Source: Actinomycetota bacterium (GTDB lineage: Bacteria; Actinomycetota; Thermoleophilia; RBG-16-64-13). Taken from it: 60,286 bases of DNA. A program made the translations under genes and the position numbers. Shown here piece after piece: positions 1 to 60,286 of the stretch (positions within the stretch are counted from its first letter, which is position 1; every line of letters starts with the position of its first letter). The stretch covers positions 1 to 60,286 of the forward strand of contig JAAYZX010000008.1 in the NCBI GenBank assembly GCA_012514635.1. Direction: 5' to 3'. A model generated the notes under the pieces. It saw only the letters and a list, made by a program, of their open reading frames with translations. It had not been told where the DNA came from and searched no databases.

Positions 1-548
1 ATGACGGTTGTGCCGTCGCCCGCCGCTACCATGGCAGCCAAATCCTGCTGCAGATCAAGAGCTTCCGGGGTGGTTCGCTCAGTCGGAAGATGACGTCCAC
101 CGATGATCCGCTCCACCGTCCCCAGCAACCCGGTCTGATTGCCGGCGCGCTCCAACAACCAAGCCGTTAGATAAGCGGTGGTCGTCTTGCCGTTGGTTCC
201 CGTCACGCCTACCACTTGCAGGCGCCGGCTGGGATCCTCGTAGAAATAACGAGCCATCATAGCCATCGCCACCCGCACGTCATTCACGATAACCTGCGGT
301 ACCGGTAAATCCAGAGGGTGCTGGACACAGAGCGCCGCCGCTCCACGGGCGACCGCCTGCACGGCAAAATGGTGACCATCGCGCTTCAGGCCCGGAACGC
401 AGAAGAAGAGCGCACCAGGGGCAGTCGACCGACTGTCATAGGAGAGAGACGTAATGTCCACCGCGGAGTGGCCGGAGAGTGTGTAAGCCCCCAGCCCACT
501 TACCAGATCGAGGAGTTTCACGGCTCTGGATTCTACCACAGGGGCCAT
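1..548 (-). CDS. murE: MurE, UDP-N-acetylmuramyl-tripeptide synthetase (N-terminal part, cut by window edge)
   Basis: Mur ligase that adds the third stem-peptide residue to UDP-MurNAc-L-Ala-D-Glu in the cytoplasm, using ATP. About 182 N-terminal residues are visible; the gene continues beyond base 1. The substrate-binding domain has the family signature LSYDSRSTAPGALFFCVPG, and the ATP loop GVTGTNGKTTT falls near residues 114-124. I chose ATG at 548 (22 bp after the ftsI stop); a GTG at 521 (start VKLLDLV) is an alternative, and neither has a strong ribosome binding site. It lies directly downstream of ftsI, the usual dcw order. The central and C-terminal domains, which decide whether lysine or diaminopimelate is used, are not visible. 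Confidence 0.9.
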   Translation of the reverse strand, partial: MAPVVESRAVKLLDLVSGLGAYTLSGHSAVDITSLSYDSRSTAPGALFFCVPGLKRDGHHFAVQAVARGAAALCVQHPLDLPVPQVIVNDVRVAMAMMARYFYEDPSRRLQVVGVTGTNGKTTTAYLTAWLLERAGNQTGLLGTVERIIGGRHLPTERTTPEALDLQQDLAAMVAAGDGTTV

Positions 549-570
549 TCACACCCGCTTCCACAACCGC

Positions 571-2304
571 TCATTCCCCTGCACCTTCTTCCGGCGGAAT
601 ACCTAAATGCTTCACAATAAAATCGGCGATACTGGCGAACACCGGCGCCGCCACTTCAGAACCGAGATGCGCGTTTTGCGGCTCGTCAACCGCTACGAGA
701 ATGACTACTTGGGGATCGTCCGCGGGGATCATGCCCACAAAGGAGGCAAGATACTTGTCCTTAGCGTACCCCATGCCGTTCTCCAGCGCCTTCTCGGCCG
801 TTCCCGTCTTCCCGGCTATAGAATAGCCATCCAGCGCGGCCGCATTCCCGGTGCCGCGCTTAACCGTCTCCGTGAGCATGGTCCGTAGCTGAGCCGCCAC
901 CTGCGGGTTGACAACCCGTCGGGTCACAGGTGATTCGACCATCTTGGTCACATGCGGCTGGATCCACACGCCGTCATTGGCAACTGCGCCGTATGCCGCT
1001 GCGAGTTGCACAGCGGTCACGGAAATACCCTGTCCAATGGGCACATTGGCCACGGTCCCCAGATTCCACTTGTCCGGAGGAAGCATGAGACCGGCTACTT
1101 CACCCGGCGCATCGATCCCTGTGTGTTCAACGAAACCGAACGCCCGGATCATACGGCACAGCTTCTCGGTCCCCACCTTCAGACCCAGCGTCACCGCTCC
1201 CACGTTGGAGGACTGGACTACTATATCTGTGACGGTCAACTCCCGCTGCGCCGGCACCCCGTCGCTTGCTTCTCTGATAGTCACATCCCCCACCTGAATG
1301 GTGGGAGCCAGAGTGAACATAGTGTCGGGGGTCACCAACTGTTCGGCCAACGCCGCCGCCGCCACTACCAGCTTAAACGTACTTCCGGGTTCAAACAGAT
1401 CCGTTACCGGGTGATTGCGCCTGTCATCGGCTTCTTCTTCCAGATATAAGTTGCTGTCGAACGCAGGCGTGGTGGCCAAAGCCAATACTTCTCCGGTCTT
1501 CGGCTCCAGAACGATGGCAATTGCACGCTTGGCCTCGGACTCCTCCACCGTCTGAGTGAGTATCTGCTCCAACGCATACTGTATATCTTTGTCAATGGTC
1601 AACGTCACATCTGTTCCAGGATCCGGAGGAGTCTCCGTCACAACCTCCAATACACGTCCCTGATCATCGGTAACCGTGGTGCGGGACCCCGCCTTTCCCG
1701 ACAGAAGGTGGTTGTACTGCTTCTCCACCCCCTCAAGCCCTTGATCCATATCGATCCCCACAAACCCCAGAAGGTGTGAGGCGACAGCGCCCTGGGGATA
1801 GTAGCGTTTATCCTCGGCCTGCCCGAATACCCCCGGAATCCTCAGCAGGCATGCACGCTCCGCCACCATTGGATCCGCTTTGCGCGCAAGATAGACAAAC
1901 GTCCCCTTCTGGGAGAGTTTCTCCACCAGGTTTGCTTCCGGTATCTCCAGTACAGGTGCCAGAAGCTTCGCCGCCCCAGCCGGGTCATCTACCAATGCCG
2001 GGTTGGCACAGATAGAAACCGTCTCCACGGTCATTGCTAAGACGGCGCCATCACGATCCAGGATGGAGGCCCTCTTGACCGGCAACTCCACCGTAGTCAG
2101 ATGCTGACTTTCTGCCCGCTTGGTATACTCGGCCGCCTTCACTACCTGCAGGTAGAAGGCCCTGCCCAGCAGCCCAACAAAACAAAGCCCGAGCGCCAGG
2201 ACCATCAGGAGCAGCCGCCTGTTGAGCGAGCGACCGCCCACGCTGCTAGGGCCTTCGGTCTGCCAACGCGCCGACGGCCTTACGCGCCCCCGTCTCTGCG
2301 ACAT
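571..2304 (-). CDS. ftsI: FtsI-type class B penicillin-binding protein (septal transpeptidase)
   Basis: D,D-transpeptidase that cross-links septal peptidoglycan outside the membrane. It has 577 residues: a short cytoplasmic tail, one membrane anchor at about 30-50, a pedestal domain, then the transpeptidase domain with STFK (catalytic Ser308), SSN (365-367) and KTGT (499-502). It ends soon after the transpeptidase domain, so there are no PASTA repeats. The ATG at 2304 overlaps the end of the ftsL-like gene by 59 bp and lacks a clear Shine-Dalgarno; a GTG at 2241, 4 bp after the ftsL stop, would remove the overlap and keep the membrane anchor. Its place between ftsL and murE identifies it as the division enzyme rather than the elongation enzyme (mrdA is at 21-23 kb). 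Confidence 0.93.
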   Translation of the reverse strand: MSQRRGRVRPSARWQTEGPSSVGGRSLNRRLLLMVLALGLCFVGLLGRAFYLQVVKAAEYTKRAESQHLTTVELPVKRASILDRDGAVLAMTVETVSICANPALVDDPAGAAKLLAPVLEIPEANLVEKLSQKGTFVYLARKADPMVAERACLLRIPGVFGQAEDKRYYPQGAVASHLLGFVGIDMDQGLEGVEKQYNHLLSGKAGSRTTVTDDQGRVLEVVTETPPDPGTDVTLTIDKDIQYALEQILTQTVEESEAKRAIAIVLEPKTGEVLALATTPAFDSNLYLEEEADDRRNHPVTDLFEPGSTFKLVVAAAALAEQLVTPDTMFTLAPTIQVGDVTIREASDGVPAQRELTVTDIVVQSSNVGAVTLGLKVGTEKLCRMIRAFGFVEHTGIDAPGEVAGLMLPPDKWNLGTVANVPIGQGISVTAVQLAAAYGAVANDGVWIQPHVTKMVESPVTRRVVNPQVAAQLRTMLTETVKRGTGNAAALDGYSIAGKTGTAEKALENGMGYAKDKYLASFVGMIPADDPQVVILVAVDEPQNAHLGSEVAAPVFASIADFIVKHLGIPPEEGAGE

Positions 2305-2896
2305 CGTTCAGAACAGTGGTGGAATCCTGTGGACACGTCACACCTGGAGCCTCAATGTACGCCACGTCTCCGGCGTGTTCTAAACCCAGGTTCTCCGCGG
2401 CCGCCTGCAGGCGAGACGGCGCACAGAGCATCACAGTTTGAGCCTCAAGTTCAGTCTGCTCCTTGACCAAAGCATCCGCCTGTTTCTGCATTTGAGCGCT
2501 CTCCGCTTTGTAGTGAAAGGCAGCCATGTTCAGTAATACGGGCACGGCTCCACAACAGATCAGAACGGCGAGCAAATACCCAAACACCGACATGAGCACC
2601 GAGCGCTTCTTCCGCGATATCCGCACTACCCGCAGGGCAGGGCGGCTCCGGACCGTCTCCACCGGCTGGGGTACCCGGGCATGAGCCACACGTGATCTCT
2701 GTGCCGTCCGCAGTCCTGTCGACGATCCTTTTTTTGCGTCGGCAACGGGCCGTCTGCGCGACATCGCTGCGTCGGCGTAGCCGCCCGCAGCGGCGGCACG
2801 TGCCGCGCTGCGGGCGGCACTTCTCCGCGCGGCCGCGGACTCATGAGTCCGCCATTCGTAATTGGTGTAGTAACGGGCAGCCGCCGTGCCGGGCAT
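2246..2896 (-). CDS. ftsL: FtsL-like single-pass division protein with long basic N-terminal tail
   Basis: 216 residues. The long N-terminal cytoplasmic tail is Ala/Arg-rich and probably disordered (1-98). It is followed by a membrane segment (about 101-125), a short coiled coil (about 127-156) and an FtsL-type ending with PSRLQAAAENLGL. FtsL links FtsQ/FtsB with FtsW/FtsI in the divisome. The assignment rests on topology and on position between rsmH and ftsI, since FtsL sequences diverge strongly. The start is the ATG at 2896, preceded by GAGGAG and overlapping the rsmH stop as TGATG. A near-perfect 39-nt palindrome (2780-2818) encodes roughly residues 27-39 of the tail. Confidence 0.8.
   Translation of the reverse strand: MPGTAAARYYTNYEWRTHESAAARRSAARSAARAAAAGGYADAAMSRRRPVADAKKGSSTGLRTAQRSRVAHARVPQPVETVRSRPALRVVRISRKKRSVLMSVFGYLLAVLICCGAVPVLLNMAAFHYKAESAQMQKQADALVKEQTELEAQTVMLCAPSRLQAAAENLGLEHAGDVAYIEAPGVTCPQDSTTVLNDVAETGARKAVGALADRRP
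2780..2818. repeat. 39-nt near-perfect palindrome inside ftsL
   Basis: Arms 2780-2792 and 2806-2818 are exact reverse complements (13 bp). Between them CGGCAC (2794-2799) and GTGCCG (2800-2805) pair exactly, leaving only base 2793 unpaired. In total 38 of 39 bases are self-complementary, in frame, in the Ala/Arg-rich tail of the FtsL-like protein. Confidence 0.85.
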
Positions 2897-3867
2897 CACA
2901 ATCTCCTCGCCGCGCGGAGCTTGGCTGAACCGGACCGTGGGTTCGCCTGTCGCTCGCGCGCCTTCGGTGTGAGAGGTCGAGGTGTGAGAATTTCCAAAGC
3001 GGGAACCTTCCCGCACGCGCACACCGGCAACGATGGCGGACAGATGCAGGGTCGGGCTTGAGACTGGAAGAACTGCTTCACAATGCGATCCTCCAAGGAG
3101 TGGAAACTGATGACGGCCAGTACTCCGCCGGACTCCAACAGCTCCAAAGCTTCGGGAAGGGCCCGCTTGAGTGACTCCAGCTCATCGTTCACGGCGATGC
3201 GCAGTGCCTGGAAAACTCTCCGCGCCGGATTGCGAGCTCCAAATCGGGCCGGGGTGGGAATGGCCTGCTTGATGGTTTCCACCAGCTCGGCGGTCCGAGT
3301 GAAAGGTGTCCGCTGCCGACGTCTCACTACGGCGCGCGCGATATGACGTGCGTACTGCTCCTCACCGTAGATGCGAAAGAGACGGCTCAGTGCAGCTTCA
3401 GATTCGCTATTGATGATGTCCGCAGCGGTGACGACCAGAGTCGGGTCCATACGCATGTCCAGCGGCGCGTCATAACCGTAGGAAAACCCACGCTCCTCCG
3501 TGTCCACCTGCATGCTTGACAGCCCCAGATCCATATATACGTGAGTGGCAGTGAAGTCCTCATCGCGCAGATGCCTCAGAATGTCTGCAAAATTGCCTGC
3601 ATAGAACGTAGTCGGCGAGCGGAAGCTTCCGCGTAAGGTTTCAAAGTACGCCTCCGCTACCGGGTCGCGATCACAGGCTATCAATCGGCCCTGGGGCCCA
3701 ATTCGGGCCGCAACGGCCGACGCATGCCCTCCTGCGCCAAACGTGCAGTCCACCACGCGGCTGTCCGCCTCTATCTGCAGGAGGCCCATAAGCTCACTAG
3801 TCAAGACCGGTATGTGCGCCATGGCCATTTCCGCCTCAAACGCCAGTGCCGCCGAGCTAGGACTCAT
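2896..3867 (-). CDS. rsmH: RsmH, 16S rRNA (cytosine(1402)-N4)-methyltransferase
   Basis: SAM-dependent enzyme that N4-methylates C1402 in the P site of 16S rRNA; also called MraW. The protein is 323 residues, close to the usual 310. Visible motifs are HIPVL near the start, the SAM-binding loop GAGGH (44-48), DLGLSSMQVD, and VISFHSLEDRIVK towards the C-terminus. The frame stays open for another 64 codons upstream, but that stretch is antisense-like sequence inside mraZ. The ATG at 3867 follows a GAGAGGGAG ribosome binding site and overlaps the mraZ end by 11 bp. Second gene of the dcw cluster. Confidence 0.95.
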   Translation of the reverse strand: MSPSSAALAFEAEMAMAHIPVLTSELMGLLQIEADSRVVDCTFGAGGHASAVAARIGPQGRLIACDRDPVAEAYFETLRGSFRSPTTFYAGNFADILRHLRDEDFTATHVYMDLGLSSMQVDTEERGFSYGYDAPLDMRMDPTLVVTAADIINSESEAALSRLFRIYGEEQYARHIARAVVRRRQRTPFTRTAELVETIKQAIPTPARFGARNPARRVFQALRIAVNDELESLKRALPEALELLESGGVLAVISFHSLEDRIVKQFFQSQARPCICPPSLPVCACGKVPALEILTPRPLTPKARERQANPRSGSAKLRAARRL

Positions 3868-4318
3868 GGTCTGTCTCCCTCTCGGCTTCTCTCTTCGCCT
3901 TACGCCGATAATATTTATCCATCTCGACGCTAAGGGTTGCCGGATTCCATATCTCCAGACGATTTCGGTTCCCCAGAATGGCGACCTTTCCCGTGAGCTC
4001 AAGGCCGTCCGAGATCTTGGCCTGAACCAGCGAAACCCTTCCTTGCTTATCCGGGACACACTGACTCATGCGCGCGAAGATGAAGCGCGAATCCCAATCA
4101 TCTTCGAAATTGTCATAGGTATTCAGCGAATCGATGTAGCGTTCCTCATATGCCCGCCAATCATCCTCACTGAAGACCATGACACATAGAGGCTGGATGG
4201 GTAGACGCGCGAGCACGGCGCCACCCGCGAAATGCTCCCGGAATTCCGCCGGCAAGGTCACACGACCTCTGTCGTCAACGGTGTGTTCGTAAGTTCCAAA
4301 AAGACGCGTCTGTTGCAT
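3857..4318 (-). CDS. mraZ: MraZ, transcriptional repressor of the division cluster
   Basis: Small DNA-binding protein with two AbrB-like (SpoVT/AbrB) halves that forms rings and represses its own dcw operon. 153 residues from MQQTRLFGTYEHTVDDRGRV; the duplicated motif appears as DDRGRVTLPAEFR in the first half and DKQGRVSLVQAKI in the second. The frame extends 14 codons upstream, but the ATG at 4318 fits the family N-terminus. It is the first gene of mraZ-rsmH-ftsL-ftsI-murE. Candidate binding repeats for the protein itself lie 31-71 bp upstream (separate entry). Confidence 0.95.
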   Translation of the reverse strand: MQQTRLFGTYEHTVDDRGRVTLPAEFREHFAGGAVLARLPIQPLCVMVFSEDDWRAYEERYIDSLNTYDNFEDDWDSRFIFARMSQCVPDKQGRVSLVQAKISDGLELTGKVAILGNRNRLEIWNPATLSVEMDKYYRRKAKREAERETDHES

Positions 4319-4344
4319 AGTGGTTCCACAATAGGCTCTTTGTG

Positions 4345-4391
4345 GCCCATCGTCAACCACTTCGTGCCACTTTACGCCCTATTTCCCCACA
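4345..4391 (-). promoter_or_regulatory. Candidate MraZ operator: 10-bp-period TGG repeats upstream of mraZ
   Basis: On the minus strand TGG triplets are centred at 4388, 4368, 4358 and 4348, with GGG at 4378 completing a series of five steps of exactly 10 bp. The best-formed repeats are AAAGTGGCAC, GAAGTGGTTG and ACGATGGGCC. Known MraZ sites are tandem repeats with a 10-bp period (TGGGN in E. coli, AAAGTG-type in Mollicutes). Further upstream (4385-4415) three TGGGG blocks recur every 12 bp, which may add sites. Function is inferred from pattern and position. Confidence 0.65.
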
Positions 4392-4522
4392 TTAACCCCC
4401 ACACGGCACCCCACCGACATATGATGTAATCCTAATAGCTTTCGGCGTGGAAGGTGCTATGTAACGCAACATAGTGTGCATAAAGATAAAACTGAATAAA
4501 ATTCTGCATACTCATCTGCGGA

Positions 4523-6814
4523 TCACGCCTTCCGCATAGGAGCATAATCCAGCAACAAACTCTTCTGTTCGCCAAGGAAGCTGAAGAAAACACGCACCAC
4601 GCCGCCCGCTTCCACGCCCAAAACCATGCCCTCTCCAAACTTGGCGTGGATAACCCGATCTCCCACCGCAAAGGGTGAACCCACGGCCTCTGCTCTGCCG
4701 ACGCCGCTCTTCTTATCCGAGTCCATATTTGTGTGGGCGCCCTGGGCGGCGGCGCTGCGTTGCGGCGCCGCCCCGGAGCGGAAGCGGCGGCCGTAGAAGC
4801 CGCCCGCAGTTCTTCGCCCTGCGCCGCCGAGGGGTCGATATTCAATTAATTCGGTCGGAATCTCCTCTAGGAACCTGCTGGGAAGATTGTAGCCACCTGA
4901 GCCGTACAATGAACGGCTGGCTGCATATGAGAGATACAGCCTGTCTTCCGCCCGCGTTATACCTACATAGCAGAGTCGTCTTTCTTCTTCCAACTTCTGC
5001 TCATCCAAAGAGCGGGAATGTGGAAACACTCCCTCCTCCATGCCCACCATGAACACCACTCGGTACTCAAGTCCTTTCGCGTTGTGCAGCGTCATGAGTG
5101 TCAGCTGATCCGAGGCCTCGTTTAACGCATCCGCGTCGGCGTAGAGACTGATCTCCTGCAAGAATTCACCCAGTCCTCCGTCCGGATTGTTGCGATCATA
5201 TTCTCGGGCAACACCAATGAATTCCTGGAGATTCTCTAAGCGGCCCTCGGCCTCCAAGGTCCGCTCGGCTTGGAGCGTCTCTATCATGCCGCTCTCCTGC
5301 AGCATCCGCTCCAGCTGCTCGCCTACCGGTGCAACGTCGGCCTCAGCCCGACTGCGCCAGCGGGTCATGCACTCCGCAAGGCCGCTCATAGCCCGACATG
5401 CAGGTGACGTCAAACCCACAATATCGGCACTGCAGTACAGTGCTTCCTGCATGGATATCCCCTGCTCCCCAGCATGGAGTTGCAGCCGTCCCTCGGCTAC
5501 GGCACCCAATCCTCGTTTCGGAGTGTTCAGAATGCGACGCAGCGATAGATCGTCCGCCGGATTGGCGATGCATCGCAAATACGCAAGCGCATCTTTGATC
5601 TCGGCCCGCTCATAGAACTTAGTGCCTCCGACTACCTGGTACGGAATGCCATATCTGACGAGCATGTCCTCCAACACCCGCGACTGCGCGTTTACCCGAT
5701 AAAAGACGGCCTGATCCGCCAAACGAAAGTTCTGCCCCAGCAGACGCTCCACTTCGCCGGCCACCCGTCGTGCCTCCTCGTGTTCATCCCGGCATTCGAC
5801 CAGCACCACCTTCTCCCCCACCCCTCTATCGCTCCAGAGGTGTTTGGGTTTCCTGCCCCGGTTCTGAGACACAACAGCGTGGGCGGCCTCCAGAATGGTA
5901 GTGGTGGAACGATAGTTCTGTTCAAGCTTCACTACGGTAGCCGATGGAAAGTCACGCTCAAACTCTAGGATATTGCGAATATCGGCGCCCCGCCACGAAT
6001 ACACGGACTGATCGTCATCGCCCACCACACTGATCTGCTGGTGATCCGCCGCCAGCAGGTGCACCAGTACATACTGCGCATGATTGGTGTCCTGGTACTC
6101 GTCAACCAACACATGACGGAAGGCATTGCGATAGCGTTCGAGGCGTGTTGGGAAGCGACGGAACAGGTCCACCACGCGCATGATGAGATCGTCGAAATCA
6201 AGAGCGTTGGCTTCGAACAGGCGCTTCTGATAGAGCTCGTAGACGGCCGCCGTCACATCCGGCAGTCCGCTTCGCAATCTACCGCGGGCCCCCTCCGTTC
6301 CTGTCACGGCTTCTGCGGCAAACTCTTCCGGACCCACCAACCGATTCTTGGCATCGCTGATTCGCGCGTGCACGCCTTGCGGCGAAAATCGCTTGGGATC
6401 GAAGCCCAGATCTTCCAAGCAGTGCTTCACGAGCCGTACCTGATCCTGCTGATCATAGATAGAGAATGCCGGCCGGTAGCCCAGACCTTCCCCCTCACGC
6501 CTAAGAATGCGGGCGCACGCCGAGTGAAACGTAGATACCCACATGGTGCGGGCAATGGGTCCCACGAGCTCCGCCACCCGTAACTTCATTTCGCCGGCGG
6601 CCTTGTTGGTAAAGGTGATGGCGAGCAGTTCTTGTGGCTGGACCTTCCCTGTCTTGATCAGATATGCGATGCGGTAAGTCAGTACCCTCGTCTTCCCTGA
6701 GCCGGCACCGGCCAGCACCAAAAGAGGGCCGTCTTCATGAAATACGGCAGCAGCCTGGCTCTCGTTGAGCCCGGCGCGAAGTTCGCACAGAGTAGGGTCA
6801 CTGAAGGAAGGCAC
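4523..6814 (-). CDS. pcrA: PcrA/UvrD-type ATP-dependent DNA helicase
   Basis: Superfamily 1A 3'-5' helicase acting in mismatch and excision repair, plasmid replication and removal of RecA or stalled polymerase. 763 residues: NESQAAAV Q-motif, Walker A GAGSGKT near residue 36, ITFTNKAAGEM, DEYQDTN, QNYRS, and LMTLHNAKGLEY in the second motor domain. The C-terminal tail (VGDRVIHAKFGEG...VFFSFLGEQKSLL) is the PcrA-type RNA-polymerase-binding Tudor-like region, reached through a Gly/Ala-rich linker. That linker contains a GGGCGGCG / CGCCGCCC inverted repeat at about 4748-4777. It is followed by a 204-bp gap and mraZ; larE lies 34 bp upstream. Confidence 0.95.
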   Translation of the reverse strand: MPSFSDPTLCELRAGLNESQAAAVFHEDGPLLVLAGAGSGKTRVLTYRIAYLIKTGKVQPQELLAITFTNKAAGEMKLRVAELVGPIARTMWVSTFHSACARILRREGEGLGYRPAFSIYDQQDQVRLVKHCLEDLGFDPKRFSPQGVHARISDAKNRLVGPEEFAAEAVTGTEGARGRLRSGLPDVTAAVYELYQKRLFEANALDFDDLIMRVVDLFRRFPTRLERYRNAFRHVLVDEYQDTNHAQYVLVHLLAADHQQISVVGDDDQSVYSWRGADIRNILEFERDFPSATVVKLEQNYRSTTTILEAAHAVVSQNRGRKPKHLWSDRGVGEKVVLVECRDEHEEARRVAGEVERLLGQNFRLADQAVFYRVNAQSRVLEDMLVRYGIPYQVVGGTKFYERAEIKDALAYLRCIANPADDLSLRRILNTPKRGLGAVAEGRLQLHAGEQGISMQEALYCSADIVGLTSPACRAMSGLAECMTRWRSRAEADVAPVGEQLERMLQESGMIETLQAERTLEAEGRLENLQEFIGVAREYDRNNPDGGLGEFLQEISLYADADALNEASDQLTLMTLHNAKGLEYRVVFMVGMEEGVFPHSRSLDEQKLEEERRLCYVGITRAEDRLYLSYAASRSLYGSGGYNLPSRFLEEIPTELIEYRPLGGAGRRTAGGFYGRRFRSGAAPQRSAAAQGAHTNMDSDKKSGVGRAEAVGSPFAVGDRVIHAKFGEGMVLGVEAGGVVRVFFSFLGEQKSLLLDYAPMRKA

Positions 6815-6848
6815 CCTGTAATCTTAGCGGAGCTGCGAAGAAGTGTCT

Positions 6849-7703
6849 CTATGAAGCGCAGTCGTCACCAGAAACACCGGCAGACCCATGCCCTAAGAGC
6901 CTATTGAGGCTTCCGCTGCGCAGACCGGCCATATCAACCGTGACGTATATCCAGCCTAAATCCACCAAAGCCTCCACCACCGTCCTGCGCACTCTTTCGT
7001 CCACCAGTTCCGGGATACGGCCGGCCGTTACCTCCACCCGCGCTAGAGTGCCGTGGTGCCGCACGCGGACCGAGCTGAAGCCCAAGCCACGTAGCAAGGC
7101 TTCGGCCTGCTCAATGCGTAGCAGATCAGATTCGCTGATTTTGATTCCGTATGGGATACGCGTGGCCAGACAGGGCGCCGACGGCCGATCCCAGTTCTGC
7201 AAACCCCACCGTTGCGCCAAGCGACGAATCTCGGACTTGCCCATGCCCGCTTCGGCCAGAGGAGACCTCACCCCCGCCTCGGCGGCTGCGCGGAGTCCCG
7301 GACGGAAGTCGGCTAGATCGTCGGTGTTGGCTCCATCCAAAACAGAGCTCGCACCCTCCTCGGCAGCCACTTCCCAGAGCATAGCGTTCAAGCGTTGGCG
7401 GCATACATAGCAACGGTCCGACTCATTGCGTACGAACTCCTCCACATCCAGCATGCCGGGTATGACGATGCGGCGGCGCACGCCCAGCGCCGCCGCCACC
7501 AAGGCGGCCTCTTCTTCATCCACACCAGCATGTATGGCATCACGAGCGGTGACCGCTATAACCGCCTCCGCTCCCAACACCCGCAGGCAGGCTGCCAACA
7601 GAACAGTTGAGTCCACACCACCGGAGAACGCCACCACCGACGGTCCACACTCCTCCAGCACCCGCCGCAGTGTCGCAGGCACAGGGACGGCATCACCCTT
7701 CAT
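6849..7703 (-). CDS. larE: LarE-like ATP-dependent sulfur transferase (three-cysteine, Fe-S type)
   Basis: PP-loop ATPase of the LarE family, which adenylates a carboxylate and inserts sulfur, classically for the nickel-pincer cofactor of lactate racemase. 284 residues: PP-loop SGGVDS (27-32), RCYVCR (Cys98, Cys101) and SAPCLATRIPYG (Cys178). Three cysteines in this spacing are known from LarE proteins that carry a [4Fe-4S] cluster, unlike the single sacrificial cysteine of the Lactobacillus enzyme. Start ATG 7703 has a GAGGTGGG site and overlaps the upstream E1-like gene by 11 bp, so the two are probably translationally coupled. larA, larB and larC are not in the window, so the real substrate is unknown. 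Confidence 0.85.
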   Translation of the reverse strand: MKGDAVPVPATLRRVLEECGPSVVAFSGGVDSTVLLAACLRVLGAEAVIAVTARDAIHAGVDEEEAALVAAALGVRRRIVIPGMLDVEEFVRNESDRCYVCRQRLNAMLWEVAAEEGASSVLDGANTDDLADFRPGLRAAAEAGVRSPLAEAGMGKSEIRRLAQRWGLQNWDRPSAPCLATRIPYGIKISESDLLRIEQAEALLRGLGFSSVRVRHHGTLARVEVTAGRIPELVDERVRRTVVEALVDLGWIYVTVDMAGLRSGSLNRLLGHGSAGVSGDDCAS

Positions 7704-8484
7704 GCGTACCCACCTCGGCACCGGGGAGCCCACTACACACAGGACAGATGGGGTCACGCTCCACCATCATCTTACAGAAGCTCATGTCCCATACGTCCAC
7801 CGCCAGTAGATCCCGATTGCGCGATGCAGGGTCGATCAGCAGTTTGTACACCTCAGTGCTCTGCAGAGCTGCGATGATAGTCACAACCGAATTGACTACG
7901 GCCGATCCGTAGTCTCGCAACGGATCTGTCGAGTTCTCCGCCTCGGAAAGTACACATCTCAGACAGGGCCCTTCCCCAGGGACGATCGTCATGGTCATAC
8001 CCGACGCCCCTCCCACACCCCCGTAGACCCAGGGCATACGAAACCTCACAGCCGCTCGATTCAGCAGAAAACGCGCAGCGAAATTATCGCTGCCGTCCAC
8101 CACCAAATCGAGACCATGCATGAAGCTCTCAACCGTATCGACCGTCAGCCGTCCCACCAGAGGCTCCACCACTGCGCCGCTGTTAGCTTCCAGGAGGCGT
8201 TCTGCAGCCACCCGTGTCTTGTAGCATCTGTTTGCCACATCTTTCTCTACGTACAGGATCTGGCGATGCAGGTTGCTCAGCGACACACGATCATCATCAA
8301 TAACGCGCAAGAAACCAACTCCTGCTCGAACGAGGTGCAGGGCAACCGCCGCACCCAGTCCCCCACATCCCACCAGTCCCACTCGAGCGGTCTTTAGTTT
8401 CTCTTGTCCTGCAATCCCCCACGACGCATACCCCATCTGACGCTCATAGCGCGCAAACTCATGGAAGTTTTGGCCATAGCTCAT
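7693..8484 (-). CDS. ThiF/MoeB/HesA-family E1-like adenylyltransferase
   Basis: Enzymes of this family adenylate the C-terminal Gly-Gly of a ubiquitin-like sulfur carrier (ThiS, MoaD) before sulfur transfer. 263 residues: nucleotide loop GCGGLG (39-44), IDDDRVSLSNLHRQ (62-75), DGSDNFAARFLLN (130-142), and the zinc site CLRC (174, 177) with CPVC (247, 250). I see no cysteine between residues 178 and 236, where ThiF and MoeB carry their nucleophile, so it probably adenylates without forming a persulfide or acyl-disulfide itself. No ThiS/MoaD-like partner is in the window. The 11-bp overlap with the LarE-like gene suggests a joint sulfur-transfer task; that is inference. Confidence 0.85.
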   Translation of the reverse strand: MSYGQNFHEFARYERQMGYASWGIAGQEKLKTARVGLVGCGGLGAAVALHLVRAGVGFLRVIDDDRVSLSNLHRQILYVEKDVANRCYKTRVAAERLLEANSGAVVEPLVGRLTVDTVESFMHGLDLVVDGSDNFAARFLLNRAAVRFRMPWVYGGVGGASGMTMTIVPGEGPCLRCVLSEAENSTDPLRDYGSAVVNSVVTIIAALQSTEVYKLLIDPASRNRDLLAVDVWDMSFCKMMVERDPICPVCSGLPGAEVGTHEG

Positions 8485-8501
8485 GGCATGCCTCTATCCA
8501 T

Positions 8502-9674
8502 TTATCCGCCGGTGCTGGGAACAGACGACACGGGCAGATCCCGACCCACCACCACCACAATCCTTCCCACGGGAAACTCCTCCCGCTTCACAACCATCCC
8601 CACCCCCAGCAGTGTGCGCACGTGTTCGGCTTCGGCCAGTACGTCTGGAGCCGCCAGGATCTGAGTCGTCACTACATCAGGGAACTGTTCGGCATTCTTT
8701 GGTTCCAATACACCGAAACCCAAACCGACTATCGCCGTGCTGACGGCCTCCGCCACCCCTATTTCCCCTGAACCGTTTTGCACCTCTACGCTGACTCGGT
8801 CTTCACCACCACTCTCTCCTTTCAGCACTGCGATCCTAACGGGATCCGGTTCGTAGTACTCTGAAGGAGTCTGTCCTACCCATTTCCCCGGAACAACCGC
8901 TTCCACACCTGGTGGGCTGGGCAGCTCACGAAGTGCCTCGGCAACTTCCTTTGCACCCGAGCCCTTCAGGTCCAGAGAGTCCAAGGCCGCCTGTCCTTTG
9001 GATGTTTTTGCCGCAGCCGCAACCACATCGGCCGCAGTCAGCACCGACGCGGCAGATGTGCTCTTATTCCTCAGCGCAGGCGGGAGCGCCCCTTTGCTAC
9101 TCACTATCGTTGCGACTTCACGCAGAGAGGCCCACGACACATCAGCTACAGCAGTCACCTCACTATCGATGAGGTGCTGCACAACGTGGGCTATTGCTTC
9201 GGGTCCCTGCTCGGCGACGATTGTTTCTATGGTGGCAAAACCTGCCTCCACCTGAGCCAGTGTATCTCCCGGGAAGGACATCAACGTAGTAGGTGAACCG
9301 CTCACCGAGACGAACAGCACGGCTGCTGTCGACGCGTCTTGCGTCACTCTCAACACAACCCCGGCGGACCTGGCAGCCGAGGGCGAAGTGGAGTCGGGGG
9401 CATTGCTCCCCCCGACTCCACTTCGCCCTCCAAGACTCACGACACCGAATACCACTCCACCGACCGCAACCAGCGCCAACAGCCCAAGTAGTACGCGCCG
9501 GATAAGCAGGCGACGGCGTGCTCGGCGAATCTCGGCACGCCGTCGCCTATATCCCTCCCGAGTAGACCGCACAGACCGAACCACGGGCCGGTCCCTCGCA
9601 GCGCCCTCCTCGCCTACCAATCTCTCTCTCCCGTCTTCTACTGCCCTTTGCTCCCCAAGGCGTAAAGTCCCCAT
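8502..9674 (-). CDS. Membrane-anchored LytR_C-domain protein (degenerate LCP-like)
   Basis: 390 residues. A very basic juxtamembrane stretch (about 40-58) leads to one membrane segment (about 59-82), a Gly/Ser/Pro linker, a middle region resembling the regulatory part of LytR-CpsA-Psr proteins, and a C-terminal LytR_C domain beginning near VSVEVQNGSG. The LCP phosphotransferase arginines are not recognisable, so I would not call it a teichoic-acid or arabinogalactan ligase. The gene follows nadD with a 37-bp overlap, the common actinobacterial nadD-lytR order, but the usual next gene, rsfS, is absent. Two long perfect inverted repeats lie within the coding region, at the linker and at the basic segment. 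Confidence 0.75.
   Translation of the reverse strand: MGTLRLGEQRAVEDGRERLVGEEGAARDRPVVRSVRSTREGYRRRRAEIRRARRRLLIRRVLLGLLALVAVGGVVFGVVSLGGRSGVGGSNAPDSTSPSAARSAGVVLRVTQDASTAAVLFVSVSGSPTTLMSFPGDTLAQVEAGFATIETIVAEQGPEAIAHVVQHLIDSEVTAVADVSWASLREVATIVSSKGALPPALRNKSTSAASVLTAADVVAAAAKTSKGQAALDSLDLKGSGAKEVAEALRELPSPPGVEAVVPGKWVGQTPSEYYEPDPVRIAVLKGESGGEDRVSVEVQNGSGEIGVAEAVSTAIVGLGFGVLEPKNAEQFPDVVTTQILAAPDVLAEAEHVRTLLGVGMVVKREEFPVGRIVVVVGRDLPVSSVPSTGG
9379..9430. repeat. 22-bp perfect inverted repeat inside the LytR_C gene
   Basis: Arms 9379-9400 and 9409-9430 are exact reverse complements over 22 bp, separated by 8 nt (CATTGCTC). They encode the Gly/Ser/Pro linker just outside the membrane segment. 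This is far longer than expected by chance in a coding sequence. Confidence 0.9.
9508..9548. repeat. 13-14-bp perfect inverted repeat inside the LytR_C gene
   Basis: AGGCGACGGCGTG (9508-9520) pairs exactly with CACGCCGTCGCCT (9536-9548); one more C:G pair closes inward, leaving a 13-nt loop. It encodes the Arg-rich segment before the membrane helix, so part of the symmetry could come from repeated Arg/Ala codons. Confidence 0.75.
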
Positions 9675-10294
9675 TTGTAGATCAGATCTTCTACTCTTTG
9701 GGGCACGAGATATCGAATGGTGCGTCCGTCTGCCACTCTCTGCCTGATATCGGTGGAGGAAACATCCAGTCCTGGGACATCCATGGGCACGATTCGCCCT
9801 CCGCCAACGAGTCGGCTCTGCAGATGTTCCAGTTCACCCAAATCGTAGCCGGGGCGAGTAGCCGCAACCACAGAGCAAAAACCCAGCAGCCTCTCAGGTT
9901 CCTTCCACGTCATGATCTCCAGCACTGCGTCGGCACCCGTGATGAAGAACAATTCCACCCCTACTCCGAACAGTCGTGTGAGGTGGCTCATTGTCTCCAC
10001 GGTGTAGTCCGTCGCCGGATTGTCGACCTCGTATCGCGAGACCCAGAATCGGGGGTGTCCCGCTGCAGCCACGACTACCATCAGATAGCGTAGTTCGGCC
10101 GGCGTAAGGAAACCCCTCTTGTGCGGCGGCGTCCCAGTAGGAATGAATATGACCCAGTTCAGCCGAAATTGCTCGAGAGCCTGATCGGCCACTGCCAGGT
10201 GGCCTATATGTATGGGGTCGAAACCGCCTCCCATCACCCCCAGCCGAGCAGGTCTCTTATCCAGCCGACCACGGAGAACTTCCAATGTATCCAT
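9638..10294 (-). CDS. nadD: NadD, nicotinate-nucleotide adenylyltransferase
   Basis: Transfers AMP from ATP to nicotinate mononucleotide to make deamido-NAD, in the cytoplasm. 218 residues with the nucleotidyltransferase signature GGGFDPIHIGH near residue 22, TGADAV, and the C-terminal motif VSSTDIRQRVADG (ISSTxIR type). It sits 2 bp after proA, and its end overlaps the LytR_C gene. Length and motifs are typical. Confidence 0.95.
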   Translation of the reverse strand: MDTLEVLRGRLDKRPARLGVMGGGFDPIHIGHLAVADQALEQFRLNWVIFIPTGTPPHKRGFLTPAELRYLMVVVAAAGHPRFWVSRYEVDNPATDYTVETMSHLTRLFGVGVELFFITGADAVLEIMTWKEPERLLGFCSVVAATRPGYDLGELEHLQSRLVGGGRIVPMDVPGLDVSSTDIRQRVADGRTIRYLVPQRVEDLIYKWGLYALGSKGQ

Positions 10295-10296
10295 GG

Positions 10297-11565
10297 TCAG
10301 CGAGTATGGCCGTTGCCGGTAACCACGTATTTGGTAGTGGTCAGCGCCTGGAGGGTCAGCGGGCCGCGAGTGTGCAGTTTCTGTGTGGCAATGCCTATCT
10401 CGGATCCCAACCCAAACGAGGCACCGTCGGTTAATCGCGTGCTGGCATTGACGTACACGGCCGCCGCGTCCACCTCACCCGCGAATCTCCGCGCCGCTTC
10501 CAGGTCTCTGGTCACTATGGCCTCGGAGTGCCCGGTTCCATATCGACCGATGTGCTCAATGGCTTCGGCCAAGCTGCTGACTACCCGCACGGCCAGCTCC
10601 GGACCCAAGAATTCCATAGCGTATTGGTCTTCAGTGGCGGGGTTCAGCAGTTGCCCGGTTTCTCCCAGCATACTCCTTGTCCGCTCGCACGCATAGATCG
10701 TAACCTTGCGATCCTGCAATTCGGCAATAACGTGGGGAAGGAACGCCTCCGCCACAGACTCGTGAACCAAGAGGGTTTCCGCAGAGTTACATACACCCGG
10801 GCGAGAGAGTTTGGCATTGAGAGTAATGGACACCGCCTGTGTTAGATCGGCCGCACGATCAACATAGATGTGACAGTTTCCCACAGAGGCGAAGATCACC
10901 GGAATCCGGCTGTTGTCGACCACAAATTCCCGCAGGTCAATGCCTCCCCGTGCCACAAGAAGGTCAACCACCCCGCTCAGCTTCATCAAATCTACAAGCG
11001 CCTCGCGTTCCCTGTAGGGGAAAAATTGAATGCAGCTCCCCGGCAATCCCGACTCCAGCACAGCGCCGGTGATGACCTCGGCCAGGATGCGATTGGAGGC
11101 ATACGCGTGAGAGCCTCCACGCAGGATGACCGCATTACCGGCTTTTAGACACACGGCCGCCGCGTCAACTGTGACGTTTGGACGTGATTCGTACACCACA
11201 GCAACCACGCCGAACGGCACACGCTTAATCTCCACACCCAGGCCGGTCACAGTACGCCAGCCCTCGGTTACCACACCTACCGGATCGGGCAGGCCGGCCA
11301 ATACCCGCAGCCCCTGCACCATCTCATCCACTCGATGCTCGTCAAGAAGTAGACGATCAAGTTCCGACGCCGAGAGTCCCTTCTTGCGCGCAGCGGCGAC
11401 ATCGGCGACATTCTCTTGGAGGACCTCACCCATGCGACGTTCAAGCGCATCAGCCATGAGGAGAAGGGCCTGGTTTTTCTCTGCCGTGAGGGCGGAGGCC
11501 ACACGTCTCGAGGCCAACCGAGCTTCATATCCAAGCGTGCGAACGTCCACTATTCCTCCTACCAC
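10297..11565 (-). CDS. proA: ProA, gamma-glutamyl phosphate reductase
   Basis: NADPH-dependent reductase that converts gamma-glutamyl phosphate to glutamate semialdehyde, the second step of proline synthesis. 422 residues of the aldehyde-dehydrogenase fold; the catalytic cysteine is Cys259 in RPGVCNSAETLLV, and the dinucleotide region YESRPNVTVDAA and the GSEIGIATQK tail are conserved. It lies 51 bp after proB, whose kinase product must be channelled to it because the phosphate intermediate is unstable. Confidence 0.96.
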   Translation of the reverse strand: MVGGIVDVRTLGYEARLASRRVASALTAEKNQALLLMADALERRMGEVLQENVADVAAARKKGLSASELDRLLLDEHRVDEMVQGLRVLAGLPDPVGVVTEGWRTVTGLGVEIKRVPFGVVAVVYESRPNVTVDAAAVCLKAGNAVILRGGSHAYASNRILAEVITGAVLESGLPGSCIQFFPYREREALVDLMKLSGVVDLLVARGGIDLREFVVDNSRIPVIFASVGNCHIYVDRAADLTQAVSITLNAKLSRPGVCNSAETLLVHESVAEAFLPHVIAELQDRKVTIYACERTRSMLGETGQLLNPATEDQYAMEFLGPELAVRVVSSLAEAIEHIGRYGTGHSEAIVTRDLEAARRFAGEVDAAAVYVNASTRLTDGASFGLGSEIGIATQKLHTRGPLTLQALTTTKYVVTGNGHTR

Positions 11566-11616
11566 CGGGCCACAGCCGCGGCCATCGCCATCAGTGTTCG
11601 AACCCTCATCTGCATG

Positions 11617-12726
11617 TTACTCCACAAGAACCAGGTAATCTCGGTGAATGGCGTCGGGAGACGCATGGGACAGTACTTGGGCTACCTGCCCACTGCGCAT
11701 GCCCTTCACAGCCTCCAATTCATCACTGGAATAATCCACGATACCTCGTGCCAGCTCCCGACCGTCTTGGTTGCACACGCCCACAGCGTCACCGGCTCGG
11801 AACGTACCCTCCACTCGGGTGACGCCTACGGGCAGCAGCGAGGCATTGCCGCACATAGCTTGGGCCGCCCCCTCGTCCACGTAAATGTAGCCGCTGATCG
11901 GCTTGCCGTAGAGCAGCCAAAGCTTAAACGCTCCCAACCCTAGGTCACGGGGCAGAAAGCGCGTACCCAGCTCCTCTCCCGCTACACAGGCGGTGATAAC
12001 TCCGGACCGCGAACCCCTGGCTATGGTGGTGCGAACGCCTCCGCTGGTAGCCACCTTGGCGGCCCGTACCTTACTGGCCATACCTCCGCGGCCAAGAGGT
12101 CCGCGCGAATCCGTAGAGATGGAATCCAGCTCTGCGAAATCGCGTACCTCTTTGATCAGCATGGCCCGCGGATCATCCTGTGGATTAGCCGTGTAGAGCC
12201 CCTCTGTATCGGTCAGGAGAATGAGCAGATCGGCCCGGATCAGGAGCGATACCTGTGCCGCCAGCATATCGTTGTCGCCAAAGCAGAGTTCTTCAGTTGA
12301 CGTGGTGTCATTCTCATTGATGATGGGCACCACTTTCCACTCCAACAGCTTACGTAGAGTGTTCCCGGCATTGAGATAGTTGGCACGCACAGCGAAGTCG
12401 TGGGCGCTGAGAAGCACCTGCGCGGTAACCACCTCCTCGTGTCCGAACAGTTCACTGTACGCATGGAACAGCCGCCCTTGACCAACGGCCGCCAGTGCCT
12501 GTAGCTGATCCACCTCCGTGGGCTTGGCCGCGATACCAAGAGGACCCATACCCGAGGATACCGCCCCTGAAGAAACCAGAACTACCCGATGACCTCTCCT
12601 ATGCATATCGCATATCTCAGCCACCCTGCCGGCCATGGGACCCAATCGAAACTTCCCCCGCTCGTCGGTCAGTGTGCTGGAACCAACTTTCACCACTACC
12701 GTCATCGTGCCACGCCTGCCCGCCAC
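11617..12726 (-). CDS. proB: ProB, glutamate 5-kinase with C-terminal PUA domain
   Basis: Phosphorylates glutamate to gamma-glutamyl phosphate, the first and usually feedback-inhibited step of proline synthesis. 369 residues: an amino-acid-kinase domain (VVKVGSSTL, SSGAVSSG, INENDTTSTEE, GRGGMASKVRAA) and a PUA domain from about residue 275. The GTG start at 12726 is preceded by TAGGAG, which overlaps the obgE stop. An internal ATG at 12705 (MTVVVKVGS) matches many homologues but has no ribosome binding site. Confidence 0.96.
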   Translation of the reverse strand: MAGRRGTMTVVVKVGSSTLTDERGKFRLGPMAGRVAEICDMHRRGHRVVLVSSGAVSSGMGPLGIAAKPTEVDQLQALAAVGQGRLFHAYSELFGHEEVVTAQVLLSAHDFAVRANYLNAGNTLRKLLEWKVVPIINENDTTSTEELCFGDNDMLAAQVSLLIRADLLILLTDTEGLYTANPQDDPRAMLIKEVRDFAELDSISTDSRGPLGRGGMASKVRAAKVATSGGVRTTIARGSRSGVITACVAGEELGTRFLPRDLGLGAFKLWLLYGKPISGYIYVDEGAAQAMCGNASLLPVGVTRVEGTFRAGDAVGVCNQDGRELARGIVDYSSDELEAVKGMRSGQVAQVLSHASPDAIHRDYLVLVE

Positions 12727-12735
12727 GCTCGGCTC

Positions 12736-14226
<1,491 letters not shown>

Positions 14227-14490
14227 TTACTTAGATACTTCGGGCACAACAATACTGATGGCCCTACCGCGCCGCCCGCGGGTGAATAACACAAGACCGT
14301 CCGCCTTGGCGAACAAGGTGTCATCCTTACCGATGCCGACATTGACACCGGGATGGAACCGTGTACCGCGCTGACGCACCAGAATGGAGCCCGCAGTGAC
14401 AAATTGGCCACCAAACGCCTTTACTCCAAGGCGCTGCGAATTGGAGTCACGCCCGTTCCGAGAGCTACCGCCGCCTTTTTTGTGAGCCAT
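14227..14490 (-). CDS. rpmA: 50S ribosomal protein bL27
   Basis: 87 residues starting [16 protein letters not shown], the typical bL27 N-terminal extension reaching the peptidyl-transferase centre. There is no Firmicute-type cleavable presequence. [11 protein letters not shown] and [10 protein letters not shown] are diagnostic. It is 15 bp after rplU. Confidence 0.98.
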
Positions 14491-14505
14491 GAGATGCTAT
14501 CTCCT

Positions 14506-14802
14506 CTATGCGATCTGTTCCACGGAAAGGCGGGTGAGCGCACTGCGGAAGCCCGTTTTGCGCTTGAATCCGCGCTTGGGTTTGAACTTGAAAACCACCA
14601 GTTTGGGCCCACGCAGGTGTTCCACCACTCGGGCGGTCACCTTGGCCTGGTCTTCGCCGAGACGAAGCTCGTCTCTTGTTTGAACCAAAATGGCGTTGAG
14701 CTCAACAGTTGAGCCTTCGGCGGCATCGAGGCGGTCTACAACCAACTCATGCCCCTCCTCAGCACGATACTGCTTCCCGCCGATGTCGACGATGGCAAAC
14801 AT
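14506..14802 (-). CDS. rplU: 50S ribosomal protein bL21
   Basis: 98 residues, starting MFAIVDIGGKQYRAEEG and ending with the basic GPKLVVFKFKPKRGF-type region; the usual length is about 102. First gene of rplU-rpmA-obgE. The 129-bp upstream gap has a candidate -10 box and a self-complementary GCGGATGCATCCGC at about 14834-14847, a possible leader structure. The ribosome binding site is GCGAGGAG. Confidence 0.97.
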   Translation of the reverse strand: MFAIVDIGGKQYRAEEGHELVVDRLDAAEGSTVELNAILVQTRDELRLGEDQAKVTARVVEHLRGPKLVVFKFKPKRGFKRKTGFRSALTRLSVEQIA

Positions 14803-14880
14803 CTAAGATTCTCCTCGCTTTGTGACCGGCTGCGCGGATGCATCCGCTCCGCGTCTACGCTCTACTACCGCAGACCAAGA

Positions 14881-14886
14881 AGTATA
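14881..14886 (-). promoter_or_regulatory. Candidate -10 box for rplU-rpmA-obgE
   Basis: TATACT on the minus strand in the context GCTATACT, about 80 nt before the rplU start. The same GCTATACT stands upstream of the tRNA cluster (38115-38120). I see no convincing -35. Confidence 0.4.
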
Positions 14887-14931
14887 GCAACAGCACCGGC
14901 GCTCCGCTACTCACCGAGCCGGCGCCGCATC

Positions 14932-16593
14932 TCAAGAAGCCGGACGTGCATAGGCACAATTGCGGCTCACACGCTCCACAATTACTTTAACAGAGCGCCC
15001 CACTTTGGCTCCGGCGCCGAAAACGTTGATCACGTATGCACCCAGGCGCCCGATACCGTCGCGTGACTCGTAGACGCTGCGTTCAGTGATCTCAACCGTC
15101 AATTCCTGCCCTCGAGTCACGGGCAACGCGGCACGAGCAATCACCTCGCGGCTGCCCTCCGCACTTATGTTCATCTCCTCCCGGCCCAAATGGTCCACAC
15201 CCTCGAAGATGAAGAGGCGTCCCACTTCCTCGCTGAAACGACGGGCTCTCAACCCATCACTCAAGGCGAACAATCCTGCCACATCCGGGTGCACTTCTAC
15301 CAGAAACGCCTCTGACACAGACTCCTTGGCCAGCAGCCTGAGCTTCCTTTCCACTTCCAGCGCCACACTCTGCGCCGAGAGCACCACCCCCTCCCCACCA
15401 CAGTCGGGACAGGGACGAGTCATAATGCCGCGAATGCCGTCGGTGACGTTCTGTCTGGTCATTTCCACCAAACCCAAGGGCGAAAGCTCCACCACGTACG
15501 ATTTGGTCCTGTCCTTCGCCAGCTCAGCCTCCAAGGTAGCCAAGACCTGCTCGCGGTTTTGGCGACGTGCCATATCGATGAAATCAATGACGATAATACC
15601 GCCGATATCACGGATACGGAGCTGTCGCACCACCTCACGCGCAGCTTCTAGATTGGTCTGCAGGATGGTGTCTTCCAGAAATGTCCGTCCCACATATCGG
15701 CCGCTGTTTACGTCGACGACGGTCATGGCCTCTGTATGGTCAATGACCAGGTAGCCGCCGGACGGCAGATCCGCGCGGCGACGCACGGCTCGTTTGATCT
15801 CAGCTTCAATGCCGTATGTCTCGAACAGAGGTCGGCCGCCCTGGTACAGCTCCACACGATCCGCCATTTCGGGTGTTGTGGTCTGCAGAAAACCTACTAT
15901 ACGTTTCTGAAGTCCTTCATCGTCCACCAAGACCTGGGAGATTTCCTCGGTGAACTCATCGCGGATGATCTTCATGGCCAGGTCGGCTTCCGAGTACACT
16001 ACGTTGGAAACGTCGAGCTCTAATCGTCGCTGTACGGTTCCCCACAGCTTCTCGAGAAAACGTAAGTCGTGGGTAATGGCTTTTTCGCTCACTCCTTCGG
16101 CCGCAGTACGGATGATAACTCCGGCCTTGTCCGGTTTGATGCTCTGGCAGAGACCGCGTAGACGGGCACGCTCTTCGTCGGGAATACGCCGAGAAACGCC
16201 ACACACGCTCCCACCGGGAACAAACACGAGATACCGACCGGCAATACTGAGTTCTGTGGTCAATCGTGCGCCTTTGACCCCCATGGGATCTTTGGCAACC
16301 TGAACAACGACAGACTGCCCGGGCTTGAGGAGTTGTGTGATTTTCTTGCCTCGCGCATCCGGTTCGTCCGCCCGTACCACATCGTCCACATAGAGAAACC
16401 CGTTCTTCTCTAGGCCTATGTCCACAAAAGCGGCGTCCATCCCGGCCAGCACGTTGACCACCCTGCCCTTGTAGATATTACCCACCAGCGACCGGCGCTC
16501 GCTCCGTTCCACGTACAGCTCGACCAGTCTGCCCTCTTCCAGGAGGGCGGCGCGTGTCTCGTTGGCCTCCCCGCTAATAAGCAGTTGTTTCAT
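14932..16593 (-). CDS. rng: Ribonuclease G/E
   Basis: Endoribonuclease for 5S/16S rRNA maturation and mRNA decay. 553 residues: S1 domain (about 35-120), catalytic metal aspartates in VVDVNSGRY (Asp294) and IVIDFIDM (Asp337), and the Zn-link PCPDCGG (Cys395, Cys398) through which subunits dimerise. It has no long disordered scaffold arms of the E. coli RNase E type, so it is the short RNase G-like form. The start overlaps the upstream radical SAM gene by 4 bp (ATGA), so the two are co-translated. Confidence 0.95.
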   Translation of the reverse strand: MKQLLISGEANETRAALLEEGRLVELYVERSERRSLVGNIYKGRVVNVLAGMDAAFVDIGLEKNGFLYVDDVVRADEPDARGKKITQLLKPGQSVVVQVAKDPMGVKGARLTTELSIAGRYLVFVPGGSVCGVSRRIPDEERARLRGLCQSIKPDKAGVIIRTAAEGVSEKAITHDLRFLEKLWGTVQRRLELDVSNVVYSEADLAMKIIRDEFTEEISQVLVDDEGLQKRIVGFLQTTTPEMADRVELYQGGRPLFETYGIEAEIKRAVRRRADLPSGGYLVIDHTEAMTVVDVNSGRYVGRTFLEDTILQTNLEAAREVVRQLRIRDIGGIIVIDFIDMARRQNREQVLATLEAELAKDRTKSYVVELSPLGLVEMTRQNVTDGIRGIMTRPCPDCGGEGVVLSAQSVALEVERKLRLLAKESVSEAFLVEVHPDVAGLFALSDGLRARRFSEEVGRLFIFEGVDHLGREEMNISAEGSREVIARAALPVTRGQELTVEITERSVYESRDGIGRLGAYVINVFGAGAKVGRSVKVIVERVSRNCAYARPAS

Positions 16594-19205
16594 GGTGTCT
16601 TCCCTGTCCCCGCCATGGGGTCCTCTCCTGCGATATCTATCTCTAGACGCTGGATCCCACGGATAAGAAAATTCACTCCTGTTACCCGCTCCAACGCCTC
16701 TACGACTTCCTGAGGTCGGGCTGAACCACGCCGACCAACCGTTGTGCGAAACCGTATACGACCGGACGACGCATCGCCGCCCAACCCTGAGTCAAACCCA
16801 GATATTTCGACATCGGGCACGAAGGTTTTCACATCGACCGATCTGACTTCGCCGGGTCGGCGTCGTTCCACCGTTATTGAACCTGCCTCAGTATAACTTC
16901 GCCCCGCCGACCATAGAACCTCGACTCCACCAACCACATCGTCCTCACGGGCACCCACGTCTCCAACCACCACGTCCACTTCATAAGTGCAACCCACTAC
17001 CTCCGCCGGCACCGACCCCCGCCGCCGCCAGGGAACTATACGGATGACCTGCACCCCATCCGGAAGCGCAGCGGCAAGACGCGGTGCAAAGTCACGAGGC
17101 GGCGGCTCGCTCAACGAGAACTGGCAGAACTCTTGGCGGCTCTCGACTCCCACAGGTCTTGGTAGAGCTATGCTCAGCAAAGGCTTGGGGCGCAGGCCAC
17201 CCGACAAACTCAAATGCCCACCCGCACGCCTTACTGCACGACGCAGGAGCTGAAGCGTGTCCAAGTGGGCCAGAAATCTCTGTCGACCCCGCACAGAGTA
17301 CTCCAGTATGTAGCTGAAACTGCGCGATCTTCCGGCCGTCGGTGCTCGTCCGGCTGAACCCGCCGGAGCCTCTCCAAACTCCTCACCGTCGCCCTGCAGC
17401 GCCAGATCCGGTCCCGTCACGTTGACACCGCATACGCCGCACTCCCGGCACTCTTCCCAACGACAATCACCCGTGGTCAGGCCTGCCGAAGCCCTTTCAC
17501 GCTCACGCTTGAGAAATTCACGCGATACCACCGGTCCCCGGACGATATCCCACGGCAAATCATCGTCCGAACCAAGCTCTGTGGTGGCAAGATCCTCAGC
17601 AGACAACCCGCACATGTCAAATGCGGCGCTCCACGCATCGGGGCGCTCTTGCTCCGTCCAGCAATCGAAACGGGCTCCCCGCCTCCAGGCCTCTTCTATC
17701 ACATCGGCCAGCTCCGCTCCACCTCGGGCCAGGGCGGCCTCCAAATAGCTGGTATCGATGGAGTGCAGAGACAGCTTGAAAGGAGCGCGACTCAGACCGG
17801 CCCGCAGGATCTTTTGTCGACGCAACAAAGTCGACCGTTCTGCCATAGCCTCCCACTGGAAGGGCGTGGCCGGCTTGGGGATGAAGTTGGTAACACTGAC
17901 GTGCAGAGAGAGTCTCCCGGCCCTGGACTCCAGGCAGCTCCTTCCCAGATCTCGCAGGCGCCTGCACAGATCCACGATGGCCTGTACGTCCTCGTCATCT
18001 TCAGTGGGGAGTCCAATCATGAAGTAGAGTTTGAGCACAGAGTAGCCACACGCAAACGCCTCTCGAGCCGCGCCCATGATATCCGGTTCCGACACGTTCT
18101 TGTTGATCACGTCACGAAGCCTCTGACTGCCCGCCTCGGGAGCCAGAGTGATCGTGGAACCGGACGGCGAGGCCAGGTGGTTGAGTCGGACGGCGGCCGA
18201 ATCGACACGGAGAGACGGCAAAGCCACCCGCACATCGGCCAGATCCCGGCCGAGCGCAGCGAGCACTTCTCGCAGCGCCGTATAGTCCGTGGTGGACAGC
18301 GAGCTCAGCGCCAGTTCTTCATGCCCGGTGGCAACCAGCTGCGCGGTCGCCATCTCCAGCACAGATCGCGCCTGTCGTTCTCGGACAGGACGGTACCACA
18401 TGCCCGCCTGGCAGAAACGACAACCACGGGTGCAACCCCGCATGATTTCCACCCACGCCCTATCGTGAACGCCGGCCGCCAGCGGCACCAGGCAGTCGGC
18501 CGGGTAGGGTGCCCCCTCCAGGCACGGAATCACACGTCTTTCCACGATGGTACTGACCCCCGGAACAAAGACTCCCGGGATCTCGGCCAGCCGCTGCAGC
18601 AGCTCCTGCCTGCTTCGAGCCCTCTGAATACCTTCGCCACAACTCTGCAGCATCTCCACAAACACTTCTTCCCCGTCACCCACTACGAATGCGTCGAAGA
18701 AAGGAAGCATAGGCAGAAAGTTGGCCATTGCCGGACCTCCCGCCACCACCAAGGGAAATTCATCGCGGTCCGCTGCTCGGAGCGGGATGCAGGCCAGATT
18801 CAACAGTTCCAGAACGTTGGTGTAGTTCAGCTCGTGCTGCAACGTAATACCAAGCAGGTGAGCTTCCCTCACCGGAGTCCATGTCTCCAATGTCACCAAG
18901 GGAAGACCCTGCTCGCGCAGGAGGGCTATTGCTTCCACCCAAGGCAGATAGACACGTTCCACACCCACGCCGGGCACGCCGCGCGCTAGATGGTACAAGA
19001 TCTGCACAGCCTGATTGGAGATACCTATCTCATAGGCCTCCGGAAATGCCAGCGCGACCCGCAGACGATCGTGCGCGCTGAACCCGGGGCCTGATCCCGA
19101 CTCCCCTCCAATCAGACGAGAGGCCTTCTGGATGCGCTCAAGCAGGGCGATATAATCGGGATTAGACGTACTGTGCACGGGAAGTAGGTGCCGGAACGAT
19201 GTCAA
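16590..19205 (-). CDS. B12-binding radical SAM protein fused to DUF2344 (TIGR03960/TIGR03936 families)
   Basis: 871 residues. The N-terminal part has a cobalamin-binding-like Rossmann region; the radical SAM core carries CTRGCRFC (Cys258, Cys262, Cys265) for the [4Fe-4S] cluster. After a Gly/Ala-rich linker (about 605-635) comes a DUF2344 domain beginning FSYILEYSVRGRQRFLAHLD. In many bacteria these are two neighbouring genes next to rng; here they are one. The family's reaction is not established; its constant linkage with rng and rplU suggests RNA or ribosome modification, which is inference. Overlaps rng by 4 bp. Confidence 0.9.
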   Translation of the reverse strand: MTSFRHLLPVHSTSNPDYIALLERIQKASRLIGGESGSGPGFSAHDRLRVALAFPEAYEIGISNQAVQILYHLARGVPGVGVERVYLPWVEAIALLREQGLPLVTLETWTPVREAHLLGITLQHELNYTNVLELLNLACIPLRAADRDEFPLVVAGGPAMANFLPMLPFFDAFVVGDGEEVFVEMLQSCGEGIQRARSRQELLQRLAEIPGVFVPGVSTIVERRVIPCLEGAPYPADCLVPLAAGVHDRAWVEIMRGCTRGCRFCQAGMWYRPVRERQARSVLEMATAQLVATGHEELALSSLSTTDYTALREVLAALGRDLADVRVALPSLRVDSAAVRLNHLASPSGSTITLAPEAGSQRLRDVINKNVSEPDIMGAAREAFACGYSVLKLYFMIGLPTEDDEDVQAIVDLCRRLRDLGRSCLESRAGRLSLHVSVTNFIPKPATPFQWEAMAERSTLLRRQKILRAGLSRAPFKLSLHSIDTSYLEAALARGGAELADVIEEAWRRGARFDCWTEQERPDAWSAAFDMCGLSAEDLATTELGSDDDLPWDIVRGPVVSREFLKRERERASAGLTTGDCRWEECRECGVCGVNVTGPDLALQGDGEEFGEAPAGSAGRAPTAGRSRSFSYILEYSVRGRQRFLAHLDTLQLLRRAVRRAGGHLSLSGGLRPKPLLSIALPRPVGVESRQEFCQFSLSEPPPRDFAPRLAAALPDGVQVIRIVPWRRRGSVPAEVVGCTYEVDVVVGDVGAREDDVVGGVEVLWSAGRSYTEAGSITVERRRPGEVRSVDVKTFVPDVEISGFDSGLGGDASSGRIRFRTTVGRRGSARPQEVVEALERVTGVNFLIRGIQRLEIDIAGEDPMAGTGKTP

Positions 19206-19206
19206 T

Positions 19207-20070
19207 TCAAGAACGGGCCCGCCGTGCCAGCGCCGTCACATGCTCCTGCAGTCTGTGAACAGACAATGGAGCGCCCTGCTGGAAGTAACGCAGTGCCGCC
19301 TCCCCCACCGCCCGGGTGCCCGCATAACCCATGCCGCCTTTGATCACCCAGCCCAGACCGGGTATCAGCCCCATAGCCTGACGCGCCACAGCCCTGAATC
19401 CCAGCCCCATGCCGAGAACCGACACCAATTCCACCAGCCGGTCCATACTCACTTCGTGCCCGTAGAGAGCGGCAAGATTGAGTATCAACCTCATCTGATT
19501 CAACGTCATGACGGCCAGATCTGTACCCGGAACGAACAATACGGCTCCCACGGCGGCATTCTGTAGACAGGCATTTGATATGAGACGATGGGCGGCGGCT
19601 TGACGCAGAACCGGAAAGCGCCGCGCCAAAGGAACCGCCCGGCCGGCGCCGGCCCACACCAAAGCCTCCCATACTCTTTCCCAAGGTTCCTCGTGCCTAA
19701 GGCCCACACGAGCTACGCGGTCGGCAAACCAGGTAATTCCGGCCCCTCCGTGCTCATCGCCCAGGACCACAACCACTCCGCCTGCGGGCCACTGTGCGCG
19801 CGCCAGCCAGGGACGGAGTGGTATCTCGTCCTGAGCTGAGACCACAGCCAATACCACGGTGTCGTCGGGCACCGTCTCTGGAACCTCCATAGTCAACTGC
19901 ACTACGGATGGTGCCCCTGAACTTTGACCCATCAGCTTCTGCTCTGCCAAACGCGCATACTGCGGCTGAGCGGCAATCAGCAGTTCCACCGAGGCATCCG
20001 CCAGCGCAGAGCCCGCCTTGATAGCGTTCCAAACTTCGTTCGGGTTGAGAGGCAGATTCAGTTGCGGCAT
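19207..20070 (-). CDS. DUF697-family protein without GTPase domain
   Basis: 287 residues. The C-terminal half (about 165-275) resembles DUF697 (YcjF-like): helical, with hydrophobic Gly-rich segments such as GLIPGLGWVIKGGMGYAGTRAVG that may insert into membrane. The N-terminal half looks like a degenerate nucleotide-binding fold (TVVLAVVSAQDEIPL, GGVVVVLGDEHGG) with no P-loop. It sits 1 bp from the radical SAM gene and 10 bp from rodA. Function unknown. Confidence 0.7.
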   Translation of the reverse strand: MPQLNLPLNPNEVWNAIKAGSALADASVELLIAAQPQYARLAEQKLMGQSSGAPSVVQLTMEVPETVPDDTVVLAVVSAQDEIPLRPWLARAQWPAGGVVVVLGDEHGGAGITWFADRVARVGLRHEEPWERVWEALVWAGAGRAVPLARRFPVLRQAAAHRLISNACLQNAAVGAVLFVPGTDLAVMTLNQMRLILNLAALYGHEVSMDRLVELVSVLGMGLGFRAVARQAMGLIPGLGWVIKGGMGYAGTRAVGEAALRYFQQGAPLSVHRLQEHVTALARRARS

Positions 20071-20080
20071 AAGATCCCCG

Positions 20081-21280
20081 TCATCGTCTTAGTGGCACAC
20101 GTCCGGCCGAGTACCCGGCAATCGTGGATCTGACCTGCACACTCTCCAAGATTCCCACGGCCATCCAAAATACTACCAAAGATGAACTACCGAAGCTCAC
20201 AAAAGGCAGTGGCACCCCGGTCACAGGCATGATGCCTATGGTCATACCCACGTTCACAAACACCTGAAAAACCAATATCCCCGCAACTCCAGCAGCTATC
20301 AGACTTCCATAGAGACTGTTCGCCCGCCCGGCGATGCGCAGCATCCGCCATACCATAATGAGGTAGAGACCCAATAGAATCATGGCGCCGAGAAATCCCA
20401 ACTCCTCACCTATTACCGAGAAGATGAAGTCTGTGTGATGCTCCGGAAGGAAGTTCAAGTGGGTCTGAGTACCTTCCATGAACCCTTTGCCCGTGTACAT
20501 ACCGCTGGCCACCGCGATACGACTCTGGGTCAGTTGGTACCCCCATCCCGAGGTGTCATGTTCCGGATTCAAGAAGACCATCAGTCTTTGCAGCTGATAG
20601 TCTTTCAGCACCTGAACGCCCATGGCGGGTAGCGCACGCAAGACGGTCAATGCCCCCAACGCACCGGCCGTCGCTAAGACCACAGCATGCCGCCAATGGA
20701 TACCCCAGACCAAGAACATGGACATCAGAACCGCTGCAAACACAAGCGCCGTGCCCAGATCCGGCTCCAAATACACAAGAATGATGGGAATCACAACGTA
20801 GCCGACGGCCAGCAACACAAAGCGGAACCTATTCCGCAACTCCACGCCATCGGCCAAAAACGCAGCCAGGGTCACCACGATCAGCACCTTGCTGACTTCT
20901 GCCGACTGCACCTCGAAGAACGGCAGCGCGATCCAACGATGAGCACCGCTACGACCTTCCCCCACTATTAGCGTAAGCACAAGTAGCAGGATCATGCCGG
21001 CGTAGATGAACTTATGCCACCGCGCATAGCGCTCGTAGTCGATAAGGCTCAAGACGATAGCTACCACTATCCCCAACGCCAGACCAATGGACTGCGCGCG
21101 GACGTAATGCAAAGATGCGCCTTGGCCGGGATCGGCATGCGTGGCGGAGTAGATCATGGCCAAGCCAAACCCGCTCACAGCCAATGCAGCCAAGAACAAT
21201 AGCCAGTCGAAGGAGCGCAGGTAGGCTCCAAATGTCAGCCATGTGCCCCGCCGCGGACCCACCTGTTCAAGAATTCTCAC
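20081..21280 (-). CDS. rodA: RodA, SEDS peptidoglycan glycosyltransferase
   Basis: Integral membrane enzyme that polymerises lipid II for side-wall growth with PBP2. 399 residues with about ten membrane segments; family motifs include YLEPDLGTALVF, the large extracellular loop with QSRIAVASGMYTGKGF, FLPEHHTDFIFSVIGEELGF, and the C-terminal PFVSFGSSSLV. The start overlaps the mrdA stop by 4 bp (ATGA). Its place beside mrdA and mreBCD marks it as the elongasome SEDS protein rather than FtsW. Confidence 0.95.
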   Translation of the reverse strand: MRILEQVGPRRGTWLTFGAYLRSFDWLLFLAALAVSGFGLAMIYSATHADPGQGASLHYVRAQSIGLALGIVVAIVLSLIDYERYARWHKFIYAGMILLLVLTLIVGEGRSGAHRWIALPFFEVQSAEVSKVLIVVTLAAFLADGVELRNRFRFVLLAVGYVVIPIILVYLEPDLGTALVFAAVLMSMFLVWGIHWRHAVVLATAGALGALTVLRALPAMGVQVLKDYQLQRLMVFLNPEHDTSGWGYQLTQSRIAVASGMYTGKGFMEGTQTHLNFLPEHHTDFIFSVIGEELGFLGAMILLGLYLIMVWRMLRIAGRANSLYGSLIAAGVAGILVFQVFVNVGMTIGIMPVTGVPLPFVSFGSSSLVVFWMAVGILESVQVRSTIAGYSAGRVPLRR

Positions 21281-23172
21281 TCCGTAGCCTCGATGTCTCC
21301 CAATCCCGTATCGCCGGTACGGAAGTATGCCTCCATAACCCTGCGTACCACCGGTGCTGCTACGTTAGAGCCATGACCGCCCTTCTCTATCAGGGCCACA
21401 ACCACAATCTCCGGGTTGTCGATGGGAGCGTAGCCTACAAACCAGGCGTAGTCGTCATCGGGTAGCTTCTCCGCCGTCCCGGTCTTGCCCGCTACCGCAA
21501 TGGGGAACCCCTTCCACGCCTCGTGCGCGGTGCCCAGCGGATCCGATGTCACCATCTCCAGCCCCTTGTAAAGAGCTGCGTAGGTGTCCCCGGCAAGATC
21601 AAGCTCGCCCCGCACCTCCGTTTGAAACTCGTGGATAATACTCCCCGATGGATCCGTGATCTGCCGCCCCAGGTGCGGAACCAGCACCTTGCCTTTGTTG
21701 GCCACAGCCGAATACGCCACCGCCAACTGGAGGGGTGTTACCAACAGATATCCTTGGCCGATACAGAGGTTTACGTCATCACCGGGAGTCCAGATCTTCA
21801 ATTCATCGGTCTCCCCAAACTGACGTTTCCAATCTTTGTCGGGGACGCGTCCCCGGCTCTCTCCGGGTAAGTCGATACCGCTGGTCTGCCCAAATCCAAA
21901 ACGACGCACCCCCTCCTGAAGCACGGGGCCTTCCTGCTGGAAGAAGATCTCGCCCAGCTGGTAGAAGAAAACGTCGCACGACTCCATGATGGCCTCAACC
22001 AGATTGACCTCACCGTGGCCGTCGATATTCCAACACCTAAGCATTTGGTCGCTGACCGTGTACCTTCCCGTACAGTTGGCCAATGTGTCCCACCCCACCA
22101 AACCCTCACGTAGGGCCGTAGCCGCAACGAACGTCTTGAAGGTGGAGGCCGCTGGATACAGCCCGTTGGCGGCTCGGTTGAAGAGGGGATTCTTGGCAGC
22201 GGGATCGTTGAGCATTTCGTAGTTCTTCTCGCTAATGCCGCCCACCCAGACCGACGGATCGTAGTCAGGATAAGAAGTCATGGCCATTATTTCACCCGTT
22301 CGGGGATCCATGGCCACCACCACTCCGGCGTCCGCTTCCTCAAAGTCGCCGGCGTGTGCGCGCTCTATACCTTCCACAATCGCCTGCTCGGCCGCCTCTT
22401 GAAGCTGGCTGTCTATTGTAAGAATCAAGTTGTTCCCGGGGATAGGATTGTCCGTCTCCAACAACTGCTTGGGACGACCATCGGCATCCACCTCAATCTG
22501 TCGTCTACCATCGATCCCTCTAAGGAAAGAATCGTACGACGACTCCACTCCGCCCTTGCCCACCTGCGCACCGGCAGAGAGCGTACGGAACCGCTCCTCA
22601 TTCAGCTCATCCTCCGAGATTTCACCCACATACCCCAGGATATGAGCGGCAAACGGTCCGCGCGGATAGCTGCGCAGATACGACTTCTGAACCCGTACGC
22701 CCGGGAATTCAAGACTATGTTCCTTCAGATAGGCCACCGTAGGGGTCTCCGACACGTCCTCCGCCAGCACCACTACTCGATAAGGGTCCTGTTGTTTCGC
22801 CTTGTCCACTTTGGCCTTGATGTCCTCATAAGGAACATCCAGCACACCGGCCAGTCTGGCCAACACGTCGGACCCGTTCTTGAGGTCCATGGGCAGCACG
22901 CCTACGCTTAGTCCCGCTCTATTCTCCACCAAGACCTCGCCGTCGCGGTCCTTGACAACTCCCCGCGGTGCCTCCAAAGACACGGTCCGCACACGGTTGT
23001 CATTAGCCAATGACACGTAGTGGTCGCCCGACAACACCTGCAGGAACCACAAACGAAAGACGATGATGCCGAAGAGCACCACAACGATGCCCAGGAACAC
23101 TCCCAACCGAATCCCGGTTGAAGGATCTTCTGAAGGGGGCCTGTGTTTCTTGGCCGGCTCCAGATACACCAC
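21277..23172 (-). CDS. mrdA: PBP2 (MrdA), elongasome transpeptidase
   Basis: Class B penicillin-binding protein that cross-links side-wall peptidoglycan with RodA. About 631 residues from the GTG at 23172, which has a GTGAGGG site 7 nt upstream and falls after the mreD stop; the frame stays open to a TTG at 23241, but that overlaps mreD and lacks a binding site. One membrane anchor at about 20-45, a dimerisation domain, then the catalytic motifs STFK (Ser343), SCD (398-400, the PBP2-type variant of SxN) and KTGT (563-566). Confidence 0.95.
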   Translation of the reverse strand: MVYLEPAKKHRPPSEDPSTGIRLGVFLGIVVVLFGIIVFRLWFLQVLSGDHYVSLANDNRVRTVSLEAPRGVVKDRDGEVLVENRAGLSVGVLPMDLKNGSDVLARLAGVLDVPYEDIKAKVDKAKQQDPYRVVVLAEDVSETPTVAYLKEHSLEFPGVRVQKSYLRSYPRGPFAAHILGYVGEISEDELNEERFRTLSAGAQVGKGGVESSYDSFLRGIDGRRQIEVDADGRPKQLLETDNPIPGNNLILTIDSQLQEAAEQAIVEGIERAHAGDFEEADAGVVVAMDPRTGEIMAMTSYPDYDPSVWVGGISEKNYEMLNDPAAKNPLFNRAANGLYPAASTFKTFVAATALREGLVGWDTLANCTGRYTVSDQMLRCWNIDGHGEVNLVEAIMESCDVFFYQLGEIFFQQEGPVLQEGVRRFGFGQTSGIDLPGESRGRVPDKDWKRQFGETDELKIWTPGDDVNLCIGQGYLLVTPLQLAVAYSAVANKGKVLVPHLGRQITDPSGSIIHEFQTEVRGELDLAGDTYAALYKGLEMVTSDPLGTAHEAWKGFPIAVAGKTGTAEKLPDDDYAWFVGYAPIDNPEIVVVALIEKGGHGSNVAAPVVRRVMEAYFRTGDTGLGDIEATE

Positions 23173-23212
23173 TAATCGGCCCTCACTTGAAGCATGCGTG
23201 AAGTTCCACCCA

Positions 23213-23746
23213 TCACCGCTTGGACATCCCTCCGGGTTCAAGCCTGCGTACGAGCTTGAGGCGCACCAACCCCAAATACAAAGGCGCCACCAAGAGACCG
23301 TTCACCACCGCCGCCGGCAATACCTGACGCCAAACCATGGTGAAAAACGGCGCCCTGTTGCCGGTGAGAAATTGGAAGACCGCATACACCCATTGCCCAA
23401 GCAGAGTGGCCACCGCCGTGAGAGCCACCACCGCCCACGCGCTGTACGGGGGCATCCATTCCGCATAGCGACCGCTCAGATACCCCACCAGAAGATAGAT
23501 CAGAGCACGAAGGCCGATTGGATCCATGAAGATGATATCTGCCAACAGCCCGCTCACAAACCCGAACACCGCTCCCGCCAACGAGCCCCGAGTCATGCCC
23601 ACCAGCACGGGGAGCATGAGAAACACATCGGCGGTCACTCCAAGCACCGTCAAGCGCGAGGTGAGTACCGCCTGCAATGCAACGGCCAATATCAGGAGTA
23701 GGCTGAGCCGCAAAACCTCCAGCAACCGTTCACGGGGTGTCATCAC
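23213..23746 (-). CDS. mreD: MreD, rod-shape membrane protein
   Basis: 177 residues and about five hydrophobic helices; polytopic partner of MreC in the elongation complex. MreD sequences are poorly conserved, so the call rests on topology, size and order: the gene lies 2 bp after mreC and just before mrdA and rodA. Confidence 0.9.
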   Translation of the reverse strand: MMTPRERLLEVLRLSLLLILAVALQAVLTSRLTVLGVTADVFLMLPVLVGMTRGSLAGAVFGFVSGLLADIIFMDPIGLRALIYLLVGYLSGRYAEWMPPYSAWAVVALTAVATLLGQWVYAVFQFLTGNRAPFFTMVWRQVLPAAVVNGLLVAPLYLGLVRLKLVRRLEPGGMSKR

Positions 23747-23748
23747 GG

Positions 23749-24678
23749 TTATCTGCCCCCTGAGCCAGGTTGAATCCCTGTCGGCAGTTTCTTGGTCTGG
23801 ACATCACCGGATTGCGAAACGGTTGTCAACACCATCACTTCTTCCAGGGAGCGCACCTCCACGAACGGCTGCACCTCAATGGTCTTATAGATGTTGACGT
23901 CCTCCTCCCCCACGCTGACAACCTTGCCGACAGGGATGCCCTTGGGAAAGATTTGACCGGATCCGGACGTAATGACTACGGCCTCCAGCTCAACGAGTTG
24001 ATCACGCTCTACGAAGTCCATGAGTAGGCTGCCGGTAACGGTGCCTTCTAGAATACCCTCGGCCCTGGTGCCCTGGATCAGAGCGGCCACGCTGGATTCC
24101 GGATCGGAAATCAACTGTACCTGGGCGGAGTGCGCGGTCACCGCCACCACCTTACCTACCAGACCCTTACCGGACAGGGAGTCGCCCGCCTTACCGGCCG
24201 CCCCAACCACCGGTTGATTGACCGCCAGCCCGTCCGCCGTACCCTTGTCAACCTGGACCCAGTTCTGCCAGCGAGTAGGAGACCTACCGATCACGCGCGC
24301 CACGCAGTAGGTGGATCCGGCGGGGAAGATGCCGGATTGCTGGAATTCAAGGAGACGCTTGAGGCGTTCGTTCTCTTCTGCCGCCTCCTGCATCTGCACA
24401 ACCTGACCGCGCAGTTCCTCCAACTCGGATGCCAGCTCTCTGTTTTCCTCGTAAGCCGACCACACCCCGGTCACGTAACGCCAGGCATCCTGGAACGGCT
24501 GCACCGCTCGAGTGGCCACTGACTGGATGGGAGACATGGCACCAAGGCCACCCTGCTGCACACTGTGCAGCGCGCCATCCGATGCTTCCCGGAGGAAAAG
24601 CGTGATGAATATGAGAGATATGATGACCAGCGCTGTCAGTACCAGCCTGCGCCGGCCTAACTCCTTCTGTGGCTGCAT
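23749..24678 (-). CDS. mreC: MreC, rod-shape scaffold protein
   Basis: 309 residues: one N-terminal membrane segment (about 10-30), a coiled coil (about 75-110) with EENERLKRLLEF, and the beta-rich periplasmic domain with GRSPTRWQNWVQVDKGTADG and GLVGKV. MreC activates PBP2-RodA and links them to MreB filaments. It ends 2 bp before mreD. Confidence 0.95.
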   Translation of the reverse strand: MQPQKELGRRRLVLTALVIISLIFITLFLREASDGALHSVQQGGLGAMSPIQSVATRAVQPFQDAWRYVTGVWSAYEENRELASELEELRGQVVQMQEAAEENERLKRLLEFQQSGIFPAGSTYCVARVIGRSPTRWQNWVQVDKGTADGLAVNQPVVGAAGKAGDSLSGKGLVGKVVAVTAHSAQVQLISDPESSVAALIQGTRAEGILEGTVTGSLLMDFVERDQLVELEAVVITSGSGQIFPKGIPVGKVVSVGEEDVNIYKTIEVQPFVEVRSLEEVMVLTTVSQSGDVQTKKLPTGIQPGSGGR

Positions 24679-24697
24679 GGGTGATGCCCCCCGCTAG

Positions 24698-25741
24698 CTA
24701 GTAGCGGCGTCTGCGTCCCCTTTGTGAACTCCGATGCAGAGTCTCGAACTCCTCCAACGAACGCCCCGACCCCACGGCCACACAGGTCAATGGCGATTCC
24801 GCGAGGTGCACAGGCATCTGGGTTTCCTGGCGAATGCGCTCAGTGAAGCCACACAACAACGAACCACCTCCCGCCATCATGATGCCTCGGTCCATGATGT
24901 CCGACGCCAATTCGGGCGGGGTCTTATCCAAAGTAGCTTTAAGCGCATCCACTATTGCGGCCACCGGCTCAGCAATAGCTTCCCGAACTTCTTCGGAGGA
25001 TATGACAACAGTCTTAGGGAGACCGGTGACGAGGTCACGTCCCCGTATCTCCGCCTGCTCTTCTTCCGGAGTAGGTAACGCCGAGCCGATCTCGAGCTTG
25101 AGCTCTTCCGCAGTCTGCGTCCCAATCATGAGTTTGTACTCTTTCTTCACGAAAGAGATGATGGCTTCATCCAGTTCGTCACCACCCACGCGAACCGACT
25201 GCGCGGTGACGATTCCGCCCAATGCGATGACGGCCACCTCACTGGTTCCACCACCTATATCGACAATCATGCTGCCCGTAGGCTCGCTGACCGGCAGTCC
25301 TGCACCAATAGCCGCCGCCATGGGCTCTTCGATAAGATACGCGGCGCGCGCACCCGCTGAGATGGTGGCTTCTTCAACCGCACGCCGCTCCACCCCGGTA
25401 ACTCCAGAAGGAACACAAACGACTACTCGAGGGTGGGCCCACCGGTTCTGGTGCACCTTCTGGATGAAATGTCGCAGCATCTGTTCAGTAACGTCGAAAT
25501 CTGCAATCACCCCATCCTTGAGAGGGCGAATGGCCGTGATGGTACCCGGGGTACGCCCCAGCATCAACTTGGCCTCTGCCCCTACGGCATGGATTTCGCC
25601 GCTACGGGAATCGATAGCCACAACCGACGGCTCCGAGAGCACAATGCCCCGACCCCTCACATAGACAAGCGTATTAGCCGTGCCAAGGTCGACAGCCATG
25701 TCACGCCCGCCGAAACCGGTCAGCCAATCAAAAAAGGCTAT
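24698..25741 (-). CDS. mreB: MreB actin-like cell-shape protein, apparently with an AUA start codon
   Basis: Actin-fold ATPase that steers side-wall synthesis. The nucleotide motifs are clear (MAVDLGTANTLVYV, IVDIGGGTSEVAVIALGG, MAGGGSLL). The only conventional start is ATG 25699, but the 14 codons upstream encode AFFDWLTGFGGRD, the membrane-binding amphipathic N-terminus typical of MreB, and AAGGAG stands at 25749-25754, exactly 7 nt before an ATA at 25739-25741. An in-frame TGA closes the frame at 25760-25762; the only other candidate is a CTG without a binding site. I annotate ATA as the start (347 residues); from ATG it would be 333. Confidence 0.9.
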   Translation of the reverse strand: MAFFDWLTGFGGRDMAVDLGTANTLVYVRGRGIVLSEPSVVAIDSRSGEIHAVGAEAKLMLGRTPGTITAIRPLKDGVIADFDVTEQMLRHFIQKVHQNRWAHPRVVVCVPSGVTGVERRAVEEATISAGARAAYLIEEPMAAAIGAGLPVSEPTGSMIVDIGGGTSEVAVIALGGIVTAQSVRVGGDELDEAIISFVKKEYKLMIGTQTAEELKLEIGSALPTPEEEQAEIRGRDLVTGLPKTVVISSEEVREAIAEPVAAIVDALKATLDKTPPELASDIMDRGIMMAGGGSLLCGFTERIRQETQMPVHLAESPLTCVAVGSGRSLEEFETLHRSSQRGRRRRY

Positions 25742-25802
25742 GGTGTCGCTCCTTGTCAGTCAATATCCCGCCATCCGCTTCGCGGCGGCCTACCGCACGG
25801 GA

Positions 25803-26510
25803 TTATACCCGGTCCTTCGCCGCGTTGCCCATGGCATCCGCTCCAGGCGGACGCTGTACGCCTTCAGTAGCGGGTGCGGCCCATCTTCGTGCAATTAGGT
25901 CAAAACCGAGCCGTCGGAATAAGGACACCAGCAGGCCAAGAGGGAGCCCTACAACGGTGAAGTAATCGCCTTCAATTTTCTCCACCAGTAGTCCCGCCCG
26001 GCCCTGGATACCATAAGCGCCGGCCTTGTCACGCCATTCATACGTGTCCAGATACGCCTCGATCTGTGCATCATCGAACCGCCTGAACCACACATGAGTC
26101 TGAGAGCAACCGACCACCATGTCGGCACCGCCCGCTCGGGTCGTGCGGGCATTCTCCCGGCACAAAGAGACCCCACTGATAACCGTGTGCCGCCGCCCGG
26201 ACAACATAGCAATCATGGCGCGGGCATGGTCGCGATCCAACGGCTTTCCTAGAACTTTGCCGTCAAATGTGACAATCGTATCCACTCCCATGACAAAGAA
26301 CGGCGGCAATACATCCACCGGAATCAACGCCCCCTCCGCCTTGGCGCGGGCGTTGAGCTCAGCAGTCAGCAACGGCTCACCTGCGGCGACCTCCTCCCGC
26401 GCGCAGGAGGACACTTCTCTAAAGGGGATACCCGCAGCCGCCAATAGCTCTCGTCTCCGTGGGGAACGCGATGCCAGAAGCAACTGAAAGTCGGGAGGGT
26501 AGCTCACCAA
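25803..26510 (-). CDS. maf: Maf-family nucleoside triphosphate pyrophosphatase
   Basis: Hydrolyses non-canonical or modified NTPs (m7GTP, dTTP/UTP types); overexpression blocks septation. 235 residues, with LLLASRSPRRRELLAAAG at the N-terminus, MGVDTIVTFDGKVLGKP, SGRRHTVISGVSL, and DKAGAYGIQGRAGLLVEKIEGDYFTVVGLPL. The acidic active-site residue in VDTIV is present. A C-terminal tail of about 15 residues extends past the domain. It lies between ndk and mreB. Confidence 0.93.
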   Translation of the reverse strand: MVSYPPDFQLLLASRSPRRRELLAAAGIPFREVSSCAREEVAAGEPLLTAELNARAKAEGALIPVDVLPPFFVMGVDTIVTFDGKVLGKPLDRDHARAMIAMLSGRRHTVISGVSLCRENARTTRAGGADMVVGCSQTHVWFRRFDDAQIEAYLDTYEWRDKAGAYGIQGRAGLLVEKIEGDYFTVVGLPLGLLVSLFRRLGFDLIARRWAAPATEGVQRPPGADAMGNAAKDRV

Positions 26511-26536
26511 ACAAACGCCCGGGCGCGTGGGTACGA

Positions 26537-26950
26537 CTAGGACTCGTCCCTGAAGTAAAGGGCAATCTCCCGCTCGGCGCTGGCTACCGAGTCGGACCCA
26601 TGAACCACGTTTTCACCCATATCCAGAGCGTAGTCGCCCCGAATGGTGCCGGGGGCGGCTTTCAGGGGATTGGTGGCTCCGTTCATATCCCGCACCACCT
26701 GCACCGCTGAAAGACCTTCCACCACCAGAGCCACAATGGGACCCGACGTGATAAAAGAGACCAGCTCTTCAAAGAACGCCTTCCCTACGTGTTCTGCGTA
26801 GTGCTCTTCCGCCAGTGATCGAGATACCTGGAGCATCCTGAGTGCGGATATGCGCAGACCACGCCGCTCATATCGAGCGATGATCTCGCCCACCAGGCCA
26901 CGCGCAACTCCATTAGGTTTGACCAGCACAAGCGTGCGTTCGACAGCCAC
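26537..26950 (-). CDS. ndk: Nucleoside diphosphate kinase
   Basis: Balances NTP and dNTP pools by a phospho-histidine ping-pong mechanism. 137 residues, normal for the family; [13 protein letters not shown] at the N-terminus and the catalytic His117 in NVVHGSDS. It lies 26 bp before maf in transcription order and 32 bp after the zinc-ribbon gene. Confidence 0.97.
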
Positions 26951-26982
26951 AAACGCCTCCTCGGACGGAATGAATTGTATCG

Positions 26983-27543
26983 CTAGAACTCGAGCAACTG
27001 CGTGGACTCATCGACGGTGCCGTCCGGCGAGGATGAGTCCGCGCGTGCGCGGAAGGTGCCATCCTCGCCGCCGGACGATGGGCCCGGCTTGGCGTTTACA
27101 TCGTGGCCGCAATAGGGGCACATCTTCCACCAATATTCCAGCGGCCGCCCACAGACGACACAAGGCTCACGCAACGGGCGTCGGCATTTGGGGCAGGCCA
27201 CATAGTCTTCTCGGACCGGCTCCCGGCAGTTGGGGCAGATCCGCAGGGCCTTCAATTCCTGCTCCACGGCAAGCATCTCCAACTCACGCTCTCGTGCGTC
27301 GATCAGATACTCAGCCGGACGCAGCATCATGTACACCAACGTACCGATGAACGGGAAGACCAGTGATGTGAGCACGGACACAACCACGATGAGCGTATCA
27401 TCGATGCGTTTCCTGGCATCCTTCAGCGTCCAGAAAACTAAAGCCAACCACAGAACACCCATGGAAACAAGAAAGATCTTCCACGCCACCCCCCAGAGCG
27501 GCGAACTGAGAATCTGTCTGATGGTCTCGAAGGTGTTCTCCAC
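26983..27543 (-). CDS. Double zinc-ribbon membrane protein
   Basis: 186 residues: two membrane segments (about 18-42 and 50-75), a short charged helix, then four CxxC pairs (CPNC, CPKC, CVVC, CPYC; about 103-148) forming two zinc ribbons of the rubredoxin type. A hydrophilic tail of about 35 residues follows. The tail (SSGGEDGTF...SPDGT) is encoded by a compound palindrome at 27021-27077. Function unknown; it is in a tight row with a 38-residue membrane peptide and folC. Confidence 0.75.
27021..27077. repeat. 57-nt compound palindrome inside the zinc-ribbon gene
   Basis: Outer arms 27021-27035 and 27060-27077 pair over 15 bp with a 3-nt bulge on the right arm. Between them TCCGCGC (27038-27044) and GCGCGGA (27047-27053) form a second perfect 7-bp stem with a 2-nt loop. 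It is in frame and encodes the disordered C-terminal tail. Confidence 0.8.
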
Positions 27544-27553
27544 GCGCCTATTC

Positions 27554-27670
27554 TCAGATCAGTAATCGACCAACGATATAACCAACGGCGAAGCATACCA
27601 CGGCTACGACAAGCAGCACGATGATAAACACAATTGCCGGATGCCTCTTGCCCTGTCCGGTGAACACCAT
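27554..27670 (-). CDS. 38-residue single-pass membrane peptide
   Basis: ATG 27670 to TGA 27554. The sequence begins MVFTGQGKRHP and continues as one hydrophobic helix (IVFIIVLLVVAVVCFAVG) ending YIVGRLLI. It fills the gap between folC (stop 11 bp upstream) and the zinc-ribbon gene (10 bp downstream), so it is almost certainly on the same transcript; AGAGGT lies 3 nt before the ATG. A basic tail before a Val/Ile/Leu helix and the exact fit in the operon argue for a real gene. Role unknown. Confidence 0.6.
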   Translation of the reverse strand: MVFTGQGKRHPAIVFIIVLLVVAVVCFAVGYIVGRLLI

Positions 27671-27681
27671 CTACCTCTGGT

Positions 27682-28983
27682 CTAGATCCAGAGCCCCAGA
27701 CCCCGCTTCACATCACCTACCAAGTATAGGGATCCGGTGACAAGCACCACCTGATTGGAAGTAGCCAACTTGTATGCACTCCGCAGCGCAGAACACGGGT
27801 CATCATCCATGAACACTTCCGGACCCCGTCCCGGAGGTTCAACCAGCTGCTCCGCCATGCCCGCCAGTTCCGCCGGGGTCAACGCGCGGGCATTAGAGCT
27901 ACCCGTCACAAAGACGATGTCGCACCGCGGAACCAGCTCAGCCAACATGGCTTGAGCGTCCTTGTCGCGCAGGATGGATACCACGGCAATGATCCGTCGC
28001 CGAGGAAGGATCTCCTCCAGGCTCTCAATTAGTGCGCGCAACCCCTGCAGATTGTGAGCGCCGTCCAGTAGGCACAGCGGCTTGTCGCTGACGACCTCTA
28101 ACCTTCCGGGCACGGTGGTCTCCGCCAAGGCTCGGCGCAGGGCCTTCTCTTCCAAACCCTGGCCCTGGAAGAGCTCGGCGGCTCCCAGCGCAACTGCGGC
28201 GTTATGACGCTGGAATAGGCCCAGGGGGCCGAGACGAAGATCGCTGTAGGAGTCGTACAGACCGAAGACGTCAAACGATGATTCCGCAGGATCGTCCAGC
28301 AACGACAGATCTTCGTCGAGCAACTTCACCATCGCTCCGCGCTGTAGGCACAGCTCGCGCAGATGGAGCCGCAGATCAGGGGACAGTGATCCCGCCATGA
28401 CCTTCCCACCCTCGCGAATAACTGCAGCCTTCTCCTCCAAAATGGCCTTCAGCGAATCGCCTAAGAACTCCGTATGCTCCAGCCCCACTCCAGTGAGTAC
28501 CTGTATCTCCGAATTGATCACCGAAGTGGCGTCCAAACGTCCACCCAGACCGGCTTCTATCACCGCAACATCACAGCCGGCCCGCCGAAACCTCTCAAAC
28601 GCCACGGCCGACAAAAACTCAAACTGGGTGATCCGATCATCTTCCGGACGCGAAGCGTTTACCTGCTCCGCAACCTCCCTGACTGCATCAACGAGTTCCT
28701 CGAACTCAGCTTCGGTAGTGGGCACGTCGTCGACCAGTTGCCGTTCAGCGGCCGACACCAAGTGAGGCGAGATGTACGTGCCCACTCGGTGCCCGTGGGC
28801 CCGCAGAATGGACGAGAGAAAACGCACGGTGGAGGTTTTTCCATTTGTGCCCACAACGTGGATGGTGCGATACGCCTGCTCGGGATGACCCAAGCCCTCA
28901 ATGAGTGCCTGTATCCGCTCCAACCCGAAGTGGAATCCCAGCTTATCTAGACTTTCTACGTACTGTTGGCCCTTCTCATTCAT
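27682..28983 (-). CDS. folC: FolC, bifunctional folylpolyglutamate/dihydrofolate synthase
   Basis: Mur-ligase-fold enzyme adding glutamate to folates. 433 residues; ATP loop VVGTNGKTST near residue 45, YISPHL, VIEAGLGGRLDATSVI, and LLDGAHNLQG in the C-terminal domain. It lies 3 bp after valS, a neighbour pair widespread in bacteria. Confidence 0.94.
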   Translation of the reverse strand: MNEKGQQYVESLDKLGFHFGLERIQALIEGLGHPEQAYRTIHVVGTNGKTSTVRFLSSILRAHGHRVGTYISPHLVSAAERQLVDDVPTTEAEFEELVDAVREVAEQVNASRPEDDRITQFEFLSAVAFERFRRAGCDVAVIEAGLGGRLDATSVINSEIQVLTGVGLEHTEFLGDSLKAILEEKAAVIREGGKVMAGSLSPDLRLHLRELCLQRGAMVKLLDEDLSLLDDPAESSFDVFGLYDSYSDLRLGPLGLFQRHNAAVALGAAELFQGQGLEEKALRRALAETTVPGRLEVVSDKPLCLLDGAHNLQGLRALIESLEEILPRRRIIAVVSILRDKDAQAMLAELVPRCDIVFVTGSSNARALTPAELAGMAEQLVEPPGRGPEVFMDDDPCSALRSAYKLATSNQVVLVTGSLYLVGDVKRGLGLWI

Positions 28984-28986
28984 GGT

Positions 28987-31665
28987 TCACTCAGGCAGCT
29001 CCTCACCTATGCGCTCGCGATATTGACGCGCCAGGTCCTTCAGCACCGACTCCGCTGTGGCCACTCTGCGCCGTTCCTCGTTGACGATCTCCGGCGGCGC
29101 CTTCTTCACGAATGATTCCTTGGACAGCTTAGCCTGAGCCTTTACCAGATCCTTGCGCACCCTGGCCGCCCTGCCCAGCAGTCGCGCTTTCTCCTTCTCG
29201 GGATCGACGATGCCGCCGAGCTCAAGCATGGCTTTGACACCCGCCTCCGGCCCCTCGATAGAGACGTAGCGACCGGCGGGCAGATCGGCTTCGGAGACGG
29301 CCACATCTACACAATCACAGCCCGACAGCTGTCTGAACGATGTCGCCTGTTGCATTACAGCCTCCGCCGTCGTCATGTCCGGCGAGATCAACCACACCTG
29401 CCCTACAACGTCTCGCGGCAACTCCAGCTCATCACGCGCCGACCGCAGTCCGGTCACCACCATGGTGAATACTTCCATGGCCTTCACCGCAACCGGATCC
29501 CCCCAGGAAGGGTCCGTAGCCGGGAAGGGCGCATCGAAGAGAGCGGCCGGGTGGGACTCAGTTGCCGCAATCTGCGGGAGATTTCTGTAGATCTCCTCAG
29601 TGATAAACGGCATGATAGGGTGCAGCAGACCCAGCAGATGCTCCAACACATACAGCAGGTTACCCGCCACCTCCTGCCGTGCGGCCTCATCGTCCCCGTA
29701 GAGCCTCGCCTTGGCGATCTCCACGTACCAGTCGCAGAACTCGTTCCACACGAAGCGATAGATAACGCGGGCTGCTTCCGCCAAGTCGAACGACTCATAG
29801 AGCCGGGCCAGTTCGCCGGTCACGTCCGCCAAGCGGCTGAAGATCCATCGGTCCGCCGGAGTGGCCGGGTTCACGGCCGGCGAAACACCCTCCGGCACTC
29901 CCTGCAACACGAATCGCGACGCGTTCCAGAACTTGTTGGCAAAGTTCCGACCCAATTCAATGCGCTCGCTGCTGAAACGCACATCCTGAGCGGATGACAT
30001 ATACACCAATCCGAAGCGCGTGGCGTCCGCCCCGTACTCGCTGATGAGCTCCAGGGGATCGACACCGGTACCCAGGCTCTTGCTCATACGCCGGCCATCG
30101 GCTGCCATGATGGTGGGATGGATGATCACCTCACGGAAGGGAACGTCCCCCGGGAATTCCAGGCCCATCATAATCATCCGGGCCACCCACAGGTAGATGA
30201 TATCCCGCGCTGTTGACAGCACCGATGTGGGATAAAACTCGGCCAGCTCCGGGGTCTGGTCCGGCCACCCCAGTGTAGCAAACGGCCACAACGCCGAGCT
30301 GAACCAGGTATCCAGAACGTCCTCTTCCTGACGAAGACCACCGCCGCAGGCGGGACACGCCTGAGGCCTGTCTTCCGTCACCACGATTTCTTCACAGGCG
30401 TCGCAATACCAGACCGGCAGACGATGTCCCCACCAGAGCTGACGGCTGATGCACCACGGCTTAAGGCCACGCATCCAATCCAAGTACACGCCGCTCCATC
30501 GCTCAGGCACAAAACGCACACGGCCGTCCTCCACACAGGCGATGGCCGGTTCGGCCAGCCGCTTCATATCCATGAACCACTGCAACGAGAGCAACGGCTC
30601 TATCACCGTGCCGCAGCGATAACAGTGGCCCACCTTGTGCGCGTAATCCTCGGAGCGGACGAAAAGCCCCTCATCCTCGAGCATGTCTACGGATCGCTCA
30701 CGTGCCTCGTCCATGTCCATGCCGGCCAGCCCTCCGGCTTCCTCGAACATGCGACCGTCGGGAGTGATCACGGAGATGGATTCCAGGCCGTGTCGAACAC
30801 CGATTTCAAAGTCATCGGGATCATGGGCGGGCGTGATCTTCAACGCACCCGTCCCGAATTCGATGTCCACGTGCTCGTCGGCGATGATGGGAACCCAGCG
30901 ATCGGTGAGCGGCACCCGAGCACGTCGCCCCACAAGGCGCCCGTACCGGGGATCTTCGGGATTGACGGCCACGGCCGTGTCGCCCAGTATGGTCTCCGGT
31001 CGCGTGGTGGCCACCGTGAGGAACTCCTGCTCCTCGCCTTCCACCGGATAGCGGACGTAATAGAGTTTGTCGTTGCGTTCGAAGTGCTCCACCTCAAGAT
31101 CCGAGATGGCAGAACCGCACCGGGTGCACCAGTTGACCAGGTACACGTCACGGTATATATCGCCTTTGCGATAGAGATCAACAAACACCTTGGCTACGGC
31201 CCGCCGGTATTCCCTGTCCATGGTGAAACGTTCGCGCTCGTAGTCACAGGAGCAACCCAGGCTTTTCAGCTGGTGGATTATGGTGGACCCGTAGAGACGC
31301 CTCCACTCCCATACCCGCTCCTCGAAGGCCTCACGACCCAGGTCCTCTTTGCTTCGGCCTTCGTTCGCCAGTGCGGCCTCCACCTTATTCTGGGTGGCAA
31401 TACCGGCGTGATCGGTTCCAAGCAGCCACAAGGTGTTGTGGCCCAGCTTGTGATGGTAGCGGATCAAGACATCCTGAATGGTGGAATTGAGGGCATGGCC
31501 CATATGAAGAGAGCCGGTCACGTTGGGGGGAGGGATGACTATGGAATACGCCGGTCGCCCATCGTCCACCTCAGCGTGAAACGCCGAGCGATCCAGCCAC
31601 TCCCCCATCAACCTCTCTTCGACCTCGGCGGGTGAGTACCGCGCGGTCATGCTCACCTCTGCCAC
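28987..31665 (-). CDS. valS: Valyl-tRNA synthetase
   Basis: Class I aminoacyl-tRNA synthetase with editing domain. 892 residues: HMGH near residue 56, GTDHAGIATQ, editing insert with TTRPETILGDTAVAV, RRMSKSLGTG (KMSKS type), anticodon domain, and a C-terminal coiled coil with valyl-type EKEKARLLGRAARVRKDL. The GTG at 31665 overlaps the lon stop and has AGGAGG 4 nt upstream; an ATG at 31647 preceded by GAGGTGA is equally possible. Confidence 0.97.
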   Translation of the reverse strand: MAEVSMTARYSPAEVEERLMGEWLDRSAFHAEVDDGRPAYSIVIPPPNVTGSLHMGHALNSTIQDVLIRYHHKLGHNTLWLLGTDHAGIATQNKVEAALANEGRSKEDLGREAFEERVWEWRRLYGSTIIHQLKSLGCSCDYERERFTMDREYRRAVAKVFVDLYRKGDIYRDVYLVNWCTRCGSAISDLEVEHFERNDKLYYVRYPVEGEEQEFLTVATTRPETILGDTAVAVNPEDPRYGRLVGRRARVPLTDRWVPIIADEHVDIEFGTGALKITPAHDPDDFEIGVRHGLESISVITPDGRMFEEAGGLAGMDMDEARERSVDMLEDEGLFVRSEDYAHKVGHCYRCGTVIEPLLSLQWFMDMKRLAEPAIACVEDGRVRFVPERWSGVYLDWMRGLKPWCISRQLWWGHRLPVWYCDACEEIVVTEDRPQACPACGGGLRQEEDVLDTWFSSALWPFATLGWPDQTPELAEFYPTSVLSTARDIIYLWVARMIMMGLEFPGDVPFREVIIHPTIMAADGRRMSKSLGTGVDPLELISEYGADATRFGLVYMSSAQDVRFSSERIELGRNFANKFWNASRFVLQGVPEGVSPAVNPATPADRWIFSRLADVTGELARLYESFDLAEAARVIYRFVWNEFCDWYVEIAKARLYGDDEAARQEVAGNLLYVLEHLLGLLHPIMPFITEEIYRNLPQIAATESHPAALFDAPFPATDPSWGDPVAVKAMEVFTMVVTGLRSARDELELPRDVVGQVWLISPDMTTAEAVMQQATSFRQLSGCDCVDVAVSEADLPAGRYVSIEGPEAGVKAMLELGGIVDPEKEKARLLGRAARVRKDLVKAQAKLSKESFVKKAPPEIVNEERRRVATAESVLKDLARQYRERIGEELPE

Positions 31666-34160
31666 TATTCCTCCTCTTTGTTCTCCGCCAGCAGCACGTG
31701 AGGCAGGACCTCCGAGAAGCTGTTGACGTACACGAATTGCAGTCCTCTCTTCAGTTCGGCGGGCAGTTCGGCCACATGGGCCCTTACCTCTTCCGGAAGG
31801 ATCACGGTTTTCACTCCTTCGCGCAGAGCGGCCAAAAGTTTCTCCTTGAGCCCACCCACAGGCAGAACCTGACCTGTAAGTGTGATCTCTCCCGAGAGAG
31901 CAGTGTGTGGAGCCACCGGGAAAAAAGTGAGTGCCGACAACAACGCCACCGCCACGGCGATGCCTGCCGATGGTCCTTCTTTAGGCACTCCACCTTCTGG
32001 GATATGTACTCTAATCTCCAGGGCATTGAGCAGATCGTGATCGCTCTGCGTCCGGCACGATGCCCCACCCGGCTGATCGGGCTCCTCGAAGGGTGATCTC
32101 TCCTCGATTTCGACCTGCTCGCCGACCAGAGACTCATCATTGCCAAGCCCCTCCGCTAAATACGCCCGACCCACAGAAGTGTTCCAGACGGCATTCAACA
32201 GCGCGTCGCGAACGATGGCCGTCTTCAGATACCCCCAGGCGGCCGTGATGCTCTCCTGCATGATCTCGCCCAACTGGCCTGTAATGTGAAAGTCGCCTTT
32301 GCCGGGGGCAACCACACACTCGATCCGCAACACATCCCCTCCGGCTCCCGTATATGCGAGCCCCACACTGACCCCCACCTGCGGCTCCCGCTCCAATCGA
32401 GCCCTCAGAAACACCGGAGACCCCAGGTACTTCTCCAGCGTTCTGGGAGTCAGGCGATGCGGCAACGCCCGTCCCTCCAGCTTTTCGCGCGCCAGCTTCC
32501 GGTAGATCTTCTCAATAGCACGCGCCAGCTCGCGCACTCCGGCTTCGCGCGTATAGCAACGGACAATGGCTCTAAGCGCCGTCGGACCTATGACGTCGCC
32601 CACTTCTGAAAGACCGTCATCTCCCACGATACGAGGAATGAGATATCGCCGCGATATCTCCTCTTTCTCGCGATCCGTATAGCCCGGAAGACGTAGCACC
32701 TCGAGACGATCATGCAGGGTCTCTGGGATGTCCTCCTCGTAGTTGGCCGTGGCCAAGAACAGGATCTTGGACAGATCGTAGTCGAGTTCTAGATACGTGT
32801 CACGGAAAGCATGGTTCTGAACCGGATCAAGGACCTCCATGAGCGCCGCCGCCGGATCTCCCCTCCAGTCCGTAGTCATTTTGTCTATCTCATCCAAAAC
32901 GATCACGGGATCATCGACTCCTGCCCGCTTGATGGCGTCAATGATTCTCCCCGGCATGGCGCCCACATACGTGCGCCTATGGCCCCGAATCTCTGCCTCG
33001 TCCCTCACACCACCTAGACTTATACGTTGCAGAGGCCTGCCCAGACCTTTTGCGATGGCCATAGCCACGGAGGTCTTCCCCACCCCCGGAGGACCCACAA
33101 AACAGAGAGTGGTATTGGGAGGCGCTCCTCCCCGCAATTTAGTCACAGCCAAGTACTCAACAATCCGATCTTTGACATCTCTGAGCCCATAATGTGTCTC
33201 GTCTAAAATGCGGGACACGGCGGACACATCCGGCTCGCCGGCGCCTGATAACATGCCCCACGGCAGGCCCAAGGCCTGGTCTAGATACGTCTTGGCCACC
33301 GCTATCTCTGCCGAAAAAGGCTGGAGCTCTGCCAGACGCCGTATCTCTTTCTCCAACGCTCCCGCGGTCTGCAGGGGCAGGTTCTTCTCGCGAAGCATCT
33401 TCGCGTATGCCGCCTGTTCGCCGAGTTCCTCCTCTTCTTCTCCCAGTTCCTCGCGCAGGATCCGTAGTCTCTCGCGCAGGAAGGCCTGACGCTGGTGACG
33501 GCTCATGTTCTCGTGCACGCGCTGCGAGATATCCTGTTCGATATCCAGAAACTCGTTTTCTTGAATTACGATCTCCAGCAGCCGCAACAACCGCGCCTGG
33601 ACATCCTCTCCCTCCAGCAATTCCTGCTTACGGTCAACACTGATCATAAGGTATGACGCCACCACGTCCGCTACCTGATCCGGATTAGTGACGGCATCCA
33701 ACGCCGTTTCCGCCTCCTCCGGTAGATCGAGCGAGCTCATAACATACGCCGCAAACTCCCGATTGACCGCGTCCACCAACGCCCGCAAATGCGAGTGATG
33801 TCGCGGACGTTTACCCTTGAGCAACCGATAGCGCACCATAAACGAGGGGAAGAGCTGATCGAAGCCCTCCACCACCACACGCGACTGCCCTTCCACCAGA
33901 GCCTTCACCGATCCGTCGGTGAGACGAACAAACTGGACGACCTTGGCCAGAGTCGCCACACGAGCGATGTCGTCGGCCTCGGGTTCGTCCCCGGCGGAGG
34001 CGCTTTGCAGAGCCATGATCAACATACCCCCACCCTGGTATGCATGTTCAAGCGCTCGAACAGACCTATCGCGTCCCGCGAACACCGGAGCCACCATCTT
34101 GGGAAAGAGAACGAAGTCCCGGGTGGCGAGAAGAGGCAGCGGCTGCTGCGTATCGAGCAT
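31665..34160 (-). CDS. lon: Lon ATP-dependent protease
   Basis: Cytoplasmic AAA+ serine protease that degrades misfolded and regulatory proteins. 831 residues: N-terminal substrate domain, Walker A GPPGVGKT (356-363), Walker B VIVLDEIDKM, and the protease dyad Ser731 (PKEGPSAG) and Lys774 (GLKEKLL), separated by 43 residues as in E. coli. A Glu/Pro-rich segment of about 30 residues (EIEERSPFEEPDQPG) between AAA+ and protease parts looks like a lineage-specific insert. It lies 12 bp after clpX. Confidence 0.97.
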   Translation of the reverse strand: MLDTQQPLPLLATRDFVLFPKMVAPVFAGRDRSVRALEHAYQGGGMLIMALQSASAGDEPEADDIARVATLAKVVQFVRLTDGSVKALVEGQSRVVVEGFDQLFPSFMVRYRLLKGKRPRHHSHLRALVDAVNREFAAYVMSSLDLPEEAETALDAVTNPDQVADVVASYLMISVDRKQELLEGEDVQARLLRLLEIVIQENEFLDIEQDISQRVHENMSRHQRQAFLRERLRILREELGEEEEELGEQAAYAKMLREKNLPLQTAGALEKEIRRLAELQPFSAEIAVAKTYLDQALGLPWGMLSGAGEPDVSAVSRILDETHYGLRDVKDRIVEYLAVTKLRGGAPPNTTLCFVGPPGVGKTSVAMAIAKGLGRPLQRISLGGVRDEAEIRGHRRTYVGAMPGRIIDAIKRAGVDDPVIVLDEIDKMTTDWRGDPAAALMEVLDPVQNHAFRDTYLELDYDLSKILFLATANYEEDIPETLHDRLEVLRLPGYTDREKEEISRRYLIPRIVGDDGLSEVGDVIGPTALRAIVRCYTREAGVRELARAIEKIYRKLAREKLEGRALPHRLTPRTLEKYLGSPVFLRARLEREPQVGVSVGLAYTGAGGDVLRIECVVAPGKGDFHITGQLGEIMQESITAAWGYLKTAIVRDALLNAVWNTSVGRAYLAEGLGNDESLVGEQVEIEERSPFEEPDQPGGASCRTQSDHDLLNALEIRVHIPEGGVPKEGPSAGIAVAVALLSALTFFPVAPHTALSGEITLTGQVLPVGGLKEKLLAALREGVKTVILPEEVRAHVAELPAELKRGLQFVYVNSFSEVLPHVLLAENKEEE

Positions 34161-34172
34161 GCCGGCTCCTGG

Positions 34173-35441
34173 CTAAGCCGACTCCTCAGCCAGATCCAGG
34201 TCCTCAGGCACAGTGCTGGTGACCAGCGTGGGCTCGATCCTGCGTTCGATCACTTCACGGGTGACGACGCACTTGGAGACATCACGACGGCTGGGAAGGT
34301 CGAACATCGTGTTCAGCAAAGCACCCTCGATAATGGAGCGCAAACCTCGTGCCCCGGTTTCGAGCTTAAGCGACTGGCCGGCAATAGCCTCCATCGCCTC
34401 TTTCTGGAAGATGAGTTCCACGCCATCAAAGGAGAAGAACTTCTTATATTGACGCACAAGCGAATTTTTAGGCTCGGTAAGGATGGCCACGAGATCACCG
34501 CGCGACAACTGGTGCACGTGACACACTACCGGCAGACGACCTATGAACTCCGGGATGAGACCATATTCCAGCAGGTCTTCCGGCAAAATCTGCGAAAACA
34601 ACTCTCCCACATCGCGGTGCGATTTGCTCTCAATATCAGCGATAAATCCCACGCCTTTGCGTCCGATACGGCGTTCGATCATCTTGTCCAGACCTGCAAA
34701 AGCACCGCCGCAGATGAACAGGATATTGGAGGTATCGATGGTCAAAAACTCTTGGTGCGGGTGCTTCCTCCCGCCCTGGGGGGGGACGCTGGCCGTAGTC
34801 CCCTCCAGAATCTTGAGCAATGCCTGCTGGACACCCTCACCCGAAACATCGCGCGTGATGGAGGGGTTGTCCGCCTTGCGGGCAATTTTGTCCACCTCAT
34901 CTACATAAATGATGCCGGTCTCGGCCTTCTTGACGTCGAAGTCGGCGGCTTGGATGAGCTTGAGCAGGATGTTCTCCACATCCTCGCCGACGTAGCCGGC
35001 TTCTGTCAGTGCCGTGGCATCTGCAATAGCAAACGGAACATTAAGGCAACGGGCCAATGTCTGGGCCAACAGAGTCTTGCCGCAACCGGTAGGACCTACC
35101 ATCAGGATGTTGGACTTCTGCAACTCGATGTCCGGGTCAATGGCCGCCATTTGCACGCGCTTGTAATGATTGTAGACGGCTACGGACAGCGTACGTTTTG
35201 CCTCTTCTTGGCCTACAACATAGTCCGAGAGGACCTGATAGATTTCGCGTGGCTTGAGGAGAGTTCCCAGCTCGAGTGTGGCCGGCACTGCGAGTTCCTC
35301 GTCGATAATCTCATTGCATAGATCAATGCATTCGTCGCAGATATATACGCCGGGGCCGGCTATCAATTTCTTGACCTGACGCTGGCTCTTCCCGCAGAAA
35401 CTGCAGAGCAGTTGCTCTGAACCGCCGGTGGTTCTTGGCAA
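34173..35441 (-). CDS. clpX: ClpX, ATPase subunit of ClpXP
   Basis: AAA+ unfoldase that feeds substrates, including tmRNA-tagged proteins, to ClpP. 422 residues: N-terminal zinc-binding dimer domain (Cys13, Cys16, Cys35, Cys38), Walker A GPTGCGKT (116-123), Walker [12 protein letters not shown], pore loops including [10 protein letters not shown], and sensor arginines. The gene is in tig-clpP-clpX-lon order, 45 bp after clpP. Confidence 0.98.
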
Positions 35442-35486
35442 GGTCGCCTCCCTGGCCGGTGACTCTACCGCTTACGTGTAAGCGCC

Positions 35487-36071
35487 TCAGCGGTGTTCAA
35501 TGATCTTGTCGATGATGCCATACTCTAGTGCCTCGGTAGCCGACAGGAAGTAGTCACGCTCAGTATCCTTCTCTACCTTCTCGAGTGGCTGGTTGGTGTG
35601 TTTGGCCAAGATTTCGTCGAGCCGCTTACGTAGGCTTAAGGCCTCACGCGCGTGGATCTCGATATCGCTGGCCGGTCCGTGGAAACCGCCGGACAGCTGG
35701 TGAATGAGTACTTTGGAGTTGGGTAACGCCAACCTTTTATCGGGAGCACCGGCGCCTAGAAGCAGGGCCCCCATTGACATGGCGACCCCCACACAGATAG
35801 TGGATACATCGGGCTTAATGAACTGCATAGTGTCGTACACAGCAAGCCCCGCATACACGTTCCCGCCCGGGCTGTTTATGTAAAGAGCGATGTCTTTGTC
35901 CGGATCTTCCGATTCTAGATGCAGCAGCTGGGCGATGATGAGATTGGCAACTTGATCGTTGATAGGCGTGCCCAGAAAGATGATGCGTTCACTGAGTAAA
36001 CGCGAGTAGATGTCGAAAGCCCGTTCTCCGCGGCTGGTTTGTTCCACGACCATCGGGATCAATGGACTCAC
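35487..36071 (-). CDS. clpP: ClpP, proteolytic subunit
   Basis: Barrel-forming serine protease. 194 residues; catalytic triad Ser99 (GVAMSMGA), His124 (KVLIHQ) and Asp173 (ERDYFLSA). The mature enzyme probably loses a few N-terminal residues. Only one clpP is present here, although many actinobacteria have clpP1-clpP2 in tandem. Confidence 0.98.
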
Positions 36072-36109
36072 GTGTTCCTCCTAGTGCTCGAAGCGCCCGT
36101 CACGCCGAC

Positions 36110-37498
36110 TCAGGAATCCGCTACGGGCGTCTCAGCCGAACCCGCGTCGACAGGGGCGTCTTCCGCGACACCCTCCGACACATCCGGCTCCACAGCCACA
36201 GCGAACTCTTCGATCAAGTTTGCCGCCTTGTCACGCAACAGGTTCTGACGTATCGCCTGAATTCTACCAGACCTCTCCAGTTGCTCCCGCATCACGGTCG
36301 GCTCTGTCTTAGCCGCCGACGCCAGCGGTTCCACAACCCCGCCAATATCCTCTTCCGACGCCTCAAGTTTCTCAATTGCAGCGACGGCGTCCAGCACCAG
36401 TCCGGTCTTCACAAGACCTTCAGCCTGCGGACGTGACTCGGCCATAAGCGCCTGCAAATTGTCTTGGTTCTCATTTATGAACGTCTGCACATCGACGCCC
36501 CTCATCTCCAACGAGCGAAGGTAGTCCTGCATCATGGACTCCAACTGTCTCGCCACCATGACGTCGGGCACATCCACAGTGGCATTATCTACTGCGGACT
36601 GCACAGCGGCCGCGCGGAAACGACTGCGCGCCGCGGCCTCTTTGCTGCTCTGCAGCTTCCGTCTAATATCTACTTTCAGCTCCAGCAGCGTGGCGAACTC
36701 GCTGACATCCTTGGCAAGCTCATCGTTCAAAGGCGGGAGCACCTTCTCCTTGATCTCTTTAACTTTTGCCGTGAATAGCACCGTCTTCCCGGCAGTATTC
36801 TCATCCTGCCAATCCTCGGGAAACTGGGCGGGGACTTCCTTCTCTTCCTCCGCCGTCATGCCAAGGATTCCCTCCTCAAGCTCAGGCAGAATCCGGCCGC
36901 TACCTACTTCCAGTACGTAGTCGTCGGCCGACAGGCCGTCGATCACCGTGCCGTCCAACGTCCCTTTAAAATCCAGTGTGACGAAGTGACCCTTCTCCAC
37001 CGGGCGACCCGTGATGGGTCGTAGACTGGCCAACTCTTCACGCAGCCGGTTCATCTGGTAATCGACTTCGGCATCAGTCACCACGACCTCTTCTCGCGGC
37101 GCCTCTATACCACGATACCGGCCGAGCTCCGGCTTGGGCAGCAGCTGCACCTTCAGATTGAAGGAAAACGACCTTCCCCTCTCGGGTCCGGTCTCGAACT
37201 GGGCCGGCTCTAAGATGTCAACGGCTTCCACACCCGACTCATCGATGGCCGCCTCAGACCATTCAGGAAGCTTGTCCTCAAGCATCTGGGCCACCACTGT
37301 CTCCATACCGAAGCGCTGAAGTATGATCTCCCGAGGCACCTTGCCTTTGCGGAAACCCGGCAACCTAACCTCTTTGGCCAAACCCGCCAAGGTTGCATCC
37401 AGGCTCTGGGTCACGTCTTCGGCCGGCACCTCCACGTCGAGCCGCGCAGCGCTCGTCTCCTGCTCGGTCACGGTAGTCTTCACAGCCATCCTTTCCAT
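36110..37498 (-). CDS. tig: Trigger factor chaperone
   Basis: Ribosome-bound chaperone with peptidyl-prolyl isomerase activity. 462 residues: ribosome-binding domain with the signature GFRKGKVPREI (about 48-58), FKBP domain (about 160-245), helical C-terminal arms, and an acidic disordered tail. The ATG at 37498 has only a weak GGACGGG site; a second ATG three codons on is possible. Only 38 bp separate it from tRNA-Leu, with no promoter visible between. Confidence 0.96.
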   Translation of the reverse strand: MERMAVKTTVTEQETSAARLDVEVPAEDVTQSLDATLAGLAKEVRLPGFRKGKVPREIILQRFGMETVVAQMLEDKLPEWSEAAIDESGVEAVDILEPAQFETGPERGRSFSFNLKVQLLPKPELGRYRGIEAPREEVVVTDAEVDYQMNRLREELASLRPITGRPVEKGHFVTLDFKGTLDGTVIDGLSADDYVLEVGSGRILPELEEGILGMTAEEEKEVPAQFPEDWQDENTAGKTVLFTAKVKEIKEKVLPPLNDELAKDVSEFATLLELKVDIRRKLQSSKEAAARSRFRAAAVQSAVDNATVDVPDVMVARQLESMMQDYLRSLEMRGVDVQTFINENQDNLQALMAESRPQAEGLVKTGLVLDAVAAIEKLEASEEDIGGVVEPLASAAKTEPTVMREQLERSGRIQAIRQNLLRDKAANLIEEFAVAVEPDVSEGVAEDAPVDAGSAETPVADS

Positions 37499-37536
37499 GC
37501 GTTACCCGTCCCGGCACCCATTGCAACTTGAGAAGA

Positions 37537-37616
37537 TGCGGGTGAGAGGACTCGAACCTCCACGTCAAAGACACATGCTCCTAAGGCATGCGCGTCTGCC
37601 ATTCCGCCACACCCGC
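37537..37616 (-). tRNA. tRNA-Leu (UAG)
   Basis: 80 nt. The acceptor stem GCGGGTG/CACCCGC closes; the anticodon stem CATGC/GCATG encloses loop CTTAGGA, anticodon TAG. The extra arm is short for class II. CCA is not encoded. Last tRNA of the array before tig. Confidence 0.93.
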
Positions 37617-37632
37617 ACGCGAACGCGATACT

Positions 37633-37666
37633 GAGGCGGCGCGGGCCTCTCGGCCCGCGCCGCCTC
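37633..37666. repeat. Perfect 15-bp hairpin between tRNA-Leu and tRNA-His
   Basis: Arms 37633-37647 and 37652-37666 are exact reverse complements across a TCTC loop. No T-run follows on either strand, so it is not an ordinary terminator; it could be a processing or spacer structure in the tRNA precursor. Confidence 0.8.
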
Positions 37667-37672
37667 ACGAGG

Positions 37673-37746
37673 GGTGAACGAGGGGACTTGAACCCCCGAC
37701 CGCTGGGGCCACAACCCAGTGCTCTGCCAACTGAGCTACGTTCACC
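37673..37746 (-). tRNA. tRNA-His (GUG)
   Basis: 74 nt including the encoded extra G at position -1, opposite C73. The anticodon stem CTGGG/CCCAG encloses TTGTGGC, anticodon GTG. The encoded G-1 is the identity mark of bacterial tRNA-His. Confidence 0.96.
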
Positions 37747-37792
37747 ATGCCCGGCACTAAAACCCATGCGGCGAGTACCGCCTCATAAGAGG

Positions 37793-37866
37793 CGCGCCTG
37801 GGAGGATTCGAACCTCCGGCCCACGGATTAGAAGTCCGTTGCTCTATCCGACTGAGCTACAGGCGC
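37793..37866 (-). tRNA. tRNA-Arg (UCU)
   Basis: 74 nt; acceptor stem GCGCCTG/CAGGCGC, anticodon stem ACGGA/TCCGT with loop CTTCTAA, anticodon TCT; T-loop GTTCGAATC is present. CCA is not encoded. Confidence 0.95.
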
Positions 37867-37902
37867 CTGCAATCCGGCCGGAACCCGAATCCGGGTCCAT
37901 GG

Positions 37903-37975
37903 AGCGGGCGACGGGATTCGAACCCGCGACAAACGGCTTGGAAGGCCGATGCTCTGCCAACTGAGCTACGCCCGC
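37903..37975 (-). tRNA. tRNA-Gly (UCC)
   Basis: 73 nt; acceptor stem GCGGGCG/CGCCCGC, anticodon loop CTTCCAA, anticodon TCC. The first pair of the anticodon stem is a T-T mismatch (TCGGC against GCCGT); the other four pairs are intact, so I treat it as functional. Confidence 0.93.
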
Positions 37976-38010
37976 CCGCGCCGTCTCTCGCCTTCCTGGT
38001 ACAACCTAGG

Positions 38011-38084
38011 TCGGGACGAGAGGATTTGAACCTCCGACCCTCTGCTCCCAAAGCAGATGCGCTACCAGGCTGCGCCACGTCCCG
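38011..38084 (-). tRNA. tRNA-Pro (UGG)
   Basis: 74 nt; acceptor stem CGGGACG/CGTCCCG, anticodon stem TCTGC/GCAGA with loop TTTGGGA, anticodon TGG. First gene of the leftward tRNA array; a -10-like TATACT lies 31 nt upstream. Confidence 0.96.
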
Positions 38085-38114
38085 ACGCCCGACCGCGCCG
38101 CCATCGGCCGAATC

Positions 38115-38120
38115 AGTATA
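38115..38120 (-). promoter_or_regulatory. Candidate -10 box for the tRNA array
   Basis: TATACT on the minus strand in the context GCTATACT, 31 nt before tRNA-Pro, with an A-rich tract upstream (GGAAAGAAAACG). No good -35. It is the only promoter-like signal I see for the tRNA array and possibly tig. Confidence 0.4.
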
Positions 38121-38234
38121 GCGTATCTCAACGTTTTCTTTCCCCAATTCGGGGTAACGATGAGTACACAGATCGGGAGCACCGATTCACAAGGTTTCCG
38201 GGGAGCGCAACCCCCAACCAGGGAGGGAAGACAG

Positions 38235-38468
38235 ATGGTGCGTGCATACGTTCTCATCAAGGTGGAATCCGGCAGAACCCGAGACATAATTGAGCTGCTG
38301 AGAGAGTTGCCTACAGTGGAACGCGCGGATTCCGTGACCGGCCCCATCGACATAATAGCGCTGGTGAACGCGGATGATCCCCGTGCGCTCGCGGACCTTA
38401 TTTTCCGCTCTGTTCAGACCATGCAGGGCGTCAAAGAGACGGATACCAGGATCGTGGTGGATGGCTGA
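38235..38468 (+). CDS. Stand-alone Lrp/AsnC ligand-binding (RAM) domain protein
   Basis: 77 residues, MVRAYVLIKVESGRTRDIIE and onward, the alpha/beta fold of the Lrp/AsnC effector-binding domain without a helix-turn-helix. Such proteins form rings and bind amino acids; targets are rarely known. The ATG at 38235 follows GGGAGGGAAG. The frame is open for 25 codons upstream, but that part does not resemble the family. First gene of the short rightward stretch after the tRNA array. Confidence 0.85.
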   Translation: MVRAYVLIKVESGRTRDIIELLRELPTVERADSVTGPIDIIALVNADDPRALADLIFRSVQTMQGVKETDTRIVVDG

Positions 38469-38562
38469 TAGAATATCGGAGCCCTCCTAGACTCCATGCG
38501 CCTCGTTAGCGTGAGGTCGCGTGGCCGGAGCAACAGGTATTCCACGACACACGAGGACGAGA

Positions 38563-38901
38563 GTGGCCAGACGAGAACGCCGAGAGCCCCAACCAGACCG
38601 TGAACGAGATCGAGAACGGCCCGAGAGAGAAATCGAGGAGCCGGAACATGAATCTGTTGCCGCACTCAAGGGAATCCTGACCAAGACGTCGTCGCTGCTC
38701 AAACCGCTCGGGCTCACCCCCCAAGAAGCAACGGCTCTTGTTCAGCGCATGTACGAAAACGTGTTGGACATGGACGGTCGCTTGGTTGGTGAATCCGAGG
38801 AGAAACGCAAGCAGGTGCTCACCTCATGCGTGAACCAGGCGGAAGTCAGACGGGAAGACGATCAGCTGGTCATAGACTATCCGTCGTTGAACTCCGCCTA
38901 A
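38563..38901 (+). CDS. Uncharacterised small protein with charged N-terminus
   Basis: About 112 residues from a GTG at 38563 preceded by GAGG; the frame also allows a GTG at 38521. Residues 2-35 are almost all Arg, Glu, Asp and Pro and probably disordered. The rest (SVAALKGILTKTSSLL onward) looks like a small helical domain ending in a short strand (DDQLVIDYP). No family recognised. It converges with mtnP, the stops overlapping by 4 bp. Confidence 0.55.
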   Translation: MARRERREPQPDRERDRERPEREIEEPEHESVAALKGILTKTSSLLKPLGLTPQEATALVQRMYENVLDMDGRLVGESEEKRKQVLTSCVNQAEVRREDDQLVIDYPSLNSA

Positions 38902-39725
38902 TCCGCCGCAGTGATTACGGAGCCTTCAAGGGCTGCAGAACAGCCGCAGGACACACCGGCGGTGAGTGCAGTTTCCTGGCCCAGTTGCGGTATAAGCCGG
39001 AACAGTATTTCCCTGAGACGATCCAGCCCCGCCGCGAACTCACTCAAAATCTCTGCGCTGGTAACGGGCCGGATGGAAGGGTCACCCACCAATCCGGCGT
39101 CGTAATCGGTGACAAGCGCAATGGACGTATAACAAAGCTCCAACTCGCGGGCCAGGTGCACCTCCGGGAAGGCCGTCATATTGATGACATCCCATCCGGC
39201 TGCGGAGAACCAGCGGCTTTCCGCCTTGGTAGAGAAACGGGGACCCTGGACCACCACCACAGTGCCTTTGTCGTGCACCGAGTAGCCGAGGCTGCGACAG
39301 ATCTCCACCACCCCGGCCCTCAACCGCGGACAGAAGGGCTCTGCCCCGGAGACGTGAACCACCTGAGGACCGTCGTAAAAGGTGTCCGCGCGGCCCCGCG
39401 TACGATCGACATATTGATCGCATACCACAAAGTCGCCGCGCTCAACCTCCTTGCGCAGACTGCCGCAGGCGCACGGCGCCAGTATCTGCCGCATACCGAG
39501 ATGCTTCATAGCCCATACATTGGCCCGGTAGTTGATCTTGTGCGGCGGCAGGATGTGATACCGTCCGTGCCGCGGCAGGAAGGCGACTGTGCGTCCTCCG
39601 ATATCTCCAACAAAGAAATTATCGCTGGGGTCTCCGTAGGGAGTTCCCACATAGATCTCATCCACGGAATCCATCAGCGAGTAGAATCCCGAGCCCCCAA
39701 ATACACCTATTTCAGCAGTCTTCAC
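38898..39725 (-). CDS. mtnP: S-methyl-5'-thioadenosine phosphorylase (MtnP family)
   Basis: Purine phosphorylase that splits methylthioadenosine, the by-product of polyamine and autoinducer synthesis, into adenine and methylthioribose-1-phosphate. 275 residues: GVFGGSGFYSL with the phosphate-binding loop, FLPRHGRYHILPPHKINYRAN, QGPRFSTKAESRWF, NMTAFPEVHLARELELCY and TDYDAG. The Asp in TDYDAG fits 6-aminopurine specificity. Related enzymes accept methylthioinosine, so exact substrate is slightly open. It overlaps the DUF1844 gene by 4 bp (ATGA). Confidence 0.9.
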   Translation of the reverse strand: MKTAEIGVFGGSGFYSLMDSVDEIYVGTPYGDPSDNFFVGDIGGRTVAFLPRHGRYHILPPHKINYRANVWAMKHLGMRQILAPCACGSLRKEVERGDFVVCDQYVDRTRGRADTFYDGPQVVHVSGAEPFCPRLRAGVVEICRSLGYSVHDKGTVVVVQGPRFSTKAESRWFSAAGWDVINMTAFPEVHLARELELCYTSIALVTDYDAGLVGDPSIRPVTSAEILSEFAAGLDRLREILFRLIPQLGQETALTAGVSCGCSAALEGSVITAAD

Positions 39726-40090
39726 TCAGAGTCACCCTCTGCTTTCTTGGGGGTGTCCGGACGACGCAGCTCCTCGACAAAAGCCATCTGCATATGAGAA
39801 AGCGTTTCCCGATACACGGACATGTCCTCTTCCGAACTCCCCGCCTCCAGAGCATCAGAGAGCACCCGAAAACATTCAATGGCAAGATGAGCCTGCCCCA
39901 TGTCCTTCAGCTCCGCGCCACCCTCATCCATGCCTAAGCGTTGGAGTGCAAGTCTAGAGAGAGTGGCCAGCATGCTGCGCACGTGTTCCGTTACCGACAT
40001 GTGCATCAGTTCTTGTTCCAACTCCGACAGCAAATCCGCCGCCGCTCTGCCACGATCCGTCTCGTTTCCCTGACGTTCCTCGGGCTCCAT
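39722..40090 (-). CDS. DUF1844 family protein
   Basis: 122 residues from ATG 40090 (GGGACGGG upstream). The central part (LALQRLGMDEGG through LAIECFRVLSDALE) matches the small helical DUF1844 proteins, which are widespread and uncharacterised. The frame is open upstream, but that stretch is low-complexity. It overlaps mtnP by 4 bp, so they are one operon; the divergent sigma gene begins 118 bp away. Confidence 0.75.
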   Translation of the reverse strand: MEPEERQGNETDRGRAAADLLSELEQELMHMSVTEHVRSMLATLSRLALQRLGMDEGGAELKDMGQAHLAIECFRVLSDALEAGSSEEDMSVYRETLSHMQMAFVEELRRPDTPKKAEGDSE

Positions 40091-40207
40091 ATCCCGTCCC
40101 TTCTGCAGACAACGACGCCAATATGGGGGCACCCCGGCCACGCGACGACCGCCGCACACCACCATGATAGCGGGCCCCTTCAGCAGGTTACCAAACCCAC
40201 TGCTAGA

Positions 40208-40918
40208 ATGACCGCCGTCACATCCGCGCCGAAGAGGGCCAACGTCACGTCTCCCCAATCCAACATTGATATGGGCCTGGTGATACAAGCCAGACAAGGC
40301 GATCAGGCCGCTCTTACAGAATTGTATCGCCTATATGAGCATAAGGCGTACAACGTGGCTTTGCGCATGCTGGGAAACCCCTGGGACGCAGCCGATGTGA
40401 CCCAGGAAGCCTTCATCAAGGCCTTCGGCGCCCTCGACCAGTTTCGGGGTGAAGCTCGTTTTAGCACGTGGCTGCACCGCATCGTGGTCAACGCAGTAAG
40501 GGACCACCTGCGCAAACGACAGATGGATCCTATGGAGGACGAAGAGCTCGACAGAGTGGCCAGCATGAACTCACCGGCAGCAGGCGGGCGTCTTGTCGGC
40601 GGACGTGATACCGCCCTAGATCCGGTAACTGATGGCCTATCGGAACCTCTCTTGGCAGCACTGCAGGCTCTTGATGAGCGATTCCGCCTAGCGGTGGTGC
40701 TGTGCGATCTCCTGGGCTTCGACTACGCTGAAGCCGCGAACATCCTGGAGGTGAGGGAGGGTACCATTAAGTCACGGATCTTCCGGGCTCGAGCGGAGTT
40801 GGCTTCTCGCCTGCGAGGTGCCGGATATGAGCCCAGCACGCGCCCCCCTCGTACGGAAGAAGAGAGACTCGGAACCGCGGCCGATGCCACTACGTCATAT
40901 GAGCAACCCCCCGAATAG
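40208..40918 (+). CDS. ECF-type sigma-70 family RNA polymerase sigma factor
   Basis: About 236 residues from ATG 40208; a later ATG at 40273 (MGLVIQARQG) is an alternative, and neither has a strong binding site. Region 2 is clear (LYRLYEHKAYNVALRMLG, DVTQEAFIKAF, FSTWLHRIVVNAVRDHLRKR), then a variable linker, region 4 (LDERFRLAVVLCDLLGFDYAEAA, EGTIKSRIFRARAEL) with its helix-turn-helix, and a short Pro/Thr-rich tail. It lies 10 bp upstream of a zinc-motif anti-sigma gene, the classic pair. TAGAAT overlapping the 40208 ATG could also be a -10 for the later start. Confidence 0.9.
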   Translation: MTAVTSAPKRANVTSPQSNIDMGLVIQARQGDQAALTELYRLYEHKAYNVALRMLGNPWDAADVTQEAFIKAFGALDQFRGEARFSTWLHRIVVNAVRDHLRKRQMDPMEDEELDRVASMNSPAAGGRLVGGRDTALDPVTDGLSEPLLAALQALDERFRLAVVLCDLLGFDYAEAANILEVREGTIKSRIFRARAELASRLRGAGYEPSTRPPRTEEERLGTAADATTSYEQPPE

Positions 40919-40928
40919 GTAGATACGC

Positions 40929-42038
40929 ATGGATCAGGACGCTCCGCGCAGCAATCGTCACGGTGAGCAGAACACCGATCCACTCGGCCACATGCACGAG
41001 TGGGAGGCTCTCGCCCTAGATTACCTGGACGGACGGTTGACAGAGCAGGAGTTATCTCTGGTAGAGCGTCACCTTGACACCTGCCCGCAATGCCGTGCAG
41101 CCCTAGACACCCAGCGCTGGATCGCAACCTGGAACCGATCCATCCCTTCCGTACAGGCGCCGCCTGATCTGGCTGCCAAGGTCTTTGAGGCGTTGAAACC
41201 TCAGACCCAACGTCGCAAAACCCCTAGACCAACCCCCACCACTCCCATATGGCGAGACCGCGTCATTTCACTCCTCCGGCCCCGCAACCTTGCCGTTGTA
41301 ACTGCCATCGCAGCCCTTGTGGTAATGGGTGCAGTAACGCTACGCGCACCGGAGACCACCCTTCAGCTGGCTCCCATAGGACCGGTCGCCACCTCCTCTG
41401 TCGCAACCACCGGCGTCCCTGCCGCAGAGCAATTTCAAGGAGCACCGAACACAACTACCGCCCTCCAGACAGATGTAGGAAACGTGATCACCACTGATAC
41501 GGGTGCCGCACTTACAACCGTCGCCACACTGGTCGCCGAGTCTGACACCATCACCACTATTGATAACCAGATCAGCGCCGGCGGCATTACCAGCACCACA
41601 ACACTTGACGGGAACACCACCGCAACATCCGTCTCCCACATGCTGAAAAGCGCAGTCCCAGGAGCACCGGAACCCAAGTGGCTCGCGTTCTCACAAGGAG
41701 AAACACAGACGCAGGACGTAGCAGTGGACTTCCAAGAACTCACCGGCCTGCAACCTCTGCCCGAGGACCAGTGGATGGGGGGTCCCACCTTCGCGGTAGT
41801 AGCATCCGAGACGGACGTGGCCTCCATACTCGACCACCTACGCTCTAAGGGCTTCAGGGTGGAGGCCTCCGCCCGGCCCGCCGATCTCCTTGGAAACACA
41901 GTGAATCTGATTCTGGCTGGTTTCACCAGTTACTCAGTGATGTACCTCTCCGACGGCTCCATACACACTCAACGAGCCCAATACACCAAGCTACCCCCGG
42001 ACGACCACGCACTTCTGGTCTTCTTCGCGATCCGCTGA
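40929..42038 (+). CDS. Membrane anti-sigma factor with zinc (ZAS) motif
   Basis: 369 residues. The N-terminal cytoplasmic anti-sigma domain has the HxxxCxxC motif (His48, Cys52, Cys55). One membrane segment spans about 119-139, followed by a Thr-rich extracytoplasmic stalk (about 145-240) and a C-terminal globular region (about 245-369) ending LLVFFAIR. It presumably holds the upstream sigma factor inactive until an envelope signal arrives. The C-terminal sensor region matches no family I recognise. Confidence 0.87.
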   Translation: MDQDAPRSNRHGEQNTDPLGHMHEWEALALDYLDGRLTEQELSLVERHLDTCPQCRAALDTQRWIATWNRSIPSVQAPPDLAAKVFEALKPQTQRRKTPRPTPTTPIWRDRVISLLRPRNLAVVTAIAALVVMGAVTLRAPETTLQLAPIGPVATSSVATTGVPAAEQFQGAPNTTTALQTDVGNVITTDTGAALTTVATLVAESDTITTIDNQISAGGITSTTTLDGNTTATSVSHMLKSAVPGAPEPKWLAFSQGETQTQDVAVDFQELTGLQPLPEDQWMGGPTFAVVASETDVASILDHLRSKGFRVEASARPADLLGNTVNLILAGFTSYSVMYLSDGSIHTQRAQYTKLPPDDHALLVFFAIR

Positions 42039-42193
42039 GGCCACCAACAGCCGAACGCACAAACCGCCGATCGCGCTGCGCCACTAAGACCCCCCGGGCT
42101 TCTGAGAGTACTGCAGCGTGACTGATGTGCCGGGTGTGGGTATGATCGCAGCGCATAGACCGACGCCTTTCCATGGTGTAAGATAGGCGGCCG

Positions 42194-42267
42194 CGGGGCG
42201 TGGCGCAGCCTGGCAGCGCGCATCGTTCGGGACGATGAGGTCCCGGGTTCAAATCCCGGCGCCCCGA
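42194..42267 (+). tRNA. tRNA-Pro (CGG)
   Basis: 74 nt; acceptor stem CGGGGCG/CGCCCCG, anticodon stem CATCG/CGATG with loop TTCGGGA, anticodon CGG. It ends 2 bp from the addA stop on the other strand. The 155 bp between the anti-sigma gene and this tRNA shows no gene. Confidence 0.96.
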
Positions 42268-42269
42268 CC

Positions 42270-45200
42270 TCACTCCTTTTCTTCTTTTCCACCACCGCAT
42301 ATGACGAAGTGGGGACACAGACGGCAGTGTGCGCCTTTTTTAGGAAATTCGCCTGCGATGAGACCCCGGAGGGGCTCCGAAAGCCAACCCTCTAAGCGGG
42401 CGATGTCGTCTCGGGTATATGTGATGCGAACGGGTTTCTCGGGCAGTTCCAGGAACAAGAAATCCACTGACACGACCTGCGCTCCCTTCTTCAGCCCCGC
42501 CAGAGCGTACAGGGCGGCCTGCTTGACATAATGAGGCACCACAGAAGAAGGGTCTCCATCTGGAAGCCTGTTGGTTTTATAATCCACAATCAGCATTTCT
42601 TCCGCCGTCGCCACTACCAGATCCATCACACCGCTTACGACAACCCCGTCCACGCCAAAAGCGAAGGACAGTTCCCGCCGCGCCGTCTGCAGATCCAACA
42701 GTGCCAACGGTGAGCGCCAGAAAGCCGAAACCAAATTTACGCAACGTTCTTGTTCACCTTTTGCCAACTCCACACCCAAGGTGGACTCGGCCTGATGATA
42801 TAGAGCGGCAAACGTAGCCGGAGACGGCATCGGCCCACTCAAATCTGCAAGCTCCAACATCTTGTGCACCACGAGGCCGCGCTTCACGGCACCAACACCG
42901 TCCCCGCCGGAATGGTCTGCCGGATCAAGCTCGTCTGAACGAATTTGCTCAATAGATAGCGGAGTCGACAAACCCAGAACCCGCTCCAGAAAATACCGCT
43001 GCGGACAGCGTTCGTAGAGAGCGAGGGCGGAGAAGCTCACGGAAGTGATCTGCGGCGGCGAGTGTGAGGGCTGGGGAAAGACCGGCGGTGCAAGGCGTTT
43101 GGGATCTCCAAACAAGGACTCCGGGGCCGCCGTGTCGCCTGCATGGGCAGGCGACACGGCGCCATCAAGCTCCACGTCCTCGTGACTGGTAATCTCAAGC
43201 CCCAAGTCCGGCAGCCGCTCACCGCGAAACGACCCGCTCATGATGTCTTCTTCGCTCAAACCTGCTGCCGCCCCAAACCACAGCAATGGTCGCTCAGTCA
43301 GGCGGCTCATCCTTCGATGCCGCGAACCCACCAAGATGAGACGCTCCTGCGCCCGCGTTGCCGCCACATAAGATATGCGTGCCTCCTCCTCCCGACCGCG
43401 TGCAAGGGCAACCTCCGTCAACTCGTTGTAAGGACCCAAGCTCACACGCCCGCCTAGTGCGCTGAATTTACCGCGCAGAGAGATCCGCAGCCCGGCGGTG
43501 CCGTCGGCGCCCACGACGAGAGCGGGAGATGACCCCCCCGGCAGTTCGCCGAGCCCCGCATACACCACCACGGGAAACTCGAGCCCCTTGGCCTGGTGCA
43601 CAGTCATGATCCTAACGACGTCCTCTTCTTCGGCAAGCACTGTGGCTTCGCCCTCTCTGTCATCCAAGCTACCGCGCCGGGAGACGTATCTGAGAAAAGC
43701 AGCCAGATCAGGTCCTTCAACCTCTTCAAAAGATTCCGCCAGGCGCATCAATTTGCGCACATTGGCATAACGCCGCTTCCCCTGGACCGCTGCCAATGAC
43801 AGCAAATCGTGGTCGAGCGCCTGTGCTGCAGCGTCGATTAGACCCGACAGCCCGGGCGAACCCACCCGCCTACTCAGATCGGCAACAGCCTCCATGAGCC
43901 GCCGGACTTTGTGTAGATCCACCGGTGCGAGAAGTCCTGAATGGTTGGACGAAGCATGCACTTCCCCTTCCAGTGCAGCCCATAACGACGGCCACCTTCC
44001 GCGTCGACGGACGAACCCAAGATGAGCAAGGCCGTCGTCCGTCAGCCCCACCATAGGAGAGCGCAGAACTATCACAAGGGACATGTCTGCATGAGGGTCT
44101 ACCAGAAGAGTGAGTAGTGCCGTGAGATCGGCAATCTCCTCTTTGGAAAAGTACCCGCGCCCGCCAACTAAGTATGTATCAACACCGCGAGCCTCCAGCT
44201 CAGCCACATACTGATGGGCGTTAACGATTTTCCGCAGCAGGACGGCGATGTGGCGCGCGCTCCAACCCTCTTGGTTGATCAGCCTGCGCACGCGTTCCGC
44301 AACCATCACCGGTTCAGTGATTTGCCTGACAAGCTCATCCTCTTCGTTGGGCGCACCCCCAGACCCGTCCACACTACGACCGACAATGTGCAGCTCCGCC
44401 ACTGGGTCACAGACGGCAGTAGCGTATTCCTTATCCACTTTGCGGGTCGGCCACGGAGCGAGCGGTTCATATTGCTCTCCAAAGAAGGCGCCGGATCCAA
44501 ACATCCGGTTGATAACCGCAAGGAGGCCCTCGCTTGCCCTGAAACTGGTAGATAGGGACACATAGCGCGCAGAGCGAGAAGAGGAGACCCACTCCTCAGG
44601 TAGCGTGCGAGGTGGCTCCTCGTCGCCCCACAACGCATCGCGCCTGGCTCGAAACACCTCACAGTCTGCATTGCGAAACCCGTAGATACTTTGAAAGTAG
44701 TCGCCCACAGACATGAGTGTCAACGGCCTTAGAAGGTCGAGCAGTCGGCATTGGAGCTCGTTGGTGTCCTGAAACTCGTCTACCAATAGGTGCAGTGATT
44801 CCACCTCCCCCTCCGCGCGGACGAGCGCCTCCAGAGCTTCTATTTCCAGATCGGCGAAGTCCAGCGCATTGCGCTCCGCCTTGAGTTGCATGTACACGGT
44901 ACCGAGCTCCCGCACCAAGCGCTCCGCCACAACTCCCACGACAGCCGCATAACGCTCTCCGAGCGCCCGGCACATTTCGAGAAGCGCTTCCTTCACATCT
45001 GTGAAGAGTTGTTTGGCCTCGTTACCGCGCATGTGGGGCACCAGTTTGGCCGCATCCAGGATGGAGGACGGACTGGGTTGGCACGAACTCAACCATTTGC
45101 GACAAAGACAAGCCTTTTGATAGTTCTGTTCCGAAGTTTTGCTGGTAAGAGCACAACAGGCCACCCGTTGATCAAGGTGTTCGAGCACAGCCTCCAAGGC

Positions 45201-45773
45201 TGACCTGGCCCCATCGAGATCGCCCGGTGGTGGAAGATGCAGTGCAGGAAGACGTTGGCCCAAACCACGCAGCGCGCCAAATGCAGCCGGCACCGCCTCG
45301 CGCAGCATGTCTCCGTGACGAGCAAGAATCTCCATTTCCTCAGGTCCGGCGGTAGAGACAACCCTTTCCCAAGCCTCCTGGAAAGCGGCATCCAGCAATA
45401 TGGCGGACCCGCTCTCATCTAGAACACGGAAATCCGGCTGAAGCCCCCGAACCAAACCCTGGGCACGGAGGATCCGTGCGCATAGACTATGAATGGTGCC
45501 GATAGGAGCCTGATCGATCTCCTCCGCCGCCTCACGGTATCCGCCTTCCAGCAATCGCAGTCTGATACGCTGCCTCAGTTCTCCCGCAGCTTTGCGGGTG
45601 AAAGTAACTGCAGCCACTTCACGTGGCGAAGCCTCCCTATCCAAAACGAGACGAAGGTAACGCTCCACCAACACTGAGGTCTTACCGCTGCCGGCCCCGG
45701 CGGATACGAAAACCGTGCGCTCCGCCGCCTCCACCGCCCTCTTCTGCGGCGGCGTCAAACGTAGGGCAGTCAT
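42270..45773 (-). CDS. addA: AddA-type helicase-nuclease with an iron-sulfur cysteine set
   Basis: Large subunit of the double-strand-break resecting complex. 1167 residues: Walker A SAGAGSGKTS (24-33), AAVTFTRKAAGEL, VDEFQDTNELQ, IMTVHQAKGLEFPVV, then a Pro-rich linker and a PD-(D/E)XK nuclease with LIVDYKTNRLPDG (DYKT 1064-1067). RCPQRYFLERVLGL before the nuclease and Cys1150-x2-Cys1153-x5-Cys1159 after it form the four-cysteine [4Fe-4S] pattern normally noted in AddB. Overlaps addB by 4 bp (ATGA). A 15-bp perfect inverted repeat lies in the linker. Confidence 0.9.
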   Translation of the reverse strand: MTALRLTPPQKRAVEAAERTVFVSAGAGSGKTSVLVERYLRLVLDREASPREVAAVTFTRKAAGELRQRIRLRLLEGGYREAAEEIDQAPIGTIHSLCARILRAQGLVRGLQPDFRVLDESGSAILLDAAFQEAWERVVSTAGPEEMEILARHGDMLREAVPAAFGALRGLGQRLPALHLPPPGDLDGARSALEAVLEHLDQRVACCALTSKTSEQNYQKACLCRKWLSSCQPSPSSILDAAKLVPHMRGNEAKQLFTDVKEALLEMCRALGERYAAVVGVVAERLVRELGTVYMQLKAERNALDFADLEIEALEALVRAEGEVESLHLLVDEFQDTNELQCRLLDLLRPLTLMSVGDYFQSIYGFRNADCEVFRARRDALWGDEEPPRTLPEEWVSSSRSARYVSLSTSFRASEGLLAVINRMFGSGAFFGEQYEPLAPWPTRKVDKEYATAVCDPVAELHIVGRSVDGSGGAPNEEDELVRQITEPVMVAERVRRLINQEGWSARHIAVLLRKIVNAHQYVAELEARGVDTYLVGGRGYFSKEEIADLTALLTLLVDPHADMSLVIVLRSPMVGLTDDGLAHLGFVRRRGRWPSLWAALEGEVHASSNHSGLLAPVDLHKVRRLMEAVADLSRRVGSPGLSGLIDAAAQALDHDLLSLAAVQGKRRYANVRKLMRLAESFEEVEGPDLAAFLRYVSRRGSLDDREGEATVLAEEEDVVRIMTVHQAKGLEFPVVVYAGLGELPGGSSPALVVGADGTAGLRISLRGKFSALGGRVSLGPYNELTEVALARGREEEARISYVAATRAQERLILVGSRHRRMSRLTERPLLWFGAAAGLSEEDIMSGSFRGERLPDLGLEITSHEDVELDGAVSPAHAGDTAAPESLFGDPKRLAPPVFPQPSHSPPQITSVSFSALALYERCPQRYFLERVLGLSTPLSIEQIRSDELDPADHSGGDGVGAVKRGLVVHKMLELADLSGPMPSPATFAALYHQAESTLGVELAKGEQERCVNLVSAFWRSPLALLDLQTARRELSFAFGVDGVVVSGVMDLVVATAEEMLIVDYKTNRLPDGDPSSVVPHYVKQAALYALAGLKKGAQVVSVDFLFLELPEKPVRITYTRDDIARLEGWLSEPLRGLIAGEFPKKGAHCRLCPHFVICGGGKEEKE
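43128..43161. repeat. 15-bp perfect inverted repeat inside addA
   Basis: CGCCGTGTCGCCTGC (43128-43142) pairs exactly with 43147-43161 around ATGG. It encodes the short linker (AVSPAHAGDTAA) between the helicase and nuclease parts. Confidence 0.88.
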
Positions 45774-48694
45774 CTATCGGCCTCAAAAGCCGGTCTGTGG
45801 CAGATGGCCGTCAAGCGACAAAAGTTGGGACACTTCTTGTCTGTGGGGTAATCGAAGTATCCCGATCTCATCCCCCGGACGACCTCTATGGCAGCTTTCC
45901 GACACTGTTCGAGCACGGTATCGAGCCCGCTACGCGGTACCAGTTGCCAACCGTCACCATAGCCTGTGGTATCGCACACACCATGCTCAAGTATTCCCTC
46001 TCCCACCTCGGCCCCCAGAATTTCGTATCCTCCGCCCACCACCCGTTTTTCGGGATACAGATGTGCCAGAGCAAGCATGTAGAGCGGCACCTGGAGAGCC
46101 CCGGAAGCCGACCAGTCGCGCGACGGCCGATGAAATCCGGTCTTGTAATCTACGACTGTGCAGAGAGTGCCGTCGTCGCTCTCGTCGACTCGGTCTATTC
46201 GACCACGAACAATCAGATCATCTTCCAAATCTACCCCGGCGGCAGGAAGGGAATACTCCAGTTTGGTGGGGAACAATCTTCTTTCTTGCTCGGCCTCTCT
46301 GCGCAGATAGCCTTTCACTCTGTAACGCACCTCGGCGGCCAGGAGCGAGAGCACCGCCGGGCTGCGCCGTCCGCGGAGCCGGCTCAAGGAGGTGTTAAGG
46401 GCATCTTCAACCAGGACCAAGACTTCTCCAAGCATCGCCATCTCCAAGGGGAGCAAACCCCTGCGCATCATGGACCTGTACACGATTGCTAGAACCTGGT
46501 GTGTCACCGTCCCCAGTTCCCGAAGATCTCCCTCCTCCTGTGGAGTATCGATCCCAACAACCCGCTCCAGAAACCAGGCAATGGGGCAGCGCGCGTACGC
46601 CTCGATCTCTCCCACGGTCCAACTGCCTGCCTCTCCCAAACGAGCCAGGCATACCGAATCGCGCAGACGAACCGGCCCGGCCCTTGTTACTGACTGCAAA
46701 GAGATCCATCCATCCTCAGGCACCCCCTCCGGCACCCATCCCTGGGCCGCACATGACCTCAAGAACTCACGCGGGGAAGGGGCACGTGTCGCCTCATGCG
46801 TCACGTCGGCCAAAGTGCGCGTACGCCATACAGGAAGAGAGTGACCCTCCCTCCTCAGGGTCTCCAGAAACGGCGATTCCACAAGAGGTCCGCCGTCATC
46901 GTCGGCCAAGCGTTGAGATAGATAGACTGTGTCATTTGCCGCACTCAAGGCAAGTCTGAAGAGGAACATGTCCTGGCCCTCTGCCGACTCTTCAAGCAGA
47001 TCCACTCCCGCATACCTATTGCAGTCACGTCGAAACTGAGGAGGTAACAATCCGGCCCCTCCCTCCGCTTCGGGAAATTCCTGTTCAACCAAGCCCAACA
47101 CGAACACCACCTTACGGCGGCGCGTGCGCACTCGAGAGGCGCTGGTGACCAACACACCCTCTGCAGAACCTGCACCTACCCATATGAGAGAGTCACCTAA
47201 GTAGTCGGTCAGGAGCGCTCCATCCAAAGCCGGAGCAAGGGAACGATGCTCCGCCCGCCGCTCCAGAGCCGCTTCAATCCCGCGCAGGGCGCGCGCGTCT
47301 TCGGCAGCGCTGGCAGAAGTAAGATCTCGGCCCGCCCAAGCAGATGAGAACATGGCGCGGGCCAGGTCGATAAGAGCACAATCCTCCGCACTAGGTTGCT
47401 CTATCTCCTCCTCGACGCAACACCGCAATCGCGACCACGTAACGGGGAACAACTCCTCCAACACCGCAGAGGCATGGGGCGAATCGGGCCACATTTGAAT
47501 ATCGCGCAGGAGTTCCTGAGCGGGGCCGGAAAGTGCCGCCGGTTTCTCCTCCGCATAACGACTTGTCAGGAACGACAGAATAGCCGCGGTATCCTTCTGC
47601 CTGACCCAGCGCAGAGCCAACAAAAAGGCATTCCCCAGACCGGTGTCGGCGATCCGCGCCGGGGCCTCCATCTGAACGGGTATGCCGTACGCCCCGAACA
47701 CCTCCTCCACGAGGCGACGCCACATACCTGCTCTTCGCGCCACCACCATGATTTCCCCAAGCGGGATACCGGCACGCAAGAGATCCACCACTTCGGCGGC
47801 CACGATTTCCACCTCGCCGCGGCGCCCAGAGGAACGCAGGAGCCGCAGGCGCACTGAGGCACCATCTTCCGATCCTGTGTCGCCTCGACGACACACGTGA
47901 GCCGCTCCCAGTCTCAACCAGTGAGTAACTTCACCGTTGAGGAACTTGGAAGCCGTTGTCCCATCCCAGGCAAGCTCAAGCAAAAAAGGAACCTTGCTCG
48001 CCAGAGTCGAAAGCAGTCTGCGCTGGGCCGGCGTGAAAGTCACGAAACCGAAGCAGGCCACCGGCCTGGTCCATGGCCGTCCCTGGTCCCCACCGGTCGC
48101 CAAAATAGATGCCGCACGGCCCGTGCGACGAGATCGGCTTTCCACACCCCATTCCGCGCACACGCGCCGATAGCCGGGCCACAGCACACGTAAGGCCTCC
48201 GCCGCCCGGCGAGAGGTTTCATGATGCGCTGAGCGCGACCAACGTTCCAACCCGGCATAGATCACCTGGTCTGCCAGGCCGGTTTCTTCCAACTCCTCCA
48301 GCACATTGGCCAACCCGCTCAATGGTCTTACCAGACGACCAAAAATCGACTCTTGCTCAGACCACAGCCGTTCACCCGCCTGGCAAACGGCGAACTCTCT
48401 CTCCAACGGAGCGAAGAGACGCCCTCTTTCCCCAAGAACAGCGTCTACAAGCTCATCGAGAGTCCCAACCCCAGTCCCGCCCAGCAGAACTCCGTCCTCT
48501 TGCGAGATGAGAAGCGTCAACTCCGCCGCATCCCTCCGCGAAGGAACCAGGAGGAGCGGATCTCGTCCGGCGGCGAGCTGCGCCCGCCGCCACCTCAGAA
48601 CATAATGTCGCGCATCATCAGCGTTTAGGCCCGTCAACAATACGGGACCCCGAGTTTCCCAGAGAGATTCAACCGCAATGTCAACGTTATCCAT
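45770..48694 (-). CDS. addB: AddB-type nuclease subunit, helicase Walker A lost
   Basis: Partner of AddA. About 974 residues from ATG 48694 (a GTG at 48751 is open but has no binding site). The fold is UvrD-like, but the N-terminal loop reads LLTGLNADDARH in place of GxxGxGKT, so ATP hydrolysis by this subunit is unlikely. The C-terminal nuclease keeps DYKTG (849-853) and an iron-sulfur-like set: RCPIAWFLERVVG, then Cys955-x3-Cys959-x5-Cys965, one residue wider than usual. Transcribed from a gap shared with pafB. Confidence 0.85.
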   Translation of the reverse strand: MDNVDIAVESLWETRGPVLLTGLNADDARHYVLRWRRAQLAAGRDPLLLVPSRRDAAELTLLISQEDGVLLGGTGVGTLDELVDAVLGERGRLFAPLEREFAVCQAGERLWSEQESIFGRLVRPLSGLANVLEELEETGLADQVIYAGLERWSRSAHHETSRRAAEALRVLWPGYRRVCAEWGVESRSRRTGRAASILATGGDQGRPWTRPVACFGFVTFTPAQRRLLSTLASKVPFLLELAWDGTTASKFLNGEVTHWLRLGAAHVCRRGDTGSEDGASVRLRLLRSSGRRGEVEIVAAEVVDLLRAGIPLGEIMVVARRAGMWRRLVEEVFGAYGIPVQMEAPARIADTGLGNAFLLALRWVRQKDTAAILSFLTSRYAEEKPAALSGPAQELLRDIQMWPDSPHASAVLEELFPVTWSRLRCCVEEEIEQPSAEDCALIDLARAMFSSAWAGRDLTSASAAEDARALRGIEAALERRAEHRSLAPALDGALLTDYLGDSLIWVGAGSAEGVLVTSASRVRTRRRKVVFVLGLVEQEFPEAEGGAGLLPPQFRRDCNRYAGVDLLEESAEGQDMFLFRLALSAANDTVYLSQRLADDDGGPLVESPFLETLRREGHSLPVWRTRTLADVTHEATRAPSPREFLRSCAAQGWVPEGVPEDGWISLQSVTRAGPVRLRDSVCLARLGEAGSWTVGEIEAYARCPIAWFLERVVGIDTPQEEGDLRELGTVTHQVLAIVYRSMMRRGLLPLEMAMLGEVLVLVEDALNTSLSRLRGRRSPAVLSLLAAEVRYRVKGYLRREAEQERRLFPTKLEYSLPAAGVDLEDDLIVRGRIDRVDESDDGTLCTVVDYKTGFHRPSRDWSASGALQVPLYMLALAHLYPEKRVVGGGYEILGAEVGEGILEHGVCDTTGYGDGWQLVPRSGLDTVLEQCRKAAIEVVRGMRSGYFDYPTDKKCPNFCRLTAICHRPAFEADR

Positions 48695-48700
48695 ATATCC

Positions 48701-48706
48701 ATTGTA
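48701..48706 (-). promoter_or_regulatory. -10-like TACAAT exactly 6 nt before the addB ATG
   Basis: TACAAT then GGATAT then ATG (48694) on the minus strand. This spacing is what a leaderless actinobacterial transcript needs, with the start codon at +1. No Shine-Dalgarno is present. Confidence 0.55.
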
Positions 48707-48769
48707 TACAGGACCGCGGACGGCAATCGCTAAGAGTTCCACTCCCCCCACGGACCCATGATTATGCGG

Positions 48770-48775
48770 TACCCT
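48770..48775 (+). promoter_or_regulatory. -10-like TACCCT exactly 6 nt before the pafB ATG
   Basis: TACCCT then AGATGC then ATG (48782). It has the same TANNNT-N6-ATG geometry as addB on the opposite strand, and no Shine-Dalgarno. Confidence 0.5.
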
Positions 48776-48781
48776 AGATGC

Positions 48782-49807
48782 ATGGCCAAAGACGATGAGA
48801 AGACCTTGCGCCAGCTGTCTCTCCTTTCATTCTTGTTGGACGCGCGACGGCCCGTTACCGCTCAGGAGGTCATGGAGTGTGTCGAAGGCTATGCCGGTAT
48901 GACCGCTCAGAACTTCAAAAGACGATTCTTCGACGACCGCGAAGATCTGCGCCGGGTAGGAATCGGCATCGAACGCATGACGAGCCCCCGGTTAGGACCC
49001 GGGGAGGCATTCTATCTGTCCGACGAGGACTACCGACTTCCCGACCTCTCATTGTCAAGAGAGGAATACTCCGCCCTTGTGTCGGCACGAATCCTGCTCC
49101 AAGGCCGCTTTCCTTACGAAAAACCACTGCATCTGGCTTTAGCAGCACTGAGCGGTGCTCAGGGCCACCCCCTGCCGACTGATGGTACTCATCTCGTACA
49201 GCACATCACCGTACGAGAGGGTATCGATGACTCGGAAGACCTGCGCACGCGACTCAACCGGCTGGAAGCCGCTTGGCAGTCTCAGAAAAGCGTCCGCTTC
49301 CTTTACCATGGAGTCGGCTCCGACGAACCCACAGAGCGAACAATAGATCCGTACGGACTCTTTTTATTGGACGGCCATTGGTACGTGGTTGGACGCGATC
49401 ATGACAAAGCGGCGCTCCGCATGTTCCGAGTCGATAGAATCCAAGGCAGGATCCATTACCGCACTAAAAAGCCCCACGACTTCCCTCCGCCCACCGATTA
49501 CGAGCCGGAGCAGTTCAAAGCCAGACCCCCTTGGTTGATAGGAGAACCTGTGGGAAAGGCAGATATCGTGGTGGGTTCCCAGCTAGACTGGTGGGTCACC
49601 CGTACCTACGGCAGACATGTCGCCGACAGTCGTCCTACTGAAGAGGGAACTCAATTCACGCTTCCCTACGCTGACCCTGATCCGCTACTGGCCTGGGTCG
49701 TCACTTGGCACAAACACGTGCGTCTCACAGGACCGACCTACCTGATGGAACGCCTACTTAACGGTCTGCGGGCGGCAATCGAACTCCACCTGGAGACGGC
49801 GACGTGA
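48782..49807 (+). CDS. pafB: PafB-like WYL-domain transcriptional regulator
   Basis: 341 residues: N-terminal winged helix (TLRQLSLLSFLLDARRPVTAQEV), a middle linker, a WYL domain (about 170-235; VRFLYHG, DPYGLFLLDGHWYVVGRDHD, MFRVDRI) and a C-terminal WCX-type extension. In mycobacteria PafB with PafC activates most DNA-damage genes independently of LexA. The ATG at 48782 fits the family start. It is followed by pafC with a 4-bp overlap and is divergent from addB. No proteasome or Pup-ligase gene is nearby. Confidence 0.85.
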   Translation: MAKDDEKTLRQLSLLSFLLDARRPVTAQEVMECVEGYAGMTAQNFKRRFFDDREDLRRVGIGIERMTSPRLGPGEAFYLSDEDYRLPDLSLSREEYSALVSARILLQGRFPYEKPLHLALAALSGAQGHPLPTDGTHLVQHITVREGIDDSEDLRTRLNRLEAAWQSQKSVRFLYHGVGSDEPTERTIDPYGLFLLDGHWYVVGRDHDKAALRMFRVDRIQGRIHYRTKKPHDFPPPTDYEPEQFKARPPWLIGEPVGKADIVVGSQLDWWVTRTYGRHVADSRPTEEGTQFTLPYADPDPLLAWVVTWHKHVRLTGPTYLMERLLNGLRAAIELHLETAT

Positions 49808-50769
49808 TCCACACCTGTGGAGTCACTCCCGAACGGGTGGCGCAGATCCTTGGGTTGCTGAGCTACCTTCTGCGCGACCCCGAGACCCTCCGTATACCGC
49901 TTGACACCATAGAACGCGATCTCGGTTTGTCGCGCGCCGAGATTATCGAGGACATCTCTATCCTCAATCTTGTGAATTTCGGAGGCGGCACGTATCTCAT
50001 CTATGTTCGCGAGGAGAAAGGCCAACTCATAATCGACCGAGAACCGCTGGGAGAGAACATGCAGTATCCGGCACGCCTCTCCCCTACTCTGGCGCGTTCA
50101 CTGCTCCTGGCGTTGGAACTGGTGGGCGACGTTGTGGCACCGGATTCGGCCGCCGGGTTGCGCGCAAAACTGATAGAAGCACTTGCCGGCGACCTCCAGC
50201 AACTTCCCCTCATCGAGACCGGCCTCGTCCTGCAGCCGTCCAACGTGGTGATGAATGCACTGGCTACCGCTATCCGAGGGCGACGAGTGGTTCAACTGGA
50301 ATACTATTCAGCCGCCAGAGGCAGTCTCACTTTTCGCCATGTCGAGCCGGAACTACTGCGCTCTTCGGGACAGGCCTGGTACCTGGAGGCCTACTGTCAA
50401 TCCGCATGCGGGTCCCGCACTTTCCGGGTGGATCTCATCAGGAGCTCACGGATCCTCGACGAAACATTCTCTCCAAGAACTGAACCGGACGCTGAGCCGG
50501 GCACAGACCCACTCCCATTGGACACCGGCGCTCCCGATTGGGCTACCCTGGCGTTCGATTCCGACCGCGAGACCGACCTCCGCTCGTGGGGTACCCCTTT
50601 CCAGAAAAGAGGCGACGGACGCTTCGTTGTAGAAACGCCATACTTTGATGACGAATGGCTCGTGGGGCAAGTGCTGGCCGCGCTCGGCACAGCGGAGCTG
50701 GAGAGTCCACAAACCCTTCGCCAAGACGTAGCGCGCGCAGGAAAAGCACTCTTGGCGACGTATTCGTGA
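49804..50769 (+). CDS. pafC: PafC-like WYL-domain transcriptional regulator
   Basis: 321 residues from a GTG that overlaps the pafB stop by 4 bp. It has the N-terminal winged helix of the pair (RVAQILGLLSYLLRDPE, DLGLSRAEIIEDISIL), then a WYL domain (VVQLEYYSAARGSLTFRHVEPELL, WYLEAYCQ, TFRVDLIRS) and a C-terminal extension with an acidic Pro-rich insert. PafB and PafC normally act as a heterodimer. Confidence 0.85.
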   Translation: MIHTCGVTPERVAQILGLLSYLLRDPETLRIPLDTIERDLGLSRAEIIEDISILNLVNFGGGTYLIYVREEKGQLIIDREPLGENMQYPARLSPTLARSLLLALELVGDVVAPDSAAGLRAKLIEALAGDLQQLPLIETGLVLQPSNVVMNALATAIRGRRVVQLEYYSAARGSLTFRHVEPELLRSSGQAWYLEAYCQSACGSRTFRVDLIRSSRILDETFSPRTEPDAEPGTDPLPLDTGAPDWATLAFDSDRETDLRSWGTPFQKRGDGRFVVETPYFDDEWLVGQVLAALGTAELESPQTLRQDVARAGKALLATYS

Positions 50770-50825
50770 TCCAAACCCTCTGTGCCGATGGTCGGAGGCG
50801 CTTCAGACGACAGAAAGGAGTCTAG

Positions 50826-51194
50826 TTGCGACTCATCCTGCGCTGGATAATCAACACGCTGGCCATCCTGGCCATTACCAAGCTTCTGCCCGCCATCCAA
50901 ATTGAAGCACTCTGGGTGGCCGTGGTAGCCGCACTTGTCCTTGGACTGTTAAACACTTTCGTGCGGCCCATTCTCGTTGTGGCCACGTTGCCGCTGAACG
51001 TCCTCACACTTGGGCTCTTTACTTTGGTGCTGAACGGTCTGATCCTTCAGATTATCGATTGGATCATGGGCTCCCGCATGTCCATAGCCAACTTCGGTTG
51101 GGCGATCCTGGGAGCGCTGCTGATCTCCATTATCACCGGCGCGATCAACATCATCGTGGGAGGTGACCGACGCATCGACCGCAGCCGGCGTTGA
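50826..51194 (+). CDS. Small membrane protein, YvlD/phage-holin-4_2 family
   Basis: 122 residues and four hydrophobic helices: ILRWIINTLAILAITKLLP, then ALVLGLLNTFVRPILV, PLNVLTLGLFTLVLNG, and FGWAILGALLISIITGAINII. This is the common four-helix holin superfamily IV found chromosomally in most phyla, not evidence of phage. It uses a TTG start with AAAGGAG 5 nt upstream. It lies 56 bp after pafC. Confidence 0.85.
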   Translation: MRLILRWIINTLAILAITKLLPAIQIEALWVAVVAALVLGLLNTFVRPILVVATLPLNVLTLGLFTLVLNGLILQIIDWIMGSRMSIANFGWAILGALLISIITGAINIIVGGDRRIDRSRR

Positions 51195-51695
51195 CGACAC
51201 CGCCGGCGCTGAAATAGCGACCCGCCGGCGCCACCGATACACACCTACGCACCGTCGGTCACCGCGGGTACGCTTGCTCTCGTAGCGAATTCCGACCTCG
51301 GGATTGAGCCCTTCAGTCAATCCGGCCTCGTACCGAGAGAAGGCGCCACACGGACGCGGCCCCCACCACTCCTGGCGCGACCACGGGCAACCCGGCGTCA
51401 CCACCCGCGCCTCATCTGGAGATGATACCTCTACCCGCGCTTTGATAGCGAAGAGGCGATTGGCCAATGCCACCGTCTTAGCACATTCCAGTGGAGAAGA
51501 TCCATAGCCGAGCTGCTCGCGAATCGCCCTGCCCTGTCGATGTCCAATCTCGTGAAGCGCACGCCCCACATCCACCGTTGCACTCTGAGCCGCGTCCAGC
51601 TGCATGGCAACCACTAAACCCAGCCCCTGCGCGGCCACCCGCCAACGCATGCAGAAAGGCAGCAATCCCGGTCTGCGCAGAACAAGGAGGGCCAT
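50949..51695 (-). CDS. Cysteine-containing protein, possibly L-2-amino-thiazoline-4-carboxylate hydrolase-like
   Basis: Shown from ATG 51695 (248 residues); the frame is open upstream to 51896 and there is no good binding site. Residues 1-155 have a family-like pattern: a helical N-terminus with ALHEIGHRQG, then PGCPWS (Cys103), PCGAFSRYEAGL (Cys116) and a closing GDRRCVGVYRW (Cys149), reminiscent of ATC-hydrolase or V4R-type domains. The last about 93 residues are polar and mostly antisense to the holin-like gene (246-bp overlap), so the original stop may have been lost. It follows pilT by 91 bp. Family call is tentative. Confidence 0.5.
   Translation of the reverse strand: MALLVLRRPGLLPFCMRWRVAAQGLGLVVAMQLDAAQSATVDVGRALHEIGHRQGRAIREQLGYGSSPLECAKTVALANRLFAIKARVEVSSPDEARVVTPGCPWSRQEWWGPRPCGAFSRYEAGLTEGLNPEVGIRYESKRTRGDRRCVGVYRWRRRVAISAPAVSSTPAAVDASVTSHDDVDRAGDNGDQQRSQDRPTEVGYGHAGAHDPIDNLKDQTVQHQSKEPKCEDVQRQRGHNENGPHESV
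51201..51230. repeat. Inverted repeat between convergent genes
   Basis: CGCCGGCG at 51201-51208 and 51223-51230 (8 bp), 7 bp after the holin-like stop. Without a T-run it is only a weak candidate terminator for the rightward genes. Confidence 0.35.
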
Positions 51696-51786
51696 GAACC
51701 CGGGTACGCGCGGTAGACCCGGAGCCTGGAGCGGTGCCAATAGCCGGATCAGTCGCCTACCGCAGCCGACAAATGACGGCCACAGG

Positions 51787-52875
51787 TTACTCAAGCAATG
51801 AGACCTCGTATCCTCTGGACTGCACCATAAGCTTGAAGTCGTGGGGGGTGGTGGCCACCTGCACGGCTTCCTGCAGGGTAACGACGCCGGCTGCATACAG
51901 CTGCAGCAGACTCTGGTCGAAGGTTTGCATGCCGTAGAAGTCGCCTTCTTTGATGGCGGTCTCGATGTTGTGAGTCTGGGCCGGATCCAGAATGAAGTCT
52001 CGGATGCGTCCGGTCATGATCATAACCTCCACCGCCGGAGCACGACCGGCACCATCTGCGCGTTGGAGAAGTCGCTGGGATATAATGCCGCGAAGAGAGC
52101 CCGCCAGCATAATCCGTACCTGTTTTTGCTGATACAGTGGGAAGAAGTCGATGATGCGGTTCACGGTCTCAGTGGCATCTATAGTGTGAAGGGTGCTCAA
52201 CACGAAGTGACCGGTCTGCGCCGCCGTCAGAGCAGTCCGCACAGTTTCCAGGTCTCGCATCTCTCCAATGAGGATGACGTCCGGATCCTGCCGTAGCACG
52301 TACTTCAACGCAGAGGCATAGGACTCGGTATCGAGACCGACTTCCCGCTGATTGATGATAGAATTCTTGTCCTGATGCAGGATCTCGATAGGATCCTCGA
52401 TGGTCACGATATGCCGACGCATGAGGGTGTTGATGTAGTCGATCATGGTGGCAAGTGTGGTGGTCTTCCCAGACCCGGTAGTGCCGGTGACCAGGACCAT
52501 CCCCCGAGGCTCCAGAGCCAGTTTCTGGACGGAGGCCGGCAGCATCAGATCCTCAAAGGACGGAATGGAGCTGACTACCTGCCGCATCGCGATAGAAATG
52601 CTTCCACGTTGTCGATAGATGTTCACCCGGAAACGCCCCACTGCCGGCGCACTGTATGCGAAATCAATCTCGTTGGTCTCGCTGAAGTGCCTGATCTGTT
52701 TGTCGCTCATGAGCGAGGCGGCAAAGTCTTTGGTGTGCTCAGGAGTACACACCTCATCGTCCACAAGAATAAGCTCACCATCCACCCGCAGAACGGGTGG
52801 GCTACCACTCTTCAGATGCAGATCTGAGGCCCGTACTGCTACAGCTTCGGCCAACAGCTCTTCAATGGACTTCAT
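51787..52875 (-). CDS. pilT: PilT/PilU-type twitching ATPase
   Basis: Hexameric secretion ATPase that retracts type IV pili. 362 residues: N-terminal PAS-like domain (AVAVRASDLHLKSGSPPVLRVDG), Walker A TGTTGSGKTTT near residue 137, Asp box TIEDPIE, Walker B DVILIGEMRDLET, His box STLHTIDATE, and the retraction motif AGSLRGIISQRLL. No pilin, pilB or pilC is in the window. It overlaps the deacetylase-family gene by 14 bp. Confidence 0.94.
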   Translation of the reverse strand: MKSIEELLAEAVAVRASDLHLKSGSPPVLRVDGELILVDDEVCTPEHTKDFAASLMSDKQIRHFSETNEIDFAYSAPAVGRFRVNIYRQRGSISIAMRQVVSSIPSFEDLMLPASVQKLALEPRGMVLVTGTTGSGKTTTLATMIDYINTLMRRHIVTIEDPIEILHQDKNSIINQREVGLDTESYASALKYVLRQDPDVILIGEMRDLETVRTALTAAQTGHFVLSTLHTIDATETVNRIIDFFPLYQQKQVRIMLAGSLRGIISQRLLQRADGAGRAPAVEVMIMTGRIRDFILDPAQTHNIETAIKEGDFYGMQTFDQSLLQLYAAGVVTLQEAVQVATTPHDFKLMVQSRGYEVSLLE

Positions 52876-53896
52876 CCAGCACGCTCCAGTGCTCGCGAAG
52901 AGCGTTCACAGTGGACGTCACTTCCGCATGATCCGAATCGGATACCTCAGGGATGAAGTTCACCACACGCCCCGCCAGTCCTTCAAGCGTGCGCACAACA
53001 GATCCGGCGAGCAGCTCCGGTTCATATCCGCCCTCGAGGAAGCATACGGGGCCCGCTGCCTCCAGCTCGTCGGCCATCTGCGCAAAACGAAGTGCCATCC
53101 AATGGAAAGCGTCGGCCGACAAGCGAAGACCTCCAAGAGGGTCTCCCTGCTGAGAGTCGTAACCACTGGAGATCAACACCAATCCGGGCCGAAATTCCCG
53201 CGCCATGGGCTCCAGCACGGCTTCGAACAGATGCTTGACGAGGCCGTCACCAGCGCCGTGACTAAGAGGAACATTCATTGTGAAGCCCTTTCCGGGACCG
53301 GCTCCCACCTCAAAAGCGGCCCCAGTGCCCGGATAGTGGTTCCGCAGATGCATGCTGGCATACAATACGGTAGGATCCTGATAGAAGGCGTCCTGAGTAC
53401 CGTTCCCATGGTGCACATCCCAGTCGAAGATGAGCACCCTCTCCACCCCAAGCTCAGCCCGTGCATAGGCCGCAGCCACGGCCACATTATTGAAAATACA
53501 GAAGCCCATTCCCCGTGACCGTACGGCATGATGTCCCGGCGGACGCACAAGTAGGAATGCACGTTCGCCTACAGATACAGCCCTCTTTACCGCCTCCACT
53601 CCGGCTCCGGCCGCCAGTAATGCAGCCTCATACGAGGCTGGGGACACATGCGTATCCATGTCCAGAGCGCCGCCACTCCGATCGGCCAGCCTCTCCACGG
53701 ACTGGATATATTCAGGCGCGTGCACACGGGCGACCTGAGCGGTAGTGGCCGGAGACGGCTCACGCCACTCAAAGGGAACATCTGCGGAGGCGAGTGCGCG
53801 CCGAGCCGCTACCAGTCTCACGGAAGACTCAGGATGCCATGCCCCGGTATCGTGGTCTAGAAAGCGCTCGTGGAAGTACACGGACAGAGCCACCAT
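52862..53896 (-). CDS. Histone deacetylase-family (AcuC/acetylpolyamine amidohydrolase-like) enzyme
   Basis: Zinc amidohydrolase. 344 residues with all class signatures: RPPGHHA with the active-site His pair, GFCIFNNVAVAA, FDWDVHHGNGTQDAF with metal-binding Asp and His, and LISSGYDSQQGDPLGG with the second Asp. Substrates in bacteria are acetyl-lysine on enzymes such as acyl-CoA synthetases, or acetylpolyamines. An acyl-CoA synthetase gene lies 4 kb away, so AcuC-like control of it is possible but unproven. Confidence 0.92.
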   Translation of the reverse strand: MVALSVYFHERFLDHDTGAWHPESSVRLVAARRALASADVPFEWREPSPATTAQVARVHAPEYIQSVERLADRSGGALDMDTHVSPASYEAALLAAGAGVEAVKRAVSVGERAFLLVRPPGHHAVRSRGMGFCIFNNVAVAAAYARAELGVERVLIFDWDVHHGNGTQDAFYQDPTVLYASMHLRNHYPGTGAAFEVGAGPGKGFTMNVPLSHGAGDGLVKHLFEAVLEPMAREFRPGLVLISSGYDSQQGDPLGGLRLSADAFHWMALRFAQMADELEAAGPVCFLEGGYEPELLAGSVVRTLEGLAGRVVNFIPEVSDSDHAEVTSTVNALREHWSVLDEVH

Positions 53897-53941
53897 CGCT
53901 CCACCTCTCTAACGTTCTCCCGCGCGACGCTCCCTGTGATT

Positions 53942-55111
53942 TTATTGGTACATTCGCCGAGCACCGGCGTAGTCGCCGCGGTCTATGCTGTTGATTCGCA
54001 CCGACGCTCCAGTGTAGGGAGCATGAATCATATTCCCATTACCCACGTAGATTCCAACATGGTGAATGCTGGACCCAAAGAACACCACATCACCGGGCTG
54101 GAGATCGCTACGGGCCACCGACTGTCCATACCTGAACTGCCAGGCGGCGAAATGCGGTAGTTCGATCCCAACTTGTCGGAAGACATAAGTCACCAGCCCG
54201 GAGCAGTCGAAACCGCTGAGAGATTCTCCGGCCCAGACGTAGGGTACGCCCTGGCATTGCATAGCCACCTCAACAACCCGCCCTCCGATACCAGACGAAG
54301 GCAGATCGGTACGAGGCGCCTGAGCGACCGGTGCGCTGGAACCACCACCCCCGCTGGATCCTGAACCACCGGAAGCCGGACGCTGCGGAGCCCTGGATGC
54401 CGCCGCTCGTTCGGCCGCCAATCTGGCGGCTTCTCGAGCTTCCTCCTCCAAGCGGGCCTGGCGCTCGGCCTCTTCGCGCTCCAACTGTTCGATTTCCTGC
54501 CTCTTGTCGGCCAAGAGCGCTTCCCTCTGGGCCAGCTTGGACTCCACGTTGGCGGCAGTAGCCTTTGTTTCCTCGAGCAAGGCCTGCTGATCCATCTGGT
54601 CCTGTGCCAGCTTCTCTTTGGTGGTCTGGACCTTGTCACGGTAGACAGTCACCTGCTCAAAAACATCGGCATCGCTACGCCCCAGGCGCATGAGCAGATC
54701 AAAGCGATTGAAGAAATCCGACAGCGACTCGGCACTAAGCAGGGCCTCGATTAGGGACATGCGCCCTTCCCGATAGATTGCCCCAACCCGTGAGGTCAAA
54801 CGCTCCGATGCAGTGTCTAAATCTTCCTCAGCCTGCTGAAGAAGCGCAGTGTTCTTTTCAAGCTCCGCTTCCGTGGCGGCCAGTCTAGCTCTGGCACCGT
54901 TGTAGGCCTCGATAGCCACCTCGAGCTCGATGGCAGTGGATTCGATAAGGGCTCTCAGCTCATTCGCTTCTCGTTTAGCCTGGGTGATCTGCGCAGGCTC
55001 TGCCTTGGCCATATCCGCCACGCACAGAGGAGATATTAGAAGAGAGAGGAAGAAGACGAGAAGGATGCCTGTGAGACGTCCTCTGGTTGTGGCTTTGGTC
55101 CTGATGGTCAT
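53942..55111 (-). CDS. Secreted NlpC/P60 peptidoglycan hydrolase with coiled coil (RipA-like)
   Basis: 389 residues from ATG 55111 (GGGGAGG lies very close before it; an upstream GTG at 55132 lacks a site). Signal peptide about 1-37, long coiled coil (about 40-245), a Gly/Ser/Pro linker, then the NlpC/P60 domain with Cys303 (GFDCSGLV), His351 (HHVGIYVG) and His363 (MIHAP). It cuts D-Glu to diamino-acid bonds in stem peptides; the coiled coil probably keeps it inactive until FtsEX- or RipA-like activation. Downstream of the CwlM-like gene after a 116-bp gap. Confidence 0.93.
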   Translation of the reverse strand: MTIRTKATTRGRLTGILLVFFLSLLISPLCVADMAKAEPAQITQAKREANELRALIESTAIELEVAIEAYNGARARLAATEAELEKNTALLQQAEEDLDTASERLTSRVGAIYREGRMSLIEALLSAESLSDFFNRFDLLMRLGRSDADVFEQVTVYRDKVQTTKEKLAQDQMDQQALLEETKATAANVESKLAQREALLADKRQEIEQLEREEAERQARLEEEAREAARLAAERAAASRAPQRPASGGSGSSGGGGSSAPVAQAPRTDLPSSGIGGRVVEVAMQCQGVPYVWAGESLSGFDCSGLVTYVFRQVGIELPHFAAWQFRYGQSVARSDLQPGDVVFFGSSIHHVGIYVGNGNMIHAPYTGASVRINSIDRGDYAGARRMYQ

Positions 55112-55227
55112 TGCCTCCCCATGAGTTGTCACGCCGGGGGCCTAGCAGTCTCTACTTGCAGGCCAACCCATTCCATAAGTCTACCATGAGAATTCTTTCG
55201 TTGCATAACTGCAGGCCCCTTTTTTTC

Positions 55228-56292
55228 TCAAAGGCGCTCCAAAAAGGCCCTGAGTCCTGCTGCTATGGCCTCCGCCTCCGCCTGCACACCCTCATCGCGG
55301 CCCAGTGATCCGCCCTCATGCGCATTACTGATGAAGCCGGGTTCCACTAAGACAGATACGCAGGGAGTCTCGCGCAGGCAGGGATATCCTCGACCGTGGG
55401 TGTGCAAATCCACCCTCCCCAAAATGTCCACCAGGGCCTTGACTATGTAGCCGGCAAGTCGCCTTCCTGATTCAGAGACGTACGAGCCCCGTTGGAAATA
55501 GTAGGTTGCGGCCCCGCTCGCCTGTGGGTTGCGATGCCATCCGTGCGCGATACTGATGAGGATCTGTGGTGATGCCGCTTGGGCAACCTCGGCCCTCTCG
55601 TACGGCCCCAATTCCACATCGCTTCTGCGGATCAACGTAACATCCGCACCGGATGACCTCAACCGCGATTCCAGCGCTCCGGCCACCGCCAGATTGACTT
55701 CTTTCTCCATGAGTCCCGCTACACCGCAGCCACCCACCTGATTGCCCCCCCGCAGTGCATCAACGGCTACGCAAAGACCTTCCAAACCAACCGGACCAAC
55801 GTAGCCGTTGTGACGATCCGGTACCGTCTTCTTGCCTTCCGGGGCCGCTTTCTTCAGACGCTTCAACTGTGCGATAGTGGCCTCACCCACCATGCCGTCG
55901 GTGTTGAGACCGGTGTTGCGTTGAAATTCGATCAACGCATCTTCTGTCTGCTGACGGAACACGCCGTCCTCAGAACCGCAATCGAACCCCAGTTCGTCGA
56001 GAATCTGTTGAATGGCGAGTACGTCATCCCCACGCATGGGGGGCTGACGCAGATACAAGAGCCTGTCGCCCAGCCGATCTCCCGCCTCCACGAGCTCAGT
56101 CCATGTGTTATCGGCGACGATTCCATCCGCCAGAAGAAGTCGCTGCTGCTGAAACGCCTTAACGGCCAGCTCGGTGTACGGTCCGAAGAAACCATCCACA
56201 CCTTCGCGGCCTACAAAATGACCGAGAGAACGCAGACGCTTCTGGATATCCAGAACCTCTTTGCCTCTATTGCCGCGACTGACCGGTCGCAC
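55228..56292 (-). CDS. Signal-less peptidoglycan-binding/amidase_3 protein with a broken zinc site (CwlM-like)
   Basis: 354 residues from GTG 56292 (GGAGGTG 7 nt upstream). Two PG_binding_1 repeats (about 8-72 and 85-150) precede an amidase_3 fold (about 170-354). The usual DpGHGG zinc motif reads DALRGG (178-183), so the first zinc His is gone; the Glu of the EVNLAV helix (198) and the C-terminal Glu317 (VEPGFIS) remain, and the second His is displaced (SIAHGWH, His250). No signal peptide is present. This is the architecture of mycobacterial CwlM, a cytoplasmic, inactive amidase homologue that controls MurA. The functional link is inference. Confidence 0.8.
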   Translation of the reverse strand: MRPVSRGNRGKEVLDIQKRLRSLGHFVGREGVDGFFGPYTELAVKAFQQQRLLLADGIVADNTWTELVEAGDRLGDRLLYLRQPPMRGDDVLAIQQILDELGFDCGSEDGVFRQQTEDALIEFQRNTGLNTDGMVGEATIAQLKRLKKAAPEGKKTVPDRHNGYVGPVGLEGLCVAVDALRGGNQVGGCGVAGLMEKEVNLAVAGALESRLRSSGADVTLIRRSDVELGPYERAEVAQAASPQILISIAHGWHRNPQASGAATYYFQRGSYVSESGRRLAGYIVKALVDILGRVDLHTHGRGYPCLRETPCVSVLVEPGFISNAHEGGSLGRDEGVQAEAEAIAAGLRAFLERL

Positions 56293-56360
56293 AAGAAACA
56301 CCTCCAGCGATTACACACTGCGTGGCGGCGCGCCAGCTATGACGTAGGGCTCGCCGCCAT

Positions 56361-56366
56361 ATTATA
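56361..56366 (-). promoter_or_regulatory. Strong -10 box TATAAT upstream of the CwlM-like gene
   Basis: Consensus TATAAT on the minus strand, 68 nt before the GTG at 56292; no good -35. It probably starts the transcript through the NlpC/P60, deacetylase and pilT genes. The 202-bp gap between midA and the CwlM-like gene shows nothing else. Confidence 0.55.
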
Positions 56367-56494
56367 ACCCAGCCTACAGCCCACTCTTAGAGCCGCGGAG
56401 ATGAGCCACCGTCACTGCTCCATCAACGGCCGGGACTCAAAGCCTGATTAGAAATGGGCTCAGTCTAGCACCCGCACCACAGCCTCCGCTGAAT

Positions 56495-57748
56495 CTATTC
56501 CCGTACCTGCACCATTACCCGATAGAGACCGCCCACATCCTCTGGGTCGAGCAACCTCTCCGCGTAGAAAGCTTCTCGATCCAGATCCAGGCCGTTACGC
56601 GTGGATGCATCCACTCCGTCTACCTGCCTGCTCTCTGTCCTTAACGCCTCTACCTCAGCACGGCCACCTGCAGCGGCAGTCAAGTTTGCAATCGTCGTGT
56701 AGAGAATGCAGTCAAATCCCAAACGGCGACCGTGAAGTTCCAGTGCTCCAAAATCTACATCCGCAGTCAGATCCTGACGACCTACGTGGGAATACAGGTC
56801 ATGGCGTCGTTCATGACGAAGATACCCCCGTATCGTCCGTTGATATCGGCGGTCGGGCGCACTGCCGCCCTCAAACAACGCCGGCCGAGCAGGTAGGCCA
56901 CCGTAGTCCACCGTCACTACGCAGCCTGACCCCATCCCCCGGGCAATCGAGGCAAGGAAGTCCCGCATCGCCGGGCGCACTTCCACAACACCATCCGCCG
57001 AAAAAGGGCGTATATCGGCCGGCTGCACTGTTCCGAACAGTTCCGTAAGCTCGGATAGAGCCTCGGGGCAGGGATGGGACCACACCTCCGCCAACTCCTC
57101 TTCCGTTGCATCCATTTCCACCCATGCTTCGCGGACGCGATCCCCATCCACATTCAGAATATGAATGGGCAGCGCATCGACCAGTTCGTTCGTAACGACC
57201 ACCCGCGGCTCCGAGATGCAAGAGTCAGGCGTCGCACCCCATTCCACCGTCCAACCCGCCGCTAACGCCCAAGCAAGTGCCTTCTGCTGCCTCGCCATCA
57301 GATGGCGTCCGACGTCCAGCAGACGCCAGCGTACCCGCGGGCGCAGATCCGGTCTCACGGAATCCCACGTCTTGAGTATTCCGGCCGCCATATCACCCCT
57401 GCCTCCCCCTATCTCCCAGATAGAGACGGGGAGTCCATTTCCAGCGGTGTCGAGGAGGGCATCGACCAGATCAGCCACGAGAGATGCCATGGCGCGGTTG
57501 AAGAGGGGGATACGCGCGGGCACAGTAACGAAGTCTCCACTGCGCCCGAACTGTCTCTCGCCGCGCGTGTAGTAGCCGGCTTCGGCATCGGTCAGCGCCA
57601 GCTCCATGAAACGAGCGAACGAGACCCGTCCACCGGCGGCGCGGATCGCCGCTGCGATGGAGGCGGGAAGGCCGTGGAGGGTTGAAGGGTGGTCGCCCGC
57701 CGGCGGCGTTCCGCCGGCGGCGGCTCCACCGTCGCTCTTCTCAGCCAT
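56495..57748 (-). CDS. MidA/NDUFAF7-family SAM-dependent methyltransferase
   Basis: 417 residues from ATG 57748 (AGGTGA 5 nt before it; a GTG at 57757 is in frame). Gly/Ala/Pro-rich N-terminal tail, then ISFARFMELAL-type start (here VSFARFMEL), GYYT, SAM loop IWEIGGGRGDMA, and the family motif TNELVDALPIH. The mitochondrial member methylates an arginine of complex I; bacterial targets are unknown. It overlaps the end of the acyl-CoA synthetase gene by 8 bp. A 10-bp palindromic hairpin encodes part of the tail. Confidence 0.9.
   Translation of the reverse strand: MAEKSDGGAAAGGTPPAGDHPSTLHGLPASIAAAIRAAGGRVSFARFMELALTDAEAGYYTRGERQFGRSGDFVTVPARIPLFNRAMASLVADLVDALLDTAGNGLPVSIWEIGGGRGDMAAGILKTWDSVRPDLRPRVRWRLLDVGRHLMARQQKALAWALAAGWTVEWGATPDSCISEPRVVVTNELVDALPIHILNVDGDRVREAWVEMDATEEELAEVWSHPCPEALSELTELFGTVQPADIRPFSADGVVEVRPAMRDFLASIARGMGSGCVVTVDYGGLPARPALFEGGSAPDRRYQRTIRGYLRHERRHDLYSHVGRQDLTADVDFGALELHGRRLGFDCILYTTIANLTAAAGGRAEVEALRTESRQVDGVDASTRNGLDLDREAFYAERLLDPEDVGGLYRVMVQVRE
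57697..57720. repeat. 10-bp palindromic hairpin in the midA N-terminal tail
   Basis: CCGCCGGCGG at 57697-57706 recurs at 57711-57720 around CGTT; each copy is itself self-complementary. It encodes the Gly/Pro-rich N-terminal tail. Confidence 0.7.
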
Positions 57749-59957
57749 TTGCCTCACCTGCGCCCAGGCGCTCTAAAAATGCCTGGTACCTGCACATCTT
57801 AGCGATCACGCGCACCGAACGCAGAGGTGACGGCAGGACTACGGTGGAGTACGGACCGCCCTCGCCGAATACGGCGCGCTCGATGGGACGCACGGAGACA
57901 TTGATGATGGGTTTCTGGTATGCACGCATCAGTTCGGACACCCATTTGATGAAGTCTCCCTCCCGAAAACGATACCGCTCCGGATCCGGCAGAGACCCAC
58001 CCACATACAAGCCCGAACGCTTCTGTACACGTTTCACTTCCTCGATCACACGCAATGGCGAGGTCACCATGCCTATGACGCCCAGGACCACCACTGCGTC
58101 CACCGCATCCGATCTCACCACAACCTCCAGAGCCTTCTCGGCGGCCCCATCCTTCATAGTGCCCACCAGGTCCACCGGATTGGCCCTACTCCAGTAAGGC
58201 GGCAGCACGCGATCGATCTCCGTAAGCGCCTCCTCGGGCAGCTCAGCCAGCACCAAGTCGCTCCGCGCCACTTCGTCGGCCGCCACCACACCCCAGCCAC
58301 CGCCCATGGTCACCACCGCTACTCGACGCCCCCGCGGAAGCGGCAGATATGAGAGGGCGAAGGCCAAGTCGATAAACTCATCCGGATCATCGGTGGCTAT
58401 GATGCCGCACTGGCGTACCACAGCCTCGAACACCCGTTGCGAACCGGCCATGGCTCCCGTGTGGCTGGCGGCCGCCTTGGCTCCGTACTCGCTGGAACCG
58501 CCCCGCAGCACGATGAACGGCTTGCGTACCGCAGCGCGGCGCGCGGCATCCATGAAGCGCCGCCCGTCGTCGAGACCCTCGACGTAATCGAGTATCAACC
58601 CGGTTTGGGGATCATCGCAGAAGTAGTCGAGGAGATCCGTAGCTGTGGCCAATGCCTCGTTTCCGATGCCGACGAACTTACCCACACCTCCGTGCCGTTC
58701 CTCAGCCGATGCCATGAGCTGCACTCCCATATTGCCGGAGTGCGAGAGGAAACTGGCCGGGCCCGGTCCAGGTTGGGTGATGACGCCTCCGGTTCCGTAA
58801 AATCGCCGCCACGACGACATGGCCCCCACGCAGTTGGGGCCGATCATGGCCATACCTGCATCCGATGCTATCTGTGCTATCTCCCGCTCCATAGCAACGC
58901 CTTCAGGTCCGGCCTCCGAGAATCCTCCGCTGATGATGACCACAGCCTTGACGCCCAGCTGCGCGCATTCCTCCACCACACCTTTCACAGCTACTGCCGG
59001 AACGGCAATGATGGCCAAATCGGGCACTGCCGGAAGGTCGGACAGACTCGGATAAGCCGCCCGCCCTAAGACATCACGATCGTGCGGGTTGATGGGATAC
59101 ACGGGGCCGGGGAAGCCACCCGAGATTATGTTGATGGTGATGACCCCTCCCCACTTGGCCACGTCGTTTGAAGCCCCCACAACAGCCACGCTGTCCGGGT
59201 AGAAGACGGCGTCCAATGCTTTGCGTGCCAAGGGCAGACGCGGCTCCGGCGGCACGGGCGGATCGCCCAGTGCTACCAAAGCATCAACCGCAATCGGCCG
59301 ACAGCCGTCCACCAGCATGGGGTTGATATCCACTTCCGTGATCTCAGGGTGATCCAACGCCATCCGGCCTACTACCCTGATAGTGGTTATGAGCGTGTCG
59401 CGATCCACGGGAGGCGCACCCCGGAATTCTCCGAGCAGACGAACCGAATTGATCTCGTCGAGGAGCTCGCCGGCCTCACGTTCGTCCAGCGGGGCAACCC
59501 CGAACACGACATCTTGGAGCGCCTCGGTCAACACCCCGCCCAGGCCAAACATCACCGCAGGACCGAACTGAGGGTCCCGCGACATGCCAATGACGAACTC
59601 GCGGCCACCCGAGATCATCTGCTCTACTAGAACACCTTCGAGCGCAACGGGAGCACGACGTGTCAACGCATCAAAAGCGCTACACACGCCCGTGTCGTCC
59701 GGTATGTCCAGCAGCACCAATCCGGCTTCCGACTTGTGCTGAATCTCGGACGACAGACCCTTCATCACCACCGGATACCCCAGCCGACCGGCCACTTCGA
59801 CCGCCTCTGCGGCCGAACGCACAGGCGCGCCCTCCACCACAGGGATACCGTAGGCGGTAAACAAGGCTTTAGCTTCCACCTCGTCCAAAGCCCGCCGGCC
59901 GGCCGCCAATGCCCGTTCCACGATATACCGGCCCGGTGCCGCCGAATCCGCCGTCAT
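57741..59957 (-). CDS. ADP-forming acyl-CoA synthetase, single chain, ATP-grasp domain first
   Basis: Interconverts acyl-CoA + ADP + Pi with acid + CoA + ATP, the energy-conserving acetate-forming step in many anaerobes. 738 residues from ATG 59957 (GGGAGGAACATC before it). ATP-grasp domain about 1-230 (GYPVVMKGLSSEIQHKSEAG), CoA-binding Rossmann domain about 245-375 (SVAVVGASND), then ligase domains with the phospho-histidine His499 in SHTGAMAGS. Most fused versions have the ATP-grasp domain last, so the order here is permuted. The C-terminal 100 residues (RPIERAVFGEGGPYSTVV) form an extra lobe. Confidence 0.88.
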   Translation of the reverse strand: MTADSAAPGRYIVERALAAGRRALDEVEAKALFTAYGIPVVEGAPVRSAAEAVEVAGRLGYPVVMKGLSSEIQHKSEAGLVLLDIPDDTGVCSAFDALTRRAPVALEGVLVEQMISGGREFVIGMSRDPQFGPAVMFGLGGVLTEALQDVVFGVAPLDEREAGELLDEINSVRLLGEFRGAPPVDRDTLITTIRVVGRMALDHPEITEVDINPMLVDGCRPIAVDALVALGDPPVPPEPRLPLARKALDAVFYPDSVAVVGASNDVAKWGGVITINIISGGFPGPVYPINPHDRDVLGRAAYPSLSDLPAVPDLAIIAVPAVAVKGVVEECAQLGVKAVVIISGGFSEAGPEGVAMEREIAQIASDAGMAMIGPNCVGAMSSWRRFYGTGGVITQPGPGPASFLSHSGNMGVQLMASAEERHGGVGKFVGIGNEALATATDLLDYFCDDPQTGLILDYVEGLDDGRRFMDAARRAAVRKPFIVLRGGSSEYGAKAAASHTGAMAGSQRVFEAVVRQCGIIATDDPDEFIDLAFALSYLPLPRGRRVAVVTMGGGWGVVAADEVARSDLVLAELPEEALTEIDRVLPPYWSRANPVDLVGTMKDGAAEKALEVVVRSDAVDAVVVLGVIGMVTSPLRVIEEVKRVQKRSGLYVGGSLPDPERYRFREGDFIKWVSELMRAYQKPIINVSVRPIERAVFGEGGPYSTVVLPSPLRSVRVIAKMCRYQAFLERLGAGEANG

Positions 59958-60045
59958 GATGTTCCTCCCTCGCTCTGCGTGCTTTGCGCCCTCGATCGTA
60001 CAACCTAAAATAAAATGGATTGTACCCCGGGTCGTGGCCGCCCCA

Positions 60046-60098
60046 TGCGCAGGTACGCCCAATCCGCCGTTGTAAGCGTGATATGCAGGCACACCCAA
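60046..60098. repeat. Two imperfect 17-bp direct repeats upstream of the acyl-CoA synthetase gene
   Basis: TGCGCAGGTACGCCCAA (60046-60062) and TATGCAGGCACACCCAA (60082-60098) match at 13 of 17 positions, 36 bp apart; all four differences are transitions. They stand upstream of a -10-like TACAAT (60019-60024, minus strand) and could be an operator. Nothing else is evident in the 205 bp before tmRNA. Confidence 0.35.
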
Positions 60099-60162
60099 GC
60101 CGATAATGCGCGCGCAGGCGCCGGTGCGCTGGTGAAAAGTGCGCGGTGGGACCGCAGCAGGA

Positions 60163-60286
60163 TGGTGGAGGCGGCGGGAATCGAACCCGCGTCCGAAACT
60201 CGTCTGGAGAAGGCTTCTACGGGTGTAGCCCCTACTACAGTGTCTCGCTCCGCGCCCCCGTAGGAGCTGGGTGCGCTCGGCCAGCC
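60163..60286 (-). ncRNA. ssrA: tmRNA (ssrA), 3' part, cut by window edge
   Basis: On the minus strand the sequence ends GGGTTCGATTCCCGCCGCC TCCACCA: a T-arm and acceptor strand with encoded CCA, and no anticodon arm within tRNA distance. Upstream are the paired segments expected of the tmRNA 3' region (ACTGTAGTAGGGGCTAC, CTTCTCCAGACGAG). The tag-coding part and 5' half lie beyond the window. It rescues stalled ribosomes and tags products for ClpXP, whose genes are at 34-36 kb. Confidence 0.85.

Follow-up and report, generated by a model that had tools for sequence, protein, structure and literature searches.

A CwlM-like protein with a degenerate zinc site and no phospho-tail in a deep lineage of Actinomycetota

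The window, the whole 60,286-nucleotide stretch of Actinomycetota DNA analysed here, encodes a protein that is likely an orthologue of mycobacterial CwlM (Rv3915 / MSMEG_6935). We favour, with moderate confidence, the reading that it is a tail-less, non-catalytic cytoplasmic orthologue, which would scaffold or gate the supply of peptidoglycan precursors without a phospho-tail switch. Mycobacteria cannot do without CwlM, which they are known to control through a phosphorylated tail and a charged interface with MurA. An orthologue with neither the tail nor the charged REEEL site, found alongside a PASTA kinase and FhaA cluster in one genome, would make it possible to study what CwlM did ancestrally apart from the kinase switch. 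The sequence-only reading of this DNA had proposed that the mycobacterial regulatory logic extends to a deep lineage. Judged from sequence, that reading is partly supported: its observation is sound, and it does not amount to a demonstrated PknB-CwlM-MurA switch, the tested sequence features of which are missing.

Cytoplasmic CwlM homologues, with the zinc site intact or degenerate, were known before across Actinobacteria, according to the accessible part of Boutte 2016 (PMC4946905). The present data extend this to deep uncultured lineages, where no sampled row in any of four clades has the tail motif; also new are the counts of altered zinc sites and of NlpC/P60 neighbours given below. Neither a tail-less form nor a linkage to NlpC/P60 was found in the CwlM literature, as represented by titles and abstract openings with few subscription journals.

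Architecture and zinc site

The cwlM-like gene occupies positions 55228..56292 on the minus strand, as had been read from the letters, and encodes 354 amino acids between a GTG start at 56292 and a stop at 55228-55230. The open reading frame was called as 55228-56301 on the minus strand, and GTG 56292 is the likely start within it. Upstream of this GTG are a likely ribosome-binding site, GGAGG, at a distance of 8 nt (56301..56305, minus strand), and, close by, an in-frame TAA. The proteins of relatives open with MRPVxxG exactly at this position, their start codons having been chosen by a script close to the aligned start. The TAA and the shared start position leave no room for an upstream signal peptide. 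No hydrophobic segment was found in the protein, in which 19-residue Kyte-Doolittle means peak at 1.05 overall and at 0.34 within the first 60 residues; the same measure reaches 2.5 at the N-terminus of the neighbouring NlpC/P60 protein. From its start, the upstream stop and its hydropathy, the protein is predicted to stay in the cytoplasm. The lack of a signal peptide claimed earlier agrees with these data, and the search for an overlooked signal returned neither a hydrophobic N-terminus nor upstream coding room for one.

The protein is composed of two peptidoglycan-binding repeats, a linker, and an amidase domain, all encoded on the minus strand. Pfam matches PG_binding_1 in two stretches (E 4.9e-32). 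The first repeat is encoded by 56089..56277 (approximately residues 9-71 of P0001, an extent taken from phmmer rows) and the second by 55864..56034 (residues 90-146 of P0001, from Pfam). The Amidase_3 domain (55249..55770, residues 178-351 of P0001, Pfam E 3.9e-28) retains its fold. The AlphaFold2 model, built from 40 rows, has a mean pLDDT of 91 and a pTM of 0.84, and the linker stretch 153-158 is the only one with a pLDDT below 50. Structures matched to the amidase part by Foldseek include AmiC2 (5emi, TMt 0.91), CwlV (1jwq, 0.88), and zinc-bound Rv3717 (4m6i, 0.79). Pfam confirms the two repeats that had been recognized in the letters, and Pfam, the model confidence, and Foldseek agree on the amidase_3 fold. 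CwlM has the same order of two peptidoglycan-binding repeats followed by Amidase_3, and likewise no signal.

The columns of the zinc site read R, E, A, E in the window protein and H, E, H, E in intact relatives. We assessed the site by alignment with AmiC2, CwlV, and the protein's own family, not by model geometry. Arginine replaces the first zinc histidine (codon 55750..55752, R181 from the GTG, R184 of P0001), the second ligand is a retained glutamate (55705..55707, E196 from the GTG, E199 of P0001), alanine replaces the second zinc histidine (55546..55548, A249 from the GTG, A252 of P0001), and the catalytic glutamate is kept (55342..55344, E317 from the GTG, E320 of P0001); all four codons are on the minus strand. 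The motif DALRGG, from which the loss of the first histidine had been deduced, indeed places arginine at that column. The second histidine is gone as well, beyond the single loss noted earlier, and the corresponding motif is SIAH in the window protein and SIHH in relatives. Because two of the three ligands H, E, H of an active Amidase_3 enzyme are lost, we read the protein as no amidase; to the extent that activity can be judged from sequence, it is very likely non-catalytic.

Within the family, both histidines are missing only from the window protein and its sister L007 (the same as L167, from a Gaiellales metagenome-assembled genome), which is 64% identical to it and has the site W, E, G, E; the site is still H, E, H, E in each of the remaining 15 rows. 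A sequencing error was considered as the source of the losses and rejected, since the frame is open across a run of seven G and the separately assembled L007 has also lost both histidines. The zinc-intact deep Actinomycetota homologues L008-L022 share the architecture, the PDR linker, the lack of a tail, and the gene order with the window protein, and differ in keeping the H, E, H, E set that the window protein and L007 have lost. The degenerate site resembles that of CwlM, as both have arginine at the first ligand; however, the catalytic glutamate kept in the window protein is aspartate in Mycobacterium-like rows.

Amidases of the AmiA/LytC type are exported enzymes. Those compared here (AmiC2, CwlV, and Rv3717) have the Amidase_3 fold of the window protein, but AmiC2 and CwlV have intact zinc ligands in the alignments. 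It is highly improbable that the window protein is exported in some unusual way and acts on the cell wall as a hydrolase with an alternative metal site. Its peptidoglycan-binding repeats, the secreted-type hydrolase encoded by the adjoining gene, and histidines 253 and 256 (P0001) close to the lost ligand would fit such an enzyme; against it stand the missing signal and the missing room for one, the identical first residue of the relatives, and the arginine at the first ligand position. EnvC-type regulators have a different fold and act outside the cytoplasmic membrane. They resemble the putative scaffold described here in that a dead hydrolase fold serves as a regulator, as stated in the accessible text of PMC4946905.

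Distribution, gene order, and zinc-site changes

Full-length copies are present in 17 of the 18 genomes of the window family, the one without a copy being 64% complete, as well as in all nine f3 genomes and all eight f6 genomes, one of the latter having its copy split into two matches. Sampling of five further families of the class, 26 genomes in all, yielded none, and the function is thus dispensable at that level. Genome G006 carries a second near-full-length copy (C256:989-2032, 42% identical) beside the usual one.

The search for relatives found 134 proteins, of which 80 were kept. The homologue set of 131 proteins (154 less 23 duplicates) leaves out proteins of 250 amino acids or shorter and loci L002-L006, L082, and L083. 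The window protein falls within a 17-row family clade (96*). The trees are quick and unrooted.

The orthology with CwlM is likely, as indicated by a chain of gene orders together with the architecture and the tree. The Mycobacterium-like rows, labelled so by their tail, the order of neighbouring genes, and a MurA motif, include L065-L067 and L069, with the site R, E, R, D and a 28-30-residue tail containing PTGTFTF. In the Mycobacterium-like locus L107 the order is murJ, trxB, trx, cwlM, parB, parA, jag, yidC, where the names are presumptive, assigned by gene order and sequence. The window gene adjoins an NlpC/P60 gene, whereas the CwlM gene adjoins trxB-trx and parBA; the order trxB-trx-cwlM-parB-parA is absent from the window and connects to it only through intermediates. 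L055, assigned to Candidatus Hakubella through its duplicate L194, has trxB and trx before the cwlM-like gene and a deacetylase gene after it. In the f19 clade, which includes Rubrobacter, a thioredoxin match lies upstream in 21 of 22 rows, and four rows have the deacetylase gene downstream (L036, L042, L045, and L199). The chain runs from trxB-trx-cwlM-parB (L107) through trxB-trx-cwlM-deacetylase (L055) to cwlM-NlpC-deacetylase in the window. Architecture, loss of the zinc site, and likely orthology uphold the earlier identification of the protein as CwlM-like, which fails for the phospho-tail and the REEEL site.

All four site residues are kept in 76 of the 131 homologues and altered in 55. 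At least 11 changes of the site state are needed on the tree of the repeats only (five forced by starred branches), and 10 on the whole-protein tree computed without the site columns (six forced), counts that give no direction because the trees are unrooted. Arginine at the first ligand position occurs in nine rows and needs six changes. A lost site is unlikely to be regained, so that losses should make up most of these changes. With all four residues kept in 76 homologues, much of the family may normally work as enzymes.

These counts also suit a different history, in which the protein is by origin a cytoplasmic muropeptide amidase, remains an enzyme of recycling or precursor trimming in most relatives, and is decaying in the window lineage, with little function left there. 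We regard this as unlikely. It draws on the 76 intact sites, on the start residue shared by family rows (with script-picked starts), and on the divergence between the window protein and L007, which are 81% identical in the repeat pair and 49% in the amidase domain; the latter value is about 3 SD below the 61% expected from the repeats, as calibrated on 105 intact, non-independent pairs. However, the frame, the start, and the ribosome-binding site are preserved, the fold is predicted with confidence, the repeat pair is strongly conserved, and the gene order is kept. Seven of 60 conserved amidase columns are changed in the window protein, compared with 0-10 of 60-66 in intact members. The amidase domain is 36.5% identical to 19 outgroup rows, within the 33.8-38.9% of intact relatives, and has not evolved faster by this measure. 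Evidence for an acceleration since the zinc loss is mixed, as identity within the pair is lower than expected and the outgroup comparison shows no speed-up; for the window protein we make no such claim. Elsewhere in the set, L061, L063, L072, and L220-L246, several of them from Acidimicrobiia, have an eroded amidase site and retain the peptidoglycan-binding pair.

Tail, linker, and partners of the mycobacterial switch

The C-terminal PTG/TGT phosphosite tail of CwlM is absent from the window protein, which ends in AGLRAFLERL, and from the other 16 family rows. A tail hidden behind a frameshift was considered and rejected, as all 17 rows end at the same place. No PTG or TGT was found past the amidase domain in 12 f3, nine f6, and 22 f19 rows. 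The motif occurs in all eight f31 rows, in two of three other Actinomycetes-type rows, and in one of the remaining 60, giving 11 of 131 homologues, 10 of them of Actinomycetes type. This rarity bears against the inference in Boutte 2016, in its accessible part, that CwlM phosphorylation may be ancestral in Actinobacteria (PMC4946905). The phospho-tail would instead be a later addition in Actinomycetes, the alternative being loss in the deep clades.

The conserved linker motif PDRHNGY (55801..55821, minus strand; PDR or PDK among relatives) is aligned with the mycobacterial REEEL, so that PDRH takes the place of the acidic interface with MurA. All 60 rows of clades f1, f3, f6, and f19 have P[DE][RK] at this place, and five of eight f31 rows have an RExE-type motif. 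Activation of MurA in vitro needs both E178/E179 of REEEL and the phosphorylated tail, as reported in the accessible part of Hunt-Serracin 2025 (PMC12723410).

The genome encodes the kinase-side partners of CwlM. A gene row on contig C58 comprises a kinase, FhaA (FhaA_N plus FHA domains), an FHA protein, a PP2C phosphatase, RodA/FtsW, a class B PBP, and a PknB-type kinase with four PASTA domains; genome-wide there are six Pkinase matches, five of them above the cut-off. The PASTA kinase, FhaA, and MurJ that the sequence-only reading proposed to search for are all present, together with the second FHA protein and the phosphatase. MurJ is 528 amino acids long with the MurJ domain reaching residue 465, and does not have the intracellular domain that binds CwlM. 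In mycobacteria, non-phosphorylated CwlM binds an intracellular linker of the long MurJ, according to the accessible part of Turapov 2018 (PMC6180346).

The murA gene is split over two contig ends (G000 C4 and C63; L153 and L152). Read by eye, MurA has GGC, with the catalytic cysteine, where Mycobacterium-like MurA has GGD; MurA was told from AroA by sequence motifs. At the predicted-interface arginines, located by spacing and by eye, MurA has lysine and asparagine, the latter in place of R355, which we tallied as one arginine lost. Sensitivity to fosfomycin is expected from a MurA of the cysteine type, and mycobacteria differ in this respect from bearers of such an enzyme. A cluster of MreB, MreC, PBP, and RodA genes at window positions 20081-25699, minus strand, makes it probable that the organism elongates with MreB, unlike mycobacteria, from which MreB is absent (PMC6180346, accessible part).

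The extension of mycobacterial logic proposed earlier holds for the kinase, FhaA, MurJ, the architecture, and the linkage to an NlpC/P60 gene, and breaks down at the tail, the REEEL site, the MurJ domain, and the MurA arginine. It is quite unlikely that the full logic operates nonetheless, with the PASTA kinase phosphorylating the protein elsewhere than in a tail, after which it would activate MurA and move from MurJ to FhaA. The likely orthology and the clustering of the 4-PASTA kinase, FhaA, second FHA protein, and phosphatase would accommodate this, but the tail is absent in 17 of 17 family rows, REEEL is absent, MurJ has no intracellular domain, MurA is of the cysteine type with asparagine at the R355 position, and CwlM requires both phosphorylation and REEEL in vitro in the available account (PMC12723410).

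Since the phospho-tail is missing, neither the PknB switch that depends on it nor docking to FhaA would be expected to work in the way known from mycobacteria. We hypothesize that the repeats, linker, and dead amidase body of the tail-less orthologue most likely serve as a scaffold in the cytoplasm, with a peptidoglycan precursor, a pathway protein (MurA, MurJ, or another), or both as ligand, and so would tune precursor supply; kinase input might come through another site or be absent. This regulatory role is argued by analogy with mycobacterial CwlM, whose tail and REEEL are missing here. In favour of the scaffold reading are the architecture, the fold and the missing signal, the loss of both histidines in two separate assemblies, the likely orthology, the presence in nearly every genome of the family, the better preservation of the repeat pair than of the amidase domain, and the C58 cluster; against it count the 76 homologues with an intact site, the outgroup comparison, and the absence from the other families sampled. 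As a tentative generalization, CwlM may have arisen early in Actinomycetota as a cytoplasmic sensor of, or scaffold for, peptidoglycan precursors, with the peptidoglycan-binding pair and linker rather than the amidase as its core, zinc catalysis lost many times independently, and a PknB tail acquired later and confined to Actinomycetes, the deep lineages controlling the same core in another way that is tied in expression to an NlpC/P60 cleavage enzyme.

The NlpC/P60 neighbour and surrounding genes

The next gene, 95 bp downstream of the cwlM-like gene on the same strand (53942..55132, minus), encodes an NlpC/P60 hydrolase with a PcsB-type coiled coil and a hydrophobic N-terminus. The NlpC/P60 gene had been described as RipA-like; the assignment to NlpC/P60 stands, and the protein is RipC-like rather than RipA-like, as its best NCBIfam model is RipC with 150 bits (below the model's cut-off of 425) and RipA scores 101 bits. 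The third gene of the conserved order (52862..53896, minus strand) encodes a histone-deacetylase-like protein.

In 29 of 131 loci the cwlM-like gene is followed on its own strand by an NlpC/P60 gene, a count to which six loci with less than 900 bp downstream could not contribute. These are 16 of 17 family loci (all except L022), nine of nine in the f6 clade, and L057, L061, L063, and L072; L061, L063, and L072 are decayed homologues that still have the neighbour. The gap and the conservation suggest that the cwlM-like and NlpC/P60 genes form an operon, by which precursor supply and wall cleavage by the secreted hydrolase might be expressed together. A promoter scan of 55050-56500 says little here: it returned no sigma-70-like site where 0.5 would be expected, and the 95-bp gap was free of terminator-like sites.

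Farther along the window, positions 50826-51194 encode a 122-residue protein matching Phage_holin_4_2, the phage link of which is not obvious. A PilT-like ATPase gene (T2SSE, 51787-52875) adjoins the deacetylase gene, and its cluster is found in seven of 21 regions. A pair of WYL-type regulators at 48758-50769, the first with a Pfam match, is presumably PafBC-like, and its cluster lies near the cwlM-like gene in nine of 21 regions.
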